DNA from: Halopiger djelfimassiliensis
Lineage (GTDB): Archaea; Halobacteriota; Halobacteria; Halobacteriales; Natrialbaceae
Direction: 5' to 3'
Assembly (NCBI RefSeq): GCF_000455365.1
Contig: NZ_HG315685.1
Location: 361,514-425,513 of the forward strand
DNA: 64,000 nucleotides
In this document: in pieces, positions 1-64,000 of the stretch
How the letters are laid out: each line of letters opens with the position of its first letter
How positions within the stretch are numbered: position 1 is the stretch's first letter
The notes under the pieces: model-generated
Seen by the model: the letters and a program-made list of their open reading frames with translations, nothing else
Told to the model about the DNA's origin: nothing
Database searches by the model: none
Translations under genes and position numbers: made by a program

Positions 1-1176
1 AAGGTCGCTCGGCCTGATGAGCGTATACACGATCCACTCGAGATCGCCGTCGGCCGCGTCGACCCGCGTTTCGAAGGAACAGACGAACCGCTCCGTCGAA
101 CTCGCGTTGATGACGGCGTCGTTGACGATCGACGACGCCATGTCCGCGACGAACTGCGGGGCGCTCGCCTCGACCGGCGCGTCGAGGCGATCCTCGAGGC
201 CACCAACCAGCGCTCGGCCGAGTTCCGTTGCGACGGTCCCAGTCAGGGCCTCCGCGTCGGACGACGGGGCGCGTTCGAACGCCGGCGTGGACGGCTCCGG
301 GGTGAACGCGTTCGCTACCCGTTGCGTTGACGCCCGGTCGGTCAGTGCGAGGACGTACCCCTTCGGCGTCCCGGTCAACTCGATGACGACGCCCGCGTAC
401 TCGTCGTCGGGAACCGTCTCCGAGAGCCGCTCCGCGGGAACGATTTCGAACGCCGAGGTCGTCGGGTCGACGGTTCCCGCGGCCATGGTTCGCGCCCGAT
501 CGAGGAGCCTGTCGACGCCGGCATCGACGACATCCCGGAAGGGGGCGATCGGTTCGGTCTCCGGGTCGTCGGACCCGAGCAACGCCATCGTCGACGGCGC
601 ATCGAGGAACTGGTAGAGAGACGCAACTGGTTCCCCGTCGGTTCCGTCACGAGTCGCGATCGAACTGCGCTGTGTGACGACGTAGTCGGACGCCCCGTCG
701 CGACCGGCGGCGACGACCGACGGCGCGTCGTGTCGCCCGTCGGTAATCGGACTCGAGACGACGACCGGCGGCGACATCTCGACGGGGTCGGCCCGTTGCT
801 CCGCCCAGCCGTCGATATACCCGCTGACCATCACGCTACAGAGTTCCGTCACGGCGTCCTCGTGTTTCGCAGTGTAGCCGTCCGCCGACGGCAACGCCGG
901 CATGAAGGCCTCGGCCAACCGGCGTGCGTTCTCGCGGTCGAACACGAGCACGGCGTCGCCCGCGAGCGAACCCTCGAGCGAGATGCTGACCGTGACGGTG
1001 GCGTCGCTTTCGAACTCCTCGCGGAGTTCGGTCGCGGAGACGACGCCGAGCCGGGAGGCGTCGACGCCGGTTGCGATACCGGTCAAGCCGGTGAGTCGGT
1101 TGGTCGCGCTCGCCGCGCCGTCGACGGCCATCCGATCGAACGCTTCCAGTGTCTCGAGATCGACGTGGACGCCCAT
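1..1176 (-). CDS. cheC: CheC-family protein, two CheC domains, 3' end outside window
   Basis: The minus-strand frame is open from ATG at 1176 to the window edge (392 residues, no stop), so the C-terminus is missing. It starts 8 bases after the cheA stop and is the fourth gene of cheY-cheB-cheA-cheC. CheC proteins dephosphorylate CheY-P through a D/S-x3-E-x2-N-x21-P motif. Domain 1 shows D-x3-E-L-C-S with proline at the correct spacing, so Asn has become Ser. Domain 2 shows E-L-G-R, so Asn has become Arg. The rest of the fold is recognisable, including SGYIDGWAEQ. The protein may therefore bind CheY or CheD without normal phosphatase activity. CheD is expected downstream but lies outside the window. 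Confidence 0.88.
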   Translation of the reverse strand, partial: MGVHVDLETLEAFDRMAVDGAASATNRLTGLTGIATGVDASRLGVVSATELREEFESDATVTVSISLEGSLAGDAVLVFDRENARRLAEAFMPALPSADGYTAKHEDAVTELCSVMVSGYIDGWAEQRADPVEMSPPVVVSSPITDGRHDAPSVVAAGRDGASDYVVTQRSSIATRDGTDGEPVASLYQFLDAPSTMALLGSDDPETEPIAPFRDVVDAGVDRLLDRARTMAAGTVDPTTSAFEIVPAERLSETVPDDEYAGVVIELTGTPKGYVLALTDRASTQRVANAFTPEPSTPAFERAPSSDAEALTGTVATELGRALVGGLEDRLDAPVEASAPQFVADMASSIVNDAVINASSTERFVCSFETRVDAADGDLEWIVYTLIRPSDL

Positions 1177-1184
1177 GGATTCGC

Positions 1185-3137
1185 TCACAGTGTATCGACG
1201 TCGAGGATCATGACGACCTCCCCTTCGCCTAGCACCGAGGCACCGCTGATCCCGGGCGCACCGCTCAGGACGCCTTCGAAGGGTTTGATCACGACCTCTT
1301 CCTGACCGACGACGTCGGAACATCGGAGACAGACCTGTCTGACGCTGTCTTTGATCCGAACGACCATGTCGTCGGTGGTGTGCTCCGCGTCCGGTACGTC
1401 GAGCCGATCGCCAAGCGACAGAAGCGGATAGACGCGATTGTCGTGGGTGATCGTCGACTGTCCCTCGACCGATTCGACGGTGACATCTTCGAACTCGGAG
1501 ATTTCGTCGATGTTCTTGATCGGGACGCCGTAGGTCTCGTCCCCGACGGTGACAAACAGGACACGAACGATGGCGACGCTGACCGGCAGCATCAGCGTGA
1601 TGCTGGTCCCCTCGTCGGGTTCGCTCTCGACGTTGATCGAGCCGTCCACGCCGCGGACGACCTGATTGACGACGTCCATCCCGACGCCACGACCGCTTAC
1701 CTCGGTCACCTCGTCGGTGGTCGAAAAGCCGGGGTGGAAGATCAGGTCGTACACTTCCGAGTCGTCGAGGAGTTTGACCTCGTCCTCGCCCATGATCCCC
1801 TGTTCGACCGCTTTGTTCCGGATCTTTTCGACGTCGAGGCCGCCACCGTCGTCCTCGACGGTCACGGAGACGCGATCCCGGTCGCGTTCGCCGACGAGCC
1901 TGATCGTCCCTTCGCGGGGTTTGCCCTTCCGTTCGCGCTCCTCGGGCGATTCGATCCCGTGGTCGACGGCGTTGCGGATGAGATGCATCAGCGGATCGCT
2001 CAACTCGTTGAGGATCGACCGATCCATCTCGATGTCGACCCCCTCCATCTGGAAGTCGATCTCCTTGTCCTGCTCGCGGGCGAGGTCGCGGACGACCCGC
2101 GGGAAGTTGCCCACGATCTTCTTCAGCGGCACCAGCCGGATTTCGAGCACCGTATCCTGCAAGCTCGCGGTGATCTTGCCGTGTTCCTCGAGTTCGTCCT
2201 CCGCTTCGACCAGGCCGCTGCCCTCGATGATCTTGCGCAGCTTGATCCGGCTTGTCACCATCTCCTCGACCTGGTTGTACAGCTGATCGATCTGCTCGAC
2301 GTTGACGCGAATCGACTCGACTTCATTGCTGCTGTGGTTGAGACTCGAGTCGTCCCCGTCGTCCTCGTCGGCGGTCTCGCCCGTCTGCTCGGCGACGACG
2401 ACGTCGGTGATCCGCTCGACGGCGACCGCGTCGACGTATCGGTTCTCCTCGTAGAACGTCTCGATGTCGTCGCTGTCGACGTCGCCCGCCGTCGTCACGT
2501 AGGCGTCGAAACTCGCGTCGAACTCGCCGGACTCGATCGCCTCGCCTTCCGGAGCCGTCCGGACGAAGTCGTACTCGTCTTTCGTCGAATCGATGACGAA
2601 CATCGCGTCGACCTGCGGGGAACCGGTGTCCTCGAGCTCGAGGATAATGCGGTAGACGTCCTCCGCGTCCTCGAGTTCGATCGCGTCGGCCAGCGCTTCT
2701 GTCGGGACGTCACGGTTGTCGTCCGGCGTCTCCCCGTCGTCCGCCGAGTCGTCGGCCGCCGTTTCGTCGTCGATCGAGGCGCGGATCGCCGCGATCGTCG
2801 ACTCCGGATCCGTCTCGGTCTCGCCGGTCTCGGAGATCTCGTCGACCATCTGCTCGAGGAGGTCGACGCCGCTGAAGATGAGGTCCATCCGCTCGGGCGT
2901 GACCGCGAGTTCGCCGTCCCTGATACAGTCGAGGAGGTCCTCGATCGCGTGGGCCAGGTTGCTCGCGCTCGTATACCCCATCACGCCGAAGTTCCCCTTG
3001 AGGTTGTGTGCGACCCGGAAGACCGTCTCGATGGCGTCGGAGCTTTCCGGATCGTCCTCGAGGTCCAGCAAGGCGTTGTTGAGTTTCTGGATGTCCTCCT
3101 GACTCTCCTGTACGAACGTGCTCGTCGCGTCGCTCAT
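1185..3137 (-). CDS. cheA: Chemotaxis histidine kinase CheA
   Basis: CheA autophosphorylates on histidine under control of transducer-CheW arrays and passes phosphate to CheY and CheB. An N-terminal HPt domain contains VAHNLKGNFG, with the phospho-acceptor at His44. An acidic P2-like linker follows, then the P3 dimerisation helices, the HATPase domain (N box IRNAVDHGI near residue 387, DDGGGL near 427, GRGVGMDVV) and a C-terminal CheW-like P5 domain from about residue 515. I chose the ATG at 3137 because it overlaps the cheB stop as ATGA and has a GGGGGTGG stretch about 5-12 bases upstream. An ATG three codons further upstream (3146) is possible. The gene is translationally coupled to cheB. 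Confidence 0.97.
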   Translation of the reverse strand: MSDATSTFVQESQEDIQKLNNALLDLEDDPESSDAIETVFRVAHNLKGNFGVMGYTSASNLAHAIEDLLDCIRDGELAVTPERMDLIFSGVDLLEQMVDEISETGETETDPESTIAAIRASIDDETAADDSADDGETPDDNRDVPTEALADAIELEDAEDVYRIILELEDTGSPQVDAMFVIDSTKDEYDFVRTAPEGEAIESGEFDASFDAYVTTAGDVDSDDIETFYEENRYVDAVAVERITDVVVAEQTGETADEDDGDDSSLNHSSNEVESIRVNVEQIDQLYNQVEEMVTSRIKLRKIIEGSGLVEAEDELEEHGKITASLQDTVLEIRLVPLKKIVGNFPRVVRDLAREQDKEIDFQMEGVDIEMDRSILNELSDPLMHLIRNAVDHGIESPEERERKGKPREGTIRLVGERDRDRVSVTVEDDGGGLDVEKIRNKAVEQGIMGEDEVKLLDDSEVYDLIFHPGFSTTDEVTEVSGRGVGMDVVNQVVRGVDGSINVESEPDEGTSITLMLPVSVAIVRVLFVTVGDETYGVPIKNIDEISEFEDVTVESVEGQSTITHDNRVYPLLSLGDRLDVPDAEHTTDDMVVRIKDSVRQVCLRCSDVVGQEEVVIKPFEGVLSGAPGISGASVLGEGEVVMILDVDTL

Positions 3138-4183
3138 GACGACCACCCCCGGAAGGCGTTGGTGATTCCCTCGGCGATTCGGTCTTTCGGCAGGACCATG
3201 TCGACGTCGACCTGCTCGGCGGCCACCTTGGGCATGCCGTAGACGCGGGACGTCGCCTCGTCTTGAACGATCGCCTTGCCGCCGGCGGCCTTGATCGCCG
3301 CCAGCCCGTCAGCGCCGTCGGCACCCATCCCGGTCAGTACGACGCCGGCGAGGTTGCCGGTAACCGTCTCCGCCGCGGTCTCCATCGTCACGTCGATCGC
3401 CGGCCTGACGTTGTGTCGCTCGGGACCGTCGTCGTGGACGACGGTGAGTTGGCCCGTCGTGAAGTCGGTCACCTCGAGATGGTACCCGCCCTTCGCCAGG
3501 ACGCCCTCACCGGGGCCGACGGTATCGCCGTCGGCCGCTTCTCGAAAGTCGTACGCCGTTCGTTCGTCGAGACGTTTTGCGAAACGTTTCGTGTAATGAT
3601 CTGCCATGTGTTGAACCACCAGAATTCGCAACCCTGCTCGTTTGGGAAGTTCGGACAACACCCGCTCAACGACGCGCGGGCCGCCGGTCGATGCACCGAT
3701 AACGAGCGTGGGATCGCAGGGGAACTCCTCGCCGACGTCGATCGTCGACACCTGCTCGTGATCGGTCCGTTCCCGGTCCAGTCCGGTCACGTCCGCCGTC
3801 GCGACCGCACGGACCCGATCGACGATGGTATCCTTTTGCGTCCAGATGTCAACCGACTGGTCGCCGGACGGCTTCGCGATGAAGTCGACCGCGCCGGCCT
3901 CGAGCGCATCGAACGTCGCCTCCGCGTTTTTGGTCGTCTCCGAACTGATGACGAGCATCGGGATCGGATGCTCGTCCATGACCCGATCGATCACCTCGTG
4001 GCCGTTCAGACCCGGCATGTTGATGTCGATCGTCGCGACGTCGGGTTCACAGTCCTCGATGAGGCTGACGGCCTCGTAGCCGTTCTTCGCCCGTCCCACG
4101 ACGTCGATCCCACCGGCCTCGAGGATTTTCCCGAGCGTTTCTCGCATCACGGCGGAGTCGTCTGCGATGACTGCTCGGACCAT
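3134..4183 (-). CDS. cheB: Protein-glutamate methylesterase/deamidase CheB
   Basis: CheB removes methyl groups from (and deamidates) transducer glutamates for adaptation. Residues 1-120 are a receiver domain with acidic pocket DD at 8-9 and phospho-acceptor Asp53 in TIDINMPG. Residues of about 155-349 are the methylesterase domain, with GASTGGPR (Ser near 164), VVQHMADH (His near 191) and GMGADGADG (Asp near 286), a complete catalytic triad. The start is ATG 4183, which overlaps the cheY stop as TAATG; the open frame upstream of it is cheY read out of frame. The length of 349 residues is normal. It is the second gene of the cheYBAC operon. Confidence 0.97.
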   Translation of the reverse strand: MVRAVIADDSAVMRETLGKILEAGGIDVVGRAKNGYEAVSLIEDCEPDVATIDINMPGLNGHEVIDRVMDEHPIPMLVISSETTKNAEATFDALEAGAVDFIAKPSGDQSVDIWTQKDTIVDRVRAVATADVTGLDRERTDHEQVSTIDVGEEFPCDPTLVIGASTGGPRVVERVLSELPKRAGLRILVVQHMADHYTKRFAKRLDERTAYDFREAADGDTVGPGEGVLAKGGYHLEVTDFTTGQLTVVHDDGPERHNVRPAIDVTMETAAETVTGNLAGVVLTGMGADGADGLAAIKAAGGKAIVQDEATSRVYGMPKVAAEQVDVDMVLPKDRIAEGITNAFRGWSS

Positions 4184-4542
4184 TAGGGCACAACGTCGTT
4201 GATCGCTTGCTGGACCGTGCTGTTCTCGAACGGTTTCATAATGTAGCCGTCGGCACCGGCCTCGATAGCGGGCTTGATTCGGTCCTGTTGCGTGACGCTC
4301 GTACAGAAAATAATCTTGACGTCTGGATACATCTCTTTGATCGTGGCAGTTGCTTCGATCCCGTCGACCTCCGGCATGACGATATCCATCATGATTACGT
4401 CGACGTCGCGTTGTTCGGTTATCTCGATGGCTTCGCCGCCGTTTGCGGCCTCCGCGACGACGTGAAACTCGTCGGAGACCACCTCCCGAAGGACGTCGCG
4501 CATCACCTCGGAGTTGTCGACGATCAATACGTTCACTGCCAT
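4183..4542 (-). CDS. cheY: Response regulator CheY (operon copy)
   Basis: This is a 119-residue single-domain receiver that would carry the phosphoryl signal from CheA to the archaellum through CheF. The phospho-acceptor is Asp53 (MMDIVMP), the switch Thr lies in FCTS, and the conserved Lys is in IMKPF. The first acidic-pocket position reads VDN instead of VDD, so the second metal-binding Asp is Asn10. The other CheY in the window, at 10229, keeps both aspartates. The start at 4542 gives the standard N-terminus MAVNVLIVD and sits about 30 bases after a TATA-like TTTATG. It heads the cheY-cheB-cheA-cheC operon. Confidence 0.95.
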   Translation of the reverse strand: MAVNVLIVDNSEVMRDVLREVVSDEFHVVAEAANGGEAIEITEQRDVDVIMMDIVMPEVDGIEATATIKEMYPDVKIIFCTSVTQQDRIKPAIEAGADGYIMKPFENSTVQQAINDVVP

Positions 4543-4567
4543 GGGACTCGATTGTGAAGATCCCTGC

Positions 4568-4577
4568 ATAAAGAATT
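4568..4577 (-). promoter_or_regulatory. Probable TATA element of the cheYBAC operon
   Basis: On the minus strand a TTCTTTATGC stretch lies about 26-35 bases before the cheY ATG, which is the spacing expected for a haloarchaeal transcript with a short leader. The 143-base gap to parA is divergent. On the plus strand GAGTTATGTG near 4649-4658 could serve parA. Confidence 0.5.
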
Positions 4578-4685
4578 CGGCCAACCCCGTTTCTTGTTGT
4601 ACTGTTCGTTCCGCTTTCAAGGGTCTTGGGGCGGCCGATTTTGGCCGTGTGAGTTATGTGGGCAGAGTTGAAACGACCCAAGCGA

Positions 4686-5474
4686 ATGGCGGGATCCGCT
4701 CGGCTGTGTGTGACAAATCAGAAAGGGGGCGTCGGCAAGACGACCGTAGCGATCAACTTAGCCGGTGCGTTGAACGACCTCGGTCGAGACGTACTGTTCG
4801 TCGATCTCGATCCGCAGGGCAACGCGACCGAAGGGCTCGGCTTACTGGAAGCCTACGACGCCGAGCCGCCGGCGTTGCTCGATGCGCTCGTCGACCCGAC
4901 GGCCGTCCCACGTGATGAAATCATCTATTCCCACGCGGAGATGGACGTTATCACGAGCAACGTAGATATGAACGCGGCCGAGTCGGCGCTCATGCAGGAA
5001 TCGGACCCCGAAGCGCGCCTCGACGCGCTCCTCGAGCACGTCGAGACCGACTACGACGTCGTTGTGGTCGACTGTCCGCCCCACCTCGGTCTGCTTACGG
5101 ACAACGCGCTGTACGCGACCGAGAACCTCGTGATTCCGGCGCTTGCCGAACCGACCAGCAAACGCTCGCTCGAGTTGCTGTTCGATTACGTCGGCGCGCT
5201 CGAACTGGAACACGACGTCCAGATCGAACCGCGCGCGCTCGTCGCCAACCGCATCGAAAACACGCGGGCGGCGACCGACATGCTCGAGTGGTTCGAGGAC
5301 GCGTTGCCGGACGTACCGCTGTACCGGATCCGAAAGCGGGTGGCTCTCCAGCGTGCGTTCGCTGCGGGGACCTCGATCTTCGCCGCCGAGGAGGAGACCG
5401 ACATGCAGTCGGTCTTTACCTCGATGGCCGAAACGATCGACGAGCGACTCGATCCGACGGAGGTGCCGGCATGA
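4686..5474 (+). CDS. parA: ParA/MinD-family ATPase of the chemotaxis locus (ParC-like)
   Basis: This is a 262-residue ParA-type ATPase. The deviant Walker A KGGVGKTT with its signature lysine is at residues 13-20. The switch FVDLDPQGNAT lies near residue 38, and the Walker B-like VVVDCPPHLG near residue 124. Such ATPases position plasmids, septa or, as ParC and PpfA, bacterial chemosensory arrays. I used ATG 4686, which puts the Walker A at the usual distance from the N-terminus; an in-frame ATG at 4656 would add ten residues. The stop overlaps the next gene, a CheW-tailed protein, as ATGA. That coupling and the che context suggest array positioning rather than plasmid partition. No parB is adjacent. 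Confidence 0.9.
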   Translation: MAGSARLCVTNQKGGVGKTTVAINLAGALNDLGRDVLFVDLDPQGNATEGLGLLEAYDAEPPALLDALVDPTAVPRDEIIYSHAEMDVITSNVDMNAAESALMQESDPEARLDALLEHVETDYDVVVVDCPPHLGLLTDNALYATENLVIPALAEPTSKRSLELLFDYVGALELEHDVQIEPRALVANRIENTRAATDMLEWFEDALPDVPLYRIRKRVALQRAFAAGTSIFAAEEETDMQSVFTSMAETIDERLDPTEVPA

Positions 5475-6637
5475 CCGACGACAGAGCCCGCCGGATCAGA
5501 CGGATGCGAAACCGGGCTGCAAACGGGGGCGACGAGGACGGAGCGGAAGATGGGGCGGAATCGGGCGGCGACTCGACTGCGGACGACTCCGAACCCGAGG
5601 AGGGAACGCCGTCCGAGTCGACCGACGACCCCGACCACGACGAGCCGTCGACGGAGTCGGAAACAGCCCCCGACGAGGCGTCGGCCGACGAGACGGACGC
5701 GGACGGATCGGGGGATGGCGAGACGGTGTCGTACGACGAAGCCGAAACGGCCGCCGATGGATCGGCGGCCGAACAGCCGGATTCGGCGGCCGATCAGGAC
5801 GACGAAGCGCCCGAACCCTCGGCTGCTGATCCCGCTCCCCAACCCACTCGGTCGACCGAGCGTGGGTCTCAGGACGCCGACGCCACCGCGAGCGAGGCCG
5901 AACCGGACGCGAGCGTAGCCGCAAGCGGCGGTGCCGTTCCGGCAGCCGGGACCGACGAGGGACGGGTGACCCAGCAGGACATCGATCCGGCGCTCCGGGG
6001 CGCGATCGCCGATACGTCTGCGATGGCGGCCGCGATCGATGACGTCGGCGGGGAGCCGACGGTCGACACCACGGCCGTCATGCAGGATACGGACGGCTAC
6101 GGGAACGCGGCCGCGACGGTCGGCCGCGAGAACGCCGTGTTCGAACAGGGAGATACGCTGGTTCACTCGACTCACGACGGCGAAGATACCGTCCAGATGC
6201 TCGAGTTCTTCCTCAACGAGAACCGGTACGCCGTCGAGATCGATCGCATCAGTGCGATCGTCGAGATGAAAGACATCACGCGGTTCCCCCGCGGGCCGGA
6301 GGCCATCGACGGCGTCACCGACCTTCGCGGCGAGATTACCGGCATTCTCGATCCGACGATCATGCTCGACGTCGAGCGAAACGAGCTGTCGGACGATCAG
6401 TACATCGTCGTTCTCGAGCGGGACGACGACAAGCAGAAACTCGGGATTCGGGTGACGGACGTCTCGCAGGCGGTCACCTACCGCGAATCCCAGATCGACG
6501 AGACGGGGACCCTGATGGACGACGCGGGTGCCAGTCAGCACGAGTGTGTCAGGGGGATCATCAAAAAGACGACCGACGAGCAGACGACCCTCGTCGCCTG
6601 GCTGGACATCGACGAACTCATCGCGAACACGGAGTAG
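5471..6637 (+). CDS. cheW: CheW with arginine-rich N-terminus and long acidic linker (ParP-like architecture)
   Basis: The protein has 388 residues, over twice the length of a normal CheW. Residues 2-17 are arginine-rich ([11 protein letters not shown]). Residues of about 20-150 are low-complexity and dominated by Asp, Glu, Ser and Ala, so probably disordered. Residues of about 150-235 are a less biased segment, and 239-388 form a CheW domain ([33 protein letters not shown]). CheW couples transducers to CheA. The start overlaps parA as ATGA, implying coupled translation. ParA ATPases are commonly stimulated by short basic N-terminal peptides, so this N-terminus could be the ParA contact; that is inference. 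The CheW call is secure. Confidence 0.9.
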
Positions 6638-6717
6638 GTGAGGGGTCGGCCCCGCCTGCGGGTTTCAGCGACGGACCGTCAGCGCCGGGTCCGTCCCCGG
6701 CAGCTAACGGATCTGCA

Positions 6718-6731
6718 AAAACACTTATTGG
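6718..6731 (+). promoter_or_regulatory. Probable promoter of the transducer gene
   Basis: AAAAACACTTATTGG, with a TATA-like CTTATT, lies about 24-30 bases before the transducer ATG at 6754. The same ACTTATTG string occurs before cheR near 9087, which suggests a shared promoter type for the Che genes. Confidence 0.5.
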
Positions 6732-6753
6732 GCTGACCGTCGCTTTCACGACT

Positions 6754-8373
6754 ATGTCTAGAACCGACGGTGGAGGGTTCACTATCGACACTGATTACCT
6801 CAGCGCTCTCGCAACGGCCGACGTCGATCGGGCCGACGTAAGCCGGGCGAAAGAACGCGTGTCGTTGCGCTCCGAGGACGAATCGCGTCTCGAATCCATG
6901 GCTGACGTGTTCGATTCCGTCAGCGGCGACCTCTCCGAGGCGTACGTCGACGACGTCCAGTCCCAGTCCGGCGTCGCGAACGCACTCGATCGAGCGGGCA
7001 CCGACGGCTCGCGCCTCGAGCAGGAACAACGGGAGTACCTGGAGACGATCGCCGGCGGTCGTTACGACGCCGGGTTCTTCGAGCAGCGCGTGACCGGCGA
7101 CGGCGTCGGGGCGTTGCTCGCGGCCGGCCCGGACGTGTATCTCGGTTCGTTCGGCGTCTACTACGAGGGCGTCCTGCGGGAGATCGCCGAAAACGTCAAG
7201 GCCGAGTACGGAGCCGACGAGGCCGATACCGACGCACAATCGGCGACCGACGACCGCACTGACGGCGGCGTGACCCTCTCGCCCTCCGCGGACGGGGCCG
7301 ATCCCACGGCGGCCGCCGTCGACGCCGTCGTCGACCGGACGCTTTCGTTCCTGCGGATGACGATGGTCGACCAGCAACTCGCTCTGGGGGCGTACGCGAA
7401 CGCCCAGCAGTCCCGACTCGAGGAGTGCGAAGCGCGGATCGAAGAACAGGACGCCCGGATCGAGGAGTACGAACGGAAACTCGACGAGCAACGGCGCGCC
7501 CGGACCGACATCGAGGACGCTCGACGGAACATCCGGAACACGCTCGAGCGGATCTCGACGTCGACCGACGAGGTCACCGAGAGCACGACGACGATCGACG
7601 AACTCGCGACCGAGCAGTCGGAGTCGATGGGCGAGATCGCAAGCGAAGTGTCGGGGCTGTCGGCGACCGTCGAGGAGATCGCGTCCAACGCGGAGGAGGT
7701 CAGCGCGACGAGCGAACGGGCCGAGGAGATCGCCTCGGAGACGACCGAGACCGCCGAGGAGGCCATCGACAAGATGGAACGCGTCGAGACGGCAGCGACC
7801 ACGGTCACCGAAGACGTCGCGGAGCTTCGACAGGGCGTCCAGCGCATCGACGAGATCGTCGAGGTGATCAACAACATCGCCGATCAGACGAACCTGCTTG
7901 CGCTGAACGCGTCGATCGAGGCAGCGACGGCCGGCGAGGCCGGCGACGGGTTCGCCGTCGTCGCCAACGAGGTCAAATCCCTCGCCGAGGAGTCCCAGGA
8001 GGAGGCGGCCAACATCGAACAACTGGTCGACCAGATCCAGGACGACACCCAAGAAACCGTCGAGAGCCTCGAGGAGGCAAACGAGGAGATCGCCGACGGC
8101 GTCGACCTCGTCGAAGAGACCGTCGAGAACCTGACCCAGATCACGGAGTCGGTCACGGAGGCCAGTACCGGGATTCAGGAGGTCGCAACGGCGACCGACG
8201 ATCAGGCCGCAAGCACCGAGGAGGTCGCCAGTATGACCGATACGGCGATGGAGAAATCACAGGCGGTCGCCGAGGAGATCGACACGATCGCCGGCGTGAC
8301 CGACCGGTTGAACGAACTGGTCGAGGAGATCGACACCGAAGTCCGCCGTCTCGAGACCGACGGCACCAACTGA
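6754..8373 (+). CDS. Cytoplasmic globin-coupled-type methyl-accepting transducer (HemAT-like, no proximal His)
   Basis: This 539-residue transducer has no transmembrane segment. Residues of about 1-215 resemble the protoglobin sensor of Hem[30 protein letters not shown] and [11 protein letters not shown] match the family layout. The heme-ligating histidine expected about ten residues before YLGS is glycine ([15 protein letters not shown]). A coiled coil starts near residue 225, and the signalling hairpin tip ([19 protein letters not shown], then [16 protein letters not shown]) lies near residues 370-415. The ligand is unknown if heme is absent. It lies between two cheW genes, so it probably signals to the local CheA. 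ATG 6754 follows a TATA-like element; the longer upstream frame is cheW read out of frame. Confidence 0.88.
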
Positions 8374-8387
8374 GACACTGAGAACCC

Positions 8388-8834
8388 ATGGCAACGACAG
8401 AACACACTATCGACGCGGACGCAGCCGAAACCACCACGCACGTACTCGAGTTCGATCTCGGCGAGAACAGGTACTGCATCGACATCGGCTACGTCGCGGA
8501 GATCGTCAACACCGACGAACTGACCGCGATTCCGAACACGCCCCCTCACGTCGAGGGGGTCATGGATCTCCGGGGCGAAACGACGAAGATCGTCAACCTC
8601 CGGACGATCTTCGACGACGCCGCCGACGCCGAACTCGGCAGCCGGATCATCGTCTTCAAACGCAAACGTGGCTCCGACGAACGGATCGGCTGGCTCGCCG
8701 ACGAGGTCCGACAGGTCCGGCAACTCAACGTCGAAACCGTCGACACCTCGGTCGAAGGGAAAGGCATCGCCGGCGTCGTTCGACAGGAAGACGAGTTCGT
8801 CCTCTGGATCGATCCGACCGACGTTCGCGTCTGA
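8388..8834 (+). CDS. cheW: Chemotaxis adaptor CheW (short copy)
   Basis: This 148-residue single-domain CheW links transducers to CheA. The domain spans residues of about 18-145 (HVLEFDLGENRYCIDI, GVMDLRGETTKIVNLR, GVVRQEDEFVLWID). It starts 14 bases after the transducer stop, so it is probably cotranscribed with it. Unlike the CheW at 5471 it has no N-terminal extension, so it can serve as the plain coupling protein while the long one has a second job. Confidence 0.95.
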   Translation: MATTEHTIDADAAETTTHVLEFDLGENRYCIDIGYVAEIVNTDELTAIPNTPPHVEGVMDLRGETTKIVNLRTIFDDAADAELGSRIIVFKRKRGSDERIGWLADEVRQVRQLNVETVDTSVEGKGIAGVVRQEDEFVLWIDPTDVRV

Positions 8835-9128
8835 CCGACCGTCGCTGTTCACCCGTTCGACCGTCGCGCCGTTTTCCGATCACTGCCCGCAATACACTAT
8901 CTCCGGGTTCGGCTCCGGAGCGAACCTGAAGCCGCCGTCGGTGAGTCCGAGGGCGGGCGACACGACCACCGTGAGTACGCGAGGTGCGTGCGGTTCTCCT
9001 CCAGGCGGGGCCTCGGAGCGTCGCCGGACTGCACGCGAGCAAACCGAACGGAGACATCACAACGAACCGCCACGATTCGGGCCGTAAACTTATTGCGCTG
9101 CGGAATTTGAATCCTGTGTGAACGTACT

Positions 9129-9938
9129 GTGACCACGGACGATTCATTTACCGCCCTCCTCGAGTATATGGAAACCGACCTGTCGTTCGCGACGAGTCAC
9201 TACAACGATAGTTACCTCGATCGCCGCATCACGGCACGGATACGGCGAACGAGGTGTGACGACTACGACGAGTATTTCGATCTCCTGCAGTCCGACCCGG
9301 ACGAACAGGCCGCGTTGCTCGATTCGATGAGTATCAACGTCACGGGCTTCTTTCGAAACCCCGGGGTCTGGGACGGCATTCGGGACGTTCTCCGGACGCT
9401 GTCGTCGACCACGGATCGCCTCGAGATATGGAGTGCCGCCTGTGCCGACGGCCGGGAACCGTACTCGCTGTCGATGCTGGCCCACGACGACCCGCGGATC
9501 GACGAATCCGCGGTTCGCATTCTGGCGACCGATATCAGCGAGGACGCGCTCGAGGTCGCCCGGAACGGCGTCTATGAGGAATCGCGGACGACCGACATCG
9601 AAGGCGAACTCGACTACCTCTCCAATCCAGACCGGTACGTCGAGTACGACTCGACCGCGGAAACCTATCGCGTTCGGGACTCGGTCAAGGAACGCGTCAC
9701 GTTCGAGCGACACGACCTCATCAACGGCGGCCCGAAGTCCGGGTTCAACCTCGTCACCTGTCGGAACCTCTTTATCTACATCGACACCGAGTACAAACGA
9801 ACCATGCTCGAGACGATCGCACGGTCGCTTCGGCCCGATGGGTACCTCGTCATCGGGAAAAGCGAGACGATCCCGCCGGCGCTCAAATCCGAGTTCAGCG
9901 CGACGGATAACCGCCACCGCATCTACGAGCGGACGTAA
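9129..9938 (+). CDS. cheR: Chemotaxis protein methyltransferase CheR
   Basis: CheR methylates transducer glutamates using S-adenosylmethionine, opposing CheB. The protein has 269 residues. An N-terminal helical domain (LLEYMETDLSFATSHYN) is followed by NVTGFFRNPGVWD, the SAM-binding loop SAACADGREPYSL near residue 103, ATDISEDALEVAR, and LVTCRNLFIYID near residue 213. The start codon is GTG. A TATA-like AAACTTATTG lies about 37-46 bases upstream. The 294-base gap after cheW (8835-9128) shows no other gene. Confidence 0.96.
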   Translation: MTTDDSFTALLEYMETDLSFATSHYNDSYLDRRITARIRRTRCDDYDEYFDLLQSDPDEQAALLDSMSINVTGFFRNPGVWDGIRDVLRTLSSTTDRLEIWSAACADGREPYSLSMLAHDDPRIDESAVRILATDISEDALEVARNGVYEESRTTDIEGELDYLSNPDRYVEYDSTAETYRVRDSVKERVTFERHDLINGGPKSGFNLVTCRNLFIYIDTEYKRTMLETIARSLRPDGYLVIGKSETIPPALKSEFSATDNRHRIYERT

Positions 9939-10196
9939 CCGCTCTCAACGTCCGTCAGGATCGGCCGTGGGTTCACCCCCCGTTCGTTTCGGCCCCTGCG
10001 GGGAATAGACCAACAGCCACGACCGTTTCTGTTATCAGATAGTGGACCAATTTATACGCATACGTCTGTAAAGCTTGTGGCCGTCCCGGGCGCGACACCG
10101 ACCGAGAATCTACACGGCTCGGCCATCACCGTTCGGGATGTCGTCCGTCCGCCGGCCCGTTTATACCGATCGCGGATGTCATTATCTTGGTCAATA

Positions 10197-10209
10197 TCAT
10201 TAAGTAATC
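10197..10209 (+). promoter_or_regulatory. Probable TATA element before cheY-cheC
   Basis: TCATTAAGTAATC lies about 20-32 bases before the cheY ATG at 10229. The whole 290-base gap 9939-10228 shows no gene, but it has a second AT-rich TATA-like site, CAATTTATACG, near 10049-10059. Confidence 0.45.
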
Positions 10210-10228
10210 TGCGTGTATTGACCCGCCT

Positions 10229-10585
10229 ATGGACGTACTGATTACGGACGATTCCGGGTTTATGCGGGACCTCCTCCGGGAAATCCTCGAAGAGGACCAC
10301 AACATCGTGGGGGAAGCCGAAAACGGCGTCGAGGCCGTCGAACTCTACCGAGAAGAGGAACCAGATATCGTGTTCATGGACATCGTGATGCCGATCAAAG
10401 ACGGCGTCGAAGCGACCGACGAGATCACGGATATGGATCCGGACGCGAAGATCGTCATGTGTACGAGCGTCGAGCAGGCCGAGCAGATGAAAGACTCGAT
10501 CAAGGCGGGCGCGGAAGGGTACATCACGAAGCCGTTCCAGAAGGAGAGCGTGCTCGAGGAACTGAACAGTATCGCTGCCGGGTAA
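10229..10585 (+). CDS. cheY: Response regulator CheY (second, canonical copy)
   Basis: This 118-residue receiver domain has all the canonical residues: acidic pocket DD at 7-8 (LITDDSGFMRD), phospho-acceptor Asp51 (FMDIVMP), Thr in MCTS and Lys in YITKPF. It lies 6 bases before a two-domain CheC, the enzyme class that dephosphorylates CheY-P, so the two are probably one transcript. The N-terminus follows a TATA-like CATTAAGTAATC at 10198-10209, which gives a short leader. It may be the main archaellum-directed CheY because the operon copy at 4183 has an altered metal site. Confidence 0.95.
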   Translation: MDVLITDDSGFMRDLLREILEEDHNIVGEAENGVEAVELYREEEPDIVFMDIVMPIKDGVEATDEITDMDPDAKIVMCTSVEQAEQMKDSIKAGAEGYITKPFQKESVLEELNSIAAG

Positions 10586-10591
10586 GCTGCC

Positions 10592-11806
10592 ATGGAAATA
10601 GATATCCGCGAGCTCGAAACGTATCAGGAGCTCGCTCACGACGGCGCAGAGTCCGCCGCCCAGTCCCTCTCGCAACTCACGGGGATCAGTACGACCGTGC
10701 AGGTCACGAACGTCTCGCTGATGTCCTCGTCGGACCTCGAGTACGAGTTTATCGGCAACGAGTTCGCCGGCGTCAACATCGATCTCCGGGGCGAAATCTC
10801 GGGCGAAGTCGTCCTCGCGTTCGACGAACAGGGACGGACGGCGATCACCGACGAACTCGTCCCGGCCGACGATCCCGAGAAGAAAAAAAGCAGCATCAAA
10901 GAGGTCGGGAACATCATGTCCAGCGGGTTCGTCGACGGCTGGGCGAACTACCTGAACGCGAAGATCAAGAGTTCGCCGCCGACCTACATCGAGGGGACCG
11001 GAACCGATGTCCTCCCGAAATCGGCAACTCAGGACGATAACTACCTGTTCGTCTTCCGCAGCCGCGTCGAAGCCTCACAGGACGGCGTCAACGAACCGGT
11101 CGATTTCCGCATCCTGCTGGTTCCCGACTCGACCTCGCTCGAGCGTGCGTTCAAGCCCCAGACCGACAAGATCGTCTCCGTCGAGAAGCTGAAGGTCTTC
11201 AACGACATGACCAAAGAGGGGGCCGAGAAGGCGGCGACGAACATCACGTCGATGACCGGCATCGACACGACCGTCGAAATCAGCCGGCTGACGCTCGTTC
11301 CGATCGAGGACATCCCGATGGAGGTCGGGAACAAACGCTACGTCGGGACCGTCATGGAGTTCAACGGGAAGTTCAGCGGCCACCTCGTGATCCTGTTCGA
11401 TCAACCTTCCGGACGCGCCGTCGTCGATTCGCTCGTCCCGATGGAAACCGACGAGCAGTGGGGCGACGTCGAACAGGGCGCGCTGAAGGAGCTGGGCAAC
11501 ATCATGACAAGCGGGTTCATCGACGGCTGGGCGAACGTGTTGAACGCGGAAATCAAACACTCGCCGCCGGAGTTCGTCGCCGACACCGGCTCCTCGATCA
11601 TGAACCCGATCACCACACAGATCGCGGAAACCGACGATCACGCGTTCATGCTCGATTCGAACATTCAGACCAACAGCGATCAGGTGTTTACCTGCCAGAT
11701 GCTCGCCCTGCCACGCCGTGACGAACTCGAGCAGGCGCTCGACGATCTCCTCATCGAGAACTCGGACAATACGCGGATCGATCCGGACGAACTGTTCGAT
11801 CGCTGA
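10592..11806 (+). CDS. cheC: CheY-P phosphatase CheC, two-domain, intact active sites
   Basis: This protein has 404 residues and two CheC repeats. Repeat 1 has SSIKEVGNIMSSGF and repeat 2 has GALKELGNIMTSGF, so both keep the catalytic Glu and Asn, each followed 22 residues later by the conserved proline. Each repeat also contains DGWAN-LNA-IK-SPP. The family removes phosphate from CheY-P and can bind CheD. The gene directly follows the canonical cheY, suggesting a matched pair. It contrasts with the CheC at the left window edge, where both asparagines are replaced. Confidence 0.95.
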   Translation: MEIDIRELETYQELAHDGAESAAQSLSQLTGISTTVQVTNVSLMSSSDLEYEFIGNEFAGVNIDLRGEISGEVVLAFDEQGRTAITDELVPADDPEKKKSSIKEVGNIMSSGFVDGWANYLNAKIKSSPPTYIEGTGTDVLPKSATQDDNYLFVFRSRVEASQDGVNEPVDFRILLVPDSTSLERAFKPQTDKIVSVEKLKVFNDMTKEGAEKAATNITSMTGIDTTVEISRLTLVPIEDIPMEVGNKRYVGTVMEFNGKFSGHLVILFDQPSGRAVVDSLVPMETDEQWGDVEQGALKELGNIMTSGFIDGWANVLNAEIKHSPPEFVADTGSSIMNPITTQIAETDDHAFMLDSNIQTNSDQVFTCQMLALPRRDELEQALDDLLIENSDNTRIDPDELFDR

Positions 11807-11832
11807 CCCCACGGACCGGCAGCTTCCCGTTC

Positions 11833-12714
11833 CTACGCGTTTACGTCTTCGATCCGCTGGCTCACGACGATCCGTCCTTTCGGCGTCAGCGAGATGCCGT
11901 TGCCGTTCTCGACGACCAGCTCCTTGTTCTGGACCGAGTTCAACACGTTTGTCACGTACGCCGGGTCCCCGTCGAGCATGTTCGTGAAATCGATGTCGCC
12001 GCCCGTCGCGTGCACGCTGACCAGCACCCGCTTTTCGGGGTTGGTCAGTTCGATGTCCTCGATCTCCTCGCGCAACTCGTCGAACTCGAGGCGGAGATAC
12101 CGCGCGAGCAAGTTCACGTACTGGCCTTTCGTCGGCGAGAGCAACGACGTCTTCGAGCGCCCGGAGTCGGGGTCGATGTACTTGACGACCAGCGTGATGC
12201 GGTCGTCGCGATCCCCGAGCGTGTTCGAGCGCGTGATCCCCATGATCGTCTCGATGTCGAACGCGACCGTTCCGGAGTCGGTACTGATCTCGATCCGTCG
12301 GTCCTTGATTCGGAGCGTTCCCGTCCTGACGGCCGTGTCCGTCACCCGCCCGCCGACCTTCCCCGGGTGTTTCACCGCAACGGATCGGCCGTTCAGTAGA
12401 CAGCGAAACAGGATCGCGACGAACGTCTCGACCGTCTCGCCGTTGCTCTCGATGACGGCACTCCGTGTCCCCTCGTCGGTGTCGTAGCCGATCGTCACCG
12501 TATCGTCGAAGAACTGCTTGACGTGATTGGGGACCGTGCCGACGTTGATGTCGATGACGCTCGAGAGCGGAATCGTCGTTTTCCCGTCGTTCGTGGCGAG
12601 TACGAGGCGCTGTTTCGTCATGATGATTCGACCCTTGGTCGGCGTCCCGCTTTGCCCACCACGTTGATTGAGAAAGAACCGCCCAGTGAAATCAGCGACG
12701 ACGTCTTCGGTCAT
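11833..12714 (-). CDS. cheF1: CheF, archaeal chemotaxis adaptor to the archaellum (CheF1)
   Basis: This is a 293-residue member of the CheF family (DUF439), which in Halobacterium salinarum connects CheY and other Che proteins to the archaellum. The N-terminal half carries two PH-like blocks (GRIIMTKQRLVLATNDGKTTIPLSSV and VTDTAVRTGTLRIKDRRIEI). The C-terminal 60 residues form a winged-helix-like segment (PAYVTNVLNSVQNKELV) ending TPKGRIVVSQR. It lies downstream of arlI on the same strand with an 88-base gap. A second CheF is at 25303. Confidence 0.92.
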   Translation of the reverse strand: MTEDVVADFTGRFFLNQRGGQSGTPTKGRIIMTKQRLVLATNDGKTTIPLSSVIDINVGTVPNHVKQFFDDTVTIGYDTDEGTRSAVIESNGETVETFVAILFRCLLNGRSVAVKHPGKVGGRVTDTAVRTGTLRIKDRRIEISTDSGTVAFDIETIMGITRSNTLGDRDDRITLVVKYIDPDSGRSKTSLLSPTKGQYVNLLARYLRLEFDELREEIEDIELTNPEKRVLVSVHATGGDIDFTNMLDGDPAYVTNVLNSVQNKELVVENGNGISLTPKGRIVVSQRIEDVNA

Positions 12715-12802
12715 ACGCTCCTATATTGAGTGTAATCTCTTAGCCCTTTGCACCCGCTCGTGCGGTTGGGCTTCGATAACAGGGCCGGAGCCGCGAACCG
12801 CG

Positions 12803-14476
12803 TCAGTCCGGTCGTGCGATATGGAACGGCAACCCTTCCACGCCGTCGCGCTGGAACGAGTCGATCGCGGAGTTGACCTCGTGGTACTCCAGAATGTTCT
12901 CCTGAATCATCCGTTCGATGATGTCGGCGCGGAACTGCAGGTCGTCGTAGATGTCCCGCGTCTCCGCGTACCCAAGCAGCGTCGCGATCTGTTCTTCCAG
13001 TACGTAGGAGTTGTTCATCCCCTGGAAGATGATATCGTCCTCGACGGGGTCCCAGTAGAAGACCTGTCTGGTCACGACCCCGTCCATCTGGTCGGAGTAC
13101 CCCTCGATCTCCTGGACGCTTGTCACGCGTCGCAACACGTCGTCGCCCTGCTTGACGCGGTTCTGGAACAGCGCCACGTCGGCGTTGTCCATGAACGTCT
13201 CCGGCACGTTGATCGGGTCGCCGGTAAACCGCTGGATCATCGAGACGATGTCGCTCGCGTGGAACGTCAGCATTACCGGGTGACCCGTCTGTGCCGCCTG
13301 GAACGCCATTCGACCTTCCTCACCACGAACCTCACCCACGACGATGTACTCCGGGCGCGACCGCAGTGCCGCCTCGACGAGTTTGAACATGTCGACGTCG
13401 GTGCTGTCCTCGCTTCGGCTCTCCCGCGTCAACAGCTGTTGCCACGTGTCGTGTGGCGGCAACACCTCGGCCGTGTCCTCGGCCGTGTAAATCTTCGAGT
13501 CCCGCGGAATGAACGACATGATGCTGTTCAGCGTCGTCGTCTTCCCCGACGCCGTTTCCCCGACGACGAACACCGTTCGTTCGTTCTCGAGACACAGCCA
13601 CAGGTACGCCGCCAGCTTGGGCGACAGCGTCCCCCAGTTCGTAATCTGGGTGACTGAAAGCGGCACCTCGTCGCCCTGACGGATCGTGAGACTCGGCCCT
13701 TTCACGCTCACGTCGTCGCTGTAGATCACGTTCAGACGCGAGCCGTCCGGCAGCGTCGAGTCGACGATCGGTTCCGCGTCGGTCATCGGGTTGCCGATCC
13801 GCTCGCCCATGTTGCTCAGCCAGCGGTCGAACTCCTCGTCCGTTCCGAAATCGACCGTCGTCTCGACCATTCCGTAGACGCCGTGGTCGACGTAACACTC
13901 GTTCGGACCGATCACGTGAATGTCCTCGTTTGCCGGATCGCGCATGACCGGCTCGAGCGGACCGAGGCCGACGATGTCACGGTTCAACCGGTACCGGATG
14001 TTCTCGTAGGTCTCCTGTGGGATCTCCTGAATGCCGGGGTGAAACCGGACCTTCAGGCGTTCGATCAGACTGTCGAGTTCTTCGCTTTTGATATGGGTCG
14101 ATTCGTTGAGCAGCTCCTCGATGCGGTCGTCGTACTCCGAATCCTTCTCCGGCGCTTTCTTGTTCGCGCTTCGGCGAAGCAGCGAGTCCTTGACCGTCGA
14201 GAAGACTGCCTGCTCTTCCTCCGAGAGCGTCGGCTCGACGGCGAAATACTGCATCTTCGTCCCGACGTCGCCGTAGACGTGGCTGTAAATCGGGCCGCCG
14301 ACGGGGTACAGGACGTTCGGGTGCGACGACTCGTACTCCGCCGACGGTTCGTCGATCAACAGCGGGAACTCGCCGGTGATCTGTTTGAACTTCTTCAAGT
14401 GCTCGCGGAGATGCGGCCGACGAGCCGCAAGCTCTTGCAATTCGTCCGAGGGCTTCGGCGTCCCCATTTCGGTCAT
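12803..14476 (-). CDS. arlI: Archaellum motor ATPase ArlI (FlaI)
   Basis: This 557-residue type II/IV secretion-family ATPase drives archaellum assembly and rotation as a hexamer under the ArlJ platform. It has Walker A GETASGKTTT near residue 305, the Asp box IYTAEDTAEVLPP, Walker B YIVVGEVRGEE near 377 and the His box MLTFHASD. The long N-terminal domain (residues 1-180) is typical of haloarchaea. ATG 14476 is one of two close starts (MTEM); the second lies three codons later. It follows arlH by 15 bases. Confidence 0.97.
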   Translation of the reverse strand: MTEMGTPKPSDELQELAARRPHLREHLKKFKQITGEFPLLIDEPSAEYESSHPNVLYPVGGPIYSHVYGDVGTKMQYFAVEPTLSEEEQAVFSTVKDSLLRRSANKKAPEKDSEYDDRIEELLNESTHIKSEELDSLIERLKVRFHPGIQEIPQETYENIRYRLNRDIVGLGPLEPVMRDPANEDIHVIGPNECYVDHGVYGMVETTVDFGTDEEFDRWLSNMGERIGNPMTDAEPIVDSTLPDGSRLNVIYSDDVSVKGPSLTIRQGDEVPLSVTQITNWGTLSPKLAAYLWLCLENERTVFVVGETASGKTTTLNSIMSFIPRDSKIYTAEDTAEVLPPHDTWQQLLTRESRSEDSTDVDMFKLVEAALRSRPEYIVVGEVRGEEGRMAFQAAQTGHPVMLTFHASDIVSMIQRFTGDPINVPETFMDNADVALFQNRVKQGDDVLRRVTSVQEIEGYSDQMDGVVTRQVFYWDPVEDDIIFQGMNNSYVLEEQIATLLGYAETRDIYDDLQFRADIIERMIQENILEYHEVNSAIDSFQRDGVEGLPFHIARPD

Positions 14477-14491
14477 GCGACCGTCACCGTG

Positions 14492-15247
14492 TTAGGCAAC
14501 ACTCCGGTTTTCGATCACGATTCCCGTTCCCGACCGAACCGAGTACCCGATCCGGTCGCCGACCTGTTCGCCCATTCCGGCAAACCGCTTGATGAACAAC
14601 TGCCGGCGAATGTCGTTTCCGACCTCGATCATCTCGAGTTCCATGAAGACGTCCGCGATCGATCTGAACGGGCCGATCGCCTCCTCGCCGACCGTGGACG
14701 GGTCGACGGTCAATACGACGATCTTTCCCTGTGAAATCACGTCACGGAGAAACGAGATGATCTCGAGGGCTGCCTGACGCTCTTCGTTCTGTCTAACCAG
14801 CGCTTCGAACTTCGGATCGTTGCGCAAAATCGCGTCGAACGTGTCGATGATGATGACGTCGGCCGACCAGATCGTCTCCTCTTCCATCAGATCCGTCAGC
14901 AGATCCTGCCGCGACTGCTCCTCGTCGGTCGCCGAGAGCACGCCGCCGCTGTCGAGGTCGCCGTGGAGAAACAGCAGGTTCTCGAACAGCAGATGCTCCT
15001 CGACGTTGTAGTTCAACGAGTTCATTTGGTCGACGAACCCCTTTATCTCGAGTTCCGTCGACAGGAACGTCACCGACTTCCCCGTTTCACACAGTCCGTA
15101 CGTGAACCGCTGTGAGATCGCGCTTTTGCCTGCGCCGTAGTCACCTTCCATCAGTACGATACTCCCGGTCGGAATCCCGCCACCGAGTTCCTTGTTCAAT
15201 CGATCGCGATCGTCCAGTCCGATAGAGAAGATATTCTTGAGACTCAT
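14492..15247 (-). CDS. arlH: Archaellum ATP-binding protein ArlH (FlaH)
   Basis: This 251-residue RecA-like protein binds ATP and joins ArlI at the motor base. Walker A GDYGAGKS is at residues 35-42, and Walker B VIIIDTFDAIL is near 130. It starts 3 bases after the ArlC/ArlE fusion stop, in the order arlCE-arlH-arlI-cheF. The length is normal for the family. Confidence 0.96.
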   Translation of the reverse strand: MSLKNIFSIGLDDRDRLNKELGGGIPTGSIVLMEGDYGAGKSAISQRFTYGLCETGKSVTFLSTELEIKGFVDQMNSLNYNVEEHLLFENLLFLHGDLDSGGVLSATDEEQSRQDLLTDLMEEETIWSADVIIIDTFDAILRNDPKFEALVRQNEERQAALEIISFLRDVISQGKIVVLTVDPSTVGEEAIGPFRSIADVFMELEMIEVGNDIRRQLFIKRFAGMGEQVGDRIGYSVRSGTGIVIENRSVA

Positions 15248-15250
15248 GGC

Positions 15251-17359
15251 TCACCTCCCGTGGTCGCCGTCGTTGTCCGGTGCGAGTAGCAGTTTGATGT
15301 GTTCGATCTTCCAGCCATCTAGATCGGTGTTTTCTCCGGGTACGACCAGCGGCTTTACGTACTTGTTGGCCGATGGCTCGGCTCCGGTCGCATCGTATTC
15401 GGTCCCGTCTTCGGGGCGGTACTCGCGTTGGGGCGTCCGCAGTTCGGCTCCCGACTCGGAGAGGATGACGTCGGAATCGACCCAGATCATCTGTCCGCCG
15501 TCGGTAATCTCCGGCTCGGCGACCTCCCGTGCCTCGCGGGGGACGGGTTCGTCCTCGACGCCGGATTCCGTTTCGTCCGCTTCGTCGATGTGGATTTTCT
15601 GGGCGCTGTTGTCGATCCCGCTCTCGTCGTCGTTCGTATCGGGCGACTGATCGGCGGCCGATCCGTCCTCGTCGATCGTGTCGGTGGCCGATTCGACGGG
15701 ACGGGTTCCGTCCAGCCCGTCCTCGTCGTCCCCGTCGTTCTCACCCGCGGCGTCGATGTCCGCACCGACCGTCTCGGTATACGTCAACTCCCGCCCGGAG
15801 CCGGCTCGTTCGGCCTCGCTTCCGGCGACCGTGGACAGCTCCTGTCGGATCGCGATGCCTTCCTCCGACAGCCAATCGTCATACGTCTGGCGTTTCTTCG
15901 CCGGGGTCGCGATCTGGCTGATCCACCACAGACTCCGCTTGTGGTTGACCCCAAGCGAGGAGCGTGGCTCGGGGTCGGTAACTGTCGGACCGCCGCCGAA
16001 CCCGTTCAGTACGGTCTGCAAGTGGTCTTCGACCGACGGACTCACCCACTGAATCGATCCGTAGAACCGGATCGTCCGCGCTGCCCCGTTGAGACCGGCC
16101 TGCTCGACGAGGTACTCGAGCCAGTCCATCACGACGAACTCCGTGTCGTACTCGGAGGGGACGCGGTCGAGATACGGGCGACCGCCGTCGTCCCACGGCA
16201 GCGCCCCGGTGTCGCCAGCGTCGTCGGTCGTCCTCGCCTCGTCGCGTGACTCGGTCGTATCCGGGCCGTCGGCGGCGTCCGCGACGGCGCTGTCTCCGGT
16301 TTCGTCGCTGGCGTCGTCGAAGCCGGCGTCGGGTTCGTCGCCCGCCTCGGCGTCGAGTTCGTCGTCAAACTCGAGGTCGTCACCGGCGTCGTCGAACTCG
16401 GCCTCGTCTTCCGGGGATTCCTCCTCGAACGCTTCGGCGACGGCCTCGCTCTCCTCCTTGGAGCCGCCGTCCCAGTCGGCGTCCCCGGACTCGTATTCGG
16501 ATTTCAGTTCGTCGAACGACAGATCCTCGTCGTCCGAACCGTTTCCTGACTCGTTCTCAGTATCGGATTCCATGCTCATGTCCTCCTCCTCCTCGAAATC
16601 ATCGAAGTCGTCTTCGACACCCTCGTCGTCGACGATGCTCTCGTCGAGGAAGTCCTCCGCTTCCGCGTTCGCGATGTCTTCGCTCATCTCCTCTTCTTCG
16701 TCGTCGCCGTCGTCGCTGTCGAACAGGCTCCCGCCGTCGAACCCGCCCGTGCCACCTGCTGCAGCGCCACCGCCGCCCCCATCGAACGTATCGCTCAGCG
16801 AGTCACCCTCGACGAACGGGTTTACACCCTGGGTCACCATCTCGTAGACCTCGAGGAGTTTCCGGATGTTCTCCTCGATCTCGTCGAGCGACTCGCTTAT
16901 GTTTTCGTTCTCGCTTTGGACTGTATTGACCGTCGACGCCAGCGACCCGACCTCGTTTTCCATCTCGTCGACGCGCGCCTCGATCTCGCTCGAAACGCCG
17001 CCGTCGCTGCCGCCGCCGTCATCCATGCCGTCCATACCATCCATCCCGCCCATACTATCCATCCCGTCGATCGACATCTCGTCGCCACCACCCATTCCGG
17101 CGTCGTCGCCGAGTAAATCGTCGTCGCCGCCACCGCTCTCTCCGCCGTCTCCGAACAGATCGTCGCCACCGTCCATCTCGCCGCCGCCCATCCCGCCGCC
17201 ACCGTTCGCGTCACCATCGGTACTGGTTCCGGGCATCAACGCCTCGTCGCTCGTACCGCCGGAGAAATCACCACCCATCAGATCATCGCCGCTGCTCCCG
17301 GAGTCAGTACTCCCGTCATCGTCGTCCCCGAGTATGTTCCCGATTATGGATAATAGCAT
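15251..17359 (-). CDS. arlD: ArlC + ArlD/E fusion, motor switch/ring component (long copy)
   Basis: The protein has 702 residues. Residues 1-120 are Gly/Asp/Ser/Met low-complexity. Residues of about 125-190 are an ArlC-like coiled coil ending EVYEMVTQGVNPF. Residues 190-380 are a very acidic linker. Residues of about 385-500 are the ArlD/E domain (LPWDDGGRPYLDRVPSEYD, VVMDWLEYLVEQAG, HKRSLWWISQIATP). A second acidic linker and a tail of about 80 residues (DLDGWKIEHIKLLLAPDND) follow. ArlC/D/E form the cytoplasmic ring that receives the CheF/CheY signal. The window holds a shorter paralogue at 20372. The symbol choice between arlD and arlCE is uncertain. Confidence 0.88.
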   Translation of the reverse strand: MLLSIIGNILGDDDDGSTDSGSSGDDLMGGDFSGGTSDEALMPGTSTDGDANGGGGMGGGEMDGGDDLFGDGGESGGGDDDLLGDDAGMGGGDEMSIDGMDSMGGMDGMDGMDDGGGSDGGVSSEIEARVDEMENEVGSLASTVNTVQSENENISESLDEIEENIRKLLEVYEMVTQGVNPFVEGDSLSDTFDGGGGGAAAGGTGGFDGGSLFDSDDGDDEEEEMSEDIANAEAEDFLDESIVDDEGVEDDFDDFEEEEDMSMESDTENESGNGSDDEDLSFDELKSEYESGDADWDGGSKEESEAVAEAFEEESPEDEAEFDDAGDDLEFDDELDAEAGDEPDAGFDDASDETGDSAVADAADGPDTTESRDEARTTDDAGDTGALPWDDGGRPYLDRVPSEYDTEFVVMDWLEYLVEQAGLNGAARTIRFYGSIQWVSPSVEDHLQTVLNGFGGGPTVTDPEPRSSLGVNHKRSLWWISQIATPAKKRQTYDDWLSEEGIAIRQELSTVAGSEAERAGSGRELTYTETVGADIDAAGENDGDDEDGLDGTRPVESATDTIDEDGSAADQSPDTNDDESGIDNSAQKIHIDEADETESGVEDEPVPREAREVAEPEITDGGQMIWVDSDVILSESGAELRTPQREYRPEDGTEYDATGAEPSANKYVKPLVVPGENTDLDGWKIEHIKLLLAPDNDGDHGR

Positions 17360-17673
17360 GGTGAACGCCTCACTCTCCCGTGTCTCGATTGCGCTCGTAG
17401 CCTGCTCCGGCTGAAGACCCGCCGCGCCAGAGATGGTTCACTCTCCGTCCCGCTCGGCTACGAGTAGTCATTCACGAATACTTTGCGAACCTACGTATTA
17501 AGTAATTGTGGCCGACAGGCAGGTTCCCCTCGCTGTTCCGAGACGCCCTCGCATCGCGTCTCTTCCGTGTGCAGACGCGTTCGATGCACAGCACACGTCC
17601 CGTCCGAACCTCGTATCAGTCCAAGCAAAGGTTTCTTTTCGGTTCGCGTGTAACCCTCTCCAACGAACGGGCC
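17360..17673. other. Divergent intergenic region upstream of the ArlC/E fusion
   Basis: These 314 bases hold no convincing gene. On the minus strand TTACTTAATACG at 17495-17506 is the best TATA candidate for the ArlC/E-arlH-arlI-cheF operon, which would give a leader of about 110 bases. On the plus strand no strong TATA element is seen before 17674. Confidence 0.4.
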
Positions 17674-18315
17674 ATGACAAACAGTAACGAAGATACCGAT
17701 CCCAAAGGAAACGCGGACGTACCCCCCGTCCTCCCGGGTGAGCAGCCAACCGGCGCCAACGCTGGCGGTGCCCTCTCGCCCGAGGACCTCGATTTCACCG
17801 AAAGTCCGTACGTCACGGAGATGGCCGACGGCCGTTACGTCGTCTCCGCCGATCACAACCCGCCACGCGTTCCCGACGGCCAGTCCGAATCGAACGACGA
17901 ATCGCCACGGCCGGCCGCCACGCCGGATACCGACGACCGTGCCAGTCTCCCCCCGGAACCGGACGAGACCGTCGCCCGAACGCCACCGAGTCCCGAAGCC
18001 GCTCGCTCCGTTCTCGCGGACGAACTCGAGCGCGTCGACTCCCGGCTGGCAGTCGACATCGTCTCCCGGTTCGGGAACGATACGATCCGCCACCGGACGA
18101 CCTCGGACGACGTCGTCGGGACGTTCGACAATCTCGTCCTCTGGTACGCCCAGAACGTCGCCCGGAACACGCCGACGACGAAAACGGCCTCGCTGCTGTT
18201 TGCGAAATCCGAGTTCACGGCGCCGCTTACGCCGACCCAGATCCGTACCGCCGCGGCGAAACGGGGTCTCGACGAGTCCGACTCCATCGGGGAGTTGCTC
18301 GAGGCACTGGAGTAG
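17674..18315 (+). CDS. Conserved haloarchaeal protein embedded in the arl locus, function unknown
   Basis: The protein has 213 residues. The N-terminal 110 are acidic and Pro-rich and contain a conserved-looking segment, LSPEDLDFTESPYVTEMADGRYVVS. The C-terminal 95 residues (residues of about 115-213) are predicted helical, with two pieces resembling a winged helix: LVLWYAQNVARNTPTTKTASLLFAKSEF and TPTQIRTAAAKRGLDESDSIGEL. There are no membrane segments. ATG 17674 begins MTNSNEDTDPK; the longer upstream frame looks non-coding. It is the only plus-strand gene inside the minus-strand arl block, splitting arlJ from arlH and arlI. It may be a haloarchaeal DUF7500-type protein, but I cannot verify that. 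Confidence 0.8.
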   Translation: MTNSNEDTDPKGNADVPPVLPGEQPTGANAGGALSPEDLDFTESPYVTEMADGRYVVSADHNPPRVPDGQSESNDESPRPAATPDTDDRASLPPEPDETVARTPPSPEAARSVLADELERVDSRLAVDIVSRFGNDTIRHRTTSDDVVGTFDNLVLWYAQNVARNTPTTKTASLLFAKSEFTAPLTPTQIRTAAAKRGLDESDSIGELLEALE

Positions 18316-18321
18316 CGGTCA

Positions 18322-18456
18322 TCAGCCGCCGTTCAGGAAGATGACGGCGGCCATGAAAAGCGCCAACAGGACCGAAAACCCGAACAGGAGTATGCCGCTG
18401 TGTATCGATTCGATCCCACGCGCCGAGCGCCAGAATCGTGCTGGATCGGGATGCAT
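18322..18456 (-). CDS. Small membrane protein of 44 residues
   Basis: This minus-strand frame starts with MHPDPARFWRSARGIESIHSG, then has one hydrophobic helix (ILLFGFSVLLALFMAAVIFL) and ends NGG. A TATA-like GGATTATCG lies about 30 bases before the ATG. It lies between arlJ and the unrecognised gene at 17674, with 6 bases between the two convergent stops. Being a single-span protein inside the archaellum cluster, it could associate with the ArlJ platform, but nothing in the sequence proves that. Confidence 0.65.
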   Translation of the reverse strand: MHPDPARFWRSARGIESIHSGILLFGFSVLLALFMAAVIFLNGG

Positions 18457-18548
18457 CTGTAACAGCCACCAGTTGTGAACCGGCGATAATCCCTCTTTTG
18501 GCCACCTGCCGGGCCGCGTTCCGAGATCGCCCGGCCGGGAGCGACACG

Positions 18549-20276
18549 CTACAGGTCCACCGAGATGATCAGCCCCACCAGCCGCTCCGTGACCGTCCCC
18601 GTGATCGCGCCGATCCAGAGCAACGCCGTAAAGTGGATATACGAGTTGCCGTAGTGGCCGCCGTCGGCCACGCGGAGCACCAGCGACGAGATGAACGCGT
18701 TAAAGATCAACACGAGCACGATCAGGAACCGCAGGGCGGGCACGTCGTACTGCTCGGTGTGAACCAGCGATCCGCCCATGATCTGCCCTTCGAGGTCGAT
18801 GTCGAAACTCGAGAGCATCAACGCGAGTTCGAGTCCGATGAAAAAGGCGAACGCCGACGCTGCGGTGATCCCGTAGACGACGCCGACGAGCGTCGTCGTC
18901 TGTTGGCGACGCTCCTCCCGGAGGTTGACGATCGCGCTCATGTTCGTACTGATGAGTTCTCCGAGTTGCTTCGGGCCACCACCCATCTCCCGGCCGACGA
19001 GGTACATCTCGCTGAACTTCTGGATCAAAAACGAGTGCGTATCGCCCGTAAAGTACCGCCACGACTTCTCGGTACTGACCCGCATGTTCAACCGGCAATA
19101 AAGGTCGTCGATGTTCTCGGTCAGCGGGCCGAAGTTCTTCGATCGGAGCGTCGAGAGCACTTCCGAGGTCGTACTCTGTTTCGCGCTCTCGCTGGTCCCA
19201 AGCGCCCGGATGAAGTTCGGGAACGACCGATCCCGATCGAACACCTGCCGTTCTTCGTACATGAACACGCCGCCGGGGATCAAAAGCGGTATCGTCGCGA
19301 TCGGCAGGTACAGCAACGGCGGAATCGATTTGACCGGGATGGCCTGCGAACCGGGAACGAGGCCGAAAAACACCAGCGTCATCCCGACGATGAGGATCAC
19401 GCTCAGCCCGAACCCGAGGACCGTCGAACCGAGCAACCGTTTCTTGGTCATGGTACGGTAGCCGTCCTCGAGGTACCAGATCGGGTCGTCCGGAACGATC
19501 GCCCGGATCACGAAGAAAAACCCGAGCTGGACGAACACGAAGAGGACGATCACGGTACTCGTCGTCATCATCGGATCGTTCCCGGTCAGCAACGGCAATA
19601 CGATCGCGAACACGAGCGCGAACGTCATCGAGATGATCAGCGACAGGTACAGGTCCTTGATCACGTCCAGGTTCCCCAGCGACTGTCTGTACACCGTGGA
19701 GTACTTCTCGATCAGGACGTCCTGTTCCTGATGGAGGAACTCGTCGAGTTCCTGTCCGGCCCCGAGGGTATACGCCATCCGCTCTAACAGGTCCGCCACC
19801 GACTCGCTGGGAACCGCTTTCGACCGGCGGCGACACGCATCGCCGAGGCTCAGATGCCAGACGTCGACCAGATCGACGACCCGCTGCATCTCCGCCGCGA
19901 GTTCGCCGTACTCGTCTTCCTTTGCGAGCTGGCGGAGCACCTCCATCCGGTCGATGTTCGTCGTCGACAGAATCGTCATGTGGATCACGAACAGGTGAAA
20001 CCGGTTTTCCATCTCGATCCGTCGCTGATCGACCGCGAGACGCGGATACGCGACCGCAGCCAGAAAAACCAGCAGTCCGAGTACCGGCAACAACAGCCGC
20101 ACGAACCCGAAGACGTTCACCACGATCGCGCCGGCGATCGTCGCGAGGAAGATCAAAAACGCCGGAAAGAGCACCGCAGGAACGTAGATCCGCGCGGGGA
20201 GATCCATCTCGTCGTACGACCGGATGATGGACTTGCCGAAATCGCCTAGCGCGCTGGTATTATCGGTAATACCCAT
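18549..20276 (-). CDS. arlJ: Archaellum membrane platform ArlJ (FlaJ)
   Basis: This 575-residue polytopic membrane protein is related to the TadC/GspF platform. It has two N-terminal helices (YVPAVLFPAFLIFLATIAG region), a first cytoplasmic domain, a central set of four or more helices near residues 215-345, a second cytoplasmic domain with MGGGPKQLGELI, and C-terminal helices. It anchors the filament and is the partner of ArlI. In many haloarchaea arlJ follows arlI; here it is 4 kb away, upstream of the second arl block. A TATA-like site and a leader hairpin precede it. Confidence 0.95.
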   Translation of the reverse strand: MGITDNTSALGDFGKSIIRSYDEMDLPARIYVPAVLFPAFLIFLATIAGAIVVNVFGFVRLLLPVLGLLVFLAAVAYPRLAVDQRRIEMENRFHLFVIHMTILSTTNIDRMEVLRQLAKEDEYGELAAEMQRVVDLVDVWHLSLGDACRRRSKAVPSESVADLLERMAYTLGAGQELDEFLHQEQDVLIEKYSTVYRQSLGNLDVIKDLYLSLIISMTFALVFAIVLPLLTGNDPMMTTSTVIVLFVFVQLGFFFVIRAIVPDDPIWYLEDGYRTMTKKRLLGSTVLGFGLSVILIVGMTLVFFGLVPGSQAIPVKSIPPLLYLPIATIPLLIPGGVFMYEERQVFDRDRSFPNFIRALGTSESAKQSTTSEVLSTLRSKNFGPLTENIDDLYCRLNMRVSTEKSWRYFTGDTHSFLIQKFSEMYLVGREMGGGPKQLGELISTNMSAIVNLREERRQQTTTLVGVVYGITAASAFAFFIGLELALMLSSFDIDLEGQIMGGSLVHTEQYDVPALRFLIVLVLIFNAFISSLVLRVADGGHYGNSYIHFTALLWIGAITGTVTERLVGLIISVDL

Positions 20277-20291
20277 GATACGTTCTGTGCT

Positions 20292-20312
20292 GGTCCGGAT
20301 CCGTGCCGGACC
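20292..20312 (-). promoter_or_regulatory. Leader hairpin before arlJ
   Basis: GGTCCGG and CCGGACC form a perfect 7-base-pair stem around a 7-base loop, 16-36 bases before the arlJ ATG. A TATA-like GCATAAATACG at 20338-20348 would place this stem in the arlJ leader. It could affect ribosome access or separate arlJ expression from the upstream gene. Confidence 0.4.
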
Positions 20313-20371
20313 GTGATCGTTGATTCGTGCGAACTACGTATTTATGCTCGCCATACAAAGCTTCCGGCTGG

Positions 20372-21616
20372 TTACCGGTTCGGAGCGGCGCCGTCGTCGG
20401 ATTCGTCGTCATCACGCAACAGGCTCGGCTCTTTCTCCGGCGTCGCGATCCACGCGATGTACTGCAGGCTCCGTTTGTGTTCGCTCGTGCTCAGGACCGA
20501 CCGCGGGTCGGGACCGCCGTCGTCCGCGGCCGCCGACGTCTCCGCCGGCGGCTCCGTTTCGTCGCGGAACCCGTTCAACAGCGATTGCAGGTACGTCTCG
20601 ACCGCGTCCGAGACCCAACCGACCGATTCGTAGTACGCGATCGTCTGTGCCGCGCCGTCGACTCCCGCCGTGTCGACCAGAAACCGCATCCACTCGAGGG
20701 TCGCGACTTCGGCGTCGTTTCTCGACGGGTGACGAACCAGATACGGCGGGTCACCGATCTCACCGTTGACGGCGTTTTCGAGCGCTGTTGCCGTCGAGTC
20801 GTCGCTCGCGGCGTCTCGTTTCTCGGAGCGGTCGTGATCGACGGCCGCGTCCTCGTCCCCATCCTCGCCGGCGTCGACGGTATCGGTCTCTCCGTCGTCG
20901 GCCTCGAGATCGTCTTCGGTGTCGAGGTCGTCGACGATCGGCTCTTCCTCGACGGCCAGTTCCTCCTCGAACTCGGCGTTGTCGTCCGGTTCGTCGGGAA
21001 CGGCGTCGATTCCGTCGTCGAGATCGGCGTCGTCCGCCTCGAACTCGTCGTCCAACGCGTCATCCGCCTCTTCGAACTCGTCGTCCAACGCGTCATCCGC
21101 CTCTTCGAACTCGTCGTCCAACGCGTCATCCGCCTCTTCGAACTCGTCGTCGTCGAGGAGAGTTTCCGCGTCCGAATTGACGATGTCGTCGTCGATTTCG
21201 TCTCCCGGGTCGGCCCCGAACCCGCCGCCCTGTTCGGCAGCGCTTTCGAAGGCGTTGCCGAGTTCCTGATCGCCGACGAACGGGTTTATCCCCTGGGTTA
21301 CGATCTCGTACATCTCGACGAGTTTGTCGACGTTCCGTTCGACCGTCGTAATCGACTCGCTGATCTGCTCGTTTTCGCCGCGGACGGTTTCGACCTTGTT
21401 CCCCAGTGATTCGATTTCTTTCTCGACTTCGTCCAACCGGTAGGTGAGTTCACCCTCCACGTCCCCGTCGTCGCCATCGTCACCGTCGTCGTCGAACATC
21501 ATATCGTCGCCCATCAATCCGTCGTCAGCCCCACCCATCAGATCGCCGTCGTCGTCGCTCTCGTCGTCCGGTTCGTCGTTCCCGTCGCCGAGTAACCCGC
21601 TCATCAGTAGTACCAT
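20372..21616 (-). CDS. arlCE: ArlC + ArlD/E fusion, motor switch/ring component (short copy)
   Basis: The protein has 414 residues. An Asp/Gly-rich N-terminus is followed by an ArlC-like coiled coil (residues of about 50-115, ending EMYEIVTQGINPFVGD). An acidic linker, which includes a perfect 11-residue tandem repeat, precedes the C-terminal ArlD/E domain (GDPPYLVRHPSRNDAEVATLEW, HKRSLQYIAWIATPEKEPSL). It follows arlG by 7 bases, so arlF-arlG-arlCE are one transcript. It lacks the 80-residue C-terminal tail of the paralogue at 15251. ATG at 21604 (MSGLLGDG) is an alternative start. Confidence 0.88.
   Translation of the reverse strand: MVLLMSGLLGDGNDEPDDESDDDGDLMGGADDGLMGDDMMFDDDGDDGDDGDVEGELTYRLDEVEKEIESLGNKVETVRGENEQISESITTVERNVDKLVEMYEIVTQGINPFVGDQELGNAFESAAEQGGGFGADPGDEIDDDIVNSDAETLLDDDEFEEADDALDDEFEEADDALDDEFEEADDALDDEFEADDADLDDGIDAVPDEPDDNAEFEEELAVEEEPIVDDLDTEDDLEADDGETDTVDAGEDGDEDAAVDHDRSEKRDAASDDSTATALENAVNGEIGDPPYLVRHPSRNDAEVATLEWMRFLVDTAGVDGAAQTIAYYESVGWVSDAVETYLQSLLNGFRDETEPPAETSAAADDGGPDPRSVLSTSEHKRSLQYIAWIATPEKEPSLLRDDDESDDGAAPNR
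21038..21152. repeat. 33-base tandem repeat inside the ArlC/E linker
   Basis: Three consecutive 33-base units, starting near 21038, 21071 and 21104, plus a partial fourth encode repeats of EADDALDDEFE. The copies are identical or differ by one base, which indicates recent slippage or unequal recombination. The repeat adds length only to the acidic linker and keeps the frame. Confidence 0.85.
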
Positions 21617-21623
21617 AGTTACC

Positions 21624-22088
21624 TCATACGTGGACGTCGATGCTGTCCTCGTTGCCGTTCACGATGACGGCGATCTCCGTATCGCCGCTCACGCTCTGGT
21701 TCGCGATGGTGACCTCGATCACGCCGCCCGGACGCCACGAATCGCTCCCGGACACGTCGACGCGCTCGACCGTCACCTCGTCGTTTGACACGTACCGCCC
21801 GTCGATCAGGGTATCGACGATTTGCGCATCCACCGGAACGGTCTCCGAACCGATGTTTTTCACCAGTACCGTCAGTTCGTTCTCGCTGTCGTTGTAGATC
21901 GCATCGCTTTGCTTCTCGTCGCTAATGATCGCTATTTCCGTCTGTATCTCGTCTGCAACACCTGTCCCTCGCGTCTCTATCGCATCGCTCAACTGGTTTA
22001 CCTCGACGATGACCGTCCCTGCGATACCGGCTGCCACGACGAGGCTCGCGACGAACAGGATGAGATGTGTCGCTGATGCACCTGACAT
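21624..22088 (-). CDS. arlG: Archaellum stator-associated protein ArlG (FlaG)
   Basis: The protein has 154 residues. An N-terminal membrane helix (ATHLILFVASLVVAAGIAGTVIV) is followed by a beta-sandwich domain outside the membrane. ArlG with ArlF forms the pseudo-periplasmic stator bound to the S-layer. The ATG directly abuts the arlF stop (TAG then ATG) with no spacer, so translation is probably coupled. Confidence 0.92.
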   Translation of the reverse strand: MSGASATHLILFVASLVVAAGIAGTVIVEVNQLSDAIETRGTGVADEIQTEIAIISDEKQSDAIYNDSENELTVLVKNIGSETVPVDAQIVDTLIDGRYVSNDEVTVERVDVSGSDSWRPGGVIEVTIANQSVSGDTEIAVIVNGNEDSIDVHV

Positions 22089-22544
22089 CTACTGGATCTC
22101 CTCCGTTGCATCCGAGACCGCCGTCTCGGTCACGACTTTCACCCGCTCGACGTTGCCGTCGACTTCGTCGCCGATGGAGTCGACCTCGAGCTCGAGGTGC
22201 GTTCCGGGCGGCCAGATCCGCGTCTCGGTCGTTTCGGTACCGTCGTCGATGACGGTCGTATTGTCGGGGGAGACGTAGTCCCCGTTTACAAGCAGCGTCG
22301 TTTTCGAAATTCCTAACGTCACCGTTCCTTCGTTCGTCACGTTTACAGTCAGCGTCCCGCTGGCGTTTTCGGCGCTGTTGATCGTCACGTCCGTGTTCTT
22401 CTGCTCGCGTATCTGTTCGGCCTGTGCCGAAAACGCGTCTCCGGTCGCGTTCCCGATGGTGAAAAGGGTGGGGAGGAGGACGCTCGCCGCTACCAGGATG
22501 CCGATGAGCATAACGGCTACCGCGCCACTCGTACTGAACCCCAT
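22089..22544 (-). CDS. arlF: Archaellum stator protein ArlF (FlaF)
   Basis: The protein has 151 residues with N-terminus MGFSTSGAVAVMLIGILVAAS, a membrane helix, then a beta-rich domain with GTLTVNVTNEGTVTLG and the paired-loop segment NGDYVSPDNTTV. ArlF binds the S-layer and anchors the motor. The start at 22544 fits the family N-terminus; the longer upstream frame is not credible. It precedes arlG and follows the archaellin genes by about 130 bases. Confidence 0.92.
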   Translation of the reverse strand: MGFSTSGAVAVMLIGILVAASVLLPTLFTIGNATGDAFSAQAEQIREQKNTDVTINSAENASGTLTVNVTNEGTVTLGISKTTLLVNGDYVSPDNTTVIDDGTETTETRIWPPGTHLELEVDSIGDEVDGNVERVKVVTETAVSDATEEIQ

Positions 22545-22675
22545 TGTCTCGTGGTGAGGCAAGCGATGGTCAAAAGCCCTCCGGCCGCTATCAAATTCGG
22601 TGCCGACCGGGACGGTATTCGTAACCCAATCAGCCAAAAAAGACCGCAACCGTCGAACGTCGTTCCCTCACTCCA

Positions 22676-23389
22676 TCAGAGCGCGACGGCCGGATCGTCG
22701 CGGATGATGTCAGGGGCCTTCAGCGTAACCGGCGTCTGGGAGCCCTGCGCCGTCGTGATCGTCAGATCGATCTGCTGGCTCTCCGAGATGAAGTGTGGCT
22801 GCTCGACGTCTTCACCACTCTCTGCGTACTTGTGGTTCGTCTCGTTGAGGTCACCGAGTGGGATGTGGATCTCGATTCGGTCGTCGTCGTTGATCAGCAC
22901 GTTCGGACCGGAGTCTCCCCGGAGCTCTTTCGTGACGAACGAGTTGTTGTTCGCGAACCCGGTCCCACCGTTGATGTCGCCGTTATCGTCGACGGTACCG
23001 TTGTGCGTGAGCGTCACGGCTTCGGAGTTGAGGTACTCGATGGTCGCCTCGCTCATATCGATCGCGTCGGCACCGGGGCTCTTCTGGATGCCCAGTTTCA
23101 CGAGCGCGACTTCGTTATCGTCGACCGGTTCGTCCCACCAGCCGTCGCCGTTCGGGTCGAGGTTATCCGACGCGTTGGTGATCCCGACCGAGGTCACGAC
23201 CTGGATGTTGTCGGAGACCTGTTCGGTACTTTCTTCACCGGTGGCTTCCGCCTGCGTCTGCAGGAAGCCGGCCGTGTTGATCAGTACGCCTGCCGCAATA
23301 GCGGCGACCAGCACCATCGCAATGAACACGATGAGGGTGCCGATCCCCACTTGACCGCGATCGTCGTCAGTATCGATTGTTGGTATCAC
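22676..23389 (-). CDS. arlA: Archaellin (type III signal peptide), copy 1
   Basis: This 237-residue filament subunit has a short N-terminus ending DDRG and then [20 protein letters not shown], the class III prepilin signal cut by ArlK/PibD between Gly and Gln. The hydrophobic helix forms the filament core. Several N-glycosylation sequons (for example NAS, NGT, NET) lie in the outer domain. The C-terminus SLQTPVTLKAPDIIRDDPAVAL-like region closely matches copy 2. It is the last of three archaellin genes before arlF. Confidence 0.95.
   Translation of the reverse strand: MIPTIDTDDDRGQVGIGTLIVFIAMVLVAAIAAGVLINTAGFLQTQAEATGEESTEQVSDNIQVVTSVGITNASDNLDPNGDGWWDEPVDDNEVALVKLGIQKSPGADAIDMSEATIEYLNSEAVTLTHNGTVDDNGDINGGTGFANNNSFVTKELRGDSGPNVLINDDDRIEIHIPLGDLNETNHKYAESGEDVEQPHFISESQQIDLTITTAQGSQTPVTLKAPDIIRDDPAVAL
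23221..23366 (-). repeat. Archaellin 5' repeat, copy 1 of 3
   Basis: About 146 bases coding for the signal and core helix are nearly the same in all three archaellin genes (23221-23366, 23973-24118, 24621-24766). The identity extends over synonymous positions, so it goes beyond protein constraint. It is a possible substrate for recombination between archaellin genes. Confidence 0.85.
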
Positions 23390-23400
23390 GTTTGATCACT

Positions 23401-24141
23401 TCAGAGTGCAACCGCCGGTTCGTCGCGAATGATATCCGGGGCACGCAGGGAAACCGGCGTCTGGGAACCCTGGGCCGTTGTTAGCACTAGTTCGACGTTG
23501 TCGCCCTGTCCGATGAATCCGGGCTGGTTGACGTCTTCACCCGGGTCTTGAGTCGTGAAGGGGTGACCGGAACTGTCGCCGAAAGCGCTGGAGCTGTTCA
23601 GATCACCGAGCGGAATGTGCACAGTCAGCCGATCGTCGTCGGCCATCAGTACGTTCGGCCCGGACGTTCCTCTGACCTCTTCGGTCAGGAAGGAGTTCGA
23701 TTGGTTGAAGCCATCGGTCGCTCCTGCGTTGTACGTCCCGTTGTGGGTGAGCGTCAACGCCTCGTCGTTGAGGTACTCGATGGTGGCTTTGCTAATGTCG
23801 ATCGGGCCGGCTCCTGGGCTCTTCTGCACCGACAACTCTACGTGGACGATCTCGTCTCGATCCGGGTCGTCTTCTGCCCACCAGTTCTCGGCACTTTCGG
23901 CACCATCGTGGTACTCTGTGGTCGCGTTCGTGATGCCAACGGCCGTCATTACCTGCACGCTGTCGGAGACCTGTGCAGTACTTTCTTCACCGGTGGCTTC
24001 CGCCTGCGTCTGCAGGAAGCCAGCCGTGTTGATCAGTACGCCCGCGGCGATCGCAGCGACCAGCACCATCGAGATGAACACGATGAGGGTGCCGATCCCC
24101 ACCTGACCACGGTCGTTATTGTGTCGGTACATTTGAATCAC
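23401..24141 (-). CDS. arlA: Archaellin (type III signal peptide), copy 2
   Basis: This 246-residue filament subunit has signal [16 protein letters not shown] and the conserved helix through [19 protein letters not shown]. Its C-terminus is almost the same as in copy 1 ([11 protein letters not shown]), while the middle (residues of about 75-190) differs, as expected for surface-exposed domains. Sequons NAT, NGT and others are present. It lies 11 bases upstream of copy 1 and 3 bases after copy 3, so the three form one transcript. Confidence 0.95.
23973..24118 (-). repeat. Archaellin 5' repeat, copy 2 of 3
   Basis: Same repeat family as 23221-23366. The 5' ends of copies 1 and 2 are 752 bases apart and those of copies 2 and 3 are 648 bases apart. 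Confidence 0.85.
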
Positions 24142-24144
24142 CGT

Positions 24145-24786
24145 TTATAGACGGACGTCGTTACCGGCGTCCTCGCCGTTCAACGAGTCGGGGACGCTGA
24201 GGACGGTCACCGACTGGGAGCCGGACTGCAGGGTAAGCGTCACGTCGGCGCTTTCCCCTTCGTCGAGTCCGTTTCCGCTGGCGGCATCGATCGCCGCGAG
24301 ATCGATTTCGACGGCGACTCGATCACTGCGTTCCTGAAGCACGTCAGGGACGGTATCGTCGGTGATCTCGGTCAGACCGAAGTGATCCGCGTCAGCGGTG
24401 TAGTTCGCCACGGAATTGTCGTTCGTCGTGGAGTCGTTGTCCTCCGCGATCAGGTCCGTCGCTCCGTCGGGACCGATGACCTGAATCGTCATCTCGCTGA
24501 GGTCAATATCGTCCGCACCGGGGGACATCTGTACGACCATCCGCGTCTCGTTGATCGGACCGACGTCGCTCTGGTTGACGACACCCGTCGTACTTACGAT
24601 CTCGAGGTTGTTCGAAACTTGTTCGGTACTCTGCTCACCGGTGGCTTCCGCCTGCGTCTGCAGGAAGCCAGCCGTGTTGATCAGGACGCCCGCGGCGATT
24701 GCAGCGACCAGCACCATCGCAATGAATACGATGAGGGTGCCGATCCCCACTTGACCGCGATCGTCGGCTGTGTTTTGTGCAAGCAT
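24145..24786 (-). CDS. arlA: Archaellin (type III signal peptide), copy 3, first of operon
   Basis: This 213-residue filament subunit has signal [17 protein letters not shown]; the outer domain is shorter than in copies 1 and 2 and its C-terminus is different ([13 protein letters not shown]). ATG 24786 ([11 protein letters not shown]) gives the normal short leader, unlike the longer open frame. As the first gene after the promoter it is probably the most expressed archaellin. The shared first 146 bases with the other copies suggest gene conversion. Confidence 0.93.
24621..24766 (-). repeat. Archaellin 5' repeat, copy 3 of 3
   Basis: Same repeat family as 23221-23366, in the promoter-proximal archaellin gene. 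Confidence 0.85.
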
Positions 24787-24836
24787 AGTAGGTTGCACCC
24801 GGGTATACCGGGCAGTGCGCACAGGTTCTAACTGGC

Positions 24837-24910
24837 CCTTATTAAGTCTATTCGCCGAAATTGACACTATTTAACTCTACTTGCCGATAGGTCGAATATT
24901 TAAATATAGT
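24837..24910 (-). promoter_or_regulatory. Archaellin promoter region
   Basis: On the minus strand GACTTAATAAGG (24837-24848) lies about 51-62 bases before the archaellin ATG and would give a leader of about 28 bases. Further upstream are GAGTTAAATAG (24866-24876) and the perfect 12-base palindrome ATATTTAAATAT (24896-24907), a candidate operator. The wider stretch 24840-24965 is AT-rich compared with the surrounding genes. Confidence 0.5.
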
Positions 24911-25020
24911 GGCCGGATAGTTCACCAGTTGATTGAAATTACTCGGGAGATAGCTATATTAATCTATCTCCACCATCACCGGCCGGGACACTTATCCCCT
25001 CACTCCCACCAAGGGCCTGC

Positions 25021-25215
25021 ATGAACATCGTTGACGGCGACAAGGTCGAATGTAGCCGCTGTGACGAACTCATCTCTCTGGACGACGCGAACGTTCTCGG
25101 GAAGGCCAACAATCGGTCCTATGCCAAACCCCTCTGTGACGAGTGTCTCCAGAACGTTGGCGTTCCGGAGGGCTACGAGCTCGAGCGAGACGTAAGCTAC
25201 CTCAAACAGACGTAA
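25021..25215 (+). CDS. Small zinc-ribbon protein of the motility locus
   Basis: This 64-residue protein has two Cys pairs, CSRC at residues 12-15 and CDEC at 39-42, which would bind one zinc. The C-terminus contains GVPEGYELERDVSYLKQT. It is divergent from the archaellin operon and sits 87 bases from the convergent cheF2. A TATA-like ACACTTATCC lies about 28 bases before the ATG, so transcription could be nearly leaderless. No function is recognised; its position suggests a regulatory or assembly role in motility. Confidence 0.75.
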   Translation: MNIVDGDKVECSRCDELISLDDANVLGKANNRSYAKPLCDECLQNVGVPEGYELERDVSYLKQT

Positions 25216-25302
25216 CTGCGCTCGAGGGAAACAGCGCATCGGGGTCGGCATCCGCAACCGCTGTGGACGGCTTGGTTCCGTACTCGACTGCCGACGACTC
25301 AG

Positions 25303-26166
25303 TCACTTGTTGTTCATCGCTTCGCTCGCGATGTTCCGGCCGCGTGGTTTCAACGCGACCTCTCGTCGCACCCGCACTTCTTCCAGCACGTCGAGTTCGA
25401 TCAATCGTTCGTAGATCTCCTCGACTTCGTTCGTATCGATATCGAGGAACTCGGGCACCTCGAACGGAGAGACGCCGGAGTAAATGGCCATCAGCACTTC
25501 CTCTTCTTTGCCGGAGAGGTCGATCTGTGACGCGTTCTTTTCTGCCCCCCGGTCCAGCACGGACTTCAAGATCGCACAGTTCTGTGGGGAACCCGAGAGG
25601 TACGTCTGGACGCTCGAGCCCTCCTCCGTGTGTTCGGCTTCGATCACCGGCCGCTCTTTCGAGCGAACGCTTCGCTCGTCGCTTTCGACGGTGCCGACAT
25701 CGTCGACTTCGATCTGGACGAACTCGCCGCTTTCGACCGCGAAGTTCGCGACCCCCGTATCGATCTTGACACGTGCTTTCCGCCACGACGAATCCTGAAC
25801 GACGCCGCCCTTTACGGCCGGATGTTTTACCAGGACGATCTCGCCGTCCAGAATCGCCTTCTGGATCTGCAGTTCGAACGCGTCGACCTCGTCCATCGAG
25901 ATCAGAAACACGTTCTGTCCGTAGTTGACGCTGATGTAGTCCGAGACTTTCGCGACCGTTTGATTGACGTCGTACCGGCCGCGGATGGATTGGACCTTCG
26001 AGAGCGGTATCGTCTCTTTCCCGCTGTTGCTTACGACGACGAGCCGCTTGTTCGAAAGGACGATCCGACCGTTCGACCAGTTAGTATCCGATAACTTCTG
26101 TCCGTCGCGGACTACCTGCGTAAATTTTCCAGTTACGTCCGCGAGTTTTCGCTCGGACTTGCTCAT
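25303..26166 (-). CDS. cheF2: CheF, archaeal chemotaxis adaptor (CheF2)
   Basis: The protein has 287 residues and is homologous in layout to the CheF at 11833: two PH-like blocks (GRIVLSNKRLVVVSNSGKETIPLSKV and SSWRKARVKIDTGVANFAV) and a C-terminal winged-helix segment (GKEEEVLMAIYSGVSPFEVPEFLD) ending REVALKPRGRNIASE. Its ATG overlaps the stop of the HEAT-repeat gene as ATGA. In H. salinarum a HEAT-like gene and cheF are also neighbours and both are needed to pass chemotaxis signals to the motor, which supports this call. Confidence 0.9.
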   Translation of the reverse strand: MSKSERKLADVTGKFTQVVRDGQKLSDTNWSNGRIVLSNKRLVVVSNSGKETIPLSKVQSIRGRYDVNQTVAKVSDYISVNYGQNVFLISMDEVDAFELQIQKAILDGEIVLVKHPAVKGGVVQDSSWRKARVKIDTGVANFAVESGEFVQIEVDDVGTVESDERSVRSKERPVIEAEHTEEGSSVQTYLSGSPQNCAILKSVLDRGAEKNASQIDLSGKEEEVLMAIYSGVSPFEVPEFLDIDTNEVEEIYERLIELDVLEEVRVRREVALKPRGRNIASEAMNNK

Positions 26167-27425
26167 GCGAAGTCACCGTTGATTGTCCCGACACCGCCCA
26201 GCTTCGACAGCGCGGAAAACCCGCGTTTCCGTAACCGGTCGCTTTCGGTCCGTTCGACGAACTTCGACAGTCGCTTTCGGGCTCTATCCCCGCCGATTTT
26301 CCCTAACACGAACAACGCCTTCACACGCATCTCCTCGTCTTTGTTTTCGCTTTCGACTAGCTCCAGGAGCCGCTGCTCCAGTCCGTTTCCGTCGAGCAAC
26401 GACAAACTCGTTGCGGCGAACTTCGATGTCATTTCGTCGTCGTCGGCCAACGTCTCCACCAGCGCATCCTGTGCCTGGGATCGGTATTCCGAACTCGCGA
26501 TCCGTCCCAGCAACCACGCTGCGTTGCGACGCTGTGCCGTTTCAGTGCTCCGGTCGAGGATCTCGATCAGCGGTTGGACTGCTTCCTGTTCGTTTGCCTC
26601 CTCCAGTTCCCCGACGATCTTTTCCCGAACCTGATGGCTCGCGTTCGCCGGCGCTTCCGAAAGGAGTTGCACCAGCGAGAACATCGCCGTCCGCCGAACC
26701 GTATCCGATTCGTCGCTCAACGCACCCGCGAGCACTTCGACCGCGTCGGTGCTACCGAGTCGACCCAACGCATCGACCGCGATCCGGCGAAGCACTTCGT
26801 TTTCGGCGTCGGCGATGTCGACGAGTTCACGCAGTGCGTTGTCGGTGCCGATATCCGCCAGCGCGTACGCGATTTCGATCCGGACGTCGTACTGATCCTC
26901 GTGCAATCGTCGGGAGAGCGTCGGGACGCTCTCCGGCGATTCGATACGACCCAACGCGCGCGCAACACGTTTCCGTACCCGTGGATCAGGATCGGTTAGC
27001 CGGTCGACCAGCGCGTTCAGTACGTTGTCCTCGCCGATTCGTCCCAGCCCGGTCGCCGCAGCCATCCGGAGCTCCGGCCGGTCAGCGGTTAGCCCTCGCG
27101 CCAGTACTTTCGCCTTCTTCCACTCCGCCAGCGTATCGATGTCCTGGCCCGAAACCTCCCCGATAAACCGTTCGAGGGCGTCCTGTCCGTACTGGTCCAA
27201 CGCGTCGATCGCCGCCGCCCGAACCGCGTCGTTTTCGTCGTCCTGTGACGCTGTCACGAGCGCGTCGATGACTTCGTCTCTGGGGTACTGGTTCCCCCCT
27301 GCTTTCGACTCCAGACTCCCGAGTATTTCCGCCGATCGTTTCCGGATATTCGGGGTCGAACTCTCTTCGAGGTGCGTAATGAGTTGCTCGAATTCCGCGT
27401 TGCGCTCGAGTTCAAATAGCGTCAT
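26163..27425 (-). CDS. HEAT-repeat (PBS lyase-like) protein paired with CheF
   Basis: The protein has 420 residues built almost wholly from helical HEAT/PBS-lyase-like repeats, for example PELRMAAATGLGRIGEDNV, DPRVRKRVARALGRIESP and YDVRIEIAYALADIGT. There are at least ten repeats from residue 25 to 415 and no membrane segment. It resembles OE2401F of H. salinarum, a HEAT protein that interacts with Che proteins and CheF. The stop overlaps the cheF2 start. A scaffold role between Che proteins and the motor is the best reading. Confidence 0.85.
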   Translation of the reverse strand: MTLFELERNAEFEQLITHLEESSTPNIRKRSAEILGSLESKAGGNQYPRDEVIDALVTASQDDENDAVRAAAIDALDQYGQDALERFIGEVSGQDIDTLAEWKKAKVLARGLTADRPELRMAAATGLGRIGEDNVLNALVDRLTDPDPRVRKRVARALGRIESPESVPTLSRRLHEDQYDVRIEIAYALADIGTDNALRELVDIADAENEVLRRIAVDALGRLGSTDAVEVLAGALSDESDTVRRTAMFSLVQLLSEAPANASHQVREKIVGELEEANEQEAVQPLIEILDRSTETAQRRNAAWLLGRIASSEYRSQAQDALVETLADDDEMTSKFAATSLSLLDGNGLEQRLLELVESENKDEEMRVKALFVLGKIGGDRARKRLSKFVERTESDRLRKRGFSALSKLGGVGTINGDFA

Positions 27426-27583
27426 TAGTGCTGGATCACCTGTTCGGAACGGGTAACCACACCGTCGGCACCACGTTCACCCGGCCCGTCGGTGAAAAGC
27501 GACGGATCGCCTCCGGATACCACCGACTCTTCGCGTCCCGTACTCGTTTTCGCTGCCTACCGCCTTGGGTTCGCATCGCCATA

Positions 27584-28342
27584 TCACTCGTCAGTCGTCT
27601 CGTCTCTCTCGCCGCCGTCTCCACCGTCGCTGTCCGACCCGTCTCCGCTGTCCTCGTCGTCCTCGCCGTCGCCGGTCGTCGATTCCGCGTCGCCGGCGGA
27701 GCCGTCTTCGTCGAGGTTGCCGTCCGTTTCGTTGTCGACCGCGAACCGTTCCTCTCCCTCCGGATACACCATCGTATTTATGATCGCGTTCCAGACGTCG
27801 AGACGGCTGATCTCGCCATCGATGTCCTCCTGTGCCCACTCCGTGTTGACGCCCCATCCTTCGACCTGTCCGTCGAATCTGTCCGTGACTTCCGTATACA
27901 GATGGTCGATATCCGAACCACGGTCGATGAGTCCGTCCCGGTAGACGATGTATATCAGCCCGATCTCGTTGTCGGATTCCGCCTCCGTCTCGGCGTCCGA
28001 TTCGTAGAACAGAATCAGATCGTTCTCCTCCGTATCGTGATAGAGCTCGTCGACGGTGATCCCGTTTTCCTCGAGTAGATAGTAGAACTCGCCGGGGGTC
28101 GCGTCGGGGTCGTCTCCTGGGTCTTCCGGCTCGACGGCGACGCGGCTGCCACCGAATCCGAGGCTCTGGACCGAGTCGACGCAACCGGCCATCGAGCCGA
28201 GAGAGAGTGTCCCCAGCGCCGCAAGTGCCTGTCGCCGACTCGTCCGACCGGGCGCTCGCACTGCGCTTGACTCACCCCGTTGCGTTCGATCGCGGCTGCC
28301 GTCCCCATTGTTGCCAGTCGCAAACCCAGGATATCTTGGCAT
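27584..28342 (-). CDS. Tat-exported lipoprotein, unknown function
   Basis: The protein has 252 residues. Residues of about 30-60 are a Tat signal (TSRRQALAALGTLSLGS) ending in the lipobox SMAGC, so it is exported folded and attached by lipid outside the membrane. A central domain (residues 80-205; PGEFYYLLEENGITVDELYHD, IGLIYIVYRDGLIDRGSDI) is followed by an acidic Ser/Gly/Asp tail. ATG 28342 gives the shortest plausible leader. It is divergent from the large surface gene at 28538, and the two starts are 195 bases apart. The central domain is not recognised. Confidence 0.85.
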   Translation of the reverse strand: MPRYPGFATGNNGDGSRDRTQRGESSAVRAPGRTSRRQALAALGTLSLGSMAGCVDSVQSLGFGGSRVAVEPEDPGDDPDATPGEFYYLLEENGITVDELYHDTEENDLILFYESDAETEAESDNEIGLIYIVYRDGLIDRGSDIDHLYTEVTDRFDGQVEGWGVNTEWAQEDIDGEISRLDVWNAIINTMVYPEGEERFAVDNETDGNLDEDGSAGDAESTTGDGEDDEDSGDGSDSDGGDGGERDETTDE

Positions 28343-28537
28343 CGTTACGATATCGTCACACCAATAGGTGAAAAACGCGTCGGCCGTCACCCCCGATTTT
28401 AGTGTGTGAATCACAGCCATCGCCGAGCCGATACCCCCGTGTGGGCCGGCAATATGATATGAATGGATTCCCTACTGGTCGGCAACACGAAACACTCGAC
28501 GATATTCGAGGGCCAACGAAGCTATGAAGACACAATT

Positions 28538-31249
28538 ATGTCACGGAAGGACAGGGCCACTGGTGGCCGTTCGATGGTGAGTGCCATGGCTGACGCGAGC
28601 GTCGACGAGGAGTCGCCAACGGACACCTCGTCCGGTCCATCGACAGCACCCGCTGGCCGGCAGACGCGACGGCGAGCGATCACGTGGCTCGTCGCGGCCC
28701 TGTTCGTCGGCTCCGTGCTGGGTTGCTCCGTCGCCGGTGTGGCCGCAACCTCGTCCCCGTCACTCCTCTCGAGCGGATCGATCGCGGACCAGTCGACGAA
28801 CACGTCCGAGACACACGTGGTCGTCCGGTTTGCGGACGACCACGTGGTGACCGAGACGGTCGCGGACGAAACGCCGTCGGACCCGAACGTCACCGCCGGC
28901 GGCGAGCGCCTGGTCGTCGTCGACGGCGTCGTGGAAACCGAAGACGGGGACGCTATCGAGGTCGACGGGAATCAGGTACGCGTCGCGGAGACGGATCCGA
29001 ACCTCGTCGTAACCGACGGGAACGTCCTCAACGACACGATGGAGGTCGACCGATCCGACAACGGGATCGTGAAAACGGTCGAGGGTGGTTCCCCCGTTCG
29101 AACCGAGGACGGGACAGCCGTTCGGTTTACCGGCTACGACGAAACGGATTTCGTCCCGAACATCACTGACGTCAACCGTCCCGGCGAGGGTGAGACCCTG
29201 TCGGTCACCGCCGAGTTCGAGAACACGGAGTACGGCGAGGCGACCCGGGACGTGACGCTTCAACTCCTCGAAGACGGTGCGAAACGGGCAAACGTTACGT
29301 CGGACGTCTCGTTGGCGGCCGGCGAGTCGACGACGAAAACGTTCGAGTACGAGACGACCGCCGGTGATCACGGGATAGACGAACTCGAAGTCGTCGTCGA
29401 CTACGACGGAAACGTCGATTCGGAACCGGTGACGATCGACGAGGCAGCGACTCTCGTTTCCATTACGGACTGGACACAGCCCGCCGCGGGCGACGAGCTG
29501 GAGGTCACCGCCGAGATCGATCGCCGCGGGAACTATCCGGAGGGCACTCAGGAGTTCCTGATCGAACTTCGTGTCGACGATTCACACGTCACGACGAAAC
29601 CCGTCGAGTTAGCCCCGGGCGGGAAGGCGGTCGAGACGTTCTCCTACGAGACGTCGGAGGCGGACTCGCCGCGGGTCGACGTCGAACTCAAGAGCGGTGA
29701 CGACGCCGATACGGCGACTATCGACGTGCTCGGACAGGCAACCCACGAGGAAAGCGTCTCGGCTACCATCGTCGACCGGAACCTCCCAAACGAGGGTGAG
29801 GACCTCGAGATCACGGGCCAAATCGAGTATACGGGCGTCGTCCCGGACGATCCACAGGAGTATCCGATCGAACTGTACGTCGACGGTGACCTTGCCGACG
29901 AGAAGACGGTGACGCTCCACGGCGACGAGGTCGTTACCGAGACGTTTACCTATCGAACGGAAAGCGGCGACGCGCCGCGGGTCGACGTCGACCTGGTGAG
30001 TCCGGGCGATGGTGATTCCGCGCGGCCGCGCGTGAACGGAAGCGGGTTCGACGTCCGGATCGAATCGATAAACGCCCCCGTCAACGCCTCGGAACGGCTG
30101 GAGGCCGTCGTTTCGATCGAGAATACGGGTGACGTCGCCGGCAAACAGAACGTCAGAATGCGAATCGACAGCGCGATCGACGATCCGGATAGGACGGTCC
30201 GACACGTTCGCGATCGAACCACCGTCTCGCTCGAGGTCGGGGAGCGAACGACCGAACGACTCTCCTACCGGACGAGCAGTGCGGACACGCCGAAGGTAGA
30301 AGTCGCCGTCCTCAGCGACGACGCCGAGGCCGTTCGCAACGCGACCGTTCGAGCCAAGGCTCCGCGGTTCGGGGTCCACCGTACTGCGGCGGAGTACGCG
30401 GAGCAGTCCGGCGAACTCACGCTGTCCGCGGACATCAACAACACGGGGACCGAACCGGGAGATCAGTACGTGGAGTTCCTGCTCGATGGCGAGGTCGTGT
30501 ACGTCGACAGGGTCGTTCTGGATCCGTGGGCCGAGAAGACCGTCTCGACGACCATCGAACCCGACGGGCTCGGGGCATACGACTTCGAGGTCGTCACCGA
30601 AAACGAGACGGCAAGCGACGTCGCCGCTGTTGGCGTCAAACCGGACGACGAACCGGAGCCCGATTCCGACGCGGCACCGAACGACTCGGCCGACGGCGAG
30701 GTGGATCCCGACGACGAAAGCGACGAAAGCAGCCTGCCGTGGTGGCTTTTGTTCCCCGGTATTCTCGTCGTGGTCGTTTCCGCGGTCGTGGTGCTGGTGT
30801 ATCGACACGATCCGGACGAGTTCCCGCCGGACCCGGCCGATGTCCCGACCGCGGTGCGGGAGGAAGCGAGCGCGAGCGCTGCCGCCGCGAAGCGACACGC
30901 GACGCGGCTGGTCGCGGCGCTGAAAGCCGGCGATACGGACGCCGTTCTGGCCGCCGTGAAAACCCTCGTCGGACTCGGGACCGGGACGTTGATCGTCCAA
31001 AACGACCTCCCCAAGGAGACGACGGTACGCGTTCGCTGCCAGACTGCCGAGGAGACGGTCCTGCTCGAGGACCTGCAGTTGCGCCCCGAGGAGCGTCGCG
31101 ATCTCGGCTCGCTGCCGAACGTCGATCAGTTCAAAGTCGGTGCCGGCGTCGAAGACATCACCGCACACGAGGAGGTCTTTCAGGGCATCTCCGGTGATGT
31201 GGGAGTCGTCCTTCGGGCCGAGGGCATCGTCATCGCGAACCTCACCTGA
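28538..31249 (+). CDS. Large surface protein with CARDB-like repeats and cytoplasmic tail
   Basis: The protein has 903 residues. An N-terminal basic segment and hydrophobic helix (ITWLVAALFVGSVLG, residues of about 48-70) act as signal. At least five Ig/CARDB-like repeats of about 90 residues follow between residues 205 and 705, each with a GE-L-V-A-ie/N-G start and an ETFSYET/TKTFEYET motif. There is one membrane helix (LPWWLLFPGILVVVVSAVVVLVY, near 733-756) and a cytoplasmic tail of about 147 residues. The tail is conserved-looking (TLIVQNDLPKETTVRVRCQ, RPEERRDLGSLPNVDQF). The N-terminal domain is not recognised. It could sense or anchor something outside the cell. Confidence 0.85.
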   Translation: MSRKDRATGGRSMVSAMADASVDEESPTDTSSGPSTAPAGRQTRRRAITWLVAALFVGSVLGCSVAGVAATSSPSLLSSGSIADQSTNTSETHVVVRFADDHVVTETVADETPSDPNVTAGGERLVVVDGVVETEDGDAIEVDGNQVRVAETDPNLVVTDGNVLNDTMEVDRSDNGIVKTVEGGSPVRTEDGTAVRFTGYDETDFVPNITDVNRPGEGETLSVTAEFENTEYGEATRDVTLQLLEDGAKRANVTSDVSLAAGESTTKTFEYETTAGDHGIDELEVVVDYDGNVDSEPVTIDEAATLVSITDWTQPAAGDELEVTAEIDRRGNYPEGTQEFLIELRVDDSHVTTKPVELAPGGKAVETFSYETSEADSPRVDVELKSGDDADTATIDVLGQATHEESVSATIVDRNLPNEGEDLEITGQIEYTGVVPDDPQEYPIELYVDGDLADEKTVTLHGDEVVTETFTYRTESGDAPRVDVDLVSPGDGDSARPRVNGSGFDVRIESINAPVNASERLEAVVSIENTGDVAGKQNVRMRIDSAIDDPDRTVRHVRDRTTVSLEVGERTTERLSYRTSSADTPKVEVAVLSDDAEAVRNATVRAKAPRFGVHRTAAEYAEQSGELTLSADINNTGTEPGDQYVEFLLDGEVVYVDRVVLDPWAEKTVSTTIEPDGLGAYDFEVVTENETASDVAAVGVKPDDEPEPDSDAAPNDSADGEVDPDDESDESSLPWWLLFPGILVVVVSAVVVLVYRHDPDEFPPDPADVPTAVREEASASAAAAKRHATRLVAALKAGDTDAVLAAVKTLVGLGTGTLIVQNDLPKETTVRVRCQTAEETVLLEDLQLRPEERRDLGSLPNVDQFKVGAGVEDITAHEEVFQGISGDVGVVLRAEGIVIANLT

Positions 31250-32229
31250 CGCCCCGTACAGGGGTTATCGACTCGCCAGCGATCGTTTCGCTCGTTTTGT
31301 CGCCACTTTCCACCGTCGCCCGTTCCGTCCGACTCCCTGCCGCTCGAGACGCCACGCGCCCGACTATCGACTCGATCCGACAACGGCGATTTGCCGTCGG
31401 GGAACGAACAGCGCCTCGAGAGCGACGGTGAGAACGGACGATCGTCGTTCGAACCGTTCGTTTCCGACCGGGAGACGTTATCACAACGATGATCTCGGGA
31501 CGGACTAGTATCGAACGCCCATCTGAAAGAAGACGTGACTTTCGTTTTACCAGGAATCGAACATAGGGCCGGGGTTAACGGCCGTTCGTCACGACTCATG
31601 TCCGGTGTGGTGACTGTACAATTATCCTGTAAATAACGACTCGATAGATGAACTTTCAGAAAGCGTCCCGAACGCAGGTGGAACCACAACCCGATATTCC
31701 AGCCACCGGTCTGGACCACTCATTCGCATTCGAAACCGTATCAGATCTGTAGTATACTCGAACCTGATATGTGTGATCGGTGGTGTCTTCGGCAGGTGCC
31801 GTTCGTAATTCGGGGAAATCGACATCTCACCACCGAAAGCCACGCCGGCGCTCGCCGCGACTCGATTTTTACAGCCGTATCGTTGTAATTGTCGGCGTGC
31901 CACACCGGCGACCGCCGTTCGTCTCTCGGCGGACTGTTTTCGACGATCTCGAATCGACGCTCGTCCCCGGAAGTACGGCTATCCATCCCCGTTCGATCAC
32001 CCGTTAAATATCTCGACGCGATAGTAGCTTCCGATTATAGCGGATCGAAAGCGTGGTCGTCGACCGCCGCCGTCGTGTTCGGTTCGGTTCGGCTACCGAG
32101 ATGTATGCATTGTTACGGTCGATTTATGACTCCCATACAGGTCAGCCGCCGTCGAACGCGAGGTCGTGTCCCGTGGCTCGTCCGGAATAGTCGAAACACT
32201 CTTTGAATAAGCTGAACCTACTCCGAGTA
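31250..32229. other. Long intergenic region without a convincing gene
   Basis: The 980 bases between the surface protein and the IclR regulator contain only short frames without family features on either strand. Codon bias is poor and no Shine-Dalgarno or TATA context supports a start. A TATA-like TTTGAATAAGC near 32203-32213 precedes the iclR ATG. No RNA gene or repeat is recognised. Confidence 0.5.
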
Positions 32230-32982
32230 ATGGCGGACACACCGAACCGGTCGATCCAGCGGGCGTTTACGATCATCGACGAACTCACGGCAACCGGCGG
32301 CTGTGGCGTCTCGGAACTGGCTGACCGTCTCGATTTGCCCGTCAGCACGGTTCACGACTACCTGCAGGCGCTCGTTATGTCGGGGTACGTGACGAAACAG
32401 GACGCGACCTACCGGACGACGACGCGTTTTCTCGAGGTCGGAAACCGACACCGCCACCGGCTCGAGGTGTTCAAGGCCGTCCGTGACGAACTCGAGACCG
32501 TCGCCGAGGAGACCGGCGAACACGTAACGTTGCTGATCGAGGAGAACGATCAGGCGGTAATCCTCGCCGTCCGAGAGGGGCCGGATGCGATCAACCTGTT
32601 CGCGTACCCGGGTGCGCGGATGCCGTTGCACGCGACGGCTCCCGGGAAGGCGATGCTCGCGCACATGTCTCCCGAACGCGTCGAGGGGATCATCGACCGC
32701 CACGGGCTTGCGGCGATGACGTCGCAAACGGTGACCGATCCCGAAACCCTCTTCGAGCAACTCGAAACGGTCCGCGAACGCGGGTACGCGGTCGACATCG
32801 GGGAACGCATCGCGGGCATGATCTGTATCGCGGCACCGGTACTCGACAGGCGCGACCGGATCCGGGGTGCGATCTGTGTCTGTGGGCCGCGAAGCCGACT
32901 CGACGAGCAACGTCGCGACGAAATCGCCGACATCGTCCAGCGGGCGGCGAACGTGACGCAGGTGAACCTCGATTACGTGTGA
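32230..32982 (+). CDS. IclR-family transcriptional regulator
   Basis: The protein has 250 residues. The N-terminal winged helix (residues of about 8-65, RAFTIIDELTATGGCGVSELADRLDLPVSTVHDYLQ) is followed by the IclR effector domain (residues 75-248, with RMPLHATAPGKAMLAHM and APVLDRRDRIRGAICV). IclR proteins usually bind a small carboxylate or aromatic ligand and control neighbouring catabolic genes; the adjacent acyl-CoA genes are the obvious targets. ATG 32230 follows a TATA-like sequence; a GTG/ATG a few codons upstream is less likely. Confidence 0.93.
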   Translation: MADTPNRSIQRAFTIIDELTATGGCGVSELADRLDLPVSTVHDYLQALVMSGYVTKQDATYRTTTRFLEVGNRHRHRLEVFKAVRDELETVAEETGEHVTLLIEENDQAVILAVREGPDAINLFAYPGARMPLHATAPGKAMLAHMSPERVEGIIDRHGLAAMTSQTVTDPETLFEQLETVRERGYAVDIGERIAGMICIAAPVLDRRDRIRGAICVCGPRSRLDEQRRDEIADIVQRAANVTQVNLDYV

Positions 32983-33016
32983 TTCGCCCGCGCGATTCGG
33001 GTGAGTCCGCGCGGCC

Positions 33017-33805
33017 CTATCGGCCGGTGAACTCGGGGTCCCCGTCGCCGAAAAACGCCTCGACTCCGCGTTCGTAGTCGTCGGTGTGGGTCGCACCCGC
33101 GATGGCGTTCGCTTCCGCGGCCAGCTGTGACTCGAGGGAGCGGTCGTAGCTTTCGGTCAGCAGGCGCGTCGTCGTTCCGAGCGCGTGAGTCGGCCCGGCG
33201 GCCAGGTCGGCCGCGACCTCCGCGAGGCGGTCGTCGAACTCGTCGGCCGGGACGGCTTCGGTCGCCAGTCCCAGTTCGACGGCTTCCTCGGGGCCGATGG
33301 GATCGTCTCGGAGGACGATTTCCTTCGCGGCTCGGAGCCCGACCAGTCGCGGGAGGAAGAACGTGGCTCCGCCGTCGCCCGTCAGTCCGATGCCCGGATA
33401 GGCGAACTTCAGCGTTGCGTCGTCGCCGAGGACGAGGAGGTCGGGCATGAGCGCGAGGCTGAACCCGATCCCGGCGGCGATGCCGTTTACCCCGCCGACG
33501 ACCGGCGTCTCCGCCTGGTGGAACTGGACGATCGCCTCGTGGGCACGGCCGGCCAGTCGCCGGAGTCGCGGCGCGTCCGACTCGTCGCCCGAAAGCTGGG
33601 AGAGGTCCGCCCCGGCACCGAAGAACTCGCCCTCGTGGGTGAGGACGATACATCGCGTCTCCGGGTCCTCGCCCAGCGTCGTGGCCGCGGAGACCAGTTC
33701 GTTGGCCATCTCCAACTGGAGCGCGTTTCGACCCGCGGTACTGTCGAGCGTGACCGTCGCGATCCCGTCGTCGTGCTCGACGGAGAGGTTGTCGTACGCC
33801 GTCAT
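33017..33805 (-). CDS. Enoyl-CoA hydratase/isomerase (PaaG-like)
   Basis: This 262-residue crotonase-fold enzyme acts on acyl-CoA in beta-oxidation or aromatic/branched acid breakdown. It shows the oxyanion loop EFFGAGADLSQL, the glycine-rich NGIAAGIGFSLALM, and GLTGDGGATFFLPRLVG. The first hydratase glutamate position is Gly and the aspartate in TGDGG matches PaaG-type isomerases, while Glu in AAKEIVL is kept, so it could be an isomerase. It is divergent from the acyl-CoA dehydrogenase at 33925. Confidence 0.88.
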   Translation of the reverse strand: MTAYDNLSVEHDDGIATVTLDSTAGRNALQLEMANELVSAATTLGEDPETRCIVLTHEGEFFGAGADLSQLSGDESDAPRLRRLAGRAHEAIVQFHQAETPVVGGVNGIAAGIGFSLALMPDLLVLGDDATLKFAYPGIGLTGDGGATFFLPRLVGLRAAKEIVLRDDPIGPEEAVELGLATEAVPADEFDDRLAEVAADLAAGPTHALGTTTRLLTESYDRSLESQLAAEANAIAGATHTDDYERGVEAFFGDGDPEFTGR

Positions 33806-33924
33806 CTATCCGGTACCGTTTCGGTGATGTTGGTTAATTGTTCCCATCTCGTCGCGGCTCGAGAACGGCCCCAGTCGCGTCTTCGTCGGCACGTTTACTA
33901 TCCCGCTCGCGCAATGGTCCCGGT

Positions 33925-35049
33925 ATGGAGCTTTCAGACGAGCAGGAACTCATCGCGGAAACCGTTCGGGATTTCGTCGAACGGGAGGTCCGGCCCGCCG
34001 TCGACGACGCCGACGCGAACCAAGAATTTCCTGAAGCCGTCTGGGACGGTCTCGCGGAACTCGGCCTCACCGGGCTTACCGTCCCCGAGACTTACGGCGG
34101 GTTCGAGGCGGATCAACTCACCTACAGCATCGCCAACGAGGAACTCGCCTACGGCCACCTTTCGCTTGCGACGGCGCTGTCGGTCCACTGTCTCGCGACG
34201 TCGTGTATCAACGAGTTCGGCTCCGAGTCGATCAAATCGGAGTGGCTTCCCGAGATGGTCGACGGCCGCCCCGTCGGCGCGTTCGCCCTGTCGGAGGAAA
34301 ACGCCGGCTCGAACCCCGCGGAGATGACCACCGAAGCCCGACTCGAGGACGGCGAGTACGTGATCAACGGCAAGAAACAGTGGATCACGAACGGCGAGCG
34401 GTCGGGCGTGGTCATCCTCTTTGCCAAAACCGACCGTGACGATCCCGACAGCGTCACGCAGTTTCTGGTTCCCAAGGACGCGGACGGCCTCGAGGTCGGC
34501 AAGAAGGAAGACAAACTCGGACTCCGGGCCAGCGACACGACGACGCTGCTGTTCGACGACGTTCGAATTCCCGAGTCGTACCGGCTGACGCCGGTCGGTG
34601 ACGGCCTGAAAGCCGCGTTCTCTATCCTGACCGGCGGGCGGATCGCGATCGCCAGTCAGGCGGTCGGGCTGGCCCAGGCCGCCCTCGACGACGCGGTCGA
34701 GTATGCGACCGAGCGCGAGCAGTTCGGTCAGCCGATCAGCGAGCACCAGGCGATCGCCCACAAACTCGCGGACATGCAGACGGACGTGCAGGCTGCACGC
34801 CTGCTCGCTCGCGACGCCGCACGCCGGAACGAGGACGACGTCGATCCGATGGCCGCGAGCATGGCGAAGTACTTCGCCAGTGAGACGGCAGTCGACGTGG
34901 CAAACGAGGCCGTCCAGATCCACGGCGGCTACGGCTACACCAAGGACTTCGACGTCGAACGCTACTACCGCGACGCCAAGATCACGACCATCTACGAGGG
35001 GACCTCCGAGATCCAAAAGGAGGTCATCGCCCGCCACCTGACGGCCTAG
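33925..35049 (+). CDS. Acyl-CoA dehydrogenase
   Basis: This 374-residue FAD enzyme introduces the alpha-beta double bond in acyl-CoA. Three ACAD domains are in order. FAD-binding segments include LSEENAGSNPAEM and QWITNGERS, and the C-terminal YEGTSEIQKEVI contains the catalytic Glu region. MELSDEQELIAE at 33925 is the usual ACAD N-terminus; the upstream frame is not. It is divergent from the enoyl-CoA hydratase. Its acyl-CoA chain length cannot be read from sequence. Confidence 0.95.
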   Translation: MELSDEQELIAETVRDFVEREVRPAVDDADANQEFPEAVWDGLAELGLTGLTVPETYGGFEADQLTYSIANEELAYGHLSLATALSVHCLATSCINEFGSESIKSEWLPEMVDGRPVGAFALSEENAGSNPAEMTTEARLEDGEYVINGKKQWITNGERSGVVILFAKTDRDDPDSVTQFLVPKDADGLEVGKKEDKLGLRASDTTTLLFDDVRIPESYRLTPVGDGLKAAFSILTGGRIAIASQAVGLAQAALDDAVEYATEREQFGQPISEHQAIAHKLADMQTDVQAARLLARDAARRNEDDVDPMAASMAKYFASETAVDVANEAVQIHGGYGYTKDFDVERYYRDAKITTIYEGTSEIQKEVIARHLTA

Positions 35050-35050
35050 G

Positions 35051-35908
35051 TTACTCGTACTCGTAGAACCCCGATCCGGACTTCTTCCCGAGTTCGCCGG
35101 CTTCGACCTTTCGTTTGAGCAGATAGGCGGGTTTGTACCGATCGCCGAGTTCCTCGTGGAGGGTCTCGGAGGCGTGCAGACAGATATCGAGGCCGATGTG
35201 ATCGGCGAGGCGCAACGGCCCCATCGGCACGTTCGTTCCCAGTTCCATCCCCGCGTCGATGTCCTCCTTGGTGGCGACGCCCTCGTCGTAGGCCCGGATC
35301 CCTTCGTTGATCCAGGGCATGAGGATGCGGTTCGTGACGAACCCGGGTTTGTCGTCCGATTCCCAGGTCGTCTTGTCGAGTTCCGCGGCGAACTCGTGGG
35401 CGAACTCGACGACCGCCGGCTCGGTCTTCTCGCCGACGACGACCTCGACGCCGTCCATGATCGGTACCGGGTTCATGAAGTGCAACCCGACGACGTCGCC
35501 CGCCCGATCGGTCGCGCTCGCGATCGAGGTGATCGAGAGCGTGCTCGTGTTGGTCGCGAGGACGGCGTCGTCGGCCGCGATTTCGTCGAGGTCGCCGAAG
35601 ATATCGCGTTTGACCTCGAGGTCTTCGACGGCCGCCTCGACGATGACGTCACAGTCGGCCAGCGCCTCGAGGTCGGTCGTCCCGGTGATGCGGTCGGGGA
35701 TCCGCTCGGCCTCGTCGGTCGTGAGTTCGTCGCTCGAGACCAGCCGTTCGAGACTCGCCTCGATCGACTCGAACCCGCCGTCGACGAACTCCTGTTCGAT
35801 GTCGCGCATCACGACGTCGTAGCCGTGGGTGGCGGCGACCTGTGCGATGCCACTGCCCATGGTTCCCGCGCCGACGACGCCGACGCGGTCGATCGTCTCT
35901 CGGACCAT
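35051..35908 (-). CDS. 3-hydroxyacyl-CoA dehydrogenase
   Basis: The 285-residue enzyme oxidises 3-hydroxyacyl-CoA with NAD. The Rossmann motif GVVGAGTMGSGIAQVAATHGY starts near residue 8. The NAD-binding domain ends near residue 185, and the C-terminal helical domain has PGFVTNRILMPWINEGIRAYDEG. The length fits a monofunctional enzyme (a FadB-like hydratase domain is absent). It converges on the acyl-CoA dehydrogenase, with one base between the stops. Confidence 0.94.
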   Translation of the reverse strand: MVRETIDRVGVVGAGTMGSGIAQVAATHGYDVVMRDIEQEFVDGGFESIEASLERLVSSDELTTDEAERIPDRITGTTDLEALADCDVIVEAAVEDLEVKRDIFGDLDEIAADDAVLATNTSTLSITSIASATDRAGDVVGLHFMNPVPIMDGVEVVVGEKTEPAVVEFAHEFAAELDKTTWESDDKPGFVTNRILMPWINEGIRAYDEGVATKEDIDAGMELGTNVPMGPLRLADHIGLDICLHASETLHEELGDRYKPAYLLKRKVEAGELGKKSGSGFYEYE

Positions 35909-35998
35909 CGTCGGGTTCTGCTCGGACGACGAATATAAGTGTGCCGGCACGTTCCCGGCGTTTCGAATCGGCCGCAGTCGACCCGCCGGGCAGTCCGG

Positions 35999-37630
35999 TC
36001 AGGCGTGTTTCTCCCGTTCGCGCTCGCGCAGTTCGACCCGTCGGATCTTACCGCTCGAGGTCTTGGGAAGCTCGTCGACGAACTCGATCCGGCGGGGGTA
36101 CTTGTAGGGAGCCGTCTCCGCTTTCATGAACGACTGCAGTTCGGCCTCGAGGTCGTCGCCGCCTTCGTAGCCGTCGGCGAGGATCACGTACGCCGCGACG
36201 ACGCTGCCCCGTTGCTCGTGTGGGCTGTCCACGACGGCGGCTTCGGCGACGGCGTCGTGGCTGACGAGTGCGTCCTCGACCTCGAACGGCCCGATCCGGT
36301 ACCCTGACGAGATGATGATGTCGTCGGCACGGCCTTCGAAGAAGAAGTAGCCGTCTTCGTCTCGCGAGGCCAGATCGCCCGTACGGTAGTACTCGCCCGA
36401 GAGTTTCGCCTCGTCGAGGTCGGGCTTCTCGTAGTAGCCGTCGAAAATGGCCGGCGAGTCGATCGGCACGGCGATCTCGCCGATCTCCCCCGTTTCGACT
36501 TCCGCGTCGGCATCGACGTCGAGGATCGTCGTCCCGACGCCGGGGGCGGGCTTGCCCATACTCCCCGGCTTGACGTCGATCCCGGGGTAGTTGGTCACGA
36601 GCGCGACCGTCTCGGTCTGCCCGTAGCCGTCACGGGGGGTCACGCCCCACGCCTCCTCGATGCGCTCGATCGGTTCGCGGTTGAGCGGTTCGCCGGCAGA
36701 CAGCGCGTCACGCACCCCGACATCGTAGGCTTCGAGGTCGGCGTTTGCGAACATACGGTACTGCGTCGGGACCGCACAGAGGCGCGTGACGCCTTCGTCC
36801 TCGAGAAGCTGGAGGAACCGCTCGGGATCGAACTCGCCGTCGTAGACGAGCTGGGTCGCGCCGGTCGTGAGCCCGACGCCGACCGGACTCCAGAACCACT
36901 TCGCCCAGCCGGTCCCGGTCGTCGCCCACAGCAACTCGTTCTCGAGGTCGGTATCCTCGTCGATCCCCCACCAGTACGGCGCGTTGATCCGGTTGAAACA
37001 GTACATCCAGCGGTGTTTGTGCAGGACCGGTTTCGGCTTGCCGGTCGTGCCACTGGTGTAGTTGATCGACATCGGGTCTTCGGCACCGAGGGACGGCCCG
37101 TCGTACTCGGTCGGCCGATCGGCGACGACGGACCGATACGTCGACCACCGGTCGTCCGAACGGTCGTCGGTCCCATCGAGGACGATGACCCGCTCGAGCG
37201 GCGTGTCCTCGAGGACGGGCTCGACCATCTCGGTCAACGACTCGTGGACGACGATCGTCGACGCGTCACAGTCGCGGGCCCGAAACGCGATGTCGTTCGA
37301 CCGGAGCATCGAGGAGCAGGGGACCAACAGCGCCCCGACCGAGAGCGCCCCCAGCTGGACCGCGAAGGCGTCCGGGTGGCGAGGAAACAGATGCATCACG
37401 CGATCGCCCCGACCGACGCCCAGTTGTGCGAGCCCGCTGGCAAAGCGGTACATCCCGTCCCGGAGGTCGGCGTACGTCCGTTCCACCCGCTCGCCCGACT
37501 CGTTCAGGTAGCGGACGGCGACCCGATCGCCGATCTCGTCGGCGTAGTCGGCGACGACCGACGGGATCGTGTACGTCTCCGGTACGTCCCATTCGAACGC
37601 CTCGACTGTGGCATTGTAATTCACACCCAT
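35999..37630 (-). CDS. AMP-forming acyl-CoA synthetase
   Basis: The 543-residue ANL-superfamily ligase activates a carboxylic acid with ATP and CoA. It has P-loop-like SINYTSGTTGKPKPVLH near residue 190, the adenylate motif GYGQTE near 345, YRTGDLASRDEDGYFFFEGR near 415 and a C-terminal catalytic Lys in KTSSGKIRR. The medium-chain/branched acid subclass is likely from context. ATG 37630 (MGVNYNAT) is chosen over the ATG four codons upstream. It is divergent from methylmalonyl-CoA mutase. Confidence 0.93.
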   Translation of the reverse strand: MGVNYNATVEAFEWDVPETYTIPSVVADYADEIGDRVAVRYLNESGERVERTYADLRDGMYRFASGLAQLGVGRGDRVMHLFPRHPDAFAVQLGALSVGALLVPCSSMLRSNDIAFRARDCDASTIVVHESLTEMVEPVLEDTPLERVIVLDGTDDRSDDRWSTYRSVVADRPTEYDGPSLGAEDPMSINYTSGTTGKPKPVLHKHRWMYCFNRINAPYWWGIDEDTDLENELLWATTGTGWAKWFWSPVGVGLTTGATQLVYDGEFDPERFLQLLEDEGVTRLCAVPTQYRMFANADLEAYDVGVRDALSAGEPLNREPIERIEEAWGVTPRDGYGQTETVALVTNYPGIDVKPGSMGKPAPGVGTTILDVDADAEVETGEIGEIAVPIDSPAIFDGYYEKPDLDEAKLSGEYYRTGDLASRDEDGYFFFEGRADDIIISSGYRIGPFEVEDALVSHDAVAEAAVVDSPHEQRGSVVAAYVILADGYEGGDDLEAELQSFMKAETAPYKYPRRIEFVDELPKTSSGKIRRVELREREREKHA

Positions 37631-37756
37631 GATTGGGCACATATCTCATACTGTAAGTAATAGTTTGTCGTTCGTGTCACCGCCGTCGAACCGGGACTCC
37701 GGCTCCGTGTCCGGTAACAACAACACTTTAGATTCTTGGCACTCATAGTCATACCA

Positions 37757-39457
37757 ATGTTTGACCCAGACGAGATCGATCGGATCCGCGAGCAACGCGA
37801 CCGATGGGAATCCGACACCCTCGAGCCGGTACTCGAGCGCCACGGCGAGCGCAAGGACCGGTTCGCCACGGTGTCGAACCACGAGGTCGATCGGCTGTAC
37901 ACCCCCGAGGATATTGCCGACCTCGATTTGGAGACTGATCTCGGGTTTCCCGGCGAGCCGCCGTACACGCGGGGCCCATATCCGACGATGTACCGCGGTC
38001 GCACGTGGACGATGCGCCAGTTCGCCGGATTTGGCACCGCCGAGGAGACGAACGAGCGGTTCCACTATCTCATCGATCAGGGCCAAACGGGGCTGTCGAC
38101 GGCGTTCGACATGCCGTCGCTGATGGGGATCGACTCGGATCACCCGATGAGCGAGGGTGAAGTCGGGAAGGAAGGCGTCGCCGTCGACACCTTGCGGGAT
38201 ATGGAGATCCTGTTCGACGGGATCGATATCGGCGAGGTCTCGACCTCGTTTACGATCAACCCCTCGGCAGCGGTCATCTACGCGATGTACATCGCGCTGG
38301 CCGACCAGCAGGGCGTTCCCCGCGAGGAGATCAGGGGCACCCTCCAGAACGACATGCTCAAGGAGTTCATCGCTCAGAAGGAGTGGGTCGTTCCGCCCCG
38401 TCCTTCCCTCGAGATCGTCACCGACACGATCGAGTTCGCCGTCGAGGAGACGCCGAAGTTCCACCCCATCTCGATCTCGGGCTATCACATCCGCGAGGCC
38501 GGCTCGACCGCAGCACAGGAGGCCGCGTTCACGCTGGCCGACGGCTTCGCTTACGTCGAGGACTGTCTCGACCGCGGGCTCGAGGTCGACGAGTTCGCAC
38601 CGTTGCTCTCGTTTTTCTTCAACTCCCACAACTCGATCTTCGAGGAAATCGCGAAGTTCCGCGCGTCGCGTCGCGTCTATGCCCGGGTCATGGAGGAGTG
38701 GTACGGGGCGTCGAAACCCGAGTCCAGACGGCTGAAGTTCCACACACAGACGGCGGGCCAGTCCCTGACCGCCCAGCAACCGCTCAACAACATCGTCCGG
38801 GTTACCATTCAGGCGCTCGCGGGCGTTCTCGGGGGGACCCAGTCACTCCATACGAACAGTTTCGACGAGGCGCTTGCCCTCCCCAGCGAAAAGGCAGTGC
38901 GCGTCGCTTTGCGGACCCAGCAGATCATCGCCGAGGAGTCCGGCGCGGCCGATATCGTCGATCCGATGGGCGGCAGTTTCGCGATCGAGGCGCTTACCAA
39001 CGAGATGGAAGCGGAGATCATGGACTACATCGAGGAGATCAAAGCCCTCGGCGACGGCTCGGTTCGCGACGGCGTTCTCGCGGGCATCGATCAGGGCTAC
39101 TACCACCGGGAGATCGGCGAAGCCAGCTACGAGTATCAGCAACGCGTCGAGCGCGGCGAGGAAGTCGTCGTCGGGGTCAACGAGTACACGATCGAGGAGG
39201 ATACCTCCCCGGAAATCCTCCAGATCGACGGCACGACGCGCGAGCGCCAACTCGAGCGGCTCGAGCACGTCAAGGACGAACGCGACGACGAGGCCGTCGA
39301 CGCGACGCTCGAGGCCCTCTCGGAGGCCATCGAAACCGACGAGAACGTGATGCCGTCCATCGTCGACGCGGTGAAAGCGTACGCGACGATGGGCGAGATC
39401 ATGCAGGTGTTCGAGGACCACTACGGCTCCTACCAGGAGGAACTGACGCCCGTCTGA
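37757..39457 (+). CDS. mutA: Methylmalonyl-CoA mutase large (catalytic) subunit
   Basis: The 566-residue subunit has only the catalytic TIM barrel; the cobalamin-binding domain is normally a separate small subunit in haloarchaea. It converts methylmalonyl-CoA to succinyl-CoA with coenzyme B12. Family segments include YPTMYRGRTWTMRQFAGFGT, TAFDMPSLMG, FHPISISGYHIREAGSTAAQ and FNNSHNSIFEE-like residues. It ends the propionyl/branched-chain degradation cluster. The B12 subunit gene is not seen in this window. Confidence 0.95.
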   Translation: MFDPDEIDRIREQRDRWESDTLEPVLERHGERKDRFATVSNHEVDRLYTPEDIADLDLETDLGFPGEPPYTRGPYPTMYRGRTWTMRQFAGFGTAEETNERFHYLIDQGQTGLSTAFDMPSLMGIDSDHPMSEGEVGKEGVAVDTLRDMEILFDGIDIGEVSTSFTINPSAAVIYAMYIALADQQGVPREEIRGTLQNDMLKEFIAQKEWVVPPRPSLEIVTDTIEFAVEETPKFHPISISGYHIREAGSTAAQEAAFTLADGFAYVEDCLDRGLEVDEFAPLLSFFFNSHNSIFEEIAKFRASRRVYARVMEEWYGASKPESRRLKFHTQTAGQSLTAQQPLNNIVRVTIQALAGVLGGTQSLHTNSFDEALALPSEKAVRVALRTQQIIAEESGAADIVDPMGGSFAIEALTNEMEAEIMDYIEEIKALGDGSVRDGVLAGIDQGYYHREIGEASYEYQQRVERGEEVVVGVNEYTIEEDTSPEILQIDGTTRERQLERLEHVKDERDDEAVDATLEALSEAIETDENVMPSIVDAVKAYATMGEIMQVFEDHYGSYQEELTPV

Positions 39458-39465
39458 GACGCCGA

Positions 39466-39978
39466 TCACGCGGCGTCGGAAGCGGTCTCTCGCTCGAGGA
39501 CGAACGTACACTCCTGCGAGATGTCCTCCCCGACCGGAACGGGTTCGGTTCCGGCTTTCTCGAAGCCGAACTCCCGGTAGAAGCGCTTGCCGAGTTCGTT
39601 CGCGTCGAGGACCATCGCCTCGATCCGATCGACTCCCTGCTCGAAGAGGATGCGACACGTCTCCTCGAGCAGCCGCGTTCCGAACCCGTCGGTACGGTGG
39701 TCCGGAGCGACGTACACGCGAAGGATCGTCCCGTCGGTCGCATCGACGTTCCAGGTCGCGTGTGCGAACCCGACGACCCCGCCGTCCCGTTCGGCGACGA
39801 GCACGAGCGCTCGCGTCCAGGCGATGGCGTCACGGAGGCGGTCTTCGGCGTACCACTCGTCGAGTCCGTCCCGGATCGAGTCGCGGCTCAGAAACTCGGG
39901 ATAGTCGGTCGTCCACGACTGCTGTGCGACGTTCTGGATCGCCTCGATGTCGTCGACCGTCGCTTCGCGGATCGCCAT
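39466..39978 (-). CDS. GNAT-family N-acetyltransferase
   Basis: The 170-residue enzyme has an acetyl-CoA binding segment RVYVAPDHRTDGFGTRLLEE near residue 95 and a beta-bulge VVGFAHATWNV. It transfers acetyl to an amine of unknown acceptor. ATG 39978 (MAIREATVDD) is the usual GNAT start. It converges on the mutase, 8 bases apart. Confidence 0.88.
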   Translation of the reverse strand: MAIREATVDDIEAIQNVAQQSWTTDYPEFLSRDSIRDGLDEWYAEDRLRDAIAWTRALVLVAERDGGVVGFAHATWNVDATDGTILRVYVAPDHRTDGFGTRLLEETCRILFEQGVDRIEAMVLDANELGKRFYREFGFEKAGTEPVPVGEDISQECTFVLERETASDAA

Positions 39979-40644
39979 GTGCAACCAACACCACAGACGG
40001 AATTAGTGTTTTCTCCGCCGTCGAGTGTCGACCGGTGACGAACGCGCGGTCATGCCCTCACCGCCTATTATAGGATAATATATGGGGACAAACTAATACC
40101 TAGTGTGGTTGAACTCAATATGGGAATGAAGAATAATCAGATATTTTGTAGCTATGGAAAGCGAATATCCTAGCCGACTATATAGTGGGTGTCTGCGCGA
40201 TTGGATTAGGGATCGAAGGCTATCTCGGAAATATTGTGGGAATAGTGGTATAAAATGGAGGTAGTCGACAGAAATATGCAGTTATGGTTGTAACTTTCAG
40301 ATATCTATACGCGAATCCGCCTTACTGCCGCTAACCGTCTGTAACGCTCGAGAAATGCGGTACGTCTCCGATCGCTCGACCGGTCCACCCATGTCTAATT
40401 CTATCTATATATCGAAGTTCAAAGTACTACTACGAAAAGAGGTGTTTGTTAGAGTACTCCTCAATCACGTCCGGACTCTCCCTTCGAACGCTTGCGTCGG
40501 AGCGGCTCGTCGCACACACGCGATCAGCGTGAGCCGTCGGCTGTTCGGCCGGAGTCGTCGGGAGAAGTGAATGAGGGGATTCGAACGGCAGCGACCGACG
40601 TTGGTACTCCTCTGGGCAGTACCGGGTTACTCCCTCGAGAGAAG
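39979..40644. other. AT-rich island between GNAT gene and tRNA-Ile
   Basis: These 666 bases have no convincing gene. From about 40060 to 40340 the composition drops to AT-rich, unlike the surrounding genes, and returns to GC-rich before the tRNA. A tRNA-like T-arm string (GTTCGAATCCCC on the minus strand) lies near 40573-40584, without a complete tRNA fold. It may be a relic of an old integrated element. Confidence 0.45.
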
Positions 40645-40718
40645 TGGGCCAACTCGGATTTGAACCGAGAGCCTCCACCTTATCAGAGTGGCGCTCAACC
40701 TAATTGAGCTATTGGCCC
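40645..40718 (-). tRNA. tRNA-Ile(GAU)
   Basis: Minus-strand cloverleaf: the acceptor stem GGGCCAA pairs with TTGGCCC, the discriminator is A, and the D arm is GCTC/GAGC. The anticodon stem is CCACT/GGTGG with loop CTGATAA, so the anticodon is GAT. The T loop is TTCAAAT. CCA is not encoded. A TATA-like CTTAAAC lies about 35-40 bases upstream of the 5' end. Confidence 0.96.
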
Positions 40719-40786
40719 GCGTCCGCACTCAATAGTTGCTCGGTGGGATGTTTAAGCGTTTCTTTCCATCGGGGCCGTGCGAACCG

Positions 40787-41380
40787 CTACCGCGTGAACG
40801 TGTCGTCGGAGTCGTCGTCCGTGTCGTCGGATTCGAAATCGATTCGGTAGGACTCCTCGTCGCCGGTATCGACGGTGTAGGCGTCCGTGCCGAGATCGTA
40901 CGTTCCGCCGTCGGTCGATTCGGTGCCGGTGGTCGACCCGTCGCGTCGTTCTCCGTCCGGGAAGCCGTAGGTCCAGACGGTGCCGCTCACGAAGCCATCG
41001 GTTTTCTTGTCGGCGTAGGGGACGATCACGTATCGTTTGAGCGCCATCCGGATGGGGATCCGCGTGAGCGGGACCACGAGCAGGAACCCGAGCAGGTCGG
41101 TTACCAGTCCGGGCGTCAGCAGGAAGGCTCCGGAGGCGATGAGCAGTCCGCCGTCGAGCAGCTCGTTCGTCGGCGGTTCCCCTCTGGTGAGGGTTCGTTG
41201 CATCTTCCGGATGGTTCGTCTCCCCTCAGCACGGACGAGCAACATGCCGATGAGTCCGGTCAGGACGACGAGCAGCACCATCCCCGCCCATCCGATGTAG
41301 CTGGTCTGACTGACAACGATTGCGAGGATCACCGCATCGAGGAAGGGGATGAGCAATAACGCGAAGAGCCACCGGAGCAT
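40787..41380 (-). CDS. FxsA-family membrane protein
   Basis: The 197-residue protein has four hydrophobic helices in the first 115 residues (MLRWLFALLLIPFLDAVILA, GWAGMVLLVVLTGLIGMLLV, LLIASGAFLLTPGLVTDLLGFLLVVPLTRI), the FxsA layout, followed by an acidic hydrophilic tail of about 80 residues. It is an inner-membrane protein with no known enzymatic role. ATG 41380 puts the first helix at the N-terminus. Confidence 0.85.
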   Translation of the reverse strand: MLRWLFALLLIPFLDAVILAIVVSQTSYIGWAGMVLLVVLTGLIGMLLVRAEGRRTIRKMQRTLTRGEPPTNELLDGGLLIASGAFLLTPGLVTDLLGFLLVVPLTRIPIRMALKRYVIVPYADKKTDGFVSGTVWTYGFPDGERRDGSTTGTESTDGGTYDLGTDAYTVDTGDEESYRIDFESDDTDDDSDDTFTR

Positions 41381-41571
41381 ACCCCGATATAGCCGGCGGA
41401 GGATCAAAACCCTTTACTCTCGTTGCGAGCGCCGGGTTCAGGATGTCGTTCGTTCCGTGTGTTTTGACGCCCTGTTTCGTTCGATCTGTCGTACTATCAC
41501 GAACGATGACGTCATTGTGGTACTCGGATCACCATCACTTTTATTAAACTAATGGAATTATTGAATGTCGT

Positions 41572-41585
41572 AGTAAATTATATAT
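41572..41585 (+). promoter_or_regulatory. Probable TATA element of the glycerophosphodiesterase gene
   Basis: GTAAATTATATATC lies about 27-40 bases before ATG 41612. The gap 41381-41611 has no gene and is AT-rich at its right end. Confidence 0.5.
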
Positions 41586-41611
41586 CTCGTCTAGCGTCTT
41601 GTACTAGTGCA

Positions 41612-42613
41612 ATGCAATCGAATGCAAGCATGCTCAACCGACGGCGGTTCATGGTCGGGACGGGCGCGGCAGTGGCCGGCAGTGCAGTCACATCGTCGGC
41701 CGGTGCGAAGAAGGGGAAACGAGCCACGAAGAACAACGGACGCGGTTCGCGTAACGATCGGGCAACGGTCATCGCCCACCGAGGTTTCGCGGGTGCGTAT
41801 CCCGAAAACACCGTCGGAGCGTTCGAACTCGCGGCGAAAGGCGGCTCCAACGACCGTGCTGCAAACCGTGGTGCGGACTGGATCGAACTCGACGTCTACC
41901 CGACCGCCGACGGCGACATCGCGATCTTCCACAACCGCGAACTGGGCGGAGAGACCGACACCGAGGGCAAGATCTACGACCTACCCTCCGAGGAGGTCTT
42001 CTCGGCGGAAGTTCTCGAGAGCGGGGAGACGATACCGTCGCTCGAGGAGGCGCTGGACGCGATCCCGAACAGCGTCGGTGTGAACATCGAGATCAAGGTC
42101 GCAGCCGAGGAACTCGACTGGGCGTGGGGCGCGACGGATCCGAAGTACTACGACCGTGACGACCCACACGACTACGACCATCCCGAGGAGGAACTCGAGC
42201 AGTGGCAGTGGCTCCAGACGATGGTCGACATCGCGGCCGAGTACAACAACGAGATCCTGCTGTCGACGTTCTGGGAGGGTGCCATCTGGGCGCTCGAGAA
42301 CGACATCGACCACGACTTCCCGGTCGGGTTCCTGATGTGGTACTCCATCCGGGAAGGCCTCGACATGGCCGACAAGTACGACCTCGCCGCACTCAACCCG
42401 TCGACGGGCATGATTCAGGGAACATCGATGTTCGACGCGGAAATGTACGCCGACGAAACCGACGTCGACCTCGTCGCCGAAGCACACGATCGCGACCTCC
42501 CGGTCAACGCCTATACGGTCGAAACCTGGCACGAAGTCGAAGAACTCATCGACGCCGGCGTCGACGGGCTCTTCCTCGACTATCCGGGCATCGTTCGCTG
42601 GGGCGCGCTGTAG
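41612..42613 (+). CDS. Glycerophosphodiester phosphodiesterase, Tat-exported
   Basis: The 333-residue GDPD-family enzyme hydrolyses glycerophosphodiesters. A Tat signal (LNRRRFMVGTGAAVAGSAVTSSAG, residues of about 8-32) directs folded export. The catalytic motif VIAHRGFAGAYPENT near residue 53, ELDVYPTADGDIAIFHN and NIEIKVAAEE hold the active-site His and Glu/Asp residues. The C-terminus DGLFLDYPGIV is typical. ATG 41612 and 41630 are both possible; the TATA-like element supports 41612. It probably recovers glycerol phosphate from lipids outside the membrane. Confidence 0.92.
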   Translation: MQSNASMLNRRRFMVGTGAAVAGSAVTSSAGAKKGKRATKNNGRGSRNDRATVIAHRGFAGAYPENTVGAFELAAKGGSNDRAANRGADWIELDVYPTADGDIAIFHNRELGGETDTEGKIYDLPSEEVFSAEVLESGETIPSLEEALDAIPNSVGVNIEIKVAAEELDWAWGATDPKYYDRDDPHDYDHPEEELEQWQWLQTMVDIAAEYNNEILLSTFWEGAIWALENDIDHDFPVGFLMWYSIREGLDMADKYDLAALNPSTGMIQGTSMFDAEMYADETDVDLVAEAHDRDLPVNAYTVETWHEVEELIDAGVDGLFLDYPGIVRWGAL

Positions 42614-42780
42614 GACGACCGCCGACTATCGAGCCAACGCATTTTTGATCGGGAACTGAGCCCGATTCGACGCGGACGACTGTCGCCAAACGACGCGAGA
42701 CAGCTACCGGCAAGCGCCGTCTCGAGCGGTCGTACGTGGCGAACGAAGCCCTTACCCCGATACCGACCCTCGAACCGAGT

Positions 42781-44439
42781 ATGGATGACGTCACGCGGGT
42801 CGAGTGGCGCGAATGGGGTCAGGACGCCTTCGACGCGGCCGAGCGAGACGAGATCCCCGTGTTGCTCTCGCTTACCGCGACGTGGTGTGACCACTGTCAC
42901 GAGATGGACGAAGCGACCTACGGGGAGCCACGGATCGCGGCGAACATCAACGACAGTTTCGTCCCGGTCCGGGTCGACGTCGACCGTCGCCCGCGCGTAC
43001 GTGATCGATACAACATGGGTGGCTTTCCGTCGACGGTCTTTCTCGCCCCCGACGGCAACGTTTTGACCGGCGCGGGGTATCTCGGCCCCGACGGGATGCG
43101 TCAGGTGCTCGACAGCGTCCGGACGATGTGGGAGACGAAAGGCAGCGGTGCTGCCCGTATCCCGCGCCCGCTCCGGGAGGATAATCCACCCGCCGGCGAC
43201 CTCACCGGCGACATCGAAGCCTCGATGCTCGGCCAACTGACCGAGACCTACGACGAGGTCGCGGGCGGATGGGGTGACAGCCCGAAGTTCCCGTTGCCCG
43301 ACGCGCTCGAGTTCACGCTCAAGCGCGACCGGGAGATGGCGCTGCGGTCGTTCGACGCGGTGAGTGCGAACCTGCTGGACGAGTACGATGGCGGGTTTTT
43401 CCGGTTTGCGACCGACCGCGACTGGGCGGGACTGCAACGCGAGAAGCTACTGGACTCGAACGGGGCGCTCGTGCGTGCGTTCGCGAACGCCTACCTGCAC
43501 ACGGGCGACGACGAGTATCGCGAGCCTGCCGAACGGACGATCGAATTCCTCACGACGACGCTGTGGAACGGCGATGTCGACGCCTTCGCGAACAGTCAGG
43601 CCCCCGGGGAGCCGGATGCCTACAGCCTCGACGCGACCGACCGTACAGCGGCCCCGGAGCCGCCGGTCGACGAGAGAGTTTTCGCCGGCCCGAACGCGCT
43701 GGCGATCGAGGGGTTGTTGACCTACGCCGCCTACACCGACGACGACCGCGCCCGTCGGTACGCCGAGCGTGCCCTCGCGACGCTTCGCGAGGACCTGATC
43801 GAGGACGGCGTCGTGGCTCACGCACACCCCGCCACGATCGAGCGCGCCGATGTGGATGTGGACGATCCGGCGTGTCTCCTCACGAATCAAGCACGGGCGC
43901 TGGCTGCCCTGACGACGGCCGCAACCACCCTCGAGACGGGCGCTCTCGCCGATGCAACCGCGGTTGCCGACGCGACGATCGACCGGCTCCGCGACGGGGA
44001 CTCGTTCCACGACGGGCCGGCTGTGGGGGCCGGCTTGCTCGATCGGCCGCTTCGACCGCTGGACGCAAACGTCTCGTTCGCCGACGCACTCGTCGACCTC
44101 GCCGTTCTCACCGGCGACGAGCGCTACCGCGATATCGCCCGGGAGACGCTCGAGGACTTCGCGGGCGCGAGCGATCGGTTCGGCGTCCAGATCGCCCGGT
44201 ACGCGACGGTTACGTCCCGGCTGCTCGAGGGACCGCTCGTGATCTTCGTCGGTGACGAACCCGGGTCGGAACTCCACCGCGCTGCGGTACGGCTCGCGGA
44301 CCACGAGAAAATCGTCGTCCCGGATTCGACCGCCGATCTCCCGTCGGGAACGGCGCGGGTCGAGCTGGGTGAGCGAACGTCCGACCGGGCCGAAACTCCG
44401 GAGCAGTTGAGCGAACGCGTCGGCTCCGTTCTGGAGTGA
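42781..44439 (+). CDS. DUF255 thioredoxin-domain protein (SSP411/YyaL family)
   Basis: The 552-residue protein has an N-terminal DUF255 thioredoxin-like domain (residues 1-130) with the redox motif WCDHCH and a C-terminal alpha/alpha-barrel region (SPKFPLPDALEFTLK, FFRFATDRDWAGLQREKLLDSNG, GPNALAIEGLL). The exact substrate of this widespread family is not known. ATG 42781 gives MDDVTRVEWREWG, the usual start. A full family member normally has 600 to 700 residues, so this copy is on the short side. Confidence 0.9.
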   Translation: MDDVTRVEWREWGQDAFDAAERDEIPVLLSLTATWCDHCHEMDEATYGEPRIAANINDSFVPVRVDVDRRPRVRDRYNMGGFPSTVFLAPDGNVLTGAGYLGPDGMRQVLDSVRTMWETKGSGAARIPRPLREDNPPAGDLTGDIEASMLGQLTETYDEVAGGWGDSPKFPLPDALEFTLKRDREMALRSFDAVSANLLDEYDGGFFRFATDRDWAGLQREKLLDSNGALVRAFANAYLHTGDDEYREPAERTIEFLTTTLWNGDVDAFANSQAPGEPDAYSLDATDRTAAPEPPVDERVFAGPNALAIEGLLTYAAYTDDDRARRYAERALATLREDLIEDGVVAHAHPATIERADVDVDDPACLLTNQARALAALTTAATTLETGALADATAVADATIDRLRDGDSFHDGPAVGAGLLDRPLRPLDANVSFADALVDLAVLTGDERYRDIARETLEDFAGASDRFGVQIARYATVTSRLLEGPLVIFVGDEPGSELHRAAVRLADHEKIVVPDSTADLPSGTARVELGERTSDRAETPEQLSERVGSVLE

Positions 44440-44525
44440 TCTCAGGGTCCGCACACTCCGATTTCGAAATCGGCGTTTGTCAAACAACCACAGTGTTTAT
44501 GTTTCTCCGGTGGGTTGCTCCGCAT

Positions 44526-45329
44526 ATGGCCAGTCTCAGGGATCTCGGCCTCTCCGAATACGAAGCTCGAGCCTATCGGGCACTCCTCAATACCGGCCCG
44601 ACAACGGCCAAAGAGTTGTCGCGCGCCAGCGACGTGCCGATGGGGCGGATCTACGACGTGCTCAACAGCATCGAGCAGTACAACCTCGTCCGCACCCAGA
44701 CCGCGAGCCGTCCGAAGAAGTACGTCGCCGTCGAACCGTCGACCGCGCTGGATCGGCTGCTCGACGACAAGAAACGCGAACTCGAGGAGAAAGCCGAACA
44801 GTACGAGTCGATCGTCGACGAACTCTCCAACGAACTCGACGCGGCCGACCCCGTCGAAGAGCAGTTCTGGACCGCCGCCGTCGGCCCGGATGAGACGAAG
44901 GATCTCCTGTTAGAACGGCTCGCGGCCGCCGATCAGGACATCGTGATGATCGCGGCGAACCCGGTTCCCCAGCGGGACATGCAGACCGCCGGCGAGGACG
45001 TGCTCGCACAGCTCGAACACGCCCTCGACCGCGGCGTCTCCGTCAACGTGTTGATGACGCGCGAACTGGTCGCGTCCCTCTCCGAGAACGTCGGAAAACG
45101 CTACCGGGAGACGCTTCAGGCCCGCGACGACTTCGACGTCCGAACGAACGACGACGTCACCGGTTCGTTCAACGTCATCGACAGCGTCGAGGTCTGTATT
45201 CAGGTCCCGAACCCGCTGTCGTCGGGCGACGCGTTCGGAATGATCGACCTCAAGGATCCGGAGTTCGCCGCGAACGTCCACGAGGAGTTCGTCCCGCGGT
45301 GGGAAGCGGCCGATCCGCTTACGTTCTAG
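44526..45329 (+). CDS. TrmB-family transcriptional regulator
   Basis: The 267-residue protein has an N-terminal winged helix ([34 protein letters not shown]), a coiled linker ([18 protein letters not shown]) and a C-terminal PLD-like effector domain from residue 100. TrmB-family proteins control sugar or gluconeogenesis genes; no target is visible here. The stop overlaps the convergent mptA stop through CTAG. Confidence 0.9.
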
Positions 45330-46252
45330 CTACTGATTTCTTCCCGCAGCGTCGCCATCTCGACGACGCGTTCGGCGTGGGCGTTGTGCTGGTGGATCGA
45401 CTCGTCGTTCGACTGGCTCATCGTGATCACTGCGTCGTCCGGCAGGTGATCGAACTCCTCGACGACGCCCTCGGCCATCGACCGGACGCAGTCCTCGACG
45501 AACTTCGCGTCCGCGTGGGCCTCGTAGGTCATGTGATCCTCGTCGGGCCGCTTCGCGAGGTTGTAGATCCGTGCGCTCATCGAGTCTCTGGCCACGTCGA
45601 TGATATCGTTGAGATCGACCGCGGGATCGCCGCTTGACTCGACGGTCAGCGTGGCATGTCCACGCTGGGAGTGTCCCGGCTGCGGGACCTCCTCGAGGAA
45701 CGTCTCGATCGTTTCCCCTTCGACGCCGAGGTCCTCGAGCGTCTGTTTTGCGCGCGCGGCGGACATGCCCTGCGAGCAGGGACAGACCGTCATCCCCGTG
45801 ACCTTCGCGCCGATCTCCTCGCGGGTGCCCTCGTCCGTCGCGGTTGCGGAGGCGACGATGTCGACGGTGTGTTGGGTTTCGCGGTCGCTCGCCGGCGTCT
45901 GTTCGCGCCGCATGAACTCCGCCTCCATGGACACCTCCGCCTTCGAGGTGTAGTCGTGTTTCTCGAGGAGTCGCTCGGCGGCGTCGCCACAGACCTCCTC
46001 GACGCGGTAGGCCTCCTCGCGGGTCGCGTCCTCGAGGATTTCGTCGATGACCTCCATGTTGCGGCTCATGTCCGCGCCCTTTCGCCAGGCGGGGAGATCG
46101 ACGAAGACCTCGAACTCGGCGGTGAGAACGATCGGTCGCTTGTCCTCGCGCGCGATCTTGACGAGTTTTTCGACGCCGGTGACGCCGACCTGACTCAGGC
46201 CGACGGTGACGTCGGGCGACGTTGCCTGCACGTCCGGAAGCTGGTGACTCAT
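45326..46252 (-). CDS. mptA: GTP cyclohydrolase MptA
   Basis: This 308-residue FolE2-family (tunnelling-fold) enzyme opens GTP to a dihydroneopterin cyclic phosphate, the first pterin step in haloarchaeal folate-type cofactor synthesis. The metal motif [11 protein letters not shown] is near residue 155, and [15 protein letters not shown] is near 180. ATG 46252 is the chosen start; the longer upstream frame is not family-like. It converges on the TrmB gene with overlapping stops. Confidence 0.95.
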
Positions 46253-46390
46253 TGCCCGCATTCGGTACAGCGACCGATTATGCCTTTCGGAACCCACAAT
46301 TCGGTCCTCGATACCACCCGTCGACGGCCCGGAACGAACGCGATCGGGACTCCGGTCCCGTCTCACCGCTTTCCGTCCACCGCGACGTTC

Positions 46391-46430
46391 TTTAAGTGGC
46401 TCTGGTCACAAGGTAGAGCTATGACGGGAC
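46391..46430 (+). repeat. TTTAAGT/GTCACAAGG promoter-like repeat, copy 1
   Basis: A TATA-like TTTAAGT is followed by GCTCTGGTCACAAGG and AGCTATGACGGG. It matches copy 2 at 46511 in 34 of 40 positions, exactly 120 bases apart. The expected start point lies near 46420, where ATG begins a 13-residue frame (46421-46462) of unknown meaning. Confidence 0.7.
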
Positions 46431-46510
46431 GACGCTCGTTCTCGAGGTTGCTCGTTCGGTAGCCGCGGCGCTTTCGCGTTGCCCTCGACGGCGTGCCCCA
46501 CCGATCGTCG

Positions 46511-46550
46511 TTTAAGTAGCTCTGGTCACAAGGTGAAGCTACGAAGGGAA
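46511..46550 (+). repeat. TTTAAGT/GTCACAAGG promoter-like repeat, copy 2
   Basis: TTTAAGTAGCTCTG is followed by GTCACAAGGTGA and AGCTACGAAGGG. It lies 23 bases before the ATG of the nucleotidyltransferase gene, so it is a probable promoter with a conserved downstream part. Confidence 0.75.
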
Positions 46551-46572
46551 ATTCGTCCGTGTTCTTTTCCGC

Positions 46573-47499
46573 ATGACCGCTGTCTCCCTCCCGGATAGCG
46601 CCTTCGAGGCCGTCGACGATGCGCTCGACTCCCTCGCGGCGACCCACGACGTCGAGGTCGTTTTCGCGGTCGCACGCGGCAGCCACGCGTGGGGCGCGGC
46701 GAGTCCCGACAGCGATTACGACGTCGGGTTCGTCTTCGTCCCCGCCGATCTCCGCCGGTATGCCCACCTCGAGGGGCCGCCGGAGACGATCGTCACCGAT
46801 CGCGGCGAGTTCGAGTTCCTCGGCTGGGACGTCCGCAAGTTCGCGAGTCTGCTCGCGGCGTCGAACGAGGGTGCGATCGACATGCTTCGCAGTCCCATCC
46901 GCTATCGACTCGCGTACGACCTCGACGATCTCGCCGCGTACGTCCAGCGAACCTACAACCCGATCGATCTCTATCACACGTGGCGCGGGATCGCATCGAG
47001 TAACTACCGGAAGTACGTCTCCCATCATCTGGTCCGGACCGACGACGAGACGTTTCCGATCGTCGACGAAACCCCGGCCGGGTACGTCGTCGAGACCGAC
47101 GACGGCACGACGACGGTGTCGGCCGACGACGAACGGTTTCGCGAAACGCAGACGAAGCCGACGGTAAAGCGCACCCTCGCGATCTACCGTGCGGCGATGG
47201 CCGCCCGCTACCTGAAAGCGACCGGCGAGCGCGGCGACCACGACCTCCCGGCCCTCGAGTTCGAGTCCTTCCTGACCGAACAGGCACCGGCGGTCTTCGA
47301 CGACGCGCGGATCGAACGCGCACGGGAGTTGCTCGAGCGGAAACGACGCGGCGATGGCGACGCGATCCTCGCCGATTCCGTCGACCGCAAGTTCGCACAC
47401 CCGCCGATCGACATCGATCCGGCGGTTCACGCCCGCAACGGTCCCGATACCGAGCGGCTAAACGAGTTCATTGAGGCGATGATCGCCGCGGTTGGGTGA
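46573..47499 (+). CDS. Predicted nucleotidyltransferase (YcgL/COG3541-like)
   Basis: The 308-residue protein has a pol-beta-type nucleotidyltransferase core: ARGSHAWGAASPDSDYDV (residues of about 35-52) shows the GS motif and the D-x-D metal pair. The following segments (FEFLGWDVRKFASLLAASNEGAIDML, YNPIDLYHTWRGIASSNY, KRTLAIYRAAMAARYL) are typical of this family. The substrate is unknown; relatives include phage-linked and toxin-antitoxin-like enzymes. No partner HEPN gene is adjacent. Two tandem promoter-like repeats precede it. Confidence 0.85.
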   Translation: MTAVSLPDSAFEAVDDALDSLAATHDVEVVFAVARGSHAWGAASPDSDYDVGFVFVPADLRRYAHLEGPPETIVTDRGEFEFLGWDVRKFASLLAASNEGAIDMLRSPIRYRLAYDLDDLAAYVQRTYNPIDLYHTWRGIASSNYRKYVSHHLVRTDDETFPIVDETPAGYVVETDDGTTTVSADDERFRETQTKPTVKRTLAIYRAAMAARYLKATGERGDHDLPALEFESFLTEQAPAVFDDARIERARELLERKRRGDGDAILADSVDRKFAHPPIDIDPAVHARNGPDTERLNEFIEAMIAAVG

Positions 47500-47579
47500 G
47501 GCCGGCCGCAGACGGCTGCGGACCGACGGGAGCGCGGCGTTCGACGAGCAGTCGGGCGTTCGCTCGCGGCCCGACCGGC

Positions 47580-47618
47580 CTTAAGTGCTTCCCGTCACAA
47601 GGTAAAGCTACGAAGGGC
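47580..47618 (+). repeat. TTAAGT/GTCACAAGG promoter-like repeat, copy 3
   Basis: TTAAGTGCTTCCC is followed by GTCACAAGG and TAAAGCTACGAAGGG. Positions after GTCACAAGG match copies 1 and 2 almost fully. It lies about 165 bases before trkA, after the nucleotidyltransferase stop. Confidence 0.7.
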
Positions 47619-47747
47619 TTTTCGCGGCGCAACCGAGGTTGAACGAGCGACGGCTATCGCCTGCGGCTTATATAGTATGGATGAACGTTCTCTCCGCCAC
47701 TGATAAAGTTTACAACACTCCCGCTTCTCAGTTATGACAAGATACAA

Positions 47748-49079
47748 ATGATTCTCGTCATTGGTGCGGGAGACGTCGGGTCGAACCTCGTCTCCGATCT
47801 CGAGGACTCACACGAGGTTACGGTCGTCGATCGGGACCCGGATCGGATCGATTCCCTCACCGCTCGATACGACGTCACCGGGGTCGTCGGCGACGGTCGC
47901 TCGATCGCCACGCTGCGCGAGGCGGACATCGATCGGGCGGAGATCGTCGTCGCAAGCACCGACAGCGACGCCGCCAACGTGATGGTCTGTAACGCGGCCA
48001 AACACTCCGGCGATCCCTACACCATCGCTCGCGTCAAGGAAGTCGGCTTGTTCGAAACGTGGCGATCGCTCGAGGGGGGTCTCGGCGTCGACACGATGCT
48101 CTGTATCGACAGACTCGCCGCCGAAGCGGTCGCCCGGACCATCGCACTCCCGGGGGCCCTGTCGGTCGATACCTTCGCTGGGGGGAAAGTCGAGGTCGCC
48201 GAGTTCGAAATCGGGGCGGACACCCCGATCACCGGCCGGAGCGTCGCGGAAGCCGATCGATACGCATCGACGACGTTCGTCGCCGTGCTCCGTGACGACG
48301 AGGTCATCATCCCGACGGGCGAAACGGTCATTCGGCAGGGCGACCGCGTCGTCGCTATCGGGAGTCTTACCAGTATCAGCCAGTTTGCGGAGGCCGTCTC
48401 CGATCAGCCGGCACTGGAATCCGACGCGAACGTCGTCATCGTCGGCGGGGACGAACTGGGGTATCAGATCGCCCAGCAGTTCGAATCTCGAGGGTGGTCG
48501 CCGACCATCATCGAGCGCGACCCCGATCAAGCGAACCGACTGGCCACACGACTCCGCAGTTCGTCGGTCACGGAGACGGATGCGACGAACGTCGGCGGAT
48601 TCAATCCGGACGTCCTCTCCGGGGCGGATCTGGCCGTCGGGGCGGTCGACGACGACACGAACTATCTGCTTGCACAGCTGGCGACCGAGTTCGACGTCGA
48701 TCGGACTGCAGCCGTCGTCGACGACCCCGACGTCGTCGAACTGTTCGAGGAAACCGGGCTCGACGTGATCGTGCATCCGGAAGACAGTATCGTCAGCGAA
48801 ACGCTCCGGGTGATTTACGGTACGGGACCGGAGGAGGTCAGCGTACTGGAGCACGATAGCGCGGAAGTGCTCGAAGTCGTCGTCGACGAGGAGAGCGCGC
48901 TCACCGGGAAGGCCCTGCAGGATGCGACCGATCAGCTCCCGGCAGACATCGTGATCGGTGCGATCGTTCGCAACGATCAGTTACAGATTCCGCGCGGTAA
49001 CAGGATCATTCAGGCCGGAGATAGGGTCATCGTCTTCGTCGACGCGTCCGTCGCCGGCGAGGTCGCCGCGAAGATTTGA
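47748..49079 (+). CDS. trkA: Trk potassium-uptake regulatory subunit TrkA, full length
   Basis: The 443-residue protein has two RCK_N plus RCK_C units. Rossmann motifs are VIGAGDVGSNLV at residue 4 and VIVGGDELGYQIA near 228. It binds NAD(H)/ATP to gate a TrkH channel, which keeps potassium high in a salt-in cell. No trkH is nearby. A TATA-like sequence and repeat copy 3 lie upstream. Confidence 0.95.
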   Translation: MILVIGAGDVGSNLVSDLEDSHEVTVVDRDPDRIDSLTARYDVTGVVGDGRSIATLREADIDRAEIVVASTDSDAANVMVCNAAKHSGDPYTIARVKEVGLFETWRSLEGGLGVDTMLCIDRLAAEAVARTIALPGALSVDTFAGGKVEVAEFEIGADTPITGRSVAEADRYASTTFVAVLRDDEVIIPTGETVIRQGDRVVAIGSLTSISQFAEAVSDQPALESDANVVIVGGDELGYQIAQQFESRGWSPTIIERDPDQANRLATRLRSSSVTETDATNVGGFNPDVLSGADLAVGAVDDDTNYLLAQLATEFDVDRTAAVVDDPDVVELFEETGLDVIVHPEDSIVSETLRVIYGTGPEEVSVLEHDSAEVLEVVVDEESALTGKALQDATDQLPADIVIGAIVRNDQLQIPRGNRIIQAGDRVIVFVDASVAGEVAAKI

Positions 49080-49137
49080 ACGGCCGCCCCCCGCGGAGCG
49101 AGCCTTTTTCCGTCTCCCTGTCCGAGCGACAGACGAG

Positions 49138-49953
49138 ATGAGAGACGACGGTGCCGACCCCGGTTCCGGTACGGGACTCGAGCGGGCTGGAGCCGCGGCC
49201 GGCGGTTTCAGTTCCGGTCCCGACCCAGAGCGTCGCCTCGAAACGCGTCCCGGCTCCGGGTCGCTCTCCCGGGCGGACGTCCAGCGGGATTCGACGGTCC
49301 GCCAGTGGGGGATCGTCACGCCGAGTGCAACCGTCATCGGTCGCCCGGACTCCCCCGAGGCGGACCTCTCGGAGAGCGTTCGCCGCCTTCACGACGAACA
49401 ACACGCGGCGACCCCCGGCTACAGCGAACGCGCCCACCACCTCGATCGGCTCCGAACGACCCAGGCGCTGTGTAACGCCCTCGAGTTGACGCCGTGGCAG
49501 CGCGACCTCGCGCTGGGCGTTATGGACGAGATCGACCTCACCGAGTTCGGTAGTCAGCGGGCGATCCCGAAGGTCGCTCTGGTCGTGATCCGCCACGTCG
49601 TCGATGTCGACCGGCAGGCGTACTTCGGGCTCGACGATATCGACGCCCAGGAGCTGTCGGCCGACCGAATGGAGGAACTCTTCGCCAAGTACCGCGCGCA
49701 CGATATCACCGAGGAACCGACGTTCGAGCGACTCGCGGCCCAGTACGGGCTCGATACGACGAGCCTCAACCGGCTTCGCCGCGTTCTGAAAGCGCAACTC
49801 GACGACGACCTGCCGGCGTACGGCCGCAACCCCTTCCGGGACCCCAACCTGCCGGCCTCGACCGAACGGGACGAGGCCGGGTCGGTTCCTGACTCACCCT
49901 CCGACGAGGACCGCCCGAACGGGAACGCGGACTCGGGCGGGTTCGATCGCTGA
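49138..49953 (+). CDS. Haloarchaeal RNA polymerase epsilon-subunit-like protein
   Basis: The 271-residue protein matches the haloarchaeal RNA polymerase subunit epsilon layout: WGIVTPSATVIGRPDSPEA near residue 57, ESVRRLHDEQHAATPGYSERAHHLDRLR, ALCNALELTPWQRDLALG and GSQRAIPKVALVVIRHVVD. Ends are low-complexity. It has no direct enzymatic motif. ATG 49138 follows the trkA stop by 58 bases. The call rests on recalled similarity, so subunit function is the family annotation, not a proven role. Confidence 0.85.
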   Translation: MRDDGADPGSGTGLERAGAAAGGFSSGPDPERRLETRPGSGSLSRADVQRDSTVRQWGIVTPSATVIGRPDSPEADLSESVRRLHDEQHAATPGYSERAHHLDRLRTTQALCNALELTPWQRDLALGVMDEIDLTEFGSQRAIPKVALVVIRHVVDVDRQAYFGLDDIDAQELSADRMEELFAKYRAHDITEEPTFERLAAQYGLDTTSLNRLRRVLKAQLDDDLPAYGRNPFRDPNLPASTERDEAGSVPDSPSDEDRPNGNADSGGFDR

Positions 49954-50014
49954 ACCGGCTCGAGACGACTGCCGGCGGCCGGCGACTTTTCCGTTCCGAA
50001 TCCCTACCGGCGCT

Positions 50015-50683
50015 ATGAGCGACTCGAACGCGGAAACGGAATCGGAGCCGGCGGTTCGACTCGAACTCTATGCGGATTACGTCTGTCCGTTCTGCTATCT
50101 CGGTCGCCGGTCGCTCGAGCGGTATCGCGACACCAGCGAGAGACTACTGGTGATCGACTGGCAGCCGTTCGACCTTCGACGGGGCAAACGGAACCCGGAC
50201 GGATCGATCGATAACGACGCCGACGACGGGAAAGACGACGCGTACTTCGAGCAGGCAAGGCGAAACGTCCGCCGGCTTCAGGACCGCTACGACGTCGAGA
50301 TGGCACAGGAACTCGCGACCGGCGTCGACTCGCTTGTCACGCAGCGCGCGTCGTGGTACGTCAAACGGGAGTTCCCCGAGCGGTGGGCGGCGTTCGACGA
50401 GTCGATCTACGAGGCCCTCTGGCAGGACGGTCGCGACATCGGCGACGTCTCGGTCGTGACCGAACTCGCCGAAGGGGCGGGACTCCCGGACGCGGAGATC
50501 CGGTCGGCGATCGAGAGCCAACCGCTTCAGGAGGACCTCGAAGCGCGGTTTGCCGACGCGCGGCGGCGAGGGATCACGGGCGTTCCGACCTTCGTGGTCG
50601 ACGGAACCGCCGCTCGCGGTGCCGTATCGCCGGATCGGCTCGAACGGTTGATCGAGGATCGCGCCTCGACTGCCGGTTGGTAA
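50015..50683 (+). CDS. DsbA-family oxidoreductase (FrnE-like)
   Basis: The 222-residue thioredoxin-fold protein has the active-site CPFC in DYVCPFCYLGRRSLERY near residue 28 and the cis-Pro segment GITGVPTFVVDG near 190. A helical insert separates them. No signal peptide is seen, so it acts in the cytoplasm, probably as a disulfide isomerase or glutathione-S-transferase-like enzyme. Confidence 0.9.
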   Translation: MSDSNAETESEPAVRLELYADYVCPFCYLGRRSLERYRDTSERLLVIDWQPFDLRRGKRNPDGSIDNDADDGKDDAYFEQARRNVRRLQDRYDVEMAQELATGVDSLVTQRASWYVKREFPERWAAFDESIYEALWQDGRDIGDVSVVTELAEGAGLPDAEIRSAIESQPLQEDLEARFADARRRGITGVPTFVVDGTAARGAVSPDRLERLIEDRASTAGW

Positions 50684-50703
50684 CGACCGCCGCTTGCGTG
50701 CGG

Positions 50704-51540
50704 TTACTCGAGTTTCTCGAGCCCCGCGACGAAGTTCGCTTCCGGCCCGACGAGCGTGACGGGGTCGTCCGCCAGCGAAACCGACACCGTCGCGGGCGGC
50801 TCGAGCCGGCGTCGGTTACGGCCGTCGCTGATCGCGTAGGCGGTGTCGCTTCCCGAGATCGAAAGTGTCAGTTCGGCTCCCGGGTCGAGAACGAGCGGCG
50901 GCATCGCGTCGGTCGCGGCCATCTGCGTCACGACGAGGGCGTCGACCGTCGGATGGACCACCGGTCCGCCCTCGCTCAGGTTGTAGGCCGTCGACCCGGT
51001 CGGCGTCGCCACGAGGACACCGTCGGCGTGGCTCTCGGCGTACAGCTGTCCGCCGACCCGGACCTCGATCGTCGCGCCGCCGCCGTGGCCGCGTCGCGGA
51101 CCGTGGACGACCACCTCGTTGAGCGCCGGCTCGAGCGTCCACTCGCCCTCGAGACCGGTCGCCCGGAGCCGGCACAGCGTCCGTTCCTCGAGGGCCTCGC
51201 GGTTGCGCAGCCGCGCGACGACATCTGTGACGACCTCGATCGCGTCCGCGGGCGCGACGGCGTTGAGAAAGCCGACCTCGCCGAGGTTGACTCCGAGGAT
51301 CGGCGTCGAATCGACCTCGCGGGCGACGAACAACAGCGTCCCGTCGCCGCCGATGCTCACAACGATGTCACAGGTCGCCATCTCGGCGACTGGAACGCCC
51401 GGGGCGTCGATCGCATCGCCGGTACTCTCGTCGACGACGACCGACTCCGACTCCCGCTCGAGCGCATCGACGAGCGCGTCGGCGAGCTCGTGTGCGCGTT
51501 CGTTGTCGCGCTGGGCGACGATTCCCACGTCGACGTCCAT
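50704..51540 (-). CDS. nadK: NAD kinase
   Basis: The 278-residue enzyme phosphorylates NAD to NADP using ATP or polyphosphate. It has the catalytic loop VSIGGDGTLLFVA near residue 63, the NAD-binding NEVVVHGPRRG near 142 and the C-terminal ATPTGSTAYNLSEGGP near 178. The length is normal. It converges on the DsbA-like gene. Confidence 0.95.
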   Translation of the reverse strand: MDVDVGIVAQRDNERAHELADALVDALERESESVVVDESTGDAIDAPGVPVAEMATCDIVVSIGGDGTLLFVAREVDSTPILGVNLGEVGFLNAVAPADAIEVVTDVVARLRNREALEERTLCRLRATGLEGEWTLEPALNEVVVHGPRRGHGGGATIEVRVGGQLYAESHADGVLVATPTGSTAYNLSEGGPVVHPTVDALVVTQMAATDAMPPLVLDPGAELTLSISGSDTAYAISDGRNRRRLEPPATVSVSLADDPVTLVGPEANFVAGLEKLE

Positions 51541-51689
51541 CGTCGACGAGTACCCGTCCCGTCGTCAAAAACCTCCCTTTCGAACGGAGCGGCGGGTGGC
51601 GGTCTCGGTCCGTTCCCGGGCCGAGTAACTACTGACTACGCCCGCGTTCGCTGTCCATACTTTTCCGGGACGAGTCGTCATCTGCCCGC

Positions 51690-51929
51690 ATGGCACAACG
51701 GACGACGGCCGACGAAACGCTTTCGCGGGAGGAACTGGCCTCGTACTTCGAGGAACTCGCGGCCGAATTCGGCGCGGCCGACGAGGGGATCAATGTCAGG
51801 GTCGGTAACAAAAGCGTCACGCTCCATCCCCCGGAATCGGTCGAAACCTCGGTCGACGTCGTCGAACGCTCGACCATGCTCCGGGGCAACCGGGAAACGG
51901 TTACGATCGAACTCAGCTGGAAACCCTAA
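51690..51929 (+). CDS. Amphi-Trp domain protein
   Basis: The 79-residue protein has the amphi-Trp layout: an N-terminal helix (LSREELASYFEELAAEF), a beta sheet and a C-terminal IELSWKP. It is a common small haloarchaeal protein with no assigned function. It is followed 15 bases later by a small membrane protein. Confidence 0.8.
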   Translation: MAQRTTADETLSREELASYFEELAAEFGAADEGINVRVGNKSVTLHPPESVETSVDVVERSTMLRGNRETVTIELSWKP

Positions 51930-51944
51930 CGACTCGTCGTTCGA

Positions 51945-52307
51945 ATGGCCCTCATCGATACCGTTCTGGTGTTCGTTTTCAGCCTGCTTATCGGGACGGT
52001 CGCGATCCTGACCGGCGCGCGACTGGTGCTCGACACGGAGGCCGGCTTCTTCAATGCCGTCTTGACGGCGCTTATCGGTGCCGCCGTCTGGGCAGCCTCG
52101 AGTTACTTCGTCGGGTGGCTTCCGCTCGTGGGGGTCGTGTTGATGCTCGCCGTCTGGGTCGGGGTCATCAACTGGCGATACCCCGGCGGCTGGGGGTCCG
52201 CCGTCGCGATCGGGTTCGTCGCCTGGGTCGTCGCCGTCGGGATCGTCTATGCGGCCGCGCTGGCTGGGTTCGTCGCGCCCGAGGCGCTGGGCGTACCGGG
52301 CGCGTGA
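51945..52307 (+). CDS. Small four-helix membrane protein
   Basis: The 120-residue protein has four hydrophobic segments (VLVFVFSLLIGTVAILTG, AVLTALIGAAVWAASSYFV, LVGVVLMLAVWVGVINW, AIGFVAWVVAVGIVYAAALA) with short loops. It is probably cotranscribed with the amphi-Trp gene. The family is not recognised. Confidence 0.75.
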   Translation: MALIDTVLVFVFSLLIGTVAILTGARLVLDTEAGFFNAVLTALIGAAVWAASSYFVGWLPLVGVVLMLAVWVGVINWRYPGGWGSAVAIGFVAWVVAVGIVYAAALAGFVAPEALGVPGA

Positions 52308-52379
52308 CCCGACGGGCAGTTCCCGGCCGTGTGGAGAATAGCGAAGTTCTTTTTCCTCCCACGCGAGTGGTCCGACTAG

Positions 52380-52808
52380 ATGTACGAAACGATCCTCTTT
52401 CCCACGGACGGAAGCGACCACGCGGCGACCGTCGCCGACCACGCGATCGACGTCGCACGGACGAGAAATGCGTCGTTACACGTCTTCTCGGTAGTCGACG
52501 ATCGTGCGTTCCTCGTACTCGACGACGACCGCGTCGAGTCCGTTCGCGAGGATCTCCGAGCGAACGCGCTCGAGGCGACCGACGAGGCGGCCACGCGCGC
52601 GACCGACGAGGGGCTGGACGTCGAGACGGCAGTCGACACCGGCCACCCCGCGGAGTGTATCGTCGACTACGCCGACGCGAACGGGATCGACCTGATCGTC
52701 ATGGGAACGAGCGGCGACGAGTACGAACAAAACGTCGTCGGGAGCGTCTCCCAGCGGGTCGTCCGGGACGCTCCGATTCCCGTCCTCACCGTCGGTCCCG
52801 ACGTCTGA
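52380..52808 (+). CDS. Universal stress protein (UspA family)
   Basis: The 142-residue protein has the Usp fold with YETILFPTDGSDHA at the N-terminus, the ATP-binding segment VMGTSGDEYEQNVVGSVSQ near residue 108 and C-terminal DAPIPVLTV. It probably binds ATP and forms dimers. It begins with ATG 52380 directly after a TATA-like stretch. Confidence 0.93.
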   Translation: MYETILFPTDGSDHAATVADHAIDVARTRNASLHVFSVVDDRAFLVLDDDRVESVREDLRANALEATDEAATRATDEGLDVETAVDTGHPAECIVDYADANGIDLIVMGTSGDEYEQNVVGSVSQRVVRDAPIPVLTVGPDV

Positions 52809-52899
52809 ATCGAGCACCATACGGTTGTCGGCCGTGACCGACCCGGCTCGCGTGAGAATCGCCTAGATTGATATAGGGGCCGTCGCTAGTAGGGTGCTG

Positions 52900-54255
52900 A
52901 TGCGTCGCTCGCTCGTTATCGTGTTCGTTTTGCTGGGTATCTCACTGCTGTTCGTCGGCGGTCCATCACTGTTGTTTTCGCCATCGACCGACGCGGTCGC
53001 ACCCGACACCGCATCACAGTCGGACCCCGAAATCGTCTCGCTCGAGGACAGCGACAGCGGCTTCTGGCCCTATCTCAACGATCGGAAAGCCCACGAGAAG
53101 CGGAGTCCGGTCAACGTCATCGTCCGGGGCAACACCACCACGATCGTCGAACTGTTGGCCGAACACGGCGACGGCGACTGGCGGGCAACGGATCAGGACC
53201 ACTTCTCGACCGACGAGTTCGCCGCTGCGGCCGCGAACGAGACGCCGACGGAGGGAGACGCCAACGAGTCGGCCGACTCGAACGGGACTTCGCTGGGACC
53301 GATCTCGCCGACTGCCATCCCGTGGTCGCAGGCCGACGGCGCGACCCGCCACGCCTACCTCGATCCCGGCCCGGACGAGCCGGCCTACTGGACCACGGAG
53401 ACGGTCCAACTCGAGGACGGGGAGTACTACGGCTACCGGTATCATATCCGGGCCTACGAGAGCCCCAACCCCGACGACCGATGGATCATCATGCAGACCC
53501 ACTCGGAACATTTCGACTGGTTTACGCTCCGTCACCGCGTCGACGGCGTCGAACAGGCCCAGTCGCGGCTCGAATCCGATCTGATGGCGATTCCCGGAGT
53601 CGACACGCGGGAGGACGTCCGTCGGATCTACCTCGGCAACGAGGGGCCGTCCGACGCGAACGGATGGGCGACGAAACTCGATCTCGCGGCCGTCGCACTC
53701 GTCGTCGGGCTGGCGGCCGGCCGCAACCGCGATCCCGGTCGCGTACTGGGTGGGCCGCTCGAGGCCTATCTGACCGAATCGGACCGGGTCCGCCTTCGCG
53801 CGGCGGCCGATCGACTCGACGCTCGCCACTTGCTTCTTGCCGCCACGGTCATCGCGATCGTTCTGGGCGTTCGAATCGCCGGTATCGCACTCGACCGGAC
53901 GGTCGATTCGTTGTCCGCCCACGGGATCGCGGCGGTGCTCTATCCGTGTCTCGCCGTTGGCCTTCCCGTCGCGGCGTATGCCATCGCGAACGGGCTCGAG
54001 CGGCGACTCGACGCGGCCGTTGCCGCATCCCTTTCGCTTGCGATCGCCATCTGGCTCGATTACAGCCTGCTGGGCGTCGACGTCCTGCCGATCGACGTCG
54101 TCGTCCAGCGGATGCTCGTCGTCATCGCGTTCGGATCGATCGCCGCCGGCGCGGCCAGACGGGCGACGCGGGACTCGCGGCTCAATGCACTCCTCATCGG
54201 CGGCGTAACGATGTGGACGCTGGTGCTGGTCGGAACGCTGCTGGGCTATCTCTGA
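52900..54255 (+). CDS. Haloarchaeal membrane protein, unknown function
   Basis: The protein has 451 residues from ATG 52900 (an ATG two codons earlier is also possible). There is an N-terminal hydrophobic signal/anchor (SLVIVFVLLGISLLFVGG), then an extracellular-looking domain of about 220 residues (FWPYLNDRKAHEKRSPVNVIVRG, HSEHFDWFTLRHRVDGVEQAQS). Six or more membrane helices follow from residue 255. The N-terminal domain is not recognised; a surface role is likely. The C-terminus AGAARRATRDSRLNALLIGG is positively charged. Confidence 0.8.
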   Translation: MRRSLVIVFVLLGISLLFVGGPSLLFSPSTDAVAPDTASQSDPEIVSLEDSDSGFWPYLNDRKAHEKRSPVNVIVRGNTTTIVELLAEHGDGDWRATDQDHFSTDEFAAAAANETPTEGDANESADSNGTSLGPISPTAIPWSQADGATRHAYLDPGPDEPAYWTTETVQLEDGEYYGYRYHIRAYESPNPDDRWIIMQTHSEHFDWFTLRHRVDGVEQAQSRLESDLMAIPGVDTREDVRRIYLGNEGPSDANGWATKLDLAAVALVVGLAAGRNRDPGRVLGGPLEAYLTESDRVRLRAAADRLDARHLLLAATVIAIVLGVRIAGIALDRTVDSLSAHGIAAVLYPCLAVGLPVAAYAIANGLERRLDAAVAASLSLAIAIWLDYSLLGVDVLPIDVVVQRMLVVIAFGSIAAGAARRATRDSRLNALLIGGVTMWTLVLVGTLLGYL

Positions 54256-54313
54256 GTCGCTGGCAGCCGCCGCCACGAACGAACCCGCCGTTCGCTCCCC
54301 TCCGGCGGGGGGA

Positions 54314-55048
54314 TTATCCGATCATGACGGCCATCATCTGCTCGGCGACGTACGAGTCGTCGATCTTGTAGTGGGCCTTCCGGATCGCCTCGGTCTCCCA
54401 ACGGTGGTCCTCGAGGAACCTGATCGCGTCCTGGTTCGTCGCGGGGACGCTCTGGTACACCTTCTCGTATCCGTTCTCGGTCGCCCACTGGAGGCCACGC
54501 TCCATGAGCGTGCTTCCGATGCCGTGGCCCCGGAACTTCTCGAGGACCCCCATAGTCAACTCCGCGGTATGGGCCAGCTTTTCGTAGTTCGGCGCTTCGA
54601 GGTGGAGCCAGCCGACGACGTCCTCGTCGACGGTTGCGACGAAGAAGATCCGCGATCCGATATCGTTGTGCCGGAACACGACCTCTTCGTGGTCCAGCAG
54701 GTCGACGACCGTCTCGGCGACGAGGTAGTCGTTCTCCTCCGCGACCTGCCGCATCACGCCCACGATCCCCTTCAGGTCGCTCTGTTCGGCCGGCCGAATG
54801 GTGTACTCGAACTCGTCGGTCGTGTGGGTCGTCCCCTCGCCGATATCGATGGCCAACCGTACGAGTTCCTCGTCGGTCTCCAGAACCGATTTCTCCTCGA
54901 GACTCGTCAGGATCTCCTCGAGTTCCGCGGCGTCGATCGCAAACTCCTCCTCGAGCCACGTTCGCTCGACGGCACCGTTTTGCTCGACGAAGTCGTACAC
55001 CTGTCGCTGAACGTCGGTCTCGAAGTCGCGTTGCTCGAGTGCCTGCAT
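54314..55048 (-). CDS. GNAT N-acetyltransferase with N-terminal winged-helix-like segment
   Basis: The 244-residue protein begins with a helical segment of about 60 residues (DVQRQVYDFVEQNGAVERTWLEEEF, EEILTSLEEKSVLE) that resembles a winged helix. A GNAT domain follows from residue 80, with LTMGVLEKFRGHGIGSTLMER near 168. It may sense or bind nucleic acid while acetylating a protein, but that is inference. It is probably a haloarchaeal family member. Confidence 0.85.
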   Translation of the reverse strand: MQALEQRDFETDVQRQVYDFVEQNGAVERTWLEEEFAIDAAELEEILTSLEEKSVLETDEELVRLAIDIGEGTTHTTDEFEYTIRPAEQSDLKGIVGVMRQVAEENDYLVAETVVDLLDHEEVVFRHNDIGSRIFFVATVDEDVVGWLHLEAPNYEKLAHTAELTMGVLEKFRGHGIGSTLMERGLQWATENGYEKVYQSVPATNQDAIRFLEDHRWETEAIRKAHYKIDDSYVAEQMMAVMIG

Positions 55049-55176
55049 ACCTAGCCGTTCCCCGACTACGTATTTAGTTATTGGCGGATGTTAGCACCTA
55101 CCACAGAAGTCGGCAGAACTGAGTTATGTCCACGCTGCGGAGCGACACCGCTCGAACAGGGACTCGCGTGAAAACA

Positions 55177-55247
55177 TGCGCCGGCCGGGAATTGAACCCG
55201 GGCTATGAGCTTGGGAAGCTCATGTCCTACCACTAGACCACCGGCGC
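55177..55247 (-). tRNA. tRNA-Gly(CCC)
   Basis: Minus-strand cloverleaf of 71 bases: the acceptor stem GCGCCGG pairs with CCGGCGC, the discriminator is A, the D arm is GTCT/GGAC and the anticodon stem is TGAGC/GCTCA. The loop TTCCCAA gives anticodon CCC. The T loop is TTCAATT. CCA is not encoded. Confidence 0.96.
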
Positions 55248-55396
55248 GCCGGATTCGTTCGCGTCTCGAACGTACCCGCCGATTGTACTTCAACGTAGCG
55301 CTCTCGGTCGACCCCGCCGGCGAATCGGCCGCCGACGCGGATTTCGTTTCGTCCGGAGGGAGAGACTATTAGGACGGCCCACCCGTAGGGACGGCC

Positions 55397-56191
55397 ATGC
55401 TCGACCTCCGGTTTTCGGACGCGGAGTTAGCACGGCGACGCGACCACATCACGACCTTCATCCGCGAGCAGGTCGAAACCGCCGGCGCGGAGGGTGCCGT
55501 CCTCGGCCTCTCCGGCGGCATCGATAGCACGCTCACCGCCTATCTCACCGTCGACGCACTCGGTACCGAGCGCGTCCACGGACTCGTCCTTCCGGCACAC
55601 GTCAGCAGCGACGACAACATGAGCGACGCCGAACGGGTTGCCCAGAACCTCGAGATCAGTTACGACGTCATCGAGATCGAACCGATCGTCGACTCGCTGC
55701 TTCAGGCCTATCCCGAAGCCGAGGGCGACCGCGAAGCGGTCGGCAACGCTCGAGCGCGCGTCCGGGCCGTCCTGAACTACCTCGTCGCGAACCACGAAAA
55801 CCGGCTCGTCGTCGGCACCGGCAACCGCAGCGAGGCCGCGGTCGGCTACTTCACGAAATACGGCGACGGGGCCGTCGACTGCCATCCGATCGGCAACCTC
55901 TACAAGGGTCAGGTCCGCCAGCTCGCCCGCCACGTCGGCGTTCCCGAGGACCTCGCGGCCAAGACCGCGACCGCGGAGCTGTGGGCCGACCAGACCGACG
56001 AGGAGGAACTGGGCGTCAGCTACGAGACGCTCGACTCGATCCTCGCGGCACACGTCGACGGCCCCCTGTCGGTGGCCGCGACCGCCCGCCTGCTCGAGAT
56101 CGACGAGGAAACCGTCGCGACCGTCCGCGGAATGTACGAACGCAGCGAACACAAACGGAGCGTTCCGCCGGCTCCGGAACCGCTCGAGTAA
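55397..56191 (+). CDS. nadE: NAD+ synthetase, ammonia-dependent
   Basis: The 264-residue enzyme converts deamido-NAD to NAD with ATP and ammonia. The PP-loop LGLSGGIDSTLTAY is near residue 36, VVGTGNRSEAAVGYFTKYGDG is near 138 and VGVPEDLAAKTATAELWADQTDEEELG is near 181. There is no glutaminase domain, so ammonia is used directly. Confidence 0.95.
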   Translation: MLDLRFSDAELARRRDHITTFIREQVETAGAEGAVLGLSGGIDSTLTAYLTVDALGTERVHGLVLPAHVSSDDNMSDAERVAQNLEISYDVIEIEPIVDSLLQAYPEAEGDREAVGNARARVRAVLNYLVANHENRLVVGTGNRSEAAVGYFTKYGDGAVDCHPIGNLYKGQVRQLARHVGVPEDLAAKTATAELWADQTDEEELGVSYETLDSILAAHVDGPLSVAATARLLEIDEETVATVRGMYERSEHKRSVPPAPEPLE

Positions 56192-56221
56192 CACGGCCGC
56201 CCGTCGGTCCGATGTCGCTCA

Positions 56222-56755
56222 CTATGCGGTTCGCCACTCGGATTCCAGCAGTCCGTACCAGTAGACGTCCTGAAACTCGCCGTCGATGAACTCGCCGTCG
56301 CGGTGGACGCCTTCCTGCGTGAACCCGATCGACTCGAGGAGCCGTCTCGAGGCGTCGTTGAACTCGAACACTCGGGCGGCGATCTTGTGCAGTCCGAGCT
56401 GATCGAAGCCGTAAGCGACGATCCGCTCGGCGGCGTCGCTGCCGTACCCCTGCTTGTGGTGGTCGGGCGCGACCCAGTAGCCGATCTCCGCACGCCGTGC
56501 TTCCCAGTCGATCGAGTTGAAACCGATCGTCCCGACCGGCGTCGAATCGGCCACGATCAGCAGGTTCACCGTGTCGTCATCGCAGACGACGTTCTCAAAG
56601 AAATCCTGTTCCTGCTCGCGGTTGACCGGCCTCGAACGACCGATCGCCCGCCAGATCCGGGGATCGTTGATCCGGTTTCGCAAGAACTCGAGATCGTCCT
56701 CCTCGATCGGCCGCAGATCCACGCGATCGCCGGACAAAAACACCGCGTCTGCCAT
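56222..56755 (-). CDS. RimJ/RimL-type N-acetyltransferase
   Basis: The 177-residue GNAT protein of the ribosomal-protein acetyltransferase subgroup shows LRPIEEDDLEFLRNRINDP at the N-terminus and the acetyl-CoA segment APDHHKQGYGSDAAERIVAYGF near residue 97. The acceptor is unknown. Confidence 0.9.
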   Translation of the reverse strand: MADAVFLSGDRVDLRPIEEDDLEFLRNRINDPRIWRAIGRSRPVNREQEQDFFENVVCDDDTVNLLIVADSTPVGTIGFNSIDWEARRAEIGYWVAPDHHKQGYGSDAAERIVAYGFDQLGLHKIAARVFEFNDASRRLLESIGFTQEGVHRDGEFIDGEFQDVYWYGLLESEWRTA

Positions 56756-56819
56756 GCCCTCCCGTTTCGCCGGAGTATCGAAAAAGCTGATTGTACAGTG
56801 CTATCGACACACATTCCTC

Positions 56820-57530
56820 TCACTCGAGCACGGCGTCGATATCGTCGGCATGGGCCGCGACGAGTTTCCCGAACGCCTGTGCCTCGTGTCGTTCCTGGGT
56901 CGCTCGCTCGCGATCGTCCCGAAGCCGTCGTTTCAGCACGGCCGTGGCGTCGTCGGCGTTTGCGGCGATTTCCTCTGCGACCGTTCGCGGGTCGTCCTCG
57001 ATGCGAGATATTAGTCCCATCCGAAGGGCGTCCCCGGCGTCGATGGTCCGGCCCGAAAGGGCGATCTCGAGGGCGTTCCCGTCCCCGACGATCCGGGGCA
57101 ACCGAACGGTTCCGCCCCACGCGCCGAACAGCCCGAAGGTAACGCCGGGCTCGCCGTAGGTCGAGTCTGGAGTCCCCACACGAACGTCACAGGCCAGCGC
57201 GAGTTCCAGCCCGCCGCCGCGTGCCGGACCGTCGATACCCGCCACGACGACCGCAGGGGCGTCCTCGATCGCCCGGGCGACCCGCTGGCCCCGGCGGGCG
57301 AACGCTTCGGCGCGCTCGCGGTCCCCGTCGAAACCGCTGACGGTCTCGAGGTCCGCACCCGCACAGAAGGCGGGCCCGCTCCCGCGGAGGTAGATCACCG
57401 ACTCGTCGGCGTCGGCGATCGCCGTCTCGAGTTCCGCGAGGCCGTCGACGGTTAGGGCGTTCCGGACTGCGGGGCGGTCGATCGTAACGGTGCGAATCGA
57501 TCGATCGGCATCGACGTCCACGTCGATCAT
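56820..57530 (-). CDS. Enoyl-CoA hydratase/isomerase family protein
   Basis: The 236-residue crotonase-fold protein has the oxyanion loop GPAFCAGADLETV near residue 52 and ARGGGLELALACDVRVG near 107. It has EPGVTFGLFGAWGGTVRLPR, where the first catalytic Glu is Gly, and ALEIALSG, where the second Glu is kept. It is short for the family and could be a hydrolase or isomerase instead. It is divergent from the gene at 57591. Confidence 0.88.
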   Translation of the reverse strand: MIDVDVDADRSIRTVTIDRPAVRNALTVDGLAELETAIADADESVIYLRGSGPAFCAGADLETVSGFDGDRERAEAFARRGQRVARAIEDAPAVVVAGIDGPARGGGLELALACDVRVGTPDSTYGEPGVTFGLFGAWGGTVRLPRIVGDGNALEIALSGRTIDAGDALRMGLISRIEDDPRTVAEEIAANADDATAVLKRRLRDDRERATQERHEAQAFGKLVAAHADDIDAVLE

Positions 57531-57590
57531 GCGCGCAGTCGATCCGGCGTTTCCAAAGGTCTTTGCCTCCCCCGTCGTAACCCCCCGCTA

Positions 57591-58436
57591 ATGGAGACGG
57601 CCGACAACTGTCGGCGTGCCGCTTGCGACGCCGTCGCGGACGTCGAACCACCGCAGTTGCACGACCTCGTCGAGACGGTTCTCGACGGCGCGTCGATGCT
57701 TCCCGGAGCGCTTACTATCGCGAGTGCCACCACGGCAGCGTCGGACGCGACCGGACCCTTCGAAGAGCCGACCGGGGACGATCCCGACCGCGAACTCGCC
57801 GGCGTCGTCACCCACGCGGCTGGCGTCCAGTTGATCTACGAAGGACTGCGACTCACCAGAACGCTCGCCCGCGAGGAACCTTGGACGCAGGAGGAACCCA
57901 CCGCTGACGCGGATACGACCCTCGATGCGTCTATCAACGCCGATACTCGTCACGCCGCTGGGACCGAAACGACAAGCGACGCGGACCTCGAAGTCCTCGC
58001 CGCCGATATCCTCGTCGCCCGGGGGTTCTACCTGCTCGCCCGGACCGAGGCCGCCGGGACGGCCGTCCGTACCGTGCAGGCGTTCGGCCGCGACCAGACC
58101 CGTCGTCACGAACTCACCAACAGCGACGTCGCGTTCGACGAGGACGTCGACGGCGAGCCGGATACCACCACTGCTGCCGGCTCCGGCACCGACCCCGCCG
58201 CGATCGACGCCAACCTCGAGCGGGACGTCCTCGAACTCGCCGTCCGCACCGGGGCGGCCGCCGTCGACGGCTCCCCATCCTCGCGGCTGCTCGCGTTTAC
58301 CGACGAACTCGCCGAGACCGTCGGCACGTCGTTCCCGCCGGCCGAGGAGTACCGCTCCGATCTCGAGCCGGGGGCATCCGATCCGTCGCTCGAGGATTCC
58401 TCGACCGATCGGGCGACGTCCGCGACGGATCCGTAA
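57591..58436 (+). CDS. Haloarchaeal protein of unknown function (DUF7114-like)
   Basis: The 281-residue protein has helical segments CRRAACDAVADVEPPQLHDLVETVLDGASMLPGALT, HAAGVQLIYEGLRLTRTLAREE and LVARGFYLLARTEAAGTAVRTVQAFGRDQTRR. These give the layout of a polyprenyl-synthase-like helical fold, but the DDxxD motif is not seen. The C-terminus is acidic and Ser/Thr-rich. I recall a DUF7114 haloarchaeal family of this type; that is not verified. Confidence 0.75.
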   Translation: METADNCRRAACDAVADVEPPQLHDLVETVLDGASMLPGALTIASATTAASDATGPFEEPTGDDPDRELAGVVTHAAGVQLIYEGLRLTRTLAREEPWTQEEPTADADTTLDASINADTRHAAGTETTSDADLEVLAADILVARGFYLLARTEAAGTAVRTVQAFGRDQTRRHELTNSDVAFDEDVDGEPDTTTAAGSGTDPAAIDANLERDVLELAVRTGAAAVDGSPSSRLLAFTDELAETVGTSFPPAEEYRSDLEPGASDPSLEDSSTDRATSATDP

Positions 58437-58523
58437 CTGCCCGACCGAACCGGGATAACCCACCCCATGCCCCGGTCCGAATCGAAACCCATAAAGACGA
58501 CTCGCGTCAACGAAGGAATGCGC

Positions 58524-58595
58524 GCCTGGGTAGCTTAGCGGTAAAGCGCGTCCTTGGTAAGGACGAGAGCCCGGGTTCAAATCCCGGCCTAGGCT
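58524..58595 (+). tRNA. tRNA-Thr(GGU), probable integration site
   Basis: Plus-strand cloverleaf of 72 bases: the acceptor stem GCCTGGG pairs with CCTAGGC, the discriminator is T, the D arm is GCTT/AAGC and the anticodon stem is CGTCC/GGACG. The loop TTGGTAA gives anticodon GGT. The T arm is CCGGG-TTCAAAT-CCCGG. A TATA-like CATAAAGAC lies about 26-34 bases upstream. An integrase gene starts 183 bases after its 3' end. Confidence 0.95.
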
Positions 58596-58778
58596 TCCGC
58601 GCGTTTCAGCGCCTCTCCGTCCATTTTACGCCCTTCTTTGGAGAGAACAAATGAAACGCAGGAACGTTACGTTTCACTACACGGGAACCCCGTCGCCGTC
58701 TTGCGATTCGTATAGCTGTCAGGACACCATAACGTCAGACGTTACGCCGTCCGGCGATTCGGGGGGTGAGCGTTCTCG

Positions 58779-59969
58779 ATGAACCGGACTGACCCACTCG
58801 ATAACCTCGGCAGTGGTGATACCATGTCCACGGAGGTCCCGCCCGCGCCCGAGGACTGCGAGTTCGATTATCCGTTGGTTAGCGAGCGCTCGAAGCGCGA
58901 CCTGCAAGAGTTCGGGCTGAACATGGTAGACGACTACCGTGACTTCAAGCGTGAACTGCTGTCGTGGCTCGCTAACTACGGGAAGAACCCCGAGAAGCAC
59001 GAGGGACTTGCTCGTTCCACGCTCGAATCCACCCACTACAAACTCGAAACGGCCTTCCGCTGGCTCTGGCGGTACGAGAACCAGTACACCACGCAGTTCA
59101 CGCCCGACCACGCAGACAAGTTCGTTCGAGTCCTCGACCAGTCGGACGGGATGATCGACTCGACCGTTCTCCACCACGCCAAGGACATTAAGCGGTACTT
59201 CCGCTTCAGTAACCACGTCCGGGGAACGGATTACGAGTGGGAACTCGACGTAGAACTCTCGCAGTCCAACGGAGACGAACGAGACTACCTTCGTCGTAGT
59301 ACGTTCGAGCCGCTGTATCAAGCGGCGCTCGAACACTCGTCAGTGAAAAGTTACCACTCCGTCTCGCCTGATGAACGTAGTCAACTGAAGGCCTTCGTCG
59401 CACAGCGGCTTGGTATCCCGAAAGAGAAGGTCGGTCCGGCGGAGTTCAAAGAAGCGAACTCGTGGAAGTATCCGTCTATGATTGCGGTCACTCTCGACAC
59501 TGGATTACGTCCCATTGAGGTTGGGCGGGCAAAGGTGTCGTGGGTGAACCTCGAAGACAACGAGTTGAACATCCCCAAGGACGAGTCTACGAAGAATGAG
59601 GCACATTGGAACTGTGCGATCAAGGGTCGAACTGCGAAGGCTCTGAAGCGATGGCTCGATGAACGGGCGTCGCTGGACAAGTACGAGGATAGGGACGAGT
59701 TGTGGCTGACGCAGAAATCGTCATCGTACAGTTCCAAGTCCTGCAATGCACTCCTCCATCGGGTGATCGAGAGTGGGAACGTTCCGATCCCCGAGCATAA
59801 GGAGATTTCGTGGTACTCTATCCGGCACGGTGTGGCGACCTATTGGGCGAACCACGTGGGTCCTCACCACGCAAAAGAGCAACTGCGCCACAAGAGTCTG
59901 AACACGACTATGAAGTATCTCCATTCGGATGCAGAGACGCGGAATAGTGCTGTAGAGCAAATCTGGTAG
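58779..59969 (+). CDS. Tyrosine-type integrase
   Basis: The 396-residue recombinase has an N-terminal SAM-like core-binding domain (residues of about 35-170) and the catalytic domain after residue 200. Box I is LDTGLRPIEVGRAK, box II is WYSIRHGVATYW (the usual HxxR first His is Tyr), then LRHKSLNTTMKYLH holds the later His and the nucleophile Tyr. ATG 58824 (MSTEVPPAPEDC) is an alternative start. Site-specific integration into the adjacent tRNA-Thr is the likely role. The first-His change is common enough in archaeal integrases to leave it probably active. Confidence 0.92.
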   Translation: MNRTDPLDNLGSGDTMSTEVPPAPEDCEFDYPLVSERSKRDLQEFGLNMVDDYRDFKRELLSWLANYGKNPEKHEGLARSTLESTHYKLETAFRWLWRYENQYTTQFTPDHADKFVRVLDQSDGMIDSTVLHHAKDIKRYFRFSNHVRGTDYEWELDVELSQSNGDERDYLRRSTFEPLYQAALEHSSVKSYHSVSPDERSQLKAFVAQRLGIPKEKVGPAEFKEANSWKYPSMIAVTLDTGLRPIEVGRAKVSWVNLEDNELNIPKDESTKNEAHWNCAIKGRTAKALKRWLDERASLDKYEDRDELWLTQKSSSYSSKSCNALLHRVIESGNVPIPEHKEISWYSIRHGVATYWANHVGPHHAKEQLRHKSLNTTMKYLHSDAETRNSAVEQIW

Positions 59970-60002
59970 GTGGTAGTCAGATCGGTACGTGATTTCCCGT
60001 TT

Positions 60003-60107
60003 TCATGAGTTATTCGGTGGGCTTAACGTTGCTTCGCACTTCCAACACACCATATCGTACTCGCCAACCGCTGTTCCACAGGACGGACACTGCGCTTCAA
60101 AACTCAT
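60003..60107 (-). CDS. Zinc-finger microprotein, 34 residues
   Basis: This frame encodes MSFEAQCPSCGTAVGEYDMVCWKCEATL and a short tail. Two Cys pairs (CPSC and CWKC) match the CPxCG-type microproteins common in haloarchaea. Its ATG overlaps the last 11 bases of the zinc-ribbon gene at 60097 in a different frame, suggesting coupling. It is too short for usual ORF cut-offs. Confidence 0.65.
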   Translation of the reverse strand: MSFEAQCPSCGTAVGEYDMVCWKCEATLSPPNNS

Positions 60108-60402
60108 GAGAACCACCATCTTTCGTAGTGAAGGCTTCAGCGATACCGTCACGATAATCTCGGTCGCCTCGCTTCAGACCGAGTGAAAGCGCCCTCCGTA
60201 CAGTCTGATCGTACTCATCTATATCAACCAAAACCTCGTCCTCACAGGACAGCACCATTCCTTTCTGATTCTCTGCCACTTTGCACTTGTACCCACAGGA
60301 CGGGCAGGTGGCACGCACGTTGTTACCGCTGTAGGGCCATTCATAGCCACAGTGGGGACATTCGACCACGGTATCACCGGGCTTCGCATATTCTGGAATC
60401 AT
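60097..60402 (-). CDS. Double zinc-ribbon protein, 101 residues
   Basis: The protein contains CPHCGYEWPYSG at residue 15 and CPSCGYKCKV at residue 33, both zinc-ribbon-like, followed by an acidic C-terminal half (LSCEDEVLVDIDEYDQTV, RGDRDYRDGIAEAF). The zinc part could bind DNA or protein. It overlaps the 34-residue microprotein at 60003. Function unknown. Confidence 0.75.
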   Translation of the reverse strand: MIPEYAKPGDTVVECPHCGYEWPYSGNNVRATCPSCGYKCKVAENQKGMVLSCEDEVLVDIDEYDQTVRRALSLGLKRGDRDYRDGIAEAFTTKDGGSHEF

Positions 60403-60524
60403 GCAGATTCTTCGAGGCGGGCCACAAAGTTAAATCATTCTGACGTTTTATGCAAATCGTTACGTAAATATCCCAAATGTAGGAGATTACAATACCTCCT
60501 GAAGATTTTTTCCTGCATTTGTTG

Positions 60525-60546
60525 TCCTACAATCGGTATTGTAGGA
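60525..60546. repeat. 9-base inverted repeat
   Basis: TCCTACAAT and ATTGTAGGA form perfect arms around CGGT. It sits between the lipoprotein stop at 60611 and the zinc-ribbon gene. It has no T-run, so it is not a clear terminator; it could be an operator for a dimeric repressor. The surrounding 60403-60610 contains no reliable gene: an 85-residue frame (60435-60692) overlaps the lipoprotein and is probably not real. Confidence 0.55.
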
Positions 60547-60610
60547 ATTCTCAATTCAAGTTGTTCGGTAATAATCTCTCGAAGTGCTTCGTCAAAAGAA
60601 TATCCTCGAG

Positions 60611-61084
60611 TCAGAACCCGACCGAGACTTCGACTTCGTACTCTTCGATACGGCTCGCGTCTTGACTCGTGTACATACAGTCGAACTCCCATTCACGACC
60701 AGCCGCGAGGTCATTCACGTTGTCGAGTCCTTCACCGATCTGCGTCCCATCGGCGTCGAGGAACGTCGCGGTCGCTTCGACGTATGAGAGTTCCCGGTCA
60801 GCGTTGTTGACAGCAGTGCCACGGACACCCGACTGAAATTCTTCCTCGTAGAACTCGTGGTCGAGAATCTCTACGTCCGACTGGTTGTCGTCACCGTTGT
60901 CTCCGTTGTTGGTGTCGCCGCCGTTGTTGTCTCCGTTATTGTTTCCAGAGTCGCTGGTATCGCTGTCACCGCTGTTTCCGTTGGCGGTTCCTTCGTCTGA
61001 ATCATTTTCGTCGCTGGTACAGCCCGCGAGGGCGAGGATGGTAGCGGTCGCACCTATGCTTGCCAGATACTTCCGTCGGAACAT
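60611..61084 (-). CDS. Haloarchaeal lipoprotein with FxLYD-like domain
   Basis: The 157-residue protein has a signal with lipobox LALAGC (residues 17-22), a Ser/Asn/Gly/Asp low-complexity linker (residues 25-68) and a beta domain of about 85 residues (VEILDHEFYEEEFQSGVRGTAVNNADRELSYVEATATFLDADG) of the FxLYD type. It is probably anchored outside the membrane. It is divergent from the repressor at 61197. Such lipoproteins are frequent cargo in haloarchaeal elements. Confidence 0.85.
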   Translation of the reverse strand: MFRRKYLASIGATATILALAGCTSDENDSDEGTANGNSGDSDTSDSGNNNGDNNGGDTNNGDNGDDNQSDVEILDHEFYEEEFQSGVRGTAVNNADRELSYVEATATFLDADGTQIGEGLDNVNDLAAGREWEFDCMYTSQDASRIEEYEVEVSVGF

Positions 61085-61139
61085 TTCATTTCAACACAAA
61101 ACAGAGAGTGCTTATAATTGTTGCTGTAGTTAACGCAGA

Positions 61140-61156
61140 GTTAACTAAAGTATACT
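61140..61156 (+). promoter_or_regulatory. Probable TATA element of the PhiH1-like repressor gene
   Basis: GTTAACTAAAGTATACT lies about 41-57 bases before ATG 61197, AT-rich and flanked by the divergent lipoprotein start at 61084. Confidence 0.4.
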
Positions 61157-61196
61157 ATTCGTGATATGTAACGACAAGTGGCGCGAGTTTCCGATA

Positions 61197-61463
61197 ATGA
61201 GAAAATCGGCGGATTGGATGAGTATCGCAGACGAACGGATTCTTGAGGCGCTTGAGGAGAAAGAGTCAGGCACACCGACAAGTCTATCACAAAACGAATA
61301 CGTCCGATTCAGCCGTACACATCTACACCAGCGGATGAAGAAATTAGATCGGTATGGATTGATTCGTTTCCTCGGGAATGGGGTGTACGTCCTTACCGAC
61401 GAAGGCCAACAGTATCTCGATGGTGATCTTGACGCCGCCGAACTCGAGCCGGACGAGGACTGA
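61197..61463 (+). CDS. PhiH1-like repressor, winged-helix
   Basis: The 88-residue protein begins MRKSADWMSIADERILEALEE, typical of the PhiH1 repressor family of haloarchaeal phages and elements, and continues with a winged helix (SLSQNEYVRFSRTHLHQRMKKLDRYGLIRF) and a beta wing (NGVYVLTDEGQQYLDG). It probably regulates element genes. A start at 61161 is less likely. Such repressors support a viral or plasmid origin. Confidence 0.85.
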   Translation: MRKSADWMSIADERILEALEEKESGTPTSLSQNEYVRFSRTHLHQRMKKLDRYGLIRFLGNGVYVLTDEGQQYLDGDLDAAELEPDED

Positions 61464-61811
61464 CCATGTTCGTTCCCTAAACCGGGAAGAGAACTCTTTT
61501 ACCGCAACTTCCGGAGGTGTCCTTGTCGCCAACGACCGGGAGAGCGATGTGAGTGGCTCGTGAGTGCGGTTGCCGTTCAAGCGAGTGGTCTTGATCATCG
61601 TATTTCCCGATCCGCCTCAACGGCATTGAGCGGCGATATGAGACAAGTAGAATACGCACTATGCATTGTCCATGGAGTTATAATTCCCAACAATAATAAT
61701 CCTACAGCCCCTATTATACAATAGAGGGCAACCGCTTCTCGGGGCGTAATTCGCGTCGAAAAGCCCGCCTGCTGGAACAGGCGAGCGGTGGCCTTCGGGA
61801 GACGAAAGCCA
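61464..61811. other. AT-rich gap with promoter-like and hairpin sequence
   Basis: No gene is convincing here. CCCCTATT and AATAG-GGG form an imperfect inverted repeat across a TATA-like TATTATAC near 61708-61728, a candidate promoter/operator of the following genes. A hairpin (CGCCTG, loop CTGGAA, CAGGCG) lies at 61766-61783, just before the next gene. Alternatively the next gene could start at 61788. Confidence 0.45.
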
Positions 61812-62021
61812 ATGCCAACTACGCACGCCGAGAGTCAAGAGCGTACCGAACAGCAGACACTTCGAGAACTACCGGGATTCCATCTGGATTCCGGATCGCC
61901 GTGTGCCTGTGGTGTCGAAGCCATTCAGACGAGCAAGTCGGTCGGCTACAGCGACTTCGTGACGTACACCCACTGTTGTACCGAGTGCGGGAACGAGTTC
62001 GTCACCTACATCGAGGGATAA
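61812..62021 (+). CDS. Zinc-ribbon protein, 69 residues
   Basis: The protein has two Cys pairs (CAC in SPCACGVEAIQ and CC-EC in THCCTECGNEFV) and ends NEFVTYIEG. ATG 61812 is chosen; ATG 61788 would add eight residues. It begins a run of three Cys-rich genes that overlap or nearly touch: 61812, 62024 and 62458. Function unknown. Confidence 0.7.
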   Translation: MPTTHAESQERTEQQTLRELPGFHLDSGSPCACGVEAIQTSKSVGYSDFVTYTHCCTECGNEFVTYIEG

Positions 62022-62023
62022 CG

Positions 62024-62461
62024 ATGGCGGCGATTTCCCCTACCAATGTGGTGGACGTACTTGATGCCGACGTGGCAGTCGAGAAGCGAGCGCAGTGGGA
62101 AGCCTTCTCGTTTGCGCTGCTCGGAGACGGCAACGTAGAGGTAGTCAACGGCTCCCACGAGGACGCTGACGATCACACCTATACTGTCCATGTCGAGGGC
62201 GGTATCCCGAGCGATTGCACCTGTCCGGCCTTCGAATATCAGTCGGGTCCGTGCAAGCACATGATTGCGGTCGCTATTCGAGAATCAGTCCTCGAAGCGG
62301 CCAGCCGGGAGCGGCCCGTTCGCGCCGACGGTGGTGTGACGCTCGACTCGTTCGCTACCGAGGACACCAACGAGAACGAGTGCTGGTGTGACGACCACGA
62401 CTTCCCGTGCTTCGACTGCTATCGGGATAGTCAGCGCGATCTTCCGGGTGATTCCGAATGA
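62024..62461 (+). CDS. SWIM zinc-finger protein
   Basis: The 145-residue protein contains CTCPAFEYQSGPCKHMIAVA near residue 66, the C-x-C-xn-C-x-H SWIM zinc finger, preceded by a beta strand pair. The C-terminal tail has more Cys residues (CWCDDHDFPCFDC). SWIM fingers bind DNA or protein in transposase and nuclease-associated proteins. Its stop overlaps the next ATG as ATGA. Confidence 0.88.
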   Translation: MAAISPTNVVDVLDADVAVEKRAQWEAFSFALLGDGNVEVVNGSHEDADDHTYTVHVEGGIPSDCTCPAFEYQSGPCKHMIAVAIRESVLEAASRERPVRADGGVTLDSFATEDTNENECWCDDHDFPCFDCYRDSQRDLPGDSE

Positions 62462-62733
62462 CGAAACTTCCTCCGGCAAAAGCACTCAACGGAGAGAAGA
62501 CGGGCACCACCTGCGACTCGTGCAACAAAGGAATCCGAACGGGTGACAAAGCGGTCGCCTACGCCACGCACTACGATGGCGACGGGTGGATCGTCCGGCG
62601 GGTATCGTGTACCGACTGCGGCCAGACGAGTATCGGTCTACCGACTGACGGAGCCGATGAAGTCGTCATTGAAGCGGTTGTCTGGCGTAATCGACTTGTC
62701 GGTGTGACTACGGTAGATCGGAATCGACCCTGA
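62458..62733 (+). CDS. Small zinc-binding protein, 91 residues
   Basis: The protein contains CDSC near residue 19 and CTDC near residue 51, suggesting a single zinc site between two beta hairpins (YATHYDGDGWIVRRVSC). The start overlaps the SWIM gene by ATGA. It is likely an element-specific protein of unknown role. Confidence 0.75.
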   Translation: MTKLPPAKALNGEKTGTTCDSCNKGIRTGDKAVAYATHYDGDGWIVRRVSCTDCGQTSIGLPTDGADEVVIEAVVWRNRLVGVTTVDRNRP

Positions 62734-62881
62734 TACTACTGGTAGGATTTTGTCCGTTACAGTATTGAGTCGTAACGCACCTTCAATCAGTTCATTATTC
62801 CGACGCCCAGCCGATACTATATACGCCGAGAACAGTATCTCGAATAATTGTACCTATCCCGCATAGGAGTATCAGGCCGCA

Positions 62882-63322
62882 TTATCTGTTGCTAATCATT
62901 TCAATATGATCGGCAAATGGAACTATGGCAATAAGAACGCCCAATAGAATCACTAATGCACCCAGTATCATGCCAACATTCGGATCGGATGCTAAACCTC
63001 GGAAGGAGATACCAGCAATAAACACACCAACGCAGCTAATAATGACACCAATGGCAGCAATGGCTCCTTTGCCTGTCCATTCAGCACGCCTTGCCCAATT
63101 TGCTGAATATGTATTTCTTATCCCATCGTGAAACGCGACCCCCATGAGAAGTCCAATGAAAATTCCAGTAAGAAATACAAATAATGTTGAAGCAAAATTC
63201 GAGACTGCACTATCTGCGAATGCAGTTGAGGCTAAACTACCTATAAATCCTCCAAAGAGAGCGCCGATTATAGACCAGAATGTCACATCAACGCTACCTG
63301 GCCTCTTTGAGTCTTCACTCAT
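62882..63322 (-). CDS. AT-rich membrane protein, 146 residues
   Basis: The protein has four hydrophobic segments, the first being FWSIIGALFGGFIGSLAST and another FLTGIFIGLLMGVAF, in a sequence with unusually low GC for this genome, consistent with transferred DNA. ATG 63322 (MSEDSKRPGSVDV) is chosen over the longer frame. It is close to the metallopeptidase start on the same strand. No family is recognised. Confidence 0.75.
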   Translation of the reverse strand: MSEDSKRPGSVDVTFWSIIGALFGGFIGSLASTAFADSAVSNFASTLFVFLTGIFIGLLMGVAFHDGIRNTYSANWARRAEWTGKGAIAAIGVIISCVGVFIAGISFRGLASDPNVGMILGALVILLGVLIAIVPFADHIEMISNR

Positions 63323-63332
63323 GTAGGTGTAG

Positions 63333-64000
63333 TCATACGTCTTCTTCACTAAATACCAACTTCGCGCTGTTCCGCTCAAGCCATTCGGCCTTCTCTTTGT
63401 AGTTCGGGCTGTGTTCACCAACCAACTGCCAGAACTCCCGCCCGTGGTGCTGTTCGATCAGGTGAGCGAGTTCGTGGACGACGAGGTAATCAACAACGTC
63501 GGGCGGAGCCATGACAAGCCGCCAGTTCAGACTGATCGTCCCGCCAGTCGAACAACTACCCCACCGGGTGCGCTGATTCCGGAGTTCGAGCTTCTCGTAC
63601 TTGACACTCATGCGTTCAGCGTAGTGGTCGGTGCGGTCGGTGAGGTAATCCCGCGCCCGGCTCCGGTAGAAGTTTTCCAGCACTTGTTTCACCGAGGATT
63701 GTTCGACAGCGCTCTTTCGGAGACGAATTGAGTCCTCGTCTACCTCGTGCTTCCGGCGGGACTCTATGACGAGTTCTCGGTCTTGACCGAGGAAAGGGAA
63801 GCACTCGCCAGCCTCGAAGGTCCGGTCGGGTACTTGCTCGCGGTAGGTGTCGTACTTCCGTTGCTGGTCAACCACCCATGCCGCGTTCTCCTTCAGTAAC
63901 CTCGATGGACGAGCATTTTCGGACTCGGGAAGGACGACCGTTACGCCATGTATGTCCACGTCGATACGCGGCTCACTGGCGTCGGCACTGTGGCGTACCT
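63333..64000 (-). CDS. YgjP-like metallopeptidase (DUF45), 5' end outside window
   Basis: The protein contains HELAHLIEQHHGREFW, the zincin HExxH plus third ligand His of the YgjP/SprT-like family, and RWGSCSTGGTISLNWRL. A GTG at 63959 could be a start, but the frame remains open to the window edge and upstream codons (RHSADASEPRIDVDIHG) look family-like, so the real N-terminus probably lies beyond 64000. Such proteases often sit next to restriction or conflict genes. It ends 10 bases before the membrane-protein start. Confidence 0.88.
   Translation of the reverse strand, partial: VRHSADASEPRIDVDIHGVTVVLPESENARPSRLLKENAAWVVDQQRKYDTYREQVPDRTFEAGECFPFLGQDRELVIESRRKHEVDEDSIRLRKSAVEQSSVKQVLENFYRSRARDYLTDRTDHYAERMSVKYEKLELRNQRTRWGSCSTGGTISLNWRLVMAPPDVVDYLVVHELAHLIEQHHGREFWQLVGEHSPNYKEKAEWLERNSAKLVFSEEDV

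Follow-up and report, generated by a model that had tools for sequence, protein, structure and literature searches.

The ParA-CheW gene pair in the che locus

The window (the whole 64,000-nucleotide stretch of DNA analysed here) contains a haloarchaeal che locus. The genes cheA (positions 1185-3146; matches to Hpt, P2, H-kinase_dim, HATPase, and CheW domains), cheB (3134-4186), and cheY (4183-4542; Response_reg, 7.2e-30) lie on the reverse strand and point leftwards. A parA gene (4686-5474) is divergent from them, 143 bp from cheY. It is followed on the forward strand by genes for a CheW fusion protein (5471-6637) and a HemAT-like cytoplasmic transducer that is a candidate cargo receptor (6754-8373; MCPsignal, 5.3e-46; Protoglobin, 7.3e-8), by the canonical short cheW2, whose product has no N-terminal peptide (8388-8834; CheW, 6e-26), and by cheR (9129-9938), cheY, and a two-domain cheC. 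A second, longer CheA of 1313 codons (G000:C3:654682-659889) is encoded elsewhere in the genome together with its own CheW, and no ParA pair accompanies it.

The 262-residue parA product matches the Pfam AAA_31 family (E = 3.6e-42), and its nearest relatives in the PDB are ParA/Soj proteins. It has a KGGVGKTT Walker A motif with the signature lysine (4722-4745), followed by DLDPQGN and VVVVDCPP motifs. Residues K23, G24, G25, G27, and K28 (P0001 numbering) are invariant across 78 related ParA sequences, as are R226 and R228, the latter pair being only suggestive of non-specific DNA binding. The archaeal MinD model scores 64.9 on this protein, far below its cut-off of 201.75. Its deviant Walker A motif, DxDPQGN motif, and ParA/Soj relatives in the PDB mark it as a ParA-like ATPase, as opposed to a MinD-like one. 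Its closest relatives are haloarchaeal, many of them plasmid-borne, with a best identity of 62%. An in-frame ATG is present upstream in the window itself, at 4656. Several Natrialbaceae relatives have an upstream stop codon and no start codon before the methionine of the MAG sequence, which supports the start at 4686.

The stop codon of parA and the start codon of the fusion gene overlap by ATGA (5471-5474) as originally predicted, and the same -4 offset is found in nearly all related and plasmid-borne pairs. The fusion protein, a putative array adaptor, has 388 residues in three parts. The N-terminal peptide (5471-5524) is a putative ParA contact, and the first 17 residues are arginine-rich with a net charge of +5. 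The linker (5525-6190; residues 18-239) is rich in Asp, Glu, and Ala, with 6.8% Pro and a net charge of -58. The C-terminal CheW domain (6194-6628; residues 242-386) matches Pfam PF01584 with E = 2.1e-21 and a score of 76.5 bits against a cut-off of 23.5. The original prediction of an arginine-rich N terminus and a C-terminal CheW domain was thus confirmed; its acidic disordered stretch is indeed acidic and disordered, but spans about 220 residues and not about 130. AlphaFold2 predicts a helix at residues 3-18 (pLDDT ~80), disorder from about 21 to 235 (pLDDT mostly <50), and then a CheW fold, which Foldseek matches to PDB 2ch4 (E = 1.2e-9). Hydrophobic residues of the receptor-binding groove are retained, with L244, I257, I260, and I263 aligning with L14, V27, I30, and V33 of Thermotoga maritima CheW. 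Residue W377 is invariant in the paired CheWs, and a Trp is found in the same strand of the canonical CheW2; the published position of W305, the CheA-contact tryptophan of ParP (S125 in T. maritima CheW), is not placeable on the alignment.

Conservation of the peptide and distribution of the pair

A motif R[AS]xR[IL] occurs within the first 40 residues of all 62 haloarchaeal CheWs linked to a ParA of the window's type (type I). After shuffling of those residues the motif was found in a mean of 0.36 and a maximum of 4 sequences. Of the 73 open frames for CheWs with no ParA neighbour, 3 contain it. Across 27 aligned fusions, M1, R5, A6, R8, R10, and R13 are invariant and there are no further such residues until the CheW domain, so that the linker contains no invariant column. 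The invariant columns, together with the count of 62 against the shuffles, lead us to reject chance or artefact as the source of the fusion layout. With a profile made solely from plasmid adaptors (described below), the top-scoring site fell within the first 20 residues in 62 of 64 paired CheWs. The background of this profile against stop-to-stop open reading frames was poor because antisense frames of GC-rich DNA are rich in Arg, and we therefore rely on the shuffles and on the type-II alignment given below. Some partners have two copies of the arginine-rich peptide near the N terminus, as in L067 (start near 2149; RADRIRRRR...RADRISRAR), and the partner at L070:6888-8561 has a second copy near residue 69.

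A ParA scan over 84,980 genomes yielded 80 loci. The parA-cheW order is retained in 16 Natrialbaceae loci, nearly all of them inside a che cluster, and in 37 loci, mostly from Haloarculaceae, with no cheA within 6 kb. The Haloarculaceae pair divergently adjoins a short gene with an ArlD/E (archaellum) domain in 30 of these 37 loci (L036 to L084; e.g. L036:4090-5806), and the gene for the actin homologue salactin is nearby in 26 of them. This neighbourhood is possibly a cell-pole or motility locus. Salactin forms filaments that grow from the poles in Halobacterium salinarum; the paper on salactin describes its synteny as poor and makes no mention of the parA-cheW adjacency. At L102 a distant MinD-like gene lies upstream of a cheW, and the two are not a pair of the kind described here.

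Co-occurrence with CheA was assessed in a sample of 69 genomes of the class, of which 58 have CheA. The original prediction proposed conservation of the pair across haloarchaea with CheA as a check. Such conservation holds in one direction: all 15 genomes with the pair have CheA, but those 15 are the only ones among the 58 and come from just two families, leaving 43 cheA-positive genomes without it. Since the pair is always found with CheA, co-occurrence does not refute the original prediction, yet the module is lineage-restricted. Within the window's family the pair is found in all 7 genomes that have a short, taxis-type CheA (an open frame of up to 800 codons) and is missing from all 10 genomes whose only CheA is long (1,099 codons or more). 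The probability of such a split arising by chance is 1 in 19,448 if relatedness is ignored. Several relatives of the window genome are among those with only the long type. In the Haloarculaceae-like family 8 of 11 genomes have the pair, and the CheW loci examined in the other sampled families yielded no ParA-CheW pair. A canonical CheW is also present in the sampled genomes with the pair. Haloarchaea without the pair evidently use other positioning factors, such as MinD4 and MinD2 in Haloferax volcanii.

Probable plasmid partition adaptors and exchange of the C-terminal domain

The sister ParAs, many of them plasmid-borne, for example those of Halobacterium pHS4 and Haloferax pHG4, are followed by a gene for a small "hypothetical" protein, which also overlaps parA by ATGA. 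Most of these proteins begin with the peptide of the fusions (MSDDRADRLRRRR...), and the arginine motif is found in 25 of the 27 open frames examined. The peptide is followed by a charged linker and then by a different conserved C-terminal domain (...VGTYMYLP...EKNRHFYPLVV...). This domain is predicted with confidence to be helical, and its matches among the PHROG families are to ones of unknown function (phrog_29165-like); no PDB fold match and no Pfam family were found for it. It presumably binds plasmid DNA, and our guess from its sequence is that it may be ribbon-helix-helix-like. Because the domain has no known fold match, a cargo role for these plasmid adaptors is itself putative. A family of small plasmid proteins overlapping parA (L045:6792-7187, with similar proteins in L023-L068, L146, and L148) probably represents haloarchaeal partition adaptors, and has so far been uncharacterised.

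More distant ParAs have partners of similar layout with other peptides (DRLSxRF, DPFDQRYDED, and SGIEGNYDDD). Distinct peptide classes track different ParA clades (L153, L155, L156, L159-L161, L163, and L165-L170), possibly constituting a code of ATPase-adaptor specificity. A related ParA on pNRC100 (L147:2492-3256), for which no partner is annotated, is encoded directly after the gas-vesicle genes gvpC-N-O.

The ParA tree shows exactly one change of peptide class (support 99), and one or two changes of the cargo domain. Because the fusions and the plasmid adaptors of sister ParAs have the peptide in common and differ at their C termini, we conclude that the peptide follows the ParA and that it is the C-terminal domain which has been exchanged.

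A second type of pair is found in two genomes of the window's family (G020 and G057). Its ParA, with the Walker A sequence KGGTGKT, is ~37% identical to the window ParA, and its CheW partner has a different N terminus. At one locus (L124) the type-II pair is followed by cheB. The type-II ParAs are 68-69% identical to plasmid ParAs, that of L124 being 68% identical to a Halocatena plasmid ParA. When the type-II CheW of L125 is aligned with the Halocatena plasmid adaptor, 26 of 37 N-terminal residues are identical (70%, E = 5e-17) and the C termini are unrelated. This exchange, which mirrors that of type I with unrelated sequences, is the strongest single argument that the N terminus may be a module for ParA contact, with CheW as the end that holds the cargo.

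Since a single ParA clade for all type-I CheW pairs could not be rejected (p-AU 0.44 and 0.62), it is uncertain how many exchanges took place within type I. A single clade for all type-I paired CheW domains was mildly rejected (p-AU 0.042). In the CheW/P5 tree, which comprises haloarchaeal sequences and excludes bacterial ParP AIF sequences, the Natrialbaceae paired domains, including that of the window, fall in one clade together with solo CheWs from a different haloarchaeal family. The Haloarculaceae paired domains fall among canonical CheWs. The haloarchaeal CheA-P5 domains form one clade (support 99), and the type-I paired domains lie outside it.

A candidate positioning module for chemosensory arrays

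We consider it likely that the pair is a ParA-type cargo-positioning module with the chemosensory array as its cargo, and that it arose in archaea from a partition adaptor. By analogy, the fusion would be a ParP-like array adaptor built in archaea from plasmid-partition modules. ParP joins a ParC-contacting N terminus to a CheW-like domain inserted in the array (PMC5706961). Residues 1-20 of ParB bind at the ParA dimer interface as a helix and stimulate the ATPase together with DNA (PMC12462528), and the adaptors of many ParA cargos generally use charged disordered N termini (PMC10241942). In the mechanism we envisage, the CheW domain of the fusion would insert into receptor-CheA arrays, leaving signalling to the canonical CheW and CheA. 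The tethered helix would bind the ATP-bound ParA dimer and, with DNA, trigger ATP hydrolysis and release, as ParB N termini do. Through such binding and release by array-borne peptides, the arrays would follow, or be held by, nucleoid-bound ParA, which would thereby space, segregate, or polarise them at division. The module probably originated when CheW took the place of a partition adaptor's own C-terminal domain, which presumably bound the plasmid. Several points count against a positioning module: most cheA-positive haloarchaea (43 of 58) lack the pair, the arrays of H. volcanii depend on MinD4 and MinD2 (PMC11588486), the pair lies outside the cheA locus in Haloarculaceae, and the cargo role of plasmid adaptors is itself putative.

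The original prediction compared the pair with bacterial ParC/ParP. In Vibrio ParC/ParP, as here, a ParA-type gene lies immediately upstream of the adaptor gene, and the adaptor has an N-terminal ATPase-contact region (putative in the present case), a long linker, and a C-terminal CheW-like array domain with the hydrophobic residues of the receptor groove retained (PMC5706961). The Vibrio genes also lie in a che operon, as in the window and the Natrialbaceae, although the Haloarculaceae pairs lie outside the cheA locus. On the other hand, the Vibrio ParP linker is proline-rich, whereas that in the window is acidic. The array domain of bacterial ParP has been reported to be closer to P5 (PMC5706961), whereas that in the window is a haloarchaeal CheW. 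Both the peptide and the ParA in the window are of the kind found in haloarchaeal plasmid systems, HubP is not known here, and the pair is absent from most haloarchaea. The likeness is thus upheld in the sense of a system that may work similarly, given the N-terminal peptide common to the plasmid adaptors and the exchange with two unrelated peptides; membership of the ParC/ParP family is not, since haloarchaeal CheWs, as opposed to CheA-P5, are the group in which the CheW domain falls and the nearest kin of the ParA are haloarchaeal.

The nearest mechanism to that of the window pair is probably, by analogy, Rhodobacter PpfA/TlpT. TlpT is a soluble receptor and not a CheW, unlike the window partner. 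The likeness, drawn from published descriptions, is that a ParA-type ATPase distributes a chemotaxis cluster via the nucleoid (PMC10241942, PMC5706961). The haloarchaeal plasmid systems have a sister ParA, the ATGA overlap, the N-terminal peptide, and a disordered linker of the same type, but have a small helical C-terminal domain where the window partner has CheW. In H. volcanii the ATPases needed for array localisation, MinD4 and MinD2, also belong to the ParA/MinD family (PMC11588486). They are however of the MinD type, with no CheW fusion partner reported, whereas the window ParA resembles plasmid ParAs. Canonical haloarchaeal CheWs, such as CheW2 of the window and H. salinarum CheW1 (PMC3579733), have the CheW domain in common with the fusion but neither a ParA neighbour nor the peptide or long linker.

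We favour the nucleoid as the matrix for positioning because the ParA is of the plasmid type. The main rival is a ParC-like arrangement in which a polar landmark recruits ParA, which in turn holds the arrays at the pole, the nucleoid not serving as matrix. The polar location of arrays in H. volcanii (PMC6509185) and the archaellum-domain gene and salactin beside the Haloarculaceae pairs (30 and 26 of the 37 loci) are consistent with such an anchor. We nevertheless consider it unlikely, since the nearest relatives of the ParA are plasmid-partition ParAs, pointing to nucleoid tracking, and no landmark gene is linked to the pair within the window. A role in signalling, in which information on array state passes from the peptide-CheW protein to ParA, or in the opposite direction, and so controls signalling or CheW supply, for example with ParA as a sequestering switch, appears improbable to us. 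It would account for the canonical CheW that is also present in pair genomes, and H. salinarum CheW2 binds receptors without CheA, so that extra CheWs may tune arrays (PMC3579733). However, characterised ParA partners of similar layout act in positioning (PMC10241942), and the occurrence of the peptide in plasmid adaptors points to cargo tethering.

The similar gene order and three-part layout (PMC5706961) could also be explained if the pair had come from bacteria by horizontal transfer and were truly orthologous to ParC/ParP. This is very unlikely. The ParA groups with haloarchaeal plasmid ParAs, whose adaptors also have the peptide, the CheW domain falls among haloarchaeal CheWs and apart from P5, and two unrelated peptides are in use; neither the ParA tree nor the CheW tree, from both of which bacterial ParP/ParC sequences were absent, supports ParP by descent. 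That the ParA still serves a plasmid or chromosomal locus and has CheW as its neighbour by chance is barely credible, in spite of its plasmid type. The ATGA overlap and the peptide are retained in more than 60 loci, in two families and with two unrelated ParA clades, and the pair tracks the taxis-type CheA within the window's family. Conservation on this scale rejects the chance placement of an unrelated ParA. Returning to the positioning module, it seems probable that array positioning by these pairs is independent of bacterial ParC/ParP, plasmid ParA-adaptor modules having been recruited at least twice with the adaptor end replaced by CheW each time. On the same reading, repeated recruitment with two unrelated ParA/peptide pairs implies that ParA-adaptor modules form a modular, re-targetable archaeal positioning system.

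The pairing of ParA with CheW in archaea seems to have been undescribed so far. No such pair was found in the literature searched, a scope that many subscription papers fall outside. In the portions available to us, the Natrialba magadii genome paper describes two cheW genes in the che-fla locus and names no ParA beside them, and the H. salinarum interaction study reports no ParA-CheW pair. Work on H. volcanii invoked unspecified MinD/ParA homologues for array placement (PMC6509185), and MinD4 and MinD2 were later named in that organism without a known link to the array. A physical link is now visible in sequence, in the form of a CheW domain that carries a putative ParA peptide. The two independent exchanges amount to domain swaps carried out by nature, in which ATPase specificity, residing in the peptide, is separated from the choice of cargo, residing in the C-terminal domain. 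They supply short peptides and paired genes that are directly testable, and the findings also point to an undescribed family of haloarchaeal plasmid-partition adaptors.

Follow-up and report, generated by a model that had tools for sequence, protein, structure and literature searches.

The closest described systems to the receptor analysed here are the HemAT transducers (HemAT-Bs and HemAT-Hs), soluble proteins that join an N-terminal Protoglobin-type globin-coupled sensor (GCS) domain to a C-terminal MCP part. The HemAT-Bs dimer is formed by helices G and H of the globin. Its distal heme pocket includes the B10 tyrosine, Tyr70 (PMC13401364), and a four-helix bundle core has been described for it, as has the binding of ethanol by the globin helices without use of the heme (PMC7542364). 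Non-haem sensor globins are also known: the RsbR proteins of Bacillus stressosomes have neither the proximal His nor the distal Tyr, and a fatty acid is present in the crystals of one of them (PMC4976288). A comparable loss has been described in the haloarchaeal opsin-related proteins (ORPs), which lack the Lys for retinal yet retain signalling residues of opsins, and many of which have MCP or che genes as neighbours (PMC4915679). Halobacterium salinarum has several soluble transducers, most of them with a signal that is not known, which prefer CheW2 (PMC3579733). Because a sensor globin is normally taken to detect gas, a gene that joins Protoglobin and MCP easily receives the annotation of an aerotaxis receptor; in an early survey of globins in genomes, archaeal candidates were discarded when they were small or had no suitable F8 His (PMC1457004). 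In the open-access literature, we found no report of a GCS chemoreceptor without heme.

Our study of a 64,000-nucleotide stretch of the Halopiger djelfimassiliensis genome (the window) points to such a receptor. Its gene lies in the main che cluster of the organism (Table 1) and probably encodes a functional cytosolic chemoreceptor whose globin is heme-free and whose input is not O2. The order of its domains is that of HemAT: the sensor matches the Pfam Protoglobin family PF11563 with 35.2 bits (E 1.5e-8; cut-off 25 bits), as do all 13 alignment rows of the window protein and its relatives at E up to 1, and the C-terminus is an MCPsignal domain (PF00015, 157 bits). The 25 best Pfam matches listed for the protein include no STAS domain, and an NCBIfam search returned no family for the sensor. 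The protein has no strongly hydrophobic stretch (the highest 19-residue Kyte-Doolittle mean is 1.21) and holds 131 acidic against 39 basic residues, which together indicate a soluble receptor of haloarchaeal type.

Table 1. Features of the receptor gene and its che cluster (window coordinates), with ORP loci on other stretches in the last row.
Feature	Position	Strand	Basis or remark
CheA	1185..3146	-	
CheB (start codon not settled)	3134..4177	-	
CheY	4183..4620	-	
ParA-like ATPase of che cluster	4656..5474	+	
CheW, long N-terminal extension (start codon not settled)	5483..6637	+	PF01584, 76.5 bits
Conserved promoter-like element TGCAAAAACACTTATT, 40 to 25 bases before ATG	6714..6729	+	15 clade A genes compared
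Globin-coupled chemoreceptor, putatively heme-less, 539 aa, soluble MCP	6754..8373	+	Frame translation, Pfam, hydropathy
Protoglobin/GCS sensor domain, residues 28-219	6835..7410	+	PF11563, AlphaFold2 model, match to 1or4
Val65 codon, place of distal Tyr B10 (HemAT-Bs Tyr70)	6946..6948	+	Alignment
Glu91 codon, place of HemAT-Bs Thr95	7024..7026	+	Weak; column varies among His-bearing rows too
Gly119 codon GGG, place of proximal His F8 (HemAT-Bs His123)	7108..7110	+	Profile and row alignment
Retained motif before and in helix G, residues 129-139	7138..7170	+	Alignment, model
Low-confidence linker, helices G to H	7216..7302	+	pLDDT <50 at residues 160-179
VDQQ, residues 205-208, retained in helix H	7366..7377	+	Alignment
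MCP signalling domain, residues 332-494	7747..8235	+	PF00015, 157 bits
MCP hairpin tip	7864..7995	+	Near-identical in His-bearing paralogues
CheW directly downstream of receptor	8388..8834	+	PF01584, 91.2 bits
CheR	9129..9938	+	Pfam
CheY-like receiver	10229..10585	+	Pfam
CheC/CheX-like phosphatase	10592..11806	+	Pfam
CheF-arch, then archaellum genes	11833..12714	-	PF04283, 232.7 bits
ORP loci in che clusters	L083:4988-5734 and 2334-3077; L074-L076, L081, L082, L085, L176		

The predicted structure of the sensor is that of a GCS globin. The AlphaFold2 model, built with 13 sequences (the window protein and relatives), has a mean pLDDT of 82.8 and a pTM of 0.76, and its best matches in VIA-align are AfGcHK (5ohf, Z 17.3) and HemAT-Bs (1or4, Z 17.2, rmsd 2.0 over 147 residues). 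A control model of a His-bearing sensor from Haloferax elongans matches 1or4 equally well (Z 17.1), and RsbR (2bnl, Z 8.8) is among the matches listed for this control but absent from the list for the window model, a difference that speaks neither way. Foldseek ranked the same entries first for the window model in a clear order, with all E values above 0.001 (best 0.014). The model thus predicts that the window sensor retains the GCS-type fold, and the comparison with HemAT envisaged in a first-pass annotation of this DNA comes out as globin-like. At the sequence level, a PDB search with a profile of 12 clade members gave HemAT-Bs 1or4 as its top match (E 0.0039), and phmmer against the PDB with the single window sensor sequence gave no match.

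The first-pass annotation had proposed a GCS without its heme-ligand histidine, recognisable by conserved features around it. Both features, the motif at residues 129-139 and VDQQ at residues 205-208, are present, and HemAT-Bs His123 is aligned to Gly119 of the window protein in the profile and in the row alignment; the spacing from Arg112 to Tyr129, 17 residues, is the same in the two proteins. Across the 78 rows of the alignment, the proximal column holds His in 54, including the distant free-standing protoglobin L009, and Gly, Ala, Glu, Pro or Asp in 24. All 53 His-bearing haloarchaeal rows have the F8 His together with the B10 Tyr, and 52 of them have the Lys two positions before F8 (K117). 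The F8 His and this Lys are absent from all His-less rows, which divide into clade A (15 rows, the window protein included) and clade D (9 rows); the B10 Tyr is found in none of the former and in five of the latter. The basic motif of helix F, RIGKIH, is gone from the window protein as well. D42, L46, R112, Y137, V189 and D206 are kept in all 24 His-less rows and Q208 in 21, from which it appears that the heme pocket went and parts of helices G and H stayed. We also considered the loss of the HemAT-Bs Thr95 equivalent as added evidence and do not rely on it, since the His-bearing rows are variable at this position as well.

With no histidine among its 539 residues, the window protein does not bind heme through another histidine, the way out that the first-pass annotation had left. 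Loss of heme itself, which it had put forward as a possibility, is well supported by the sequence, other axial ligands being possible: there is no His, the distal Tyr and RIGKIH are gone, and the proximal His is lost throughout a clade in which the globin fold appears to be kept. A heme held by Tyr, Met, Lys, Asp or Cys, leaving the receptor a gas or redox sensor, seems very improbable to us; in its favour, 22 of the 24 His-less rows retain Tyr129 (HemAT-Bs Tyr133) and five of the nine in clade D have the B10 Tyr, but the window protein has neither the F8 His nor the B10 Tyr, nor RIGKIH, nor a His at any other position.

The loss of the histidine characterises a clade. Searches covered 293 genomes of the order, 125 of the family and 392 of the phylum; 82 domain rows were collected from the order and the family, five fragments were dropped and L009 was added to give the 78 rows. 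A scan of genome contigs with the single sensor sequence found no relative, and profiles were used instead. The resulting sample of 77 haloarchaeal GCS domains (24 without the His, 53 with it) consists of best matches, and F8 His losses elsewhere are possible. In the tree of all 78 rows, the 24 His-less rows form one group with a support of 100/100, which is unchanged in a reduced tree of 77 rows and 143 columns that left out L009 and the pocket, linker and coiled-coil columns; the two parts of the group are supported there by 97/94 and 98/90. The family search gave 24 matches of at least 186 bits, in 20 of the 125 genomes, and these are exactly the 24 His-less rows; the next match in the family (144 bits) has the His, as does the best match outside it in the search of the order (109.8 bits), and there is no match above 145 bits outside the family among the 392 genomes of the phylum. 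The clade is thus limited, in this sample, to the window's own family, which holds Natrialba, Natrarchaeobius and Haloterrigena and is apparently Natrialbaceae. At the proximal site, clade A has Gly in six rows, Ala in five, Glu in two and Pro in two, and clade D (loci L086-L094) has Asp in all nine. With 16 window queries, no che gene was found within the stretches of about 20 kb around the clade D genes. In three genomes (G246, G305 and G306), the Asp-type receptor of clade D is the sole GCS match (E up to 1e-5). The best tree places the His-less clade on a long branch, away from the His-bearing GCS of the che clusters; AU tests reject neither a tandem-duplication origin from the latter (p 0.37) nor a sister relationship to the L006 group (p 0.42).

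All 15 clade A genes (14 on the stretches of relatives and that of the window) lie in the che cluster, in the order parA - cheW - GCS - cheW or a rearrangement of it. Three genomes without a clade A gene (G229, G128 and G140) have the order parA - cheW - cheW - GCS(His). A His-bearing GCS lies just across cheW in nine of the 15 clade A genomes (G220 among them), five including the window's have no such tandem and one more ends at a contig edge. The proximity of these paralogues raises the possibility that the His-less protein is a partner subunit, entering mixed dimers or arrays with a His-bearing receptor and tuning its O2 response. All 15 clade A genomes do have at least one further GCS match (the state of the His was read for part of them), but we give this reading little weight, given the five genomes without a tandem copy and the fact that the only other GCS receptor in the genome of the window, L006, belongs to another subfamily and another locus. 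The presence of His-bearing L006 and of the free-standing protoglobin L009 elsewhere in this genome means that aerotaxis need not depend on the heme-less receptor. Upstream of the receptor, window positions 4656-6637 encode a ParA-like ATPase and then a CheW whose long N-terminal extension is acidic and of low complexity. The pair is conserved whether or not a che cluster holds the heme-less receptor, and may have a role in array placement.

The sensor is under purifying selection. Among seven Natrialba genomes, dN/dS of the His-less sensor ranges from 0.24 to 0.43 with a median of 0.32 (21 pairs), and the median for the signalling part is 0.16 (10 pairs, G243 and G314 being left out for their interrupted frames). 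The tandem His-bearing sensors give 0.18 to 0.37, mostly near 0.25 (21 pairs, with slightly different borders), and constraint on the His-less sensor is thus somewhat weaker. The element TGCAAAAACACTTATT, which we take to be the BRE/TATA of a nearly leaderless transcript, is identical in 11 of the 15 clade A genes and present as a variant at the same spacing in the other four, and the MCP tip is near-identical between the His-less receptor and its His-bearing paralogues. It is extremely improbable that the gene is decaying and without function: two of the seven Natrialba copies (G243 and G314) have a frame that is interrupted within the MCP part, but the clade is old and spans several genera, dN/dS is well under 1, and promoter and MCP tip are conserved. 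These two interrupted frames, at loci L074 and L082, have 429 and 471 codons; L074 (G243) contains N's, and an assembly error is therefore possible there. The further suggestion of the first-pass annotation, that the domain had gained another role, finds support only in so far as selection, synteny, the promoter and the intact MCP tip speak for a role as such; no particular one (ligand, partner or scaffold) follows from them.

Free variation between Gly, Ala, Glu and Pro at the clade A site fits a plain loss of function there better than one precise new ligand, and it makes a scaffold that is blind to signals a rival to be taken seriously. The globin would then serve as a cap for dimerisation, holding the MCP rod in a single state and seeding or balancing the cytosolic array, perhaps with its ParA and CheW neighbours, adaptation being the sole input. 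The fixed place of the gene beside parA and two cheW genes and the conserved residues of helices G and H fit this reading too. A plain cap, however, needs no whole globin under purifying selection (dN/dS 0.32), and the site is invariably Asp in clade D, whose genes are not near che genes; we consider the scaffold unlikely on balance, though less so than the other alternatives discussed above.

We therefore favour a receptor with a functional, heme-free input domain. Since the residues for heme are lost and a whole branch keeps the heme-less form, the receptor probably senses something other than oxygen. From the predicted fold and profile match, the loss of both pocket residues, the clade, the synteny and the selection, we infer a protein without heme that would dimerise, couple to CheA and respond to a different kind of signal. 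By analogy with HemAT-Bs, the globin would still form its dimer by way of helices G and H, and globin and contact together would drive the intact MCP rod, which would couple to CheA via the CheW encoded next door. The input would no longer be heme and, with it, O2. It would most likely be either a cytosolic partner or an apolar or small organic ligand lying in the cavity that the heme has left among the helices; the non-heme globins of RsbR and ethanol sensing by HemAT-Bs are the precedents.

Each of these precedents differs from the window receptor in some respect. HemAT shares its layout and predicted fold (Z 17.2), but in the window receptor the proximal His, the distal Tyr and indeed any His are lacking, making heme and an O2 response unlikely. 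Ethanol sensing by HemAT-Bs, like the sensing proposed here, would be a matter of globin helices without heme; HemAT-Bs, unlike the window receptor as we read it, still holds heme and senses O2. RsbR and the window sensor are both sensor globins without proximal His and distal Tyr that are kept as an input, with no close sequence relation seen between the two, but the output of RsbR is a STAS domain in the stressosome and that of the window receptor an MCP in an archaeal che cluster. The window receptor has the layout of HemAT with an input like that of RsbR, and falls outside HemAT by its pocket and outside RsbR by its output. Non-heme sensor globins and heme-independent sensing by HemAT-Bs were known already; a clade of heme-less globin chemoreceptors is a new variant.

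The ORPs are alike in that a sensory fold for a cofactor, encoded near MCP or che genes, has lost the cofactor residue and kept its signalling residues; they differ in having an opsin fold, in being membrane proteins and in acting with a separate transducer. Leu stands at the place of the retinal Lys in all 12 ORP copies that we found, on eight of the 37 stretches fetched, and seven of these eight also carry a His-less GCS; such ORPs thus share che clusters of Natrialba genomes with the heme-less receptor. We saw no mention in the ORP report (PMC4915679) of a neighbourhood with a heme-less globin receptor. The genome of the window has an ORP of its own at G000:C1:917710-918324 (minus strand, locus L188). 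It matches Bac_rhodopsin with 28.2 bits, has Leu in place of Lys in EVILLVGFG, and is encoded some 100 bases away from an MCP gene.

A stable heme-less branch in an archaeal che cluster is a natural experiment on heme-independent sensing by globins, for which the close His-bearing paralogues next door serve as controls. It is also a second case, beside the haloarchaeal ORPs, of a cofactor sensor keeping its output and dropping its cofactor. It is conceivable, and we propose it only tentatively, that the Natrialbaceae have turned a gas-sensing globin into a receptor for a non-gas signal bound in the empty heme cavity, and that their che clusters, in which opsins too have lost the retinal lysine, have repeatedly recruited, as receptors for other signals, O2 and light sensors that lost their cofactors.
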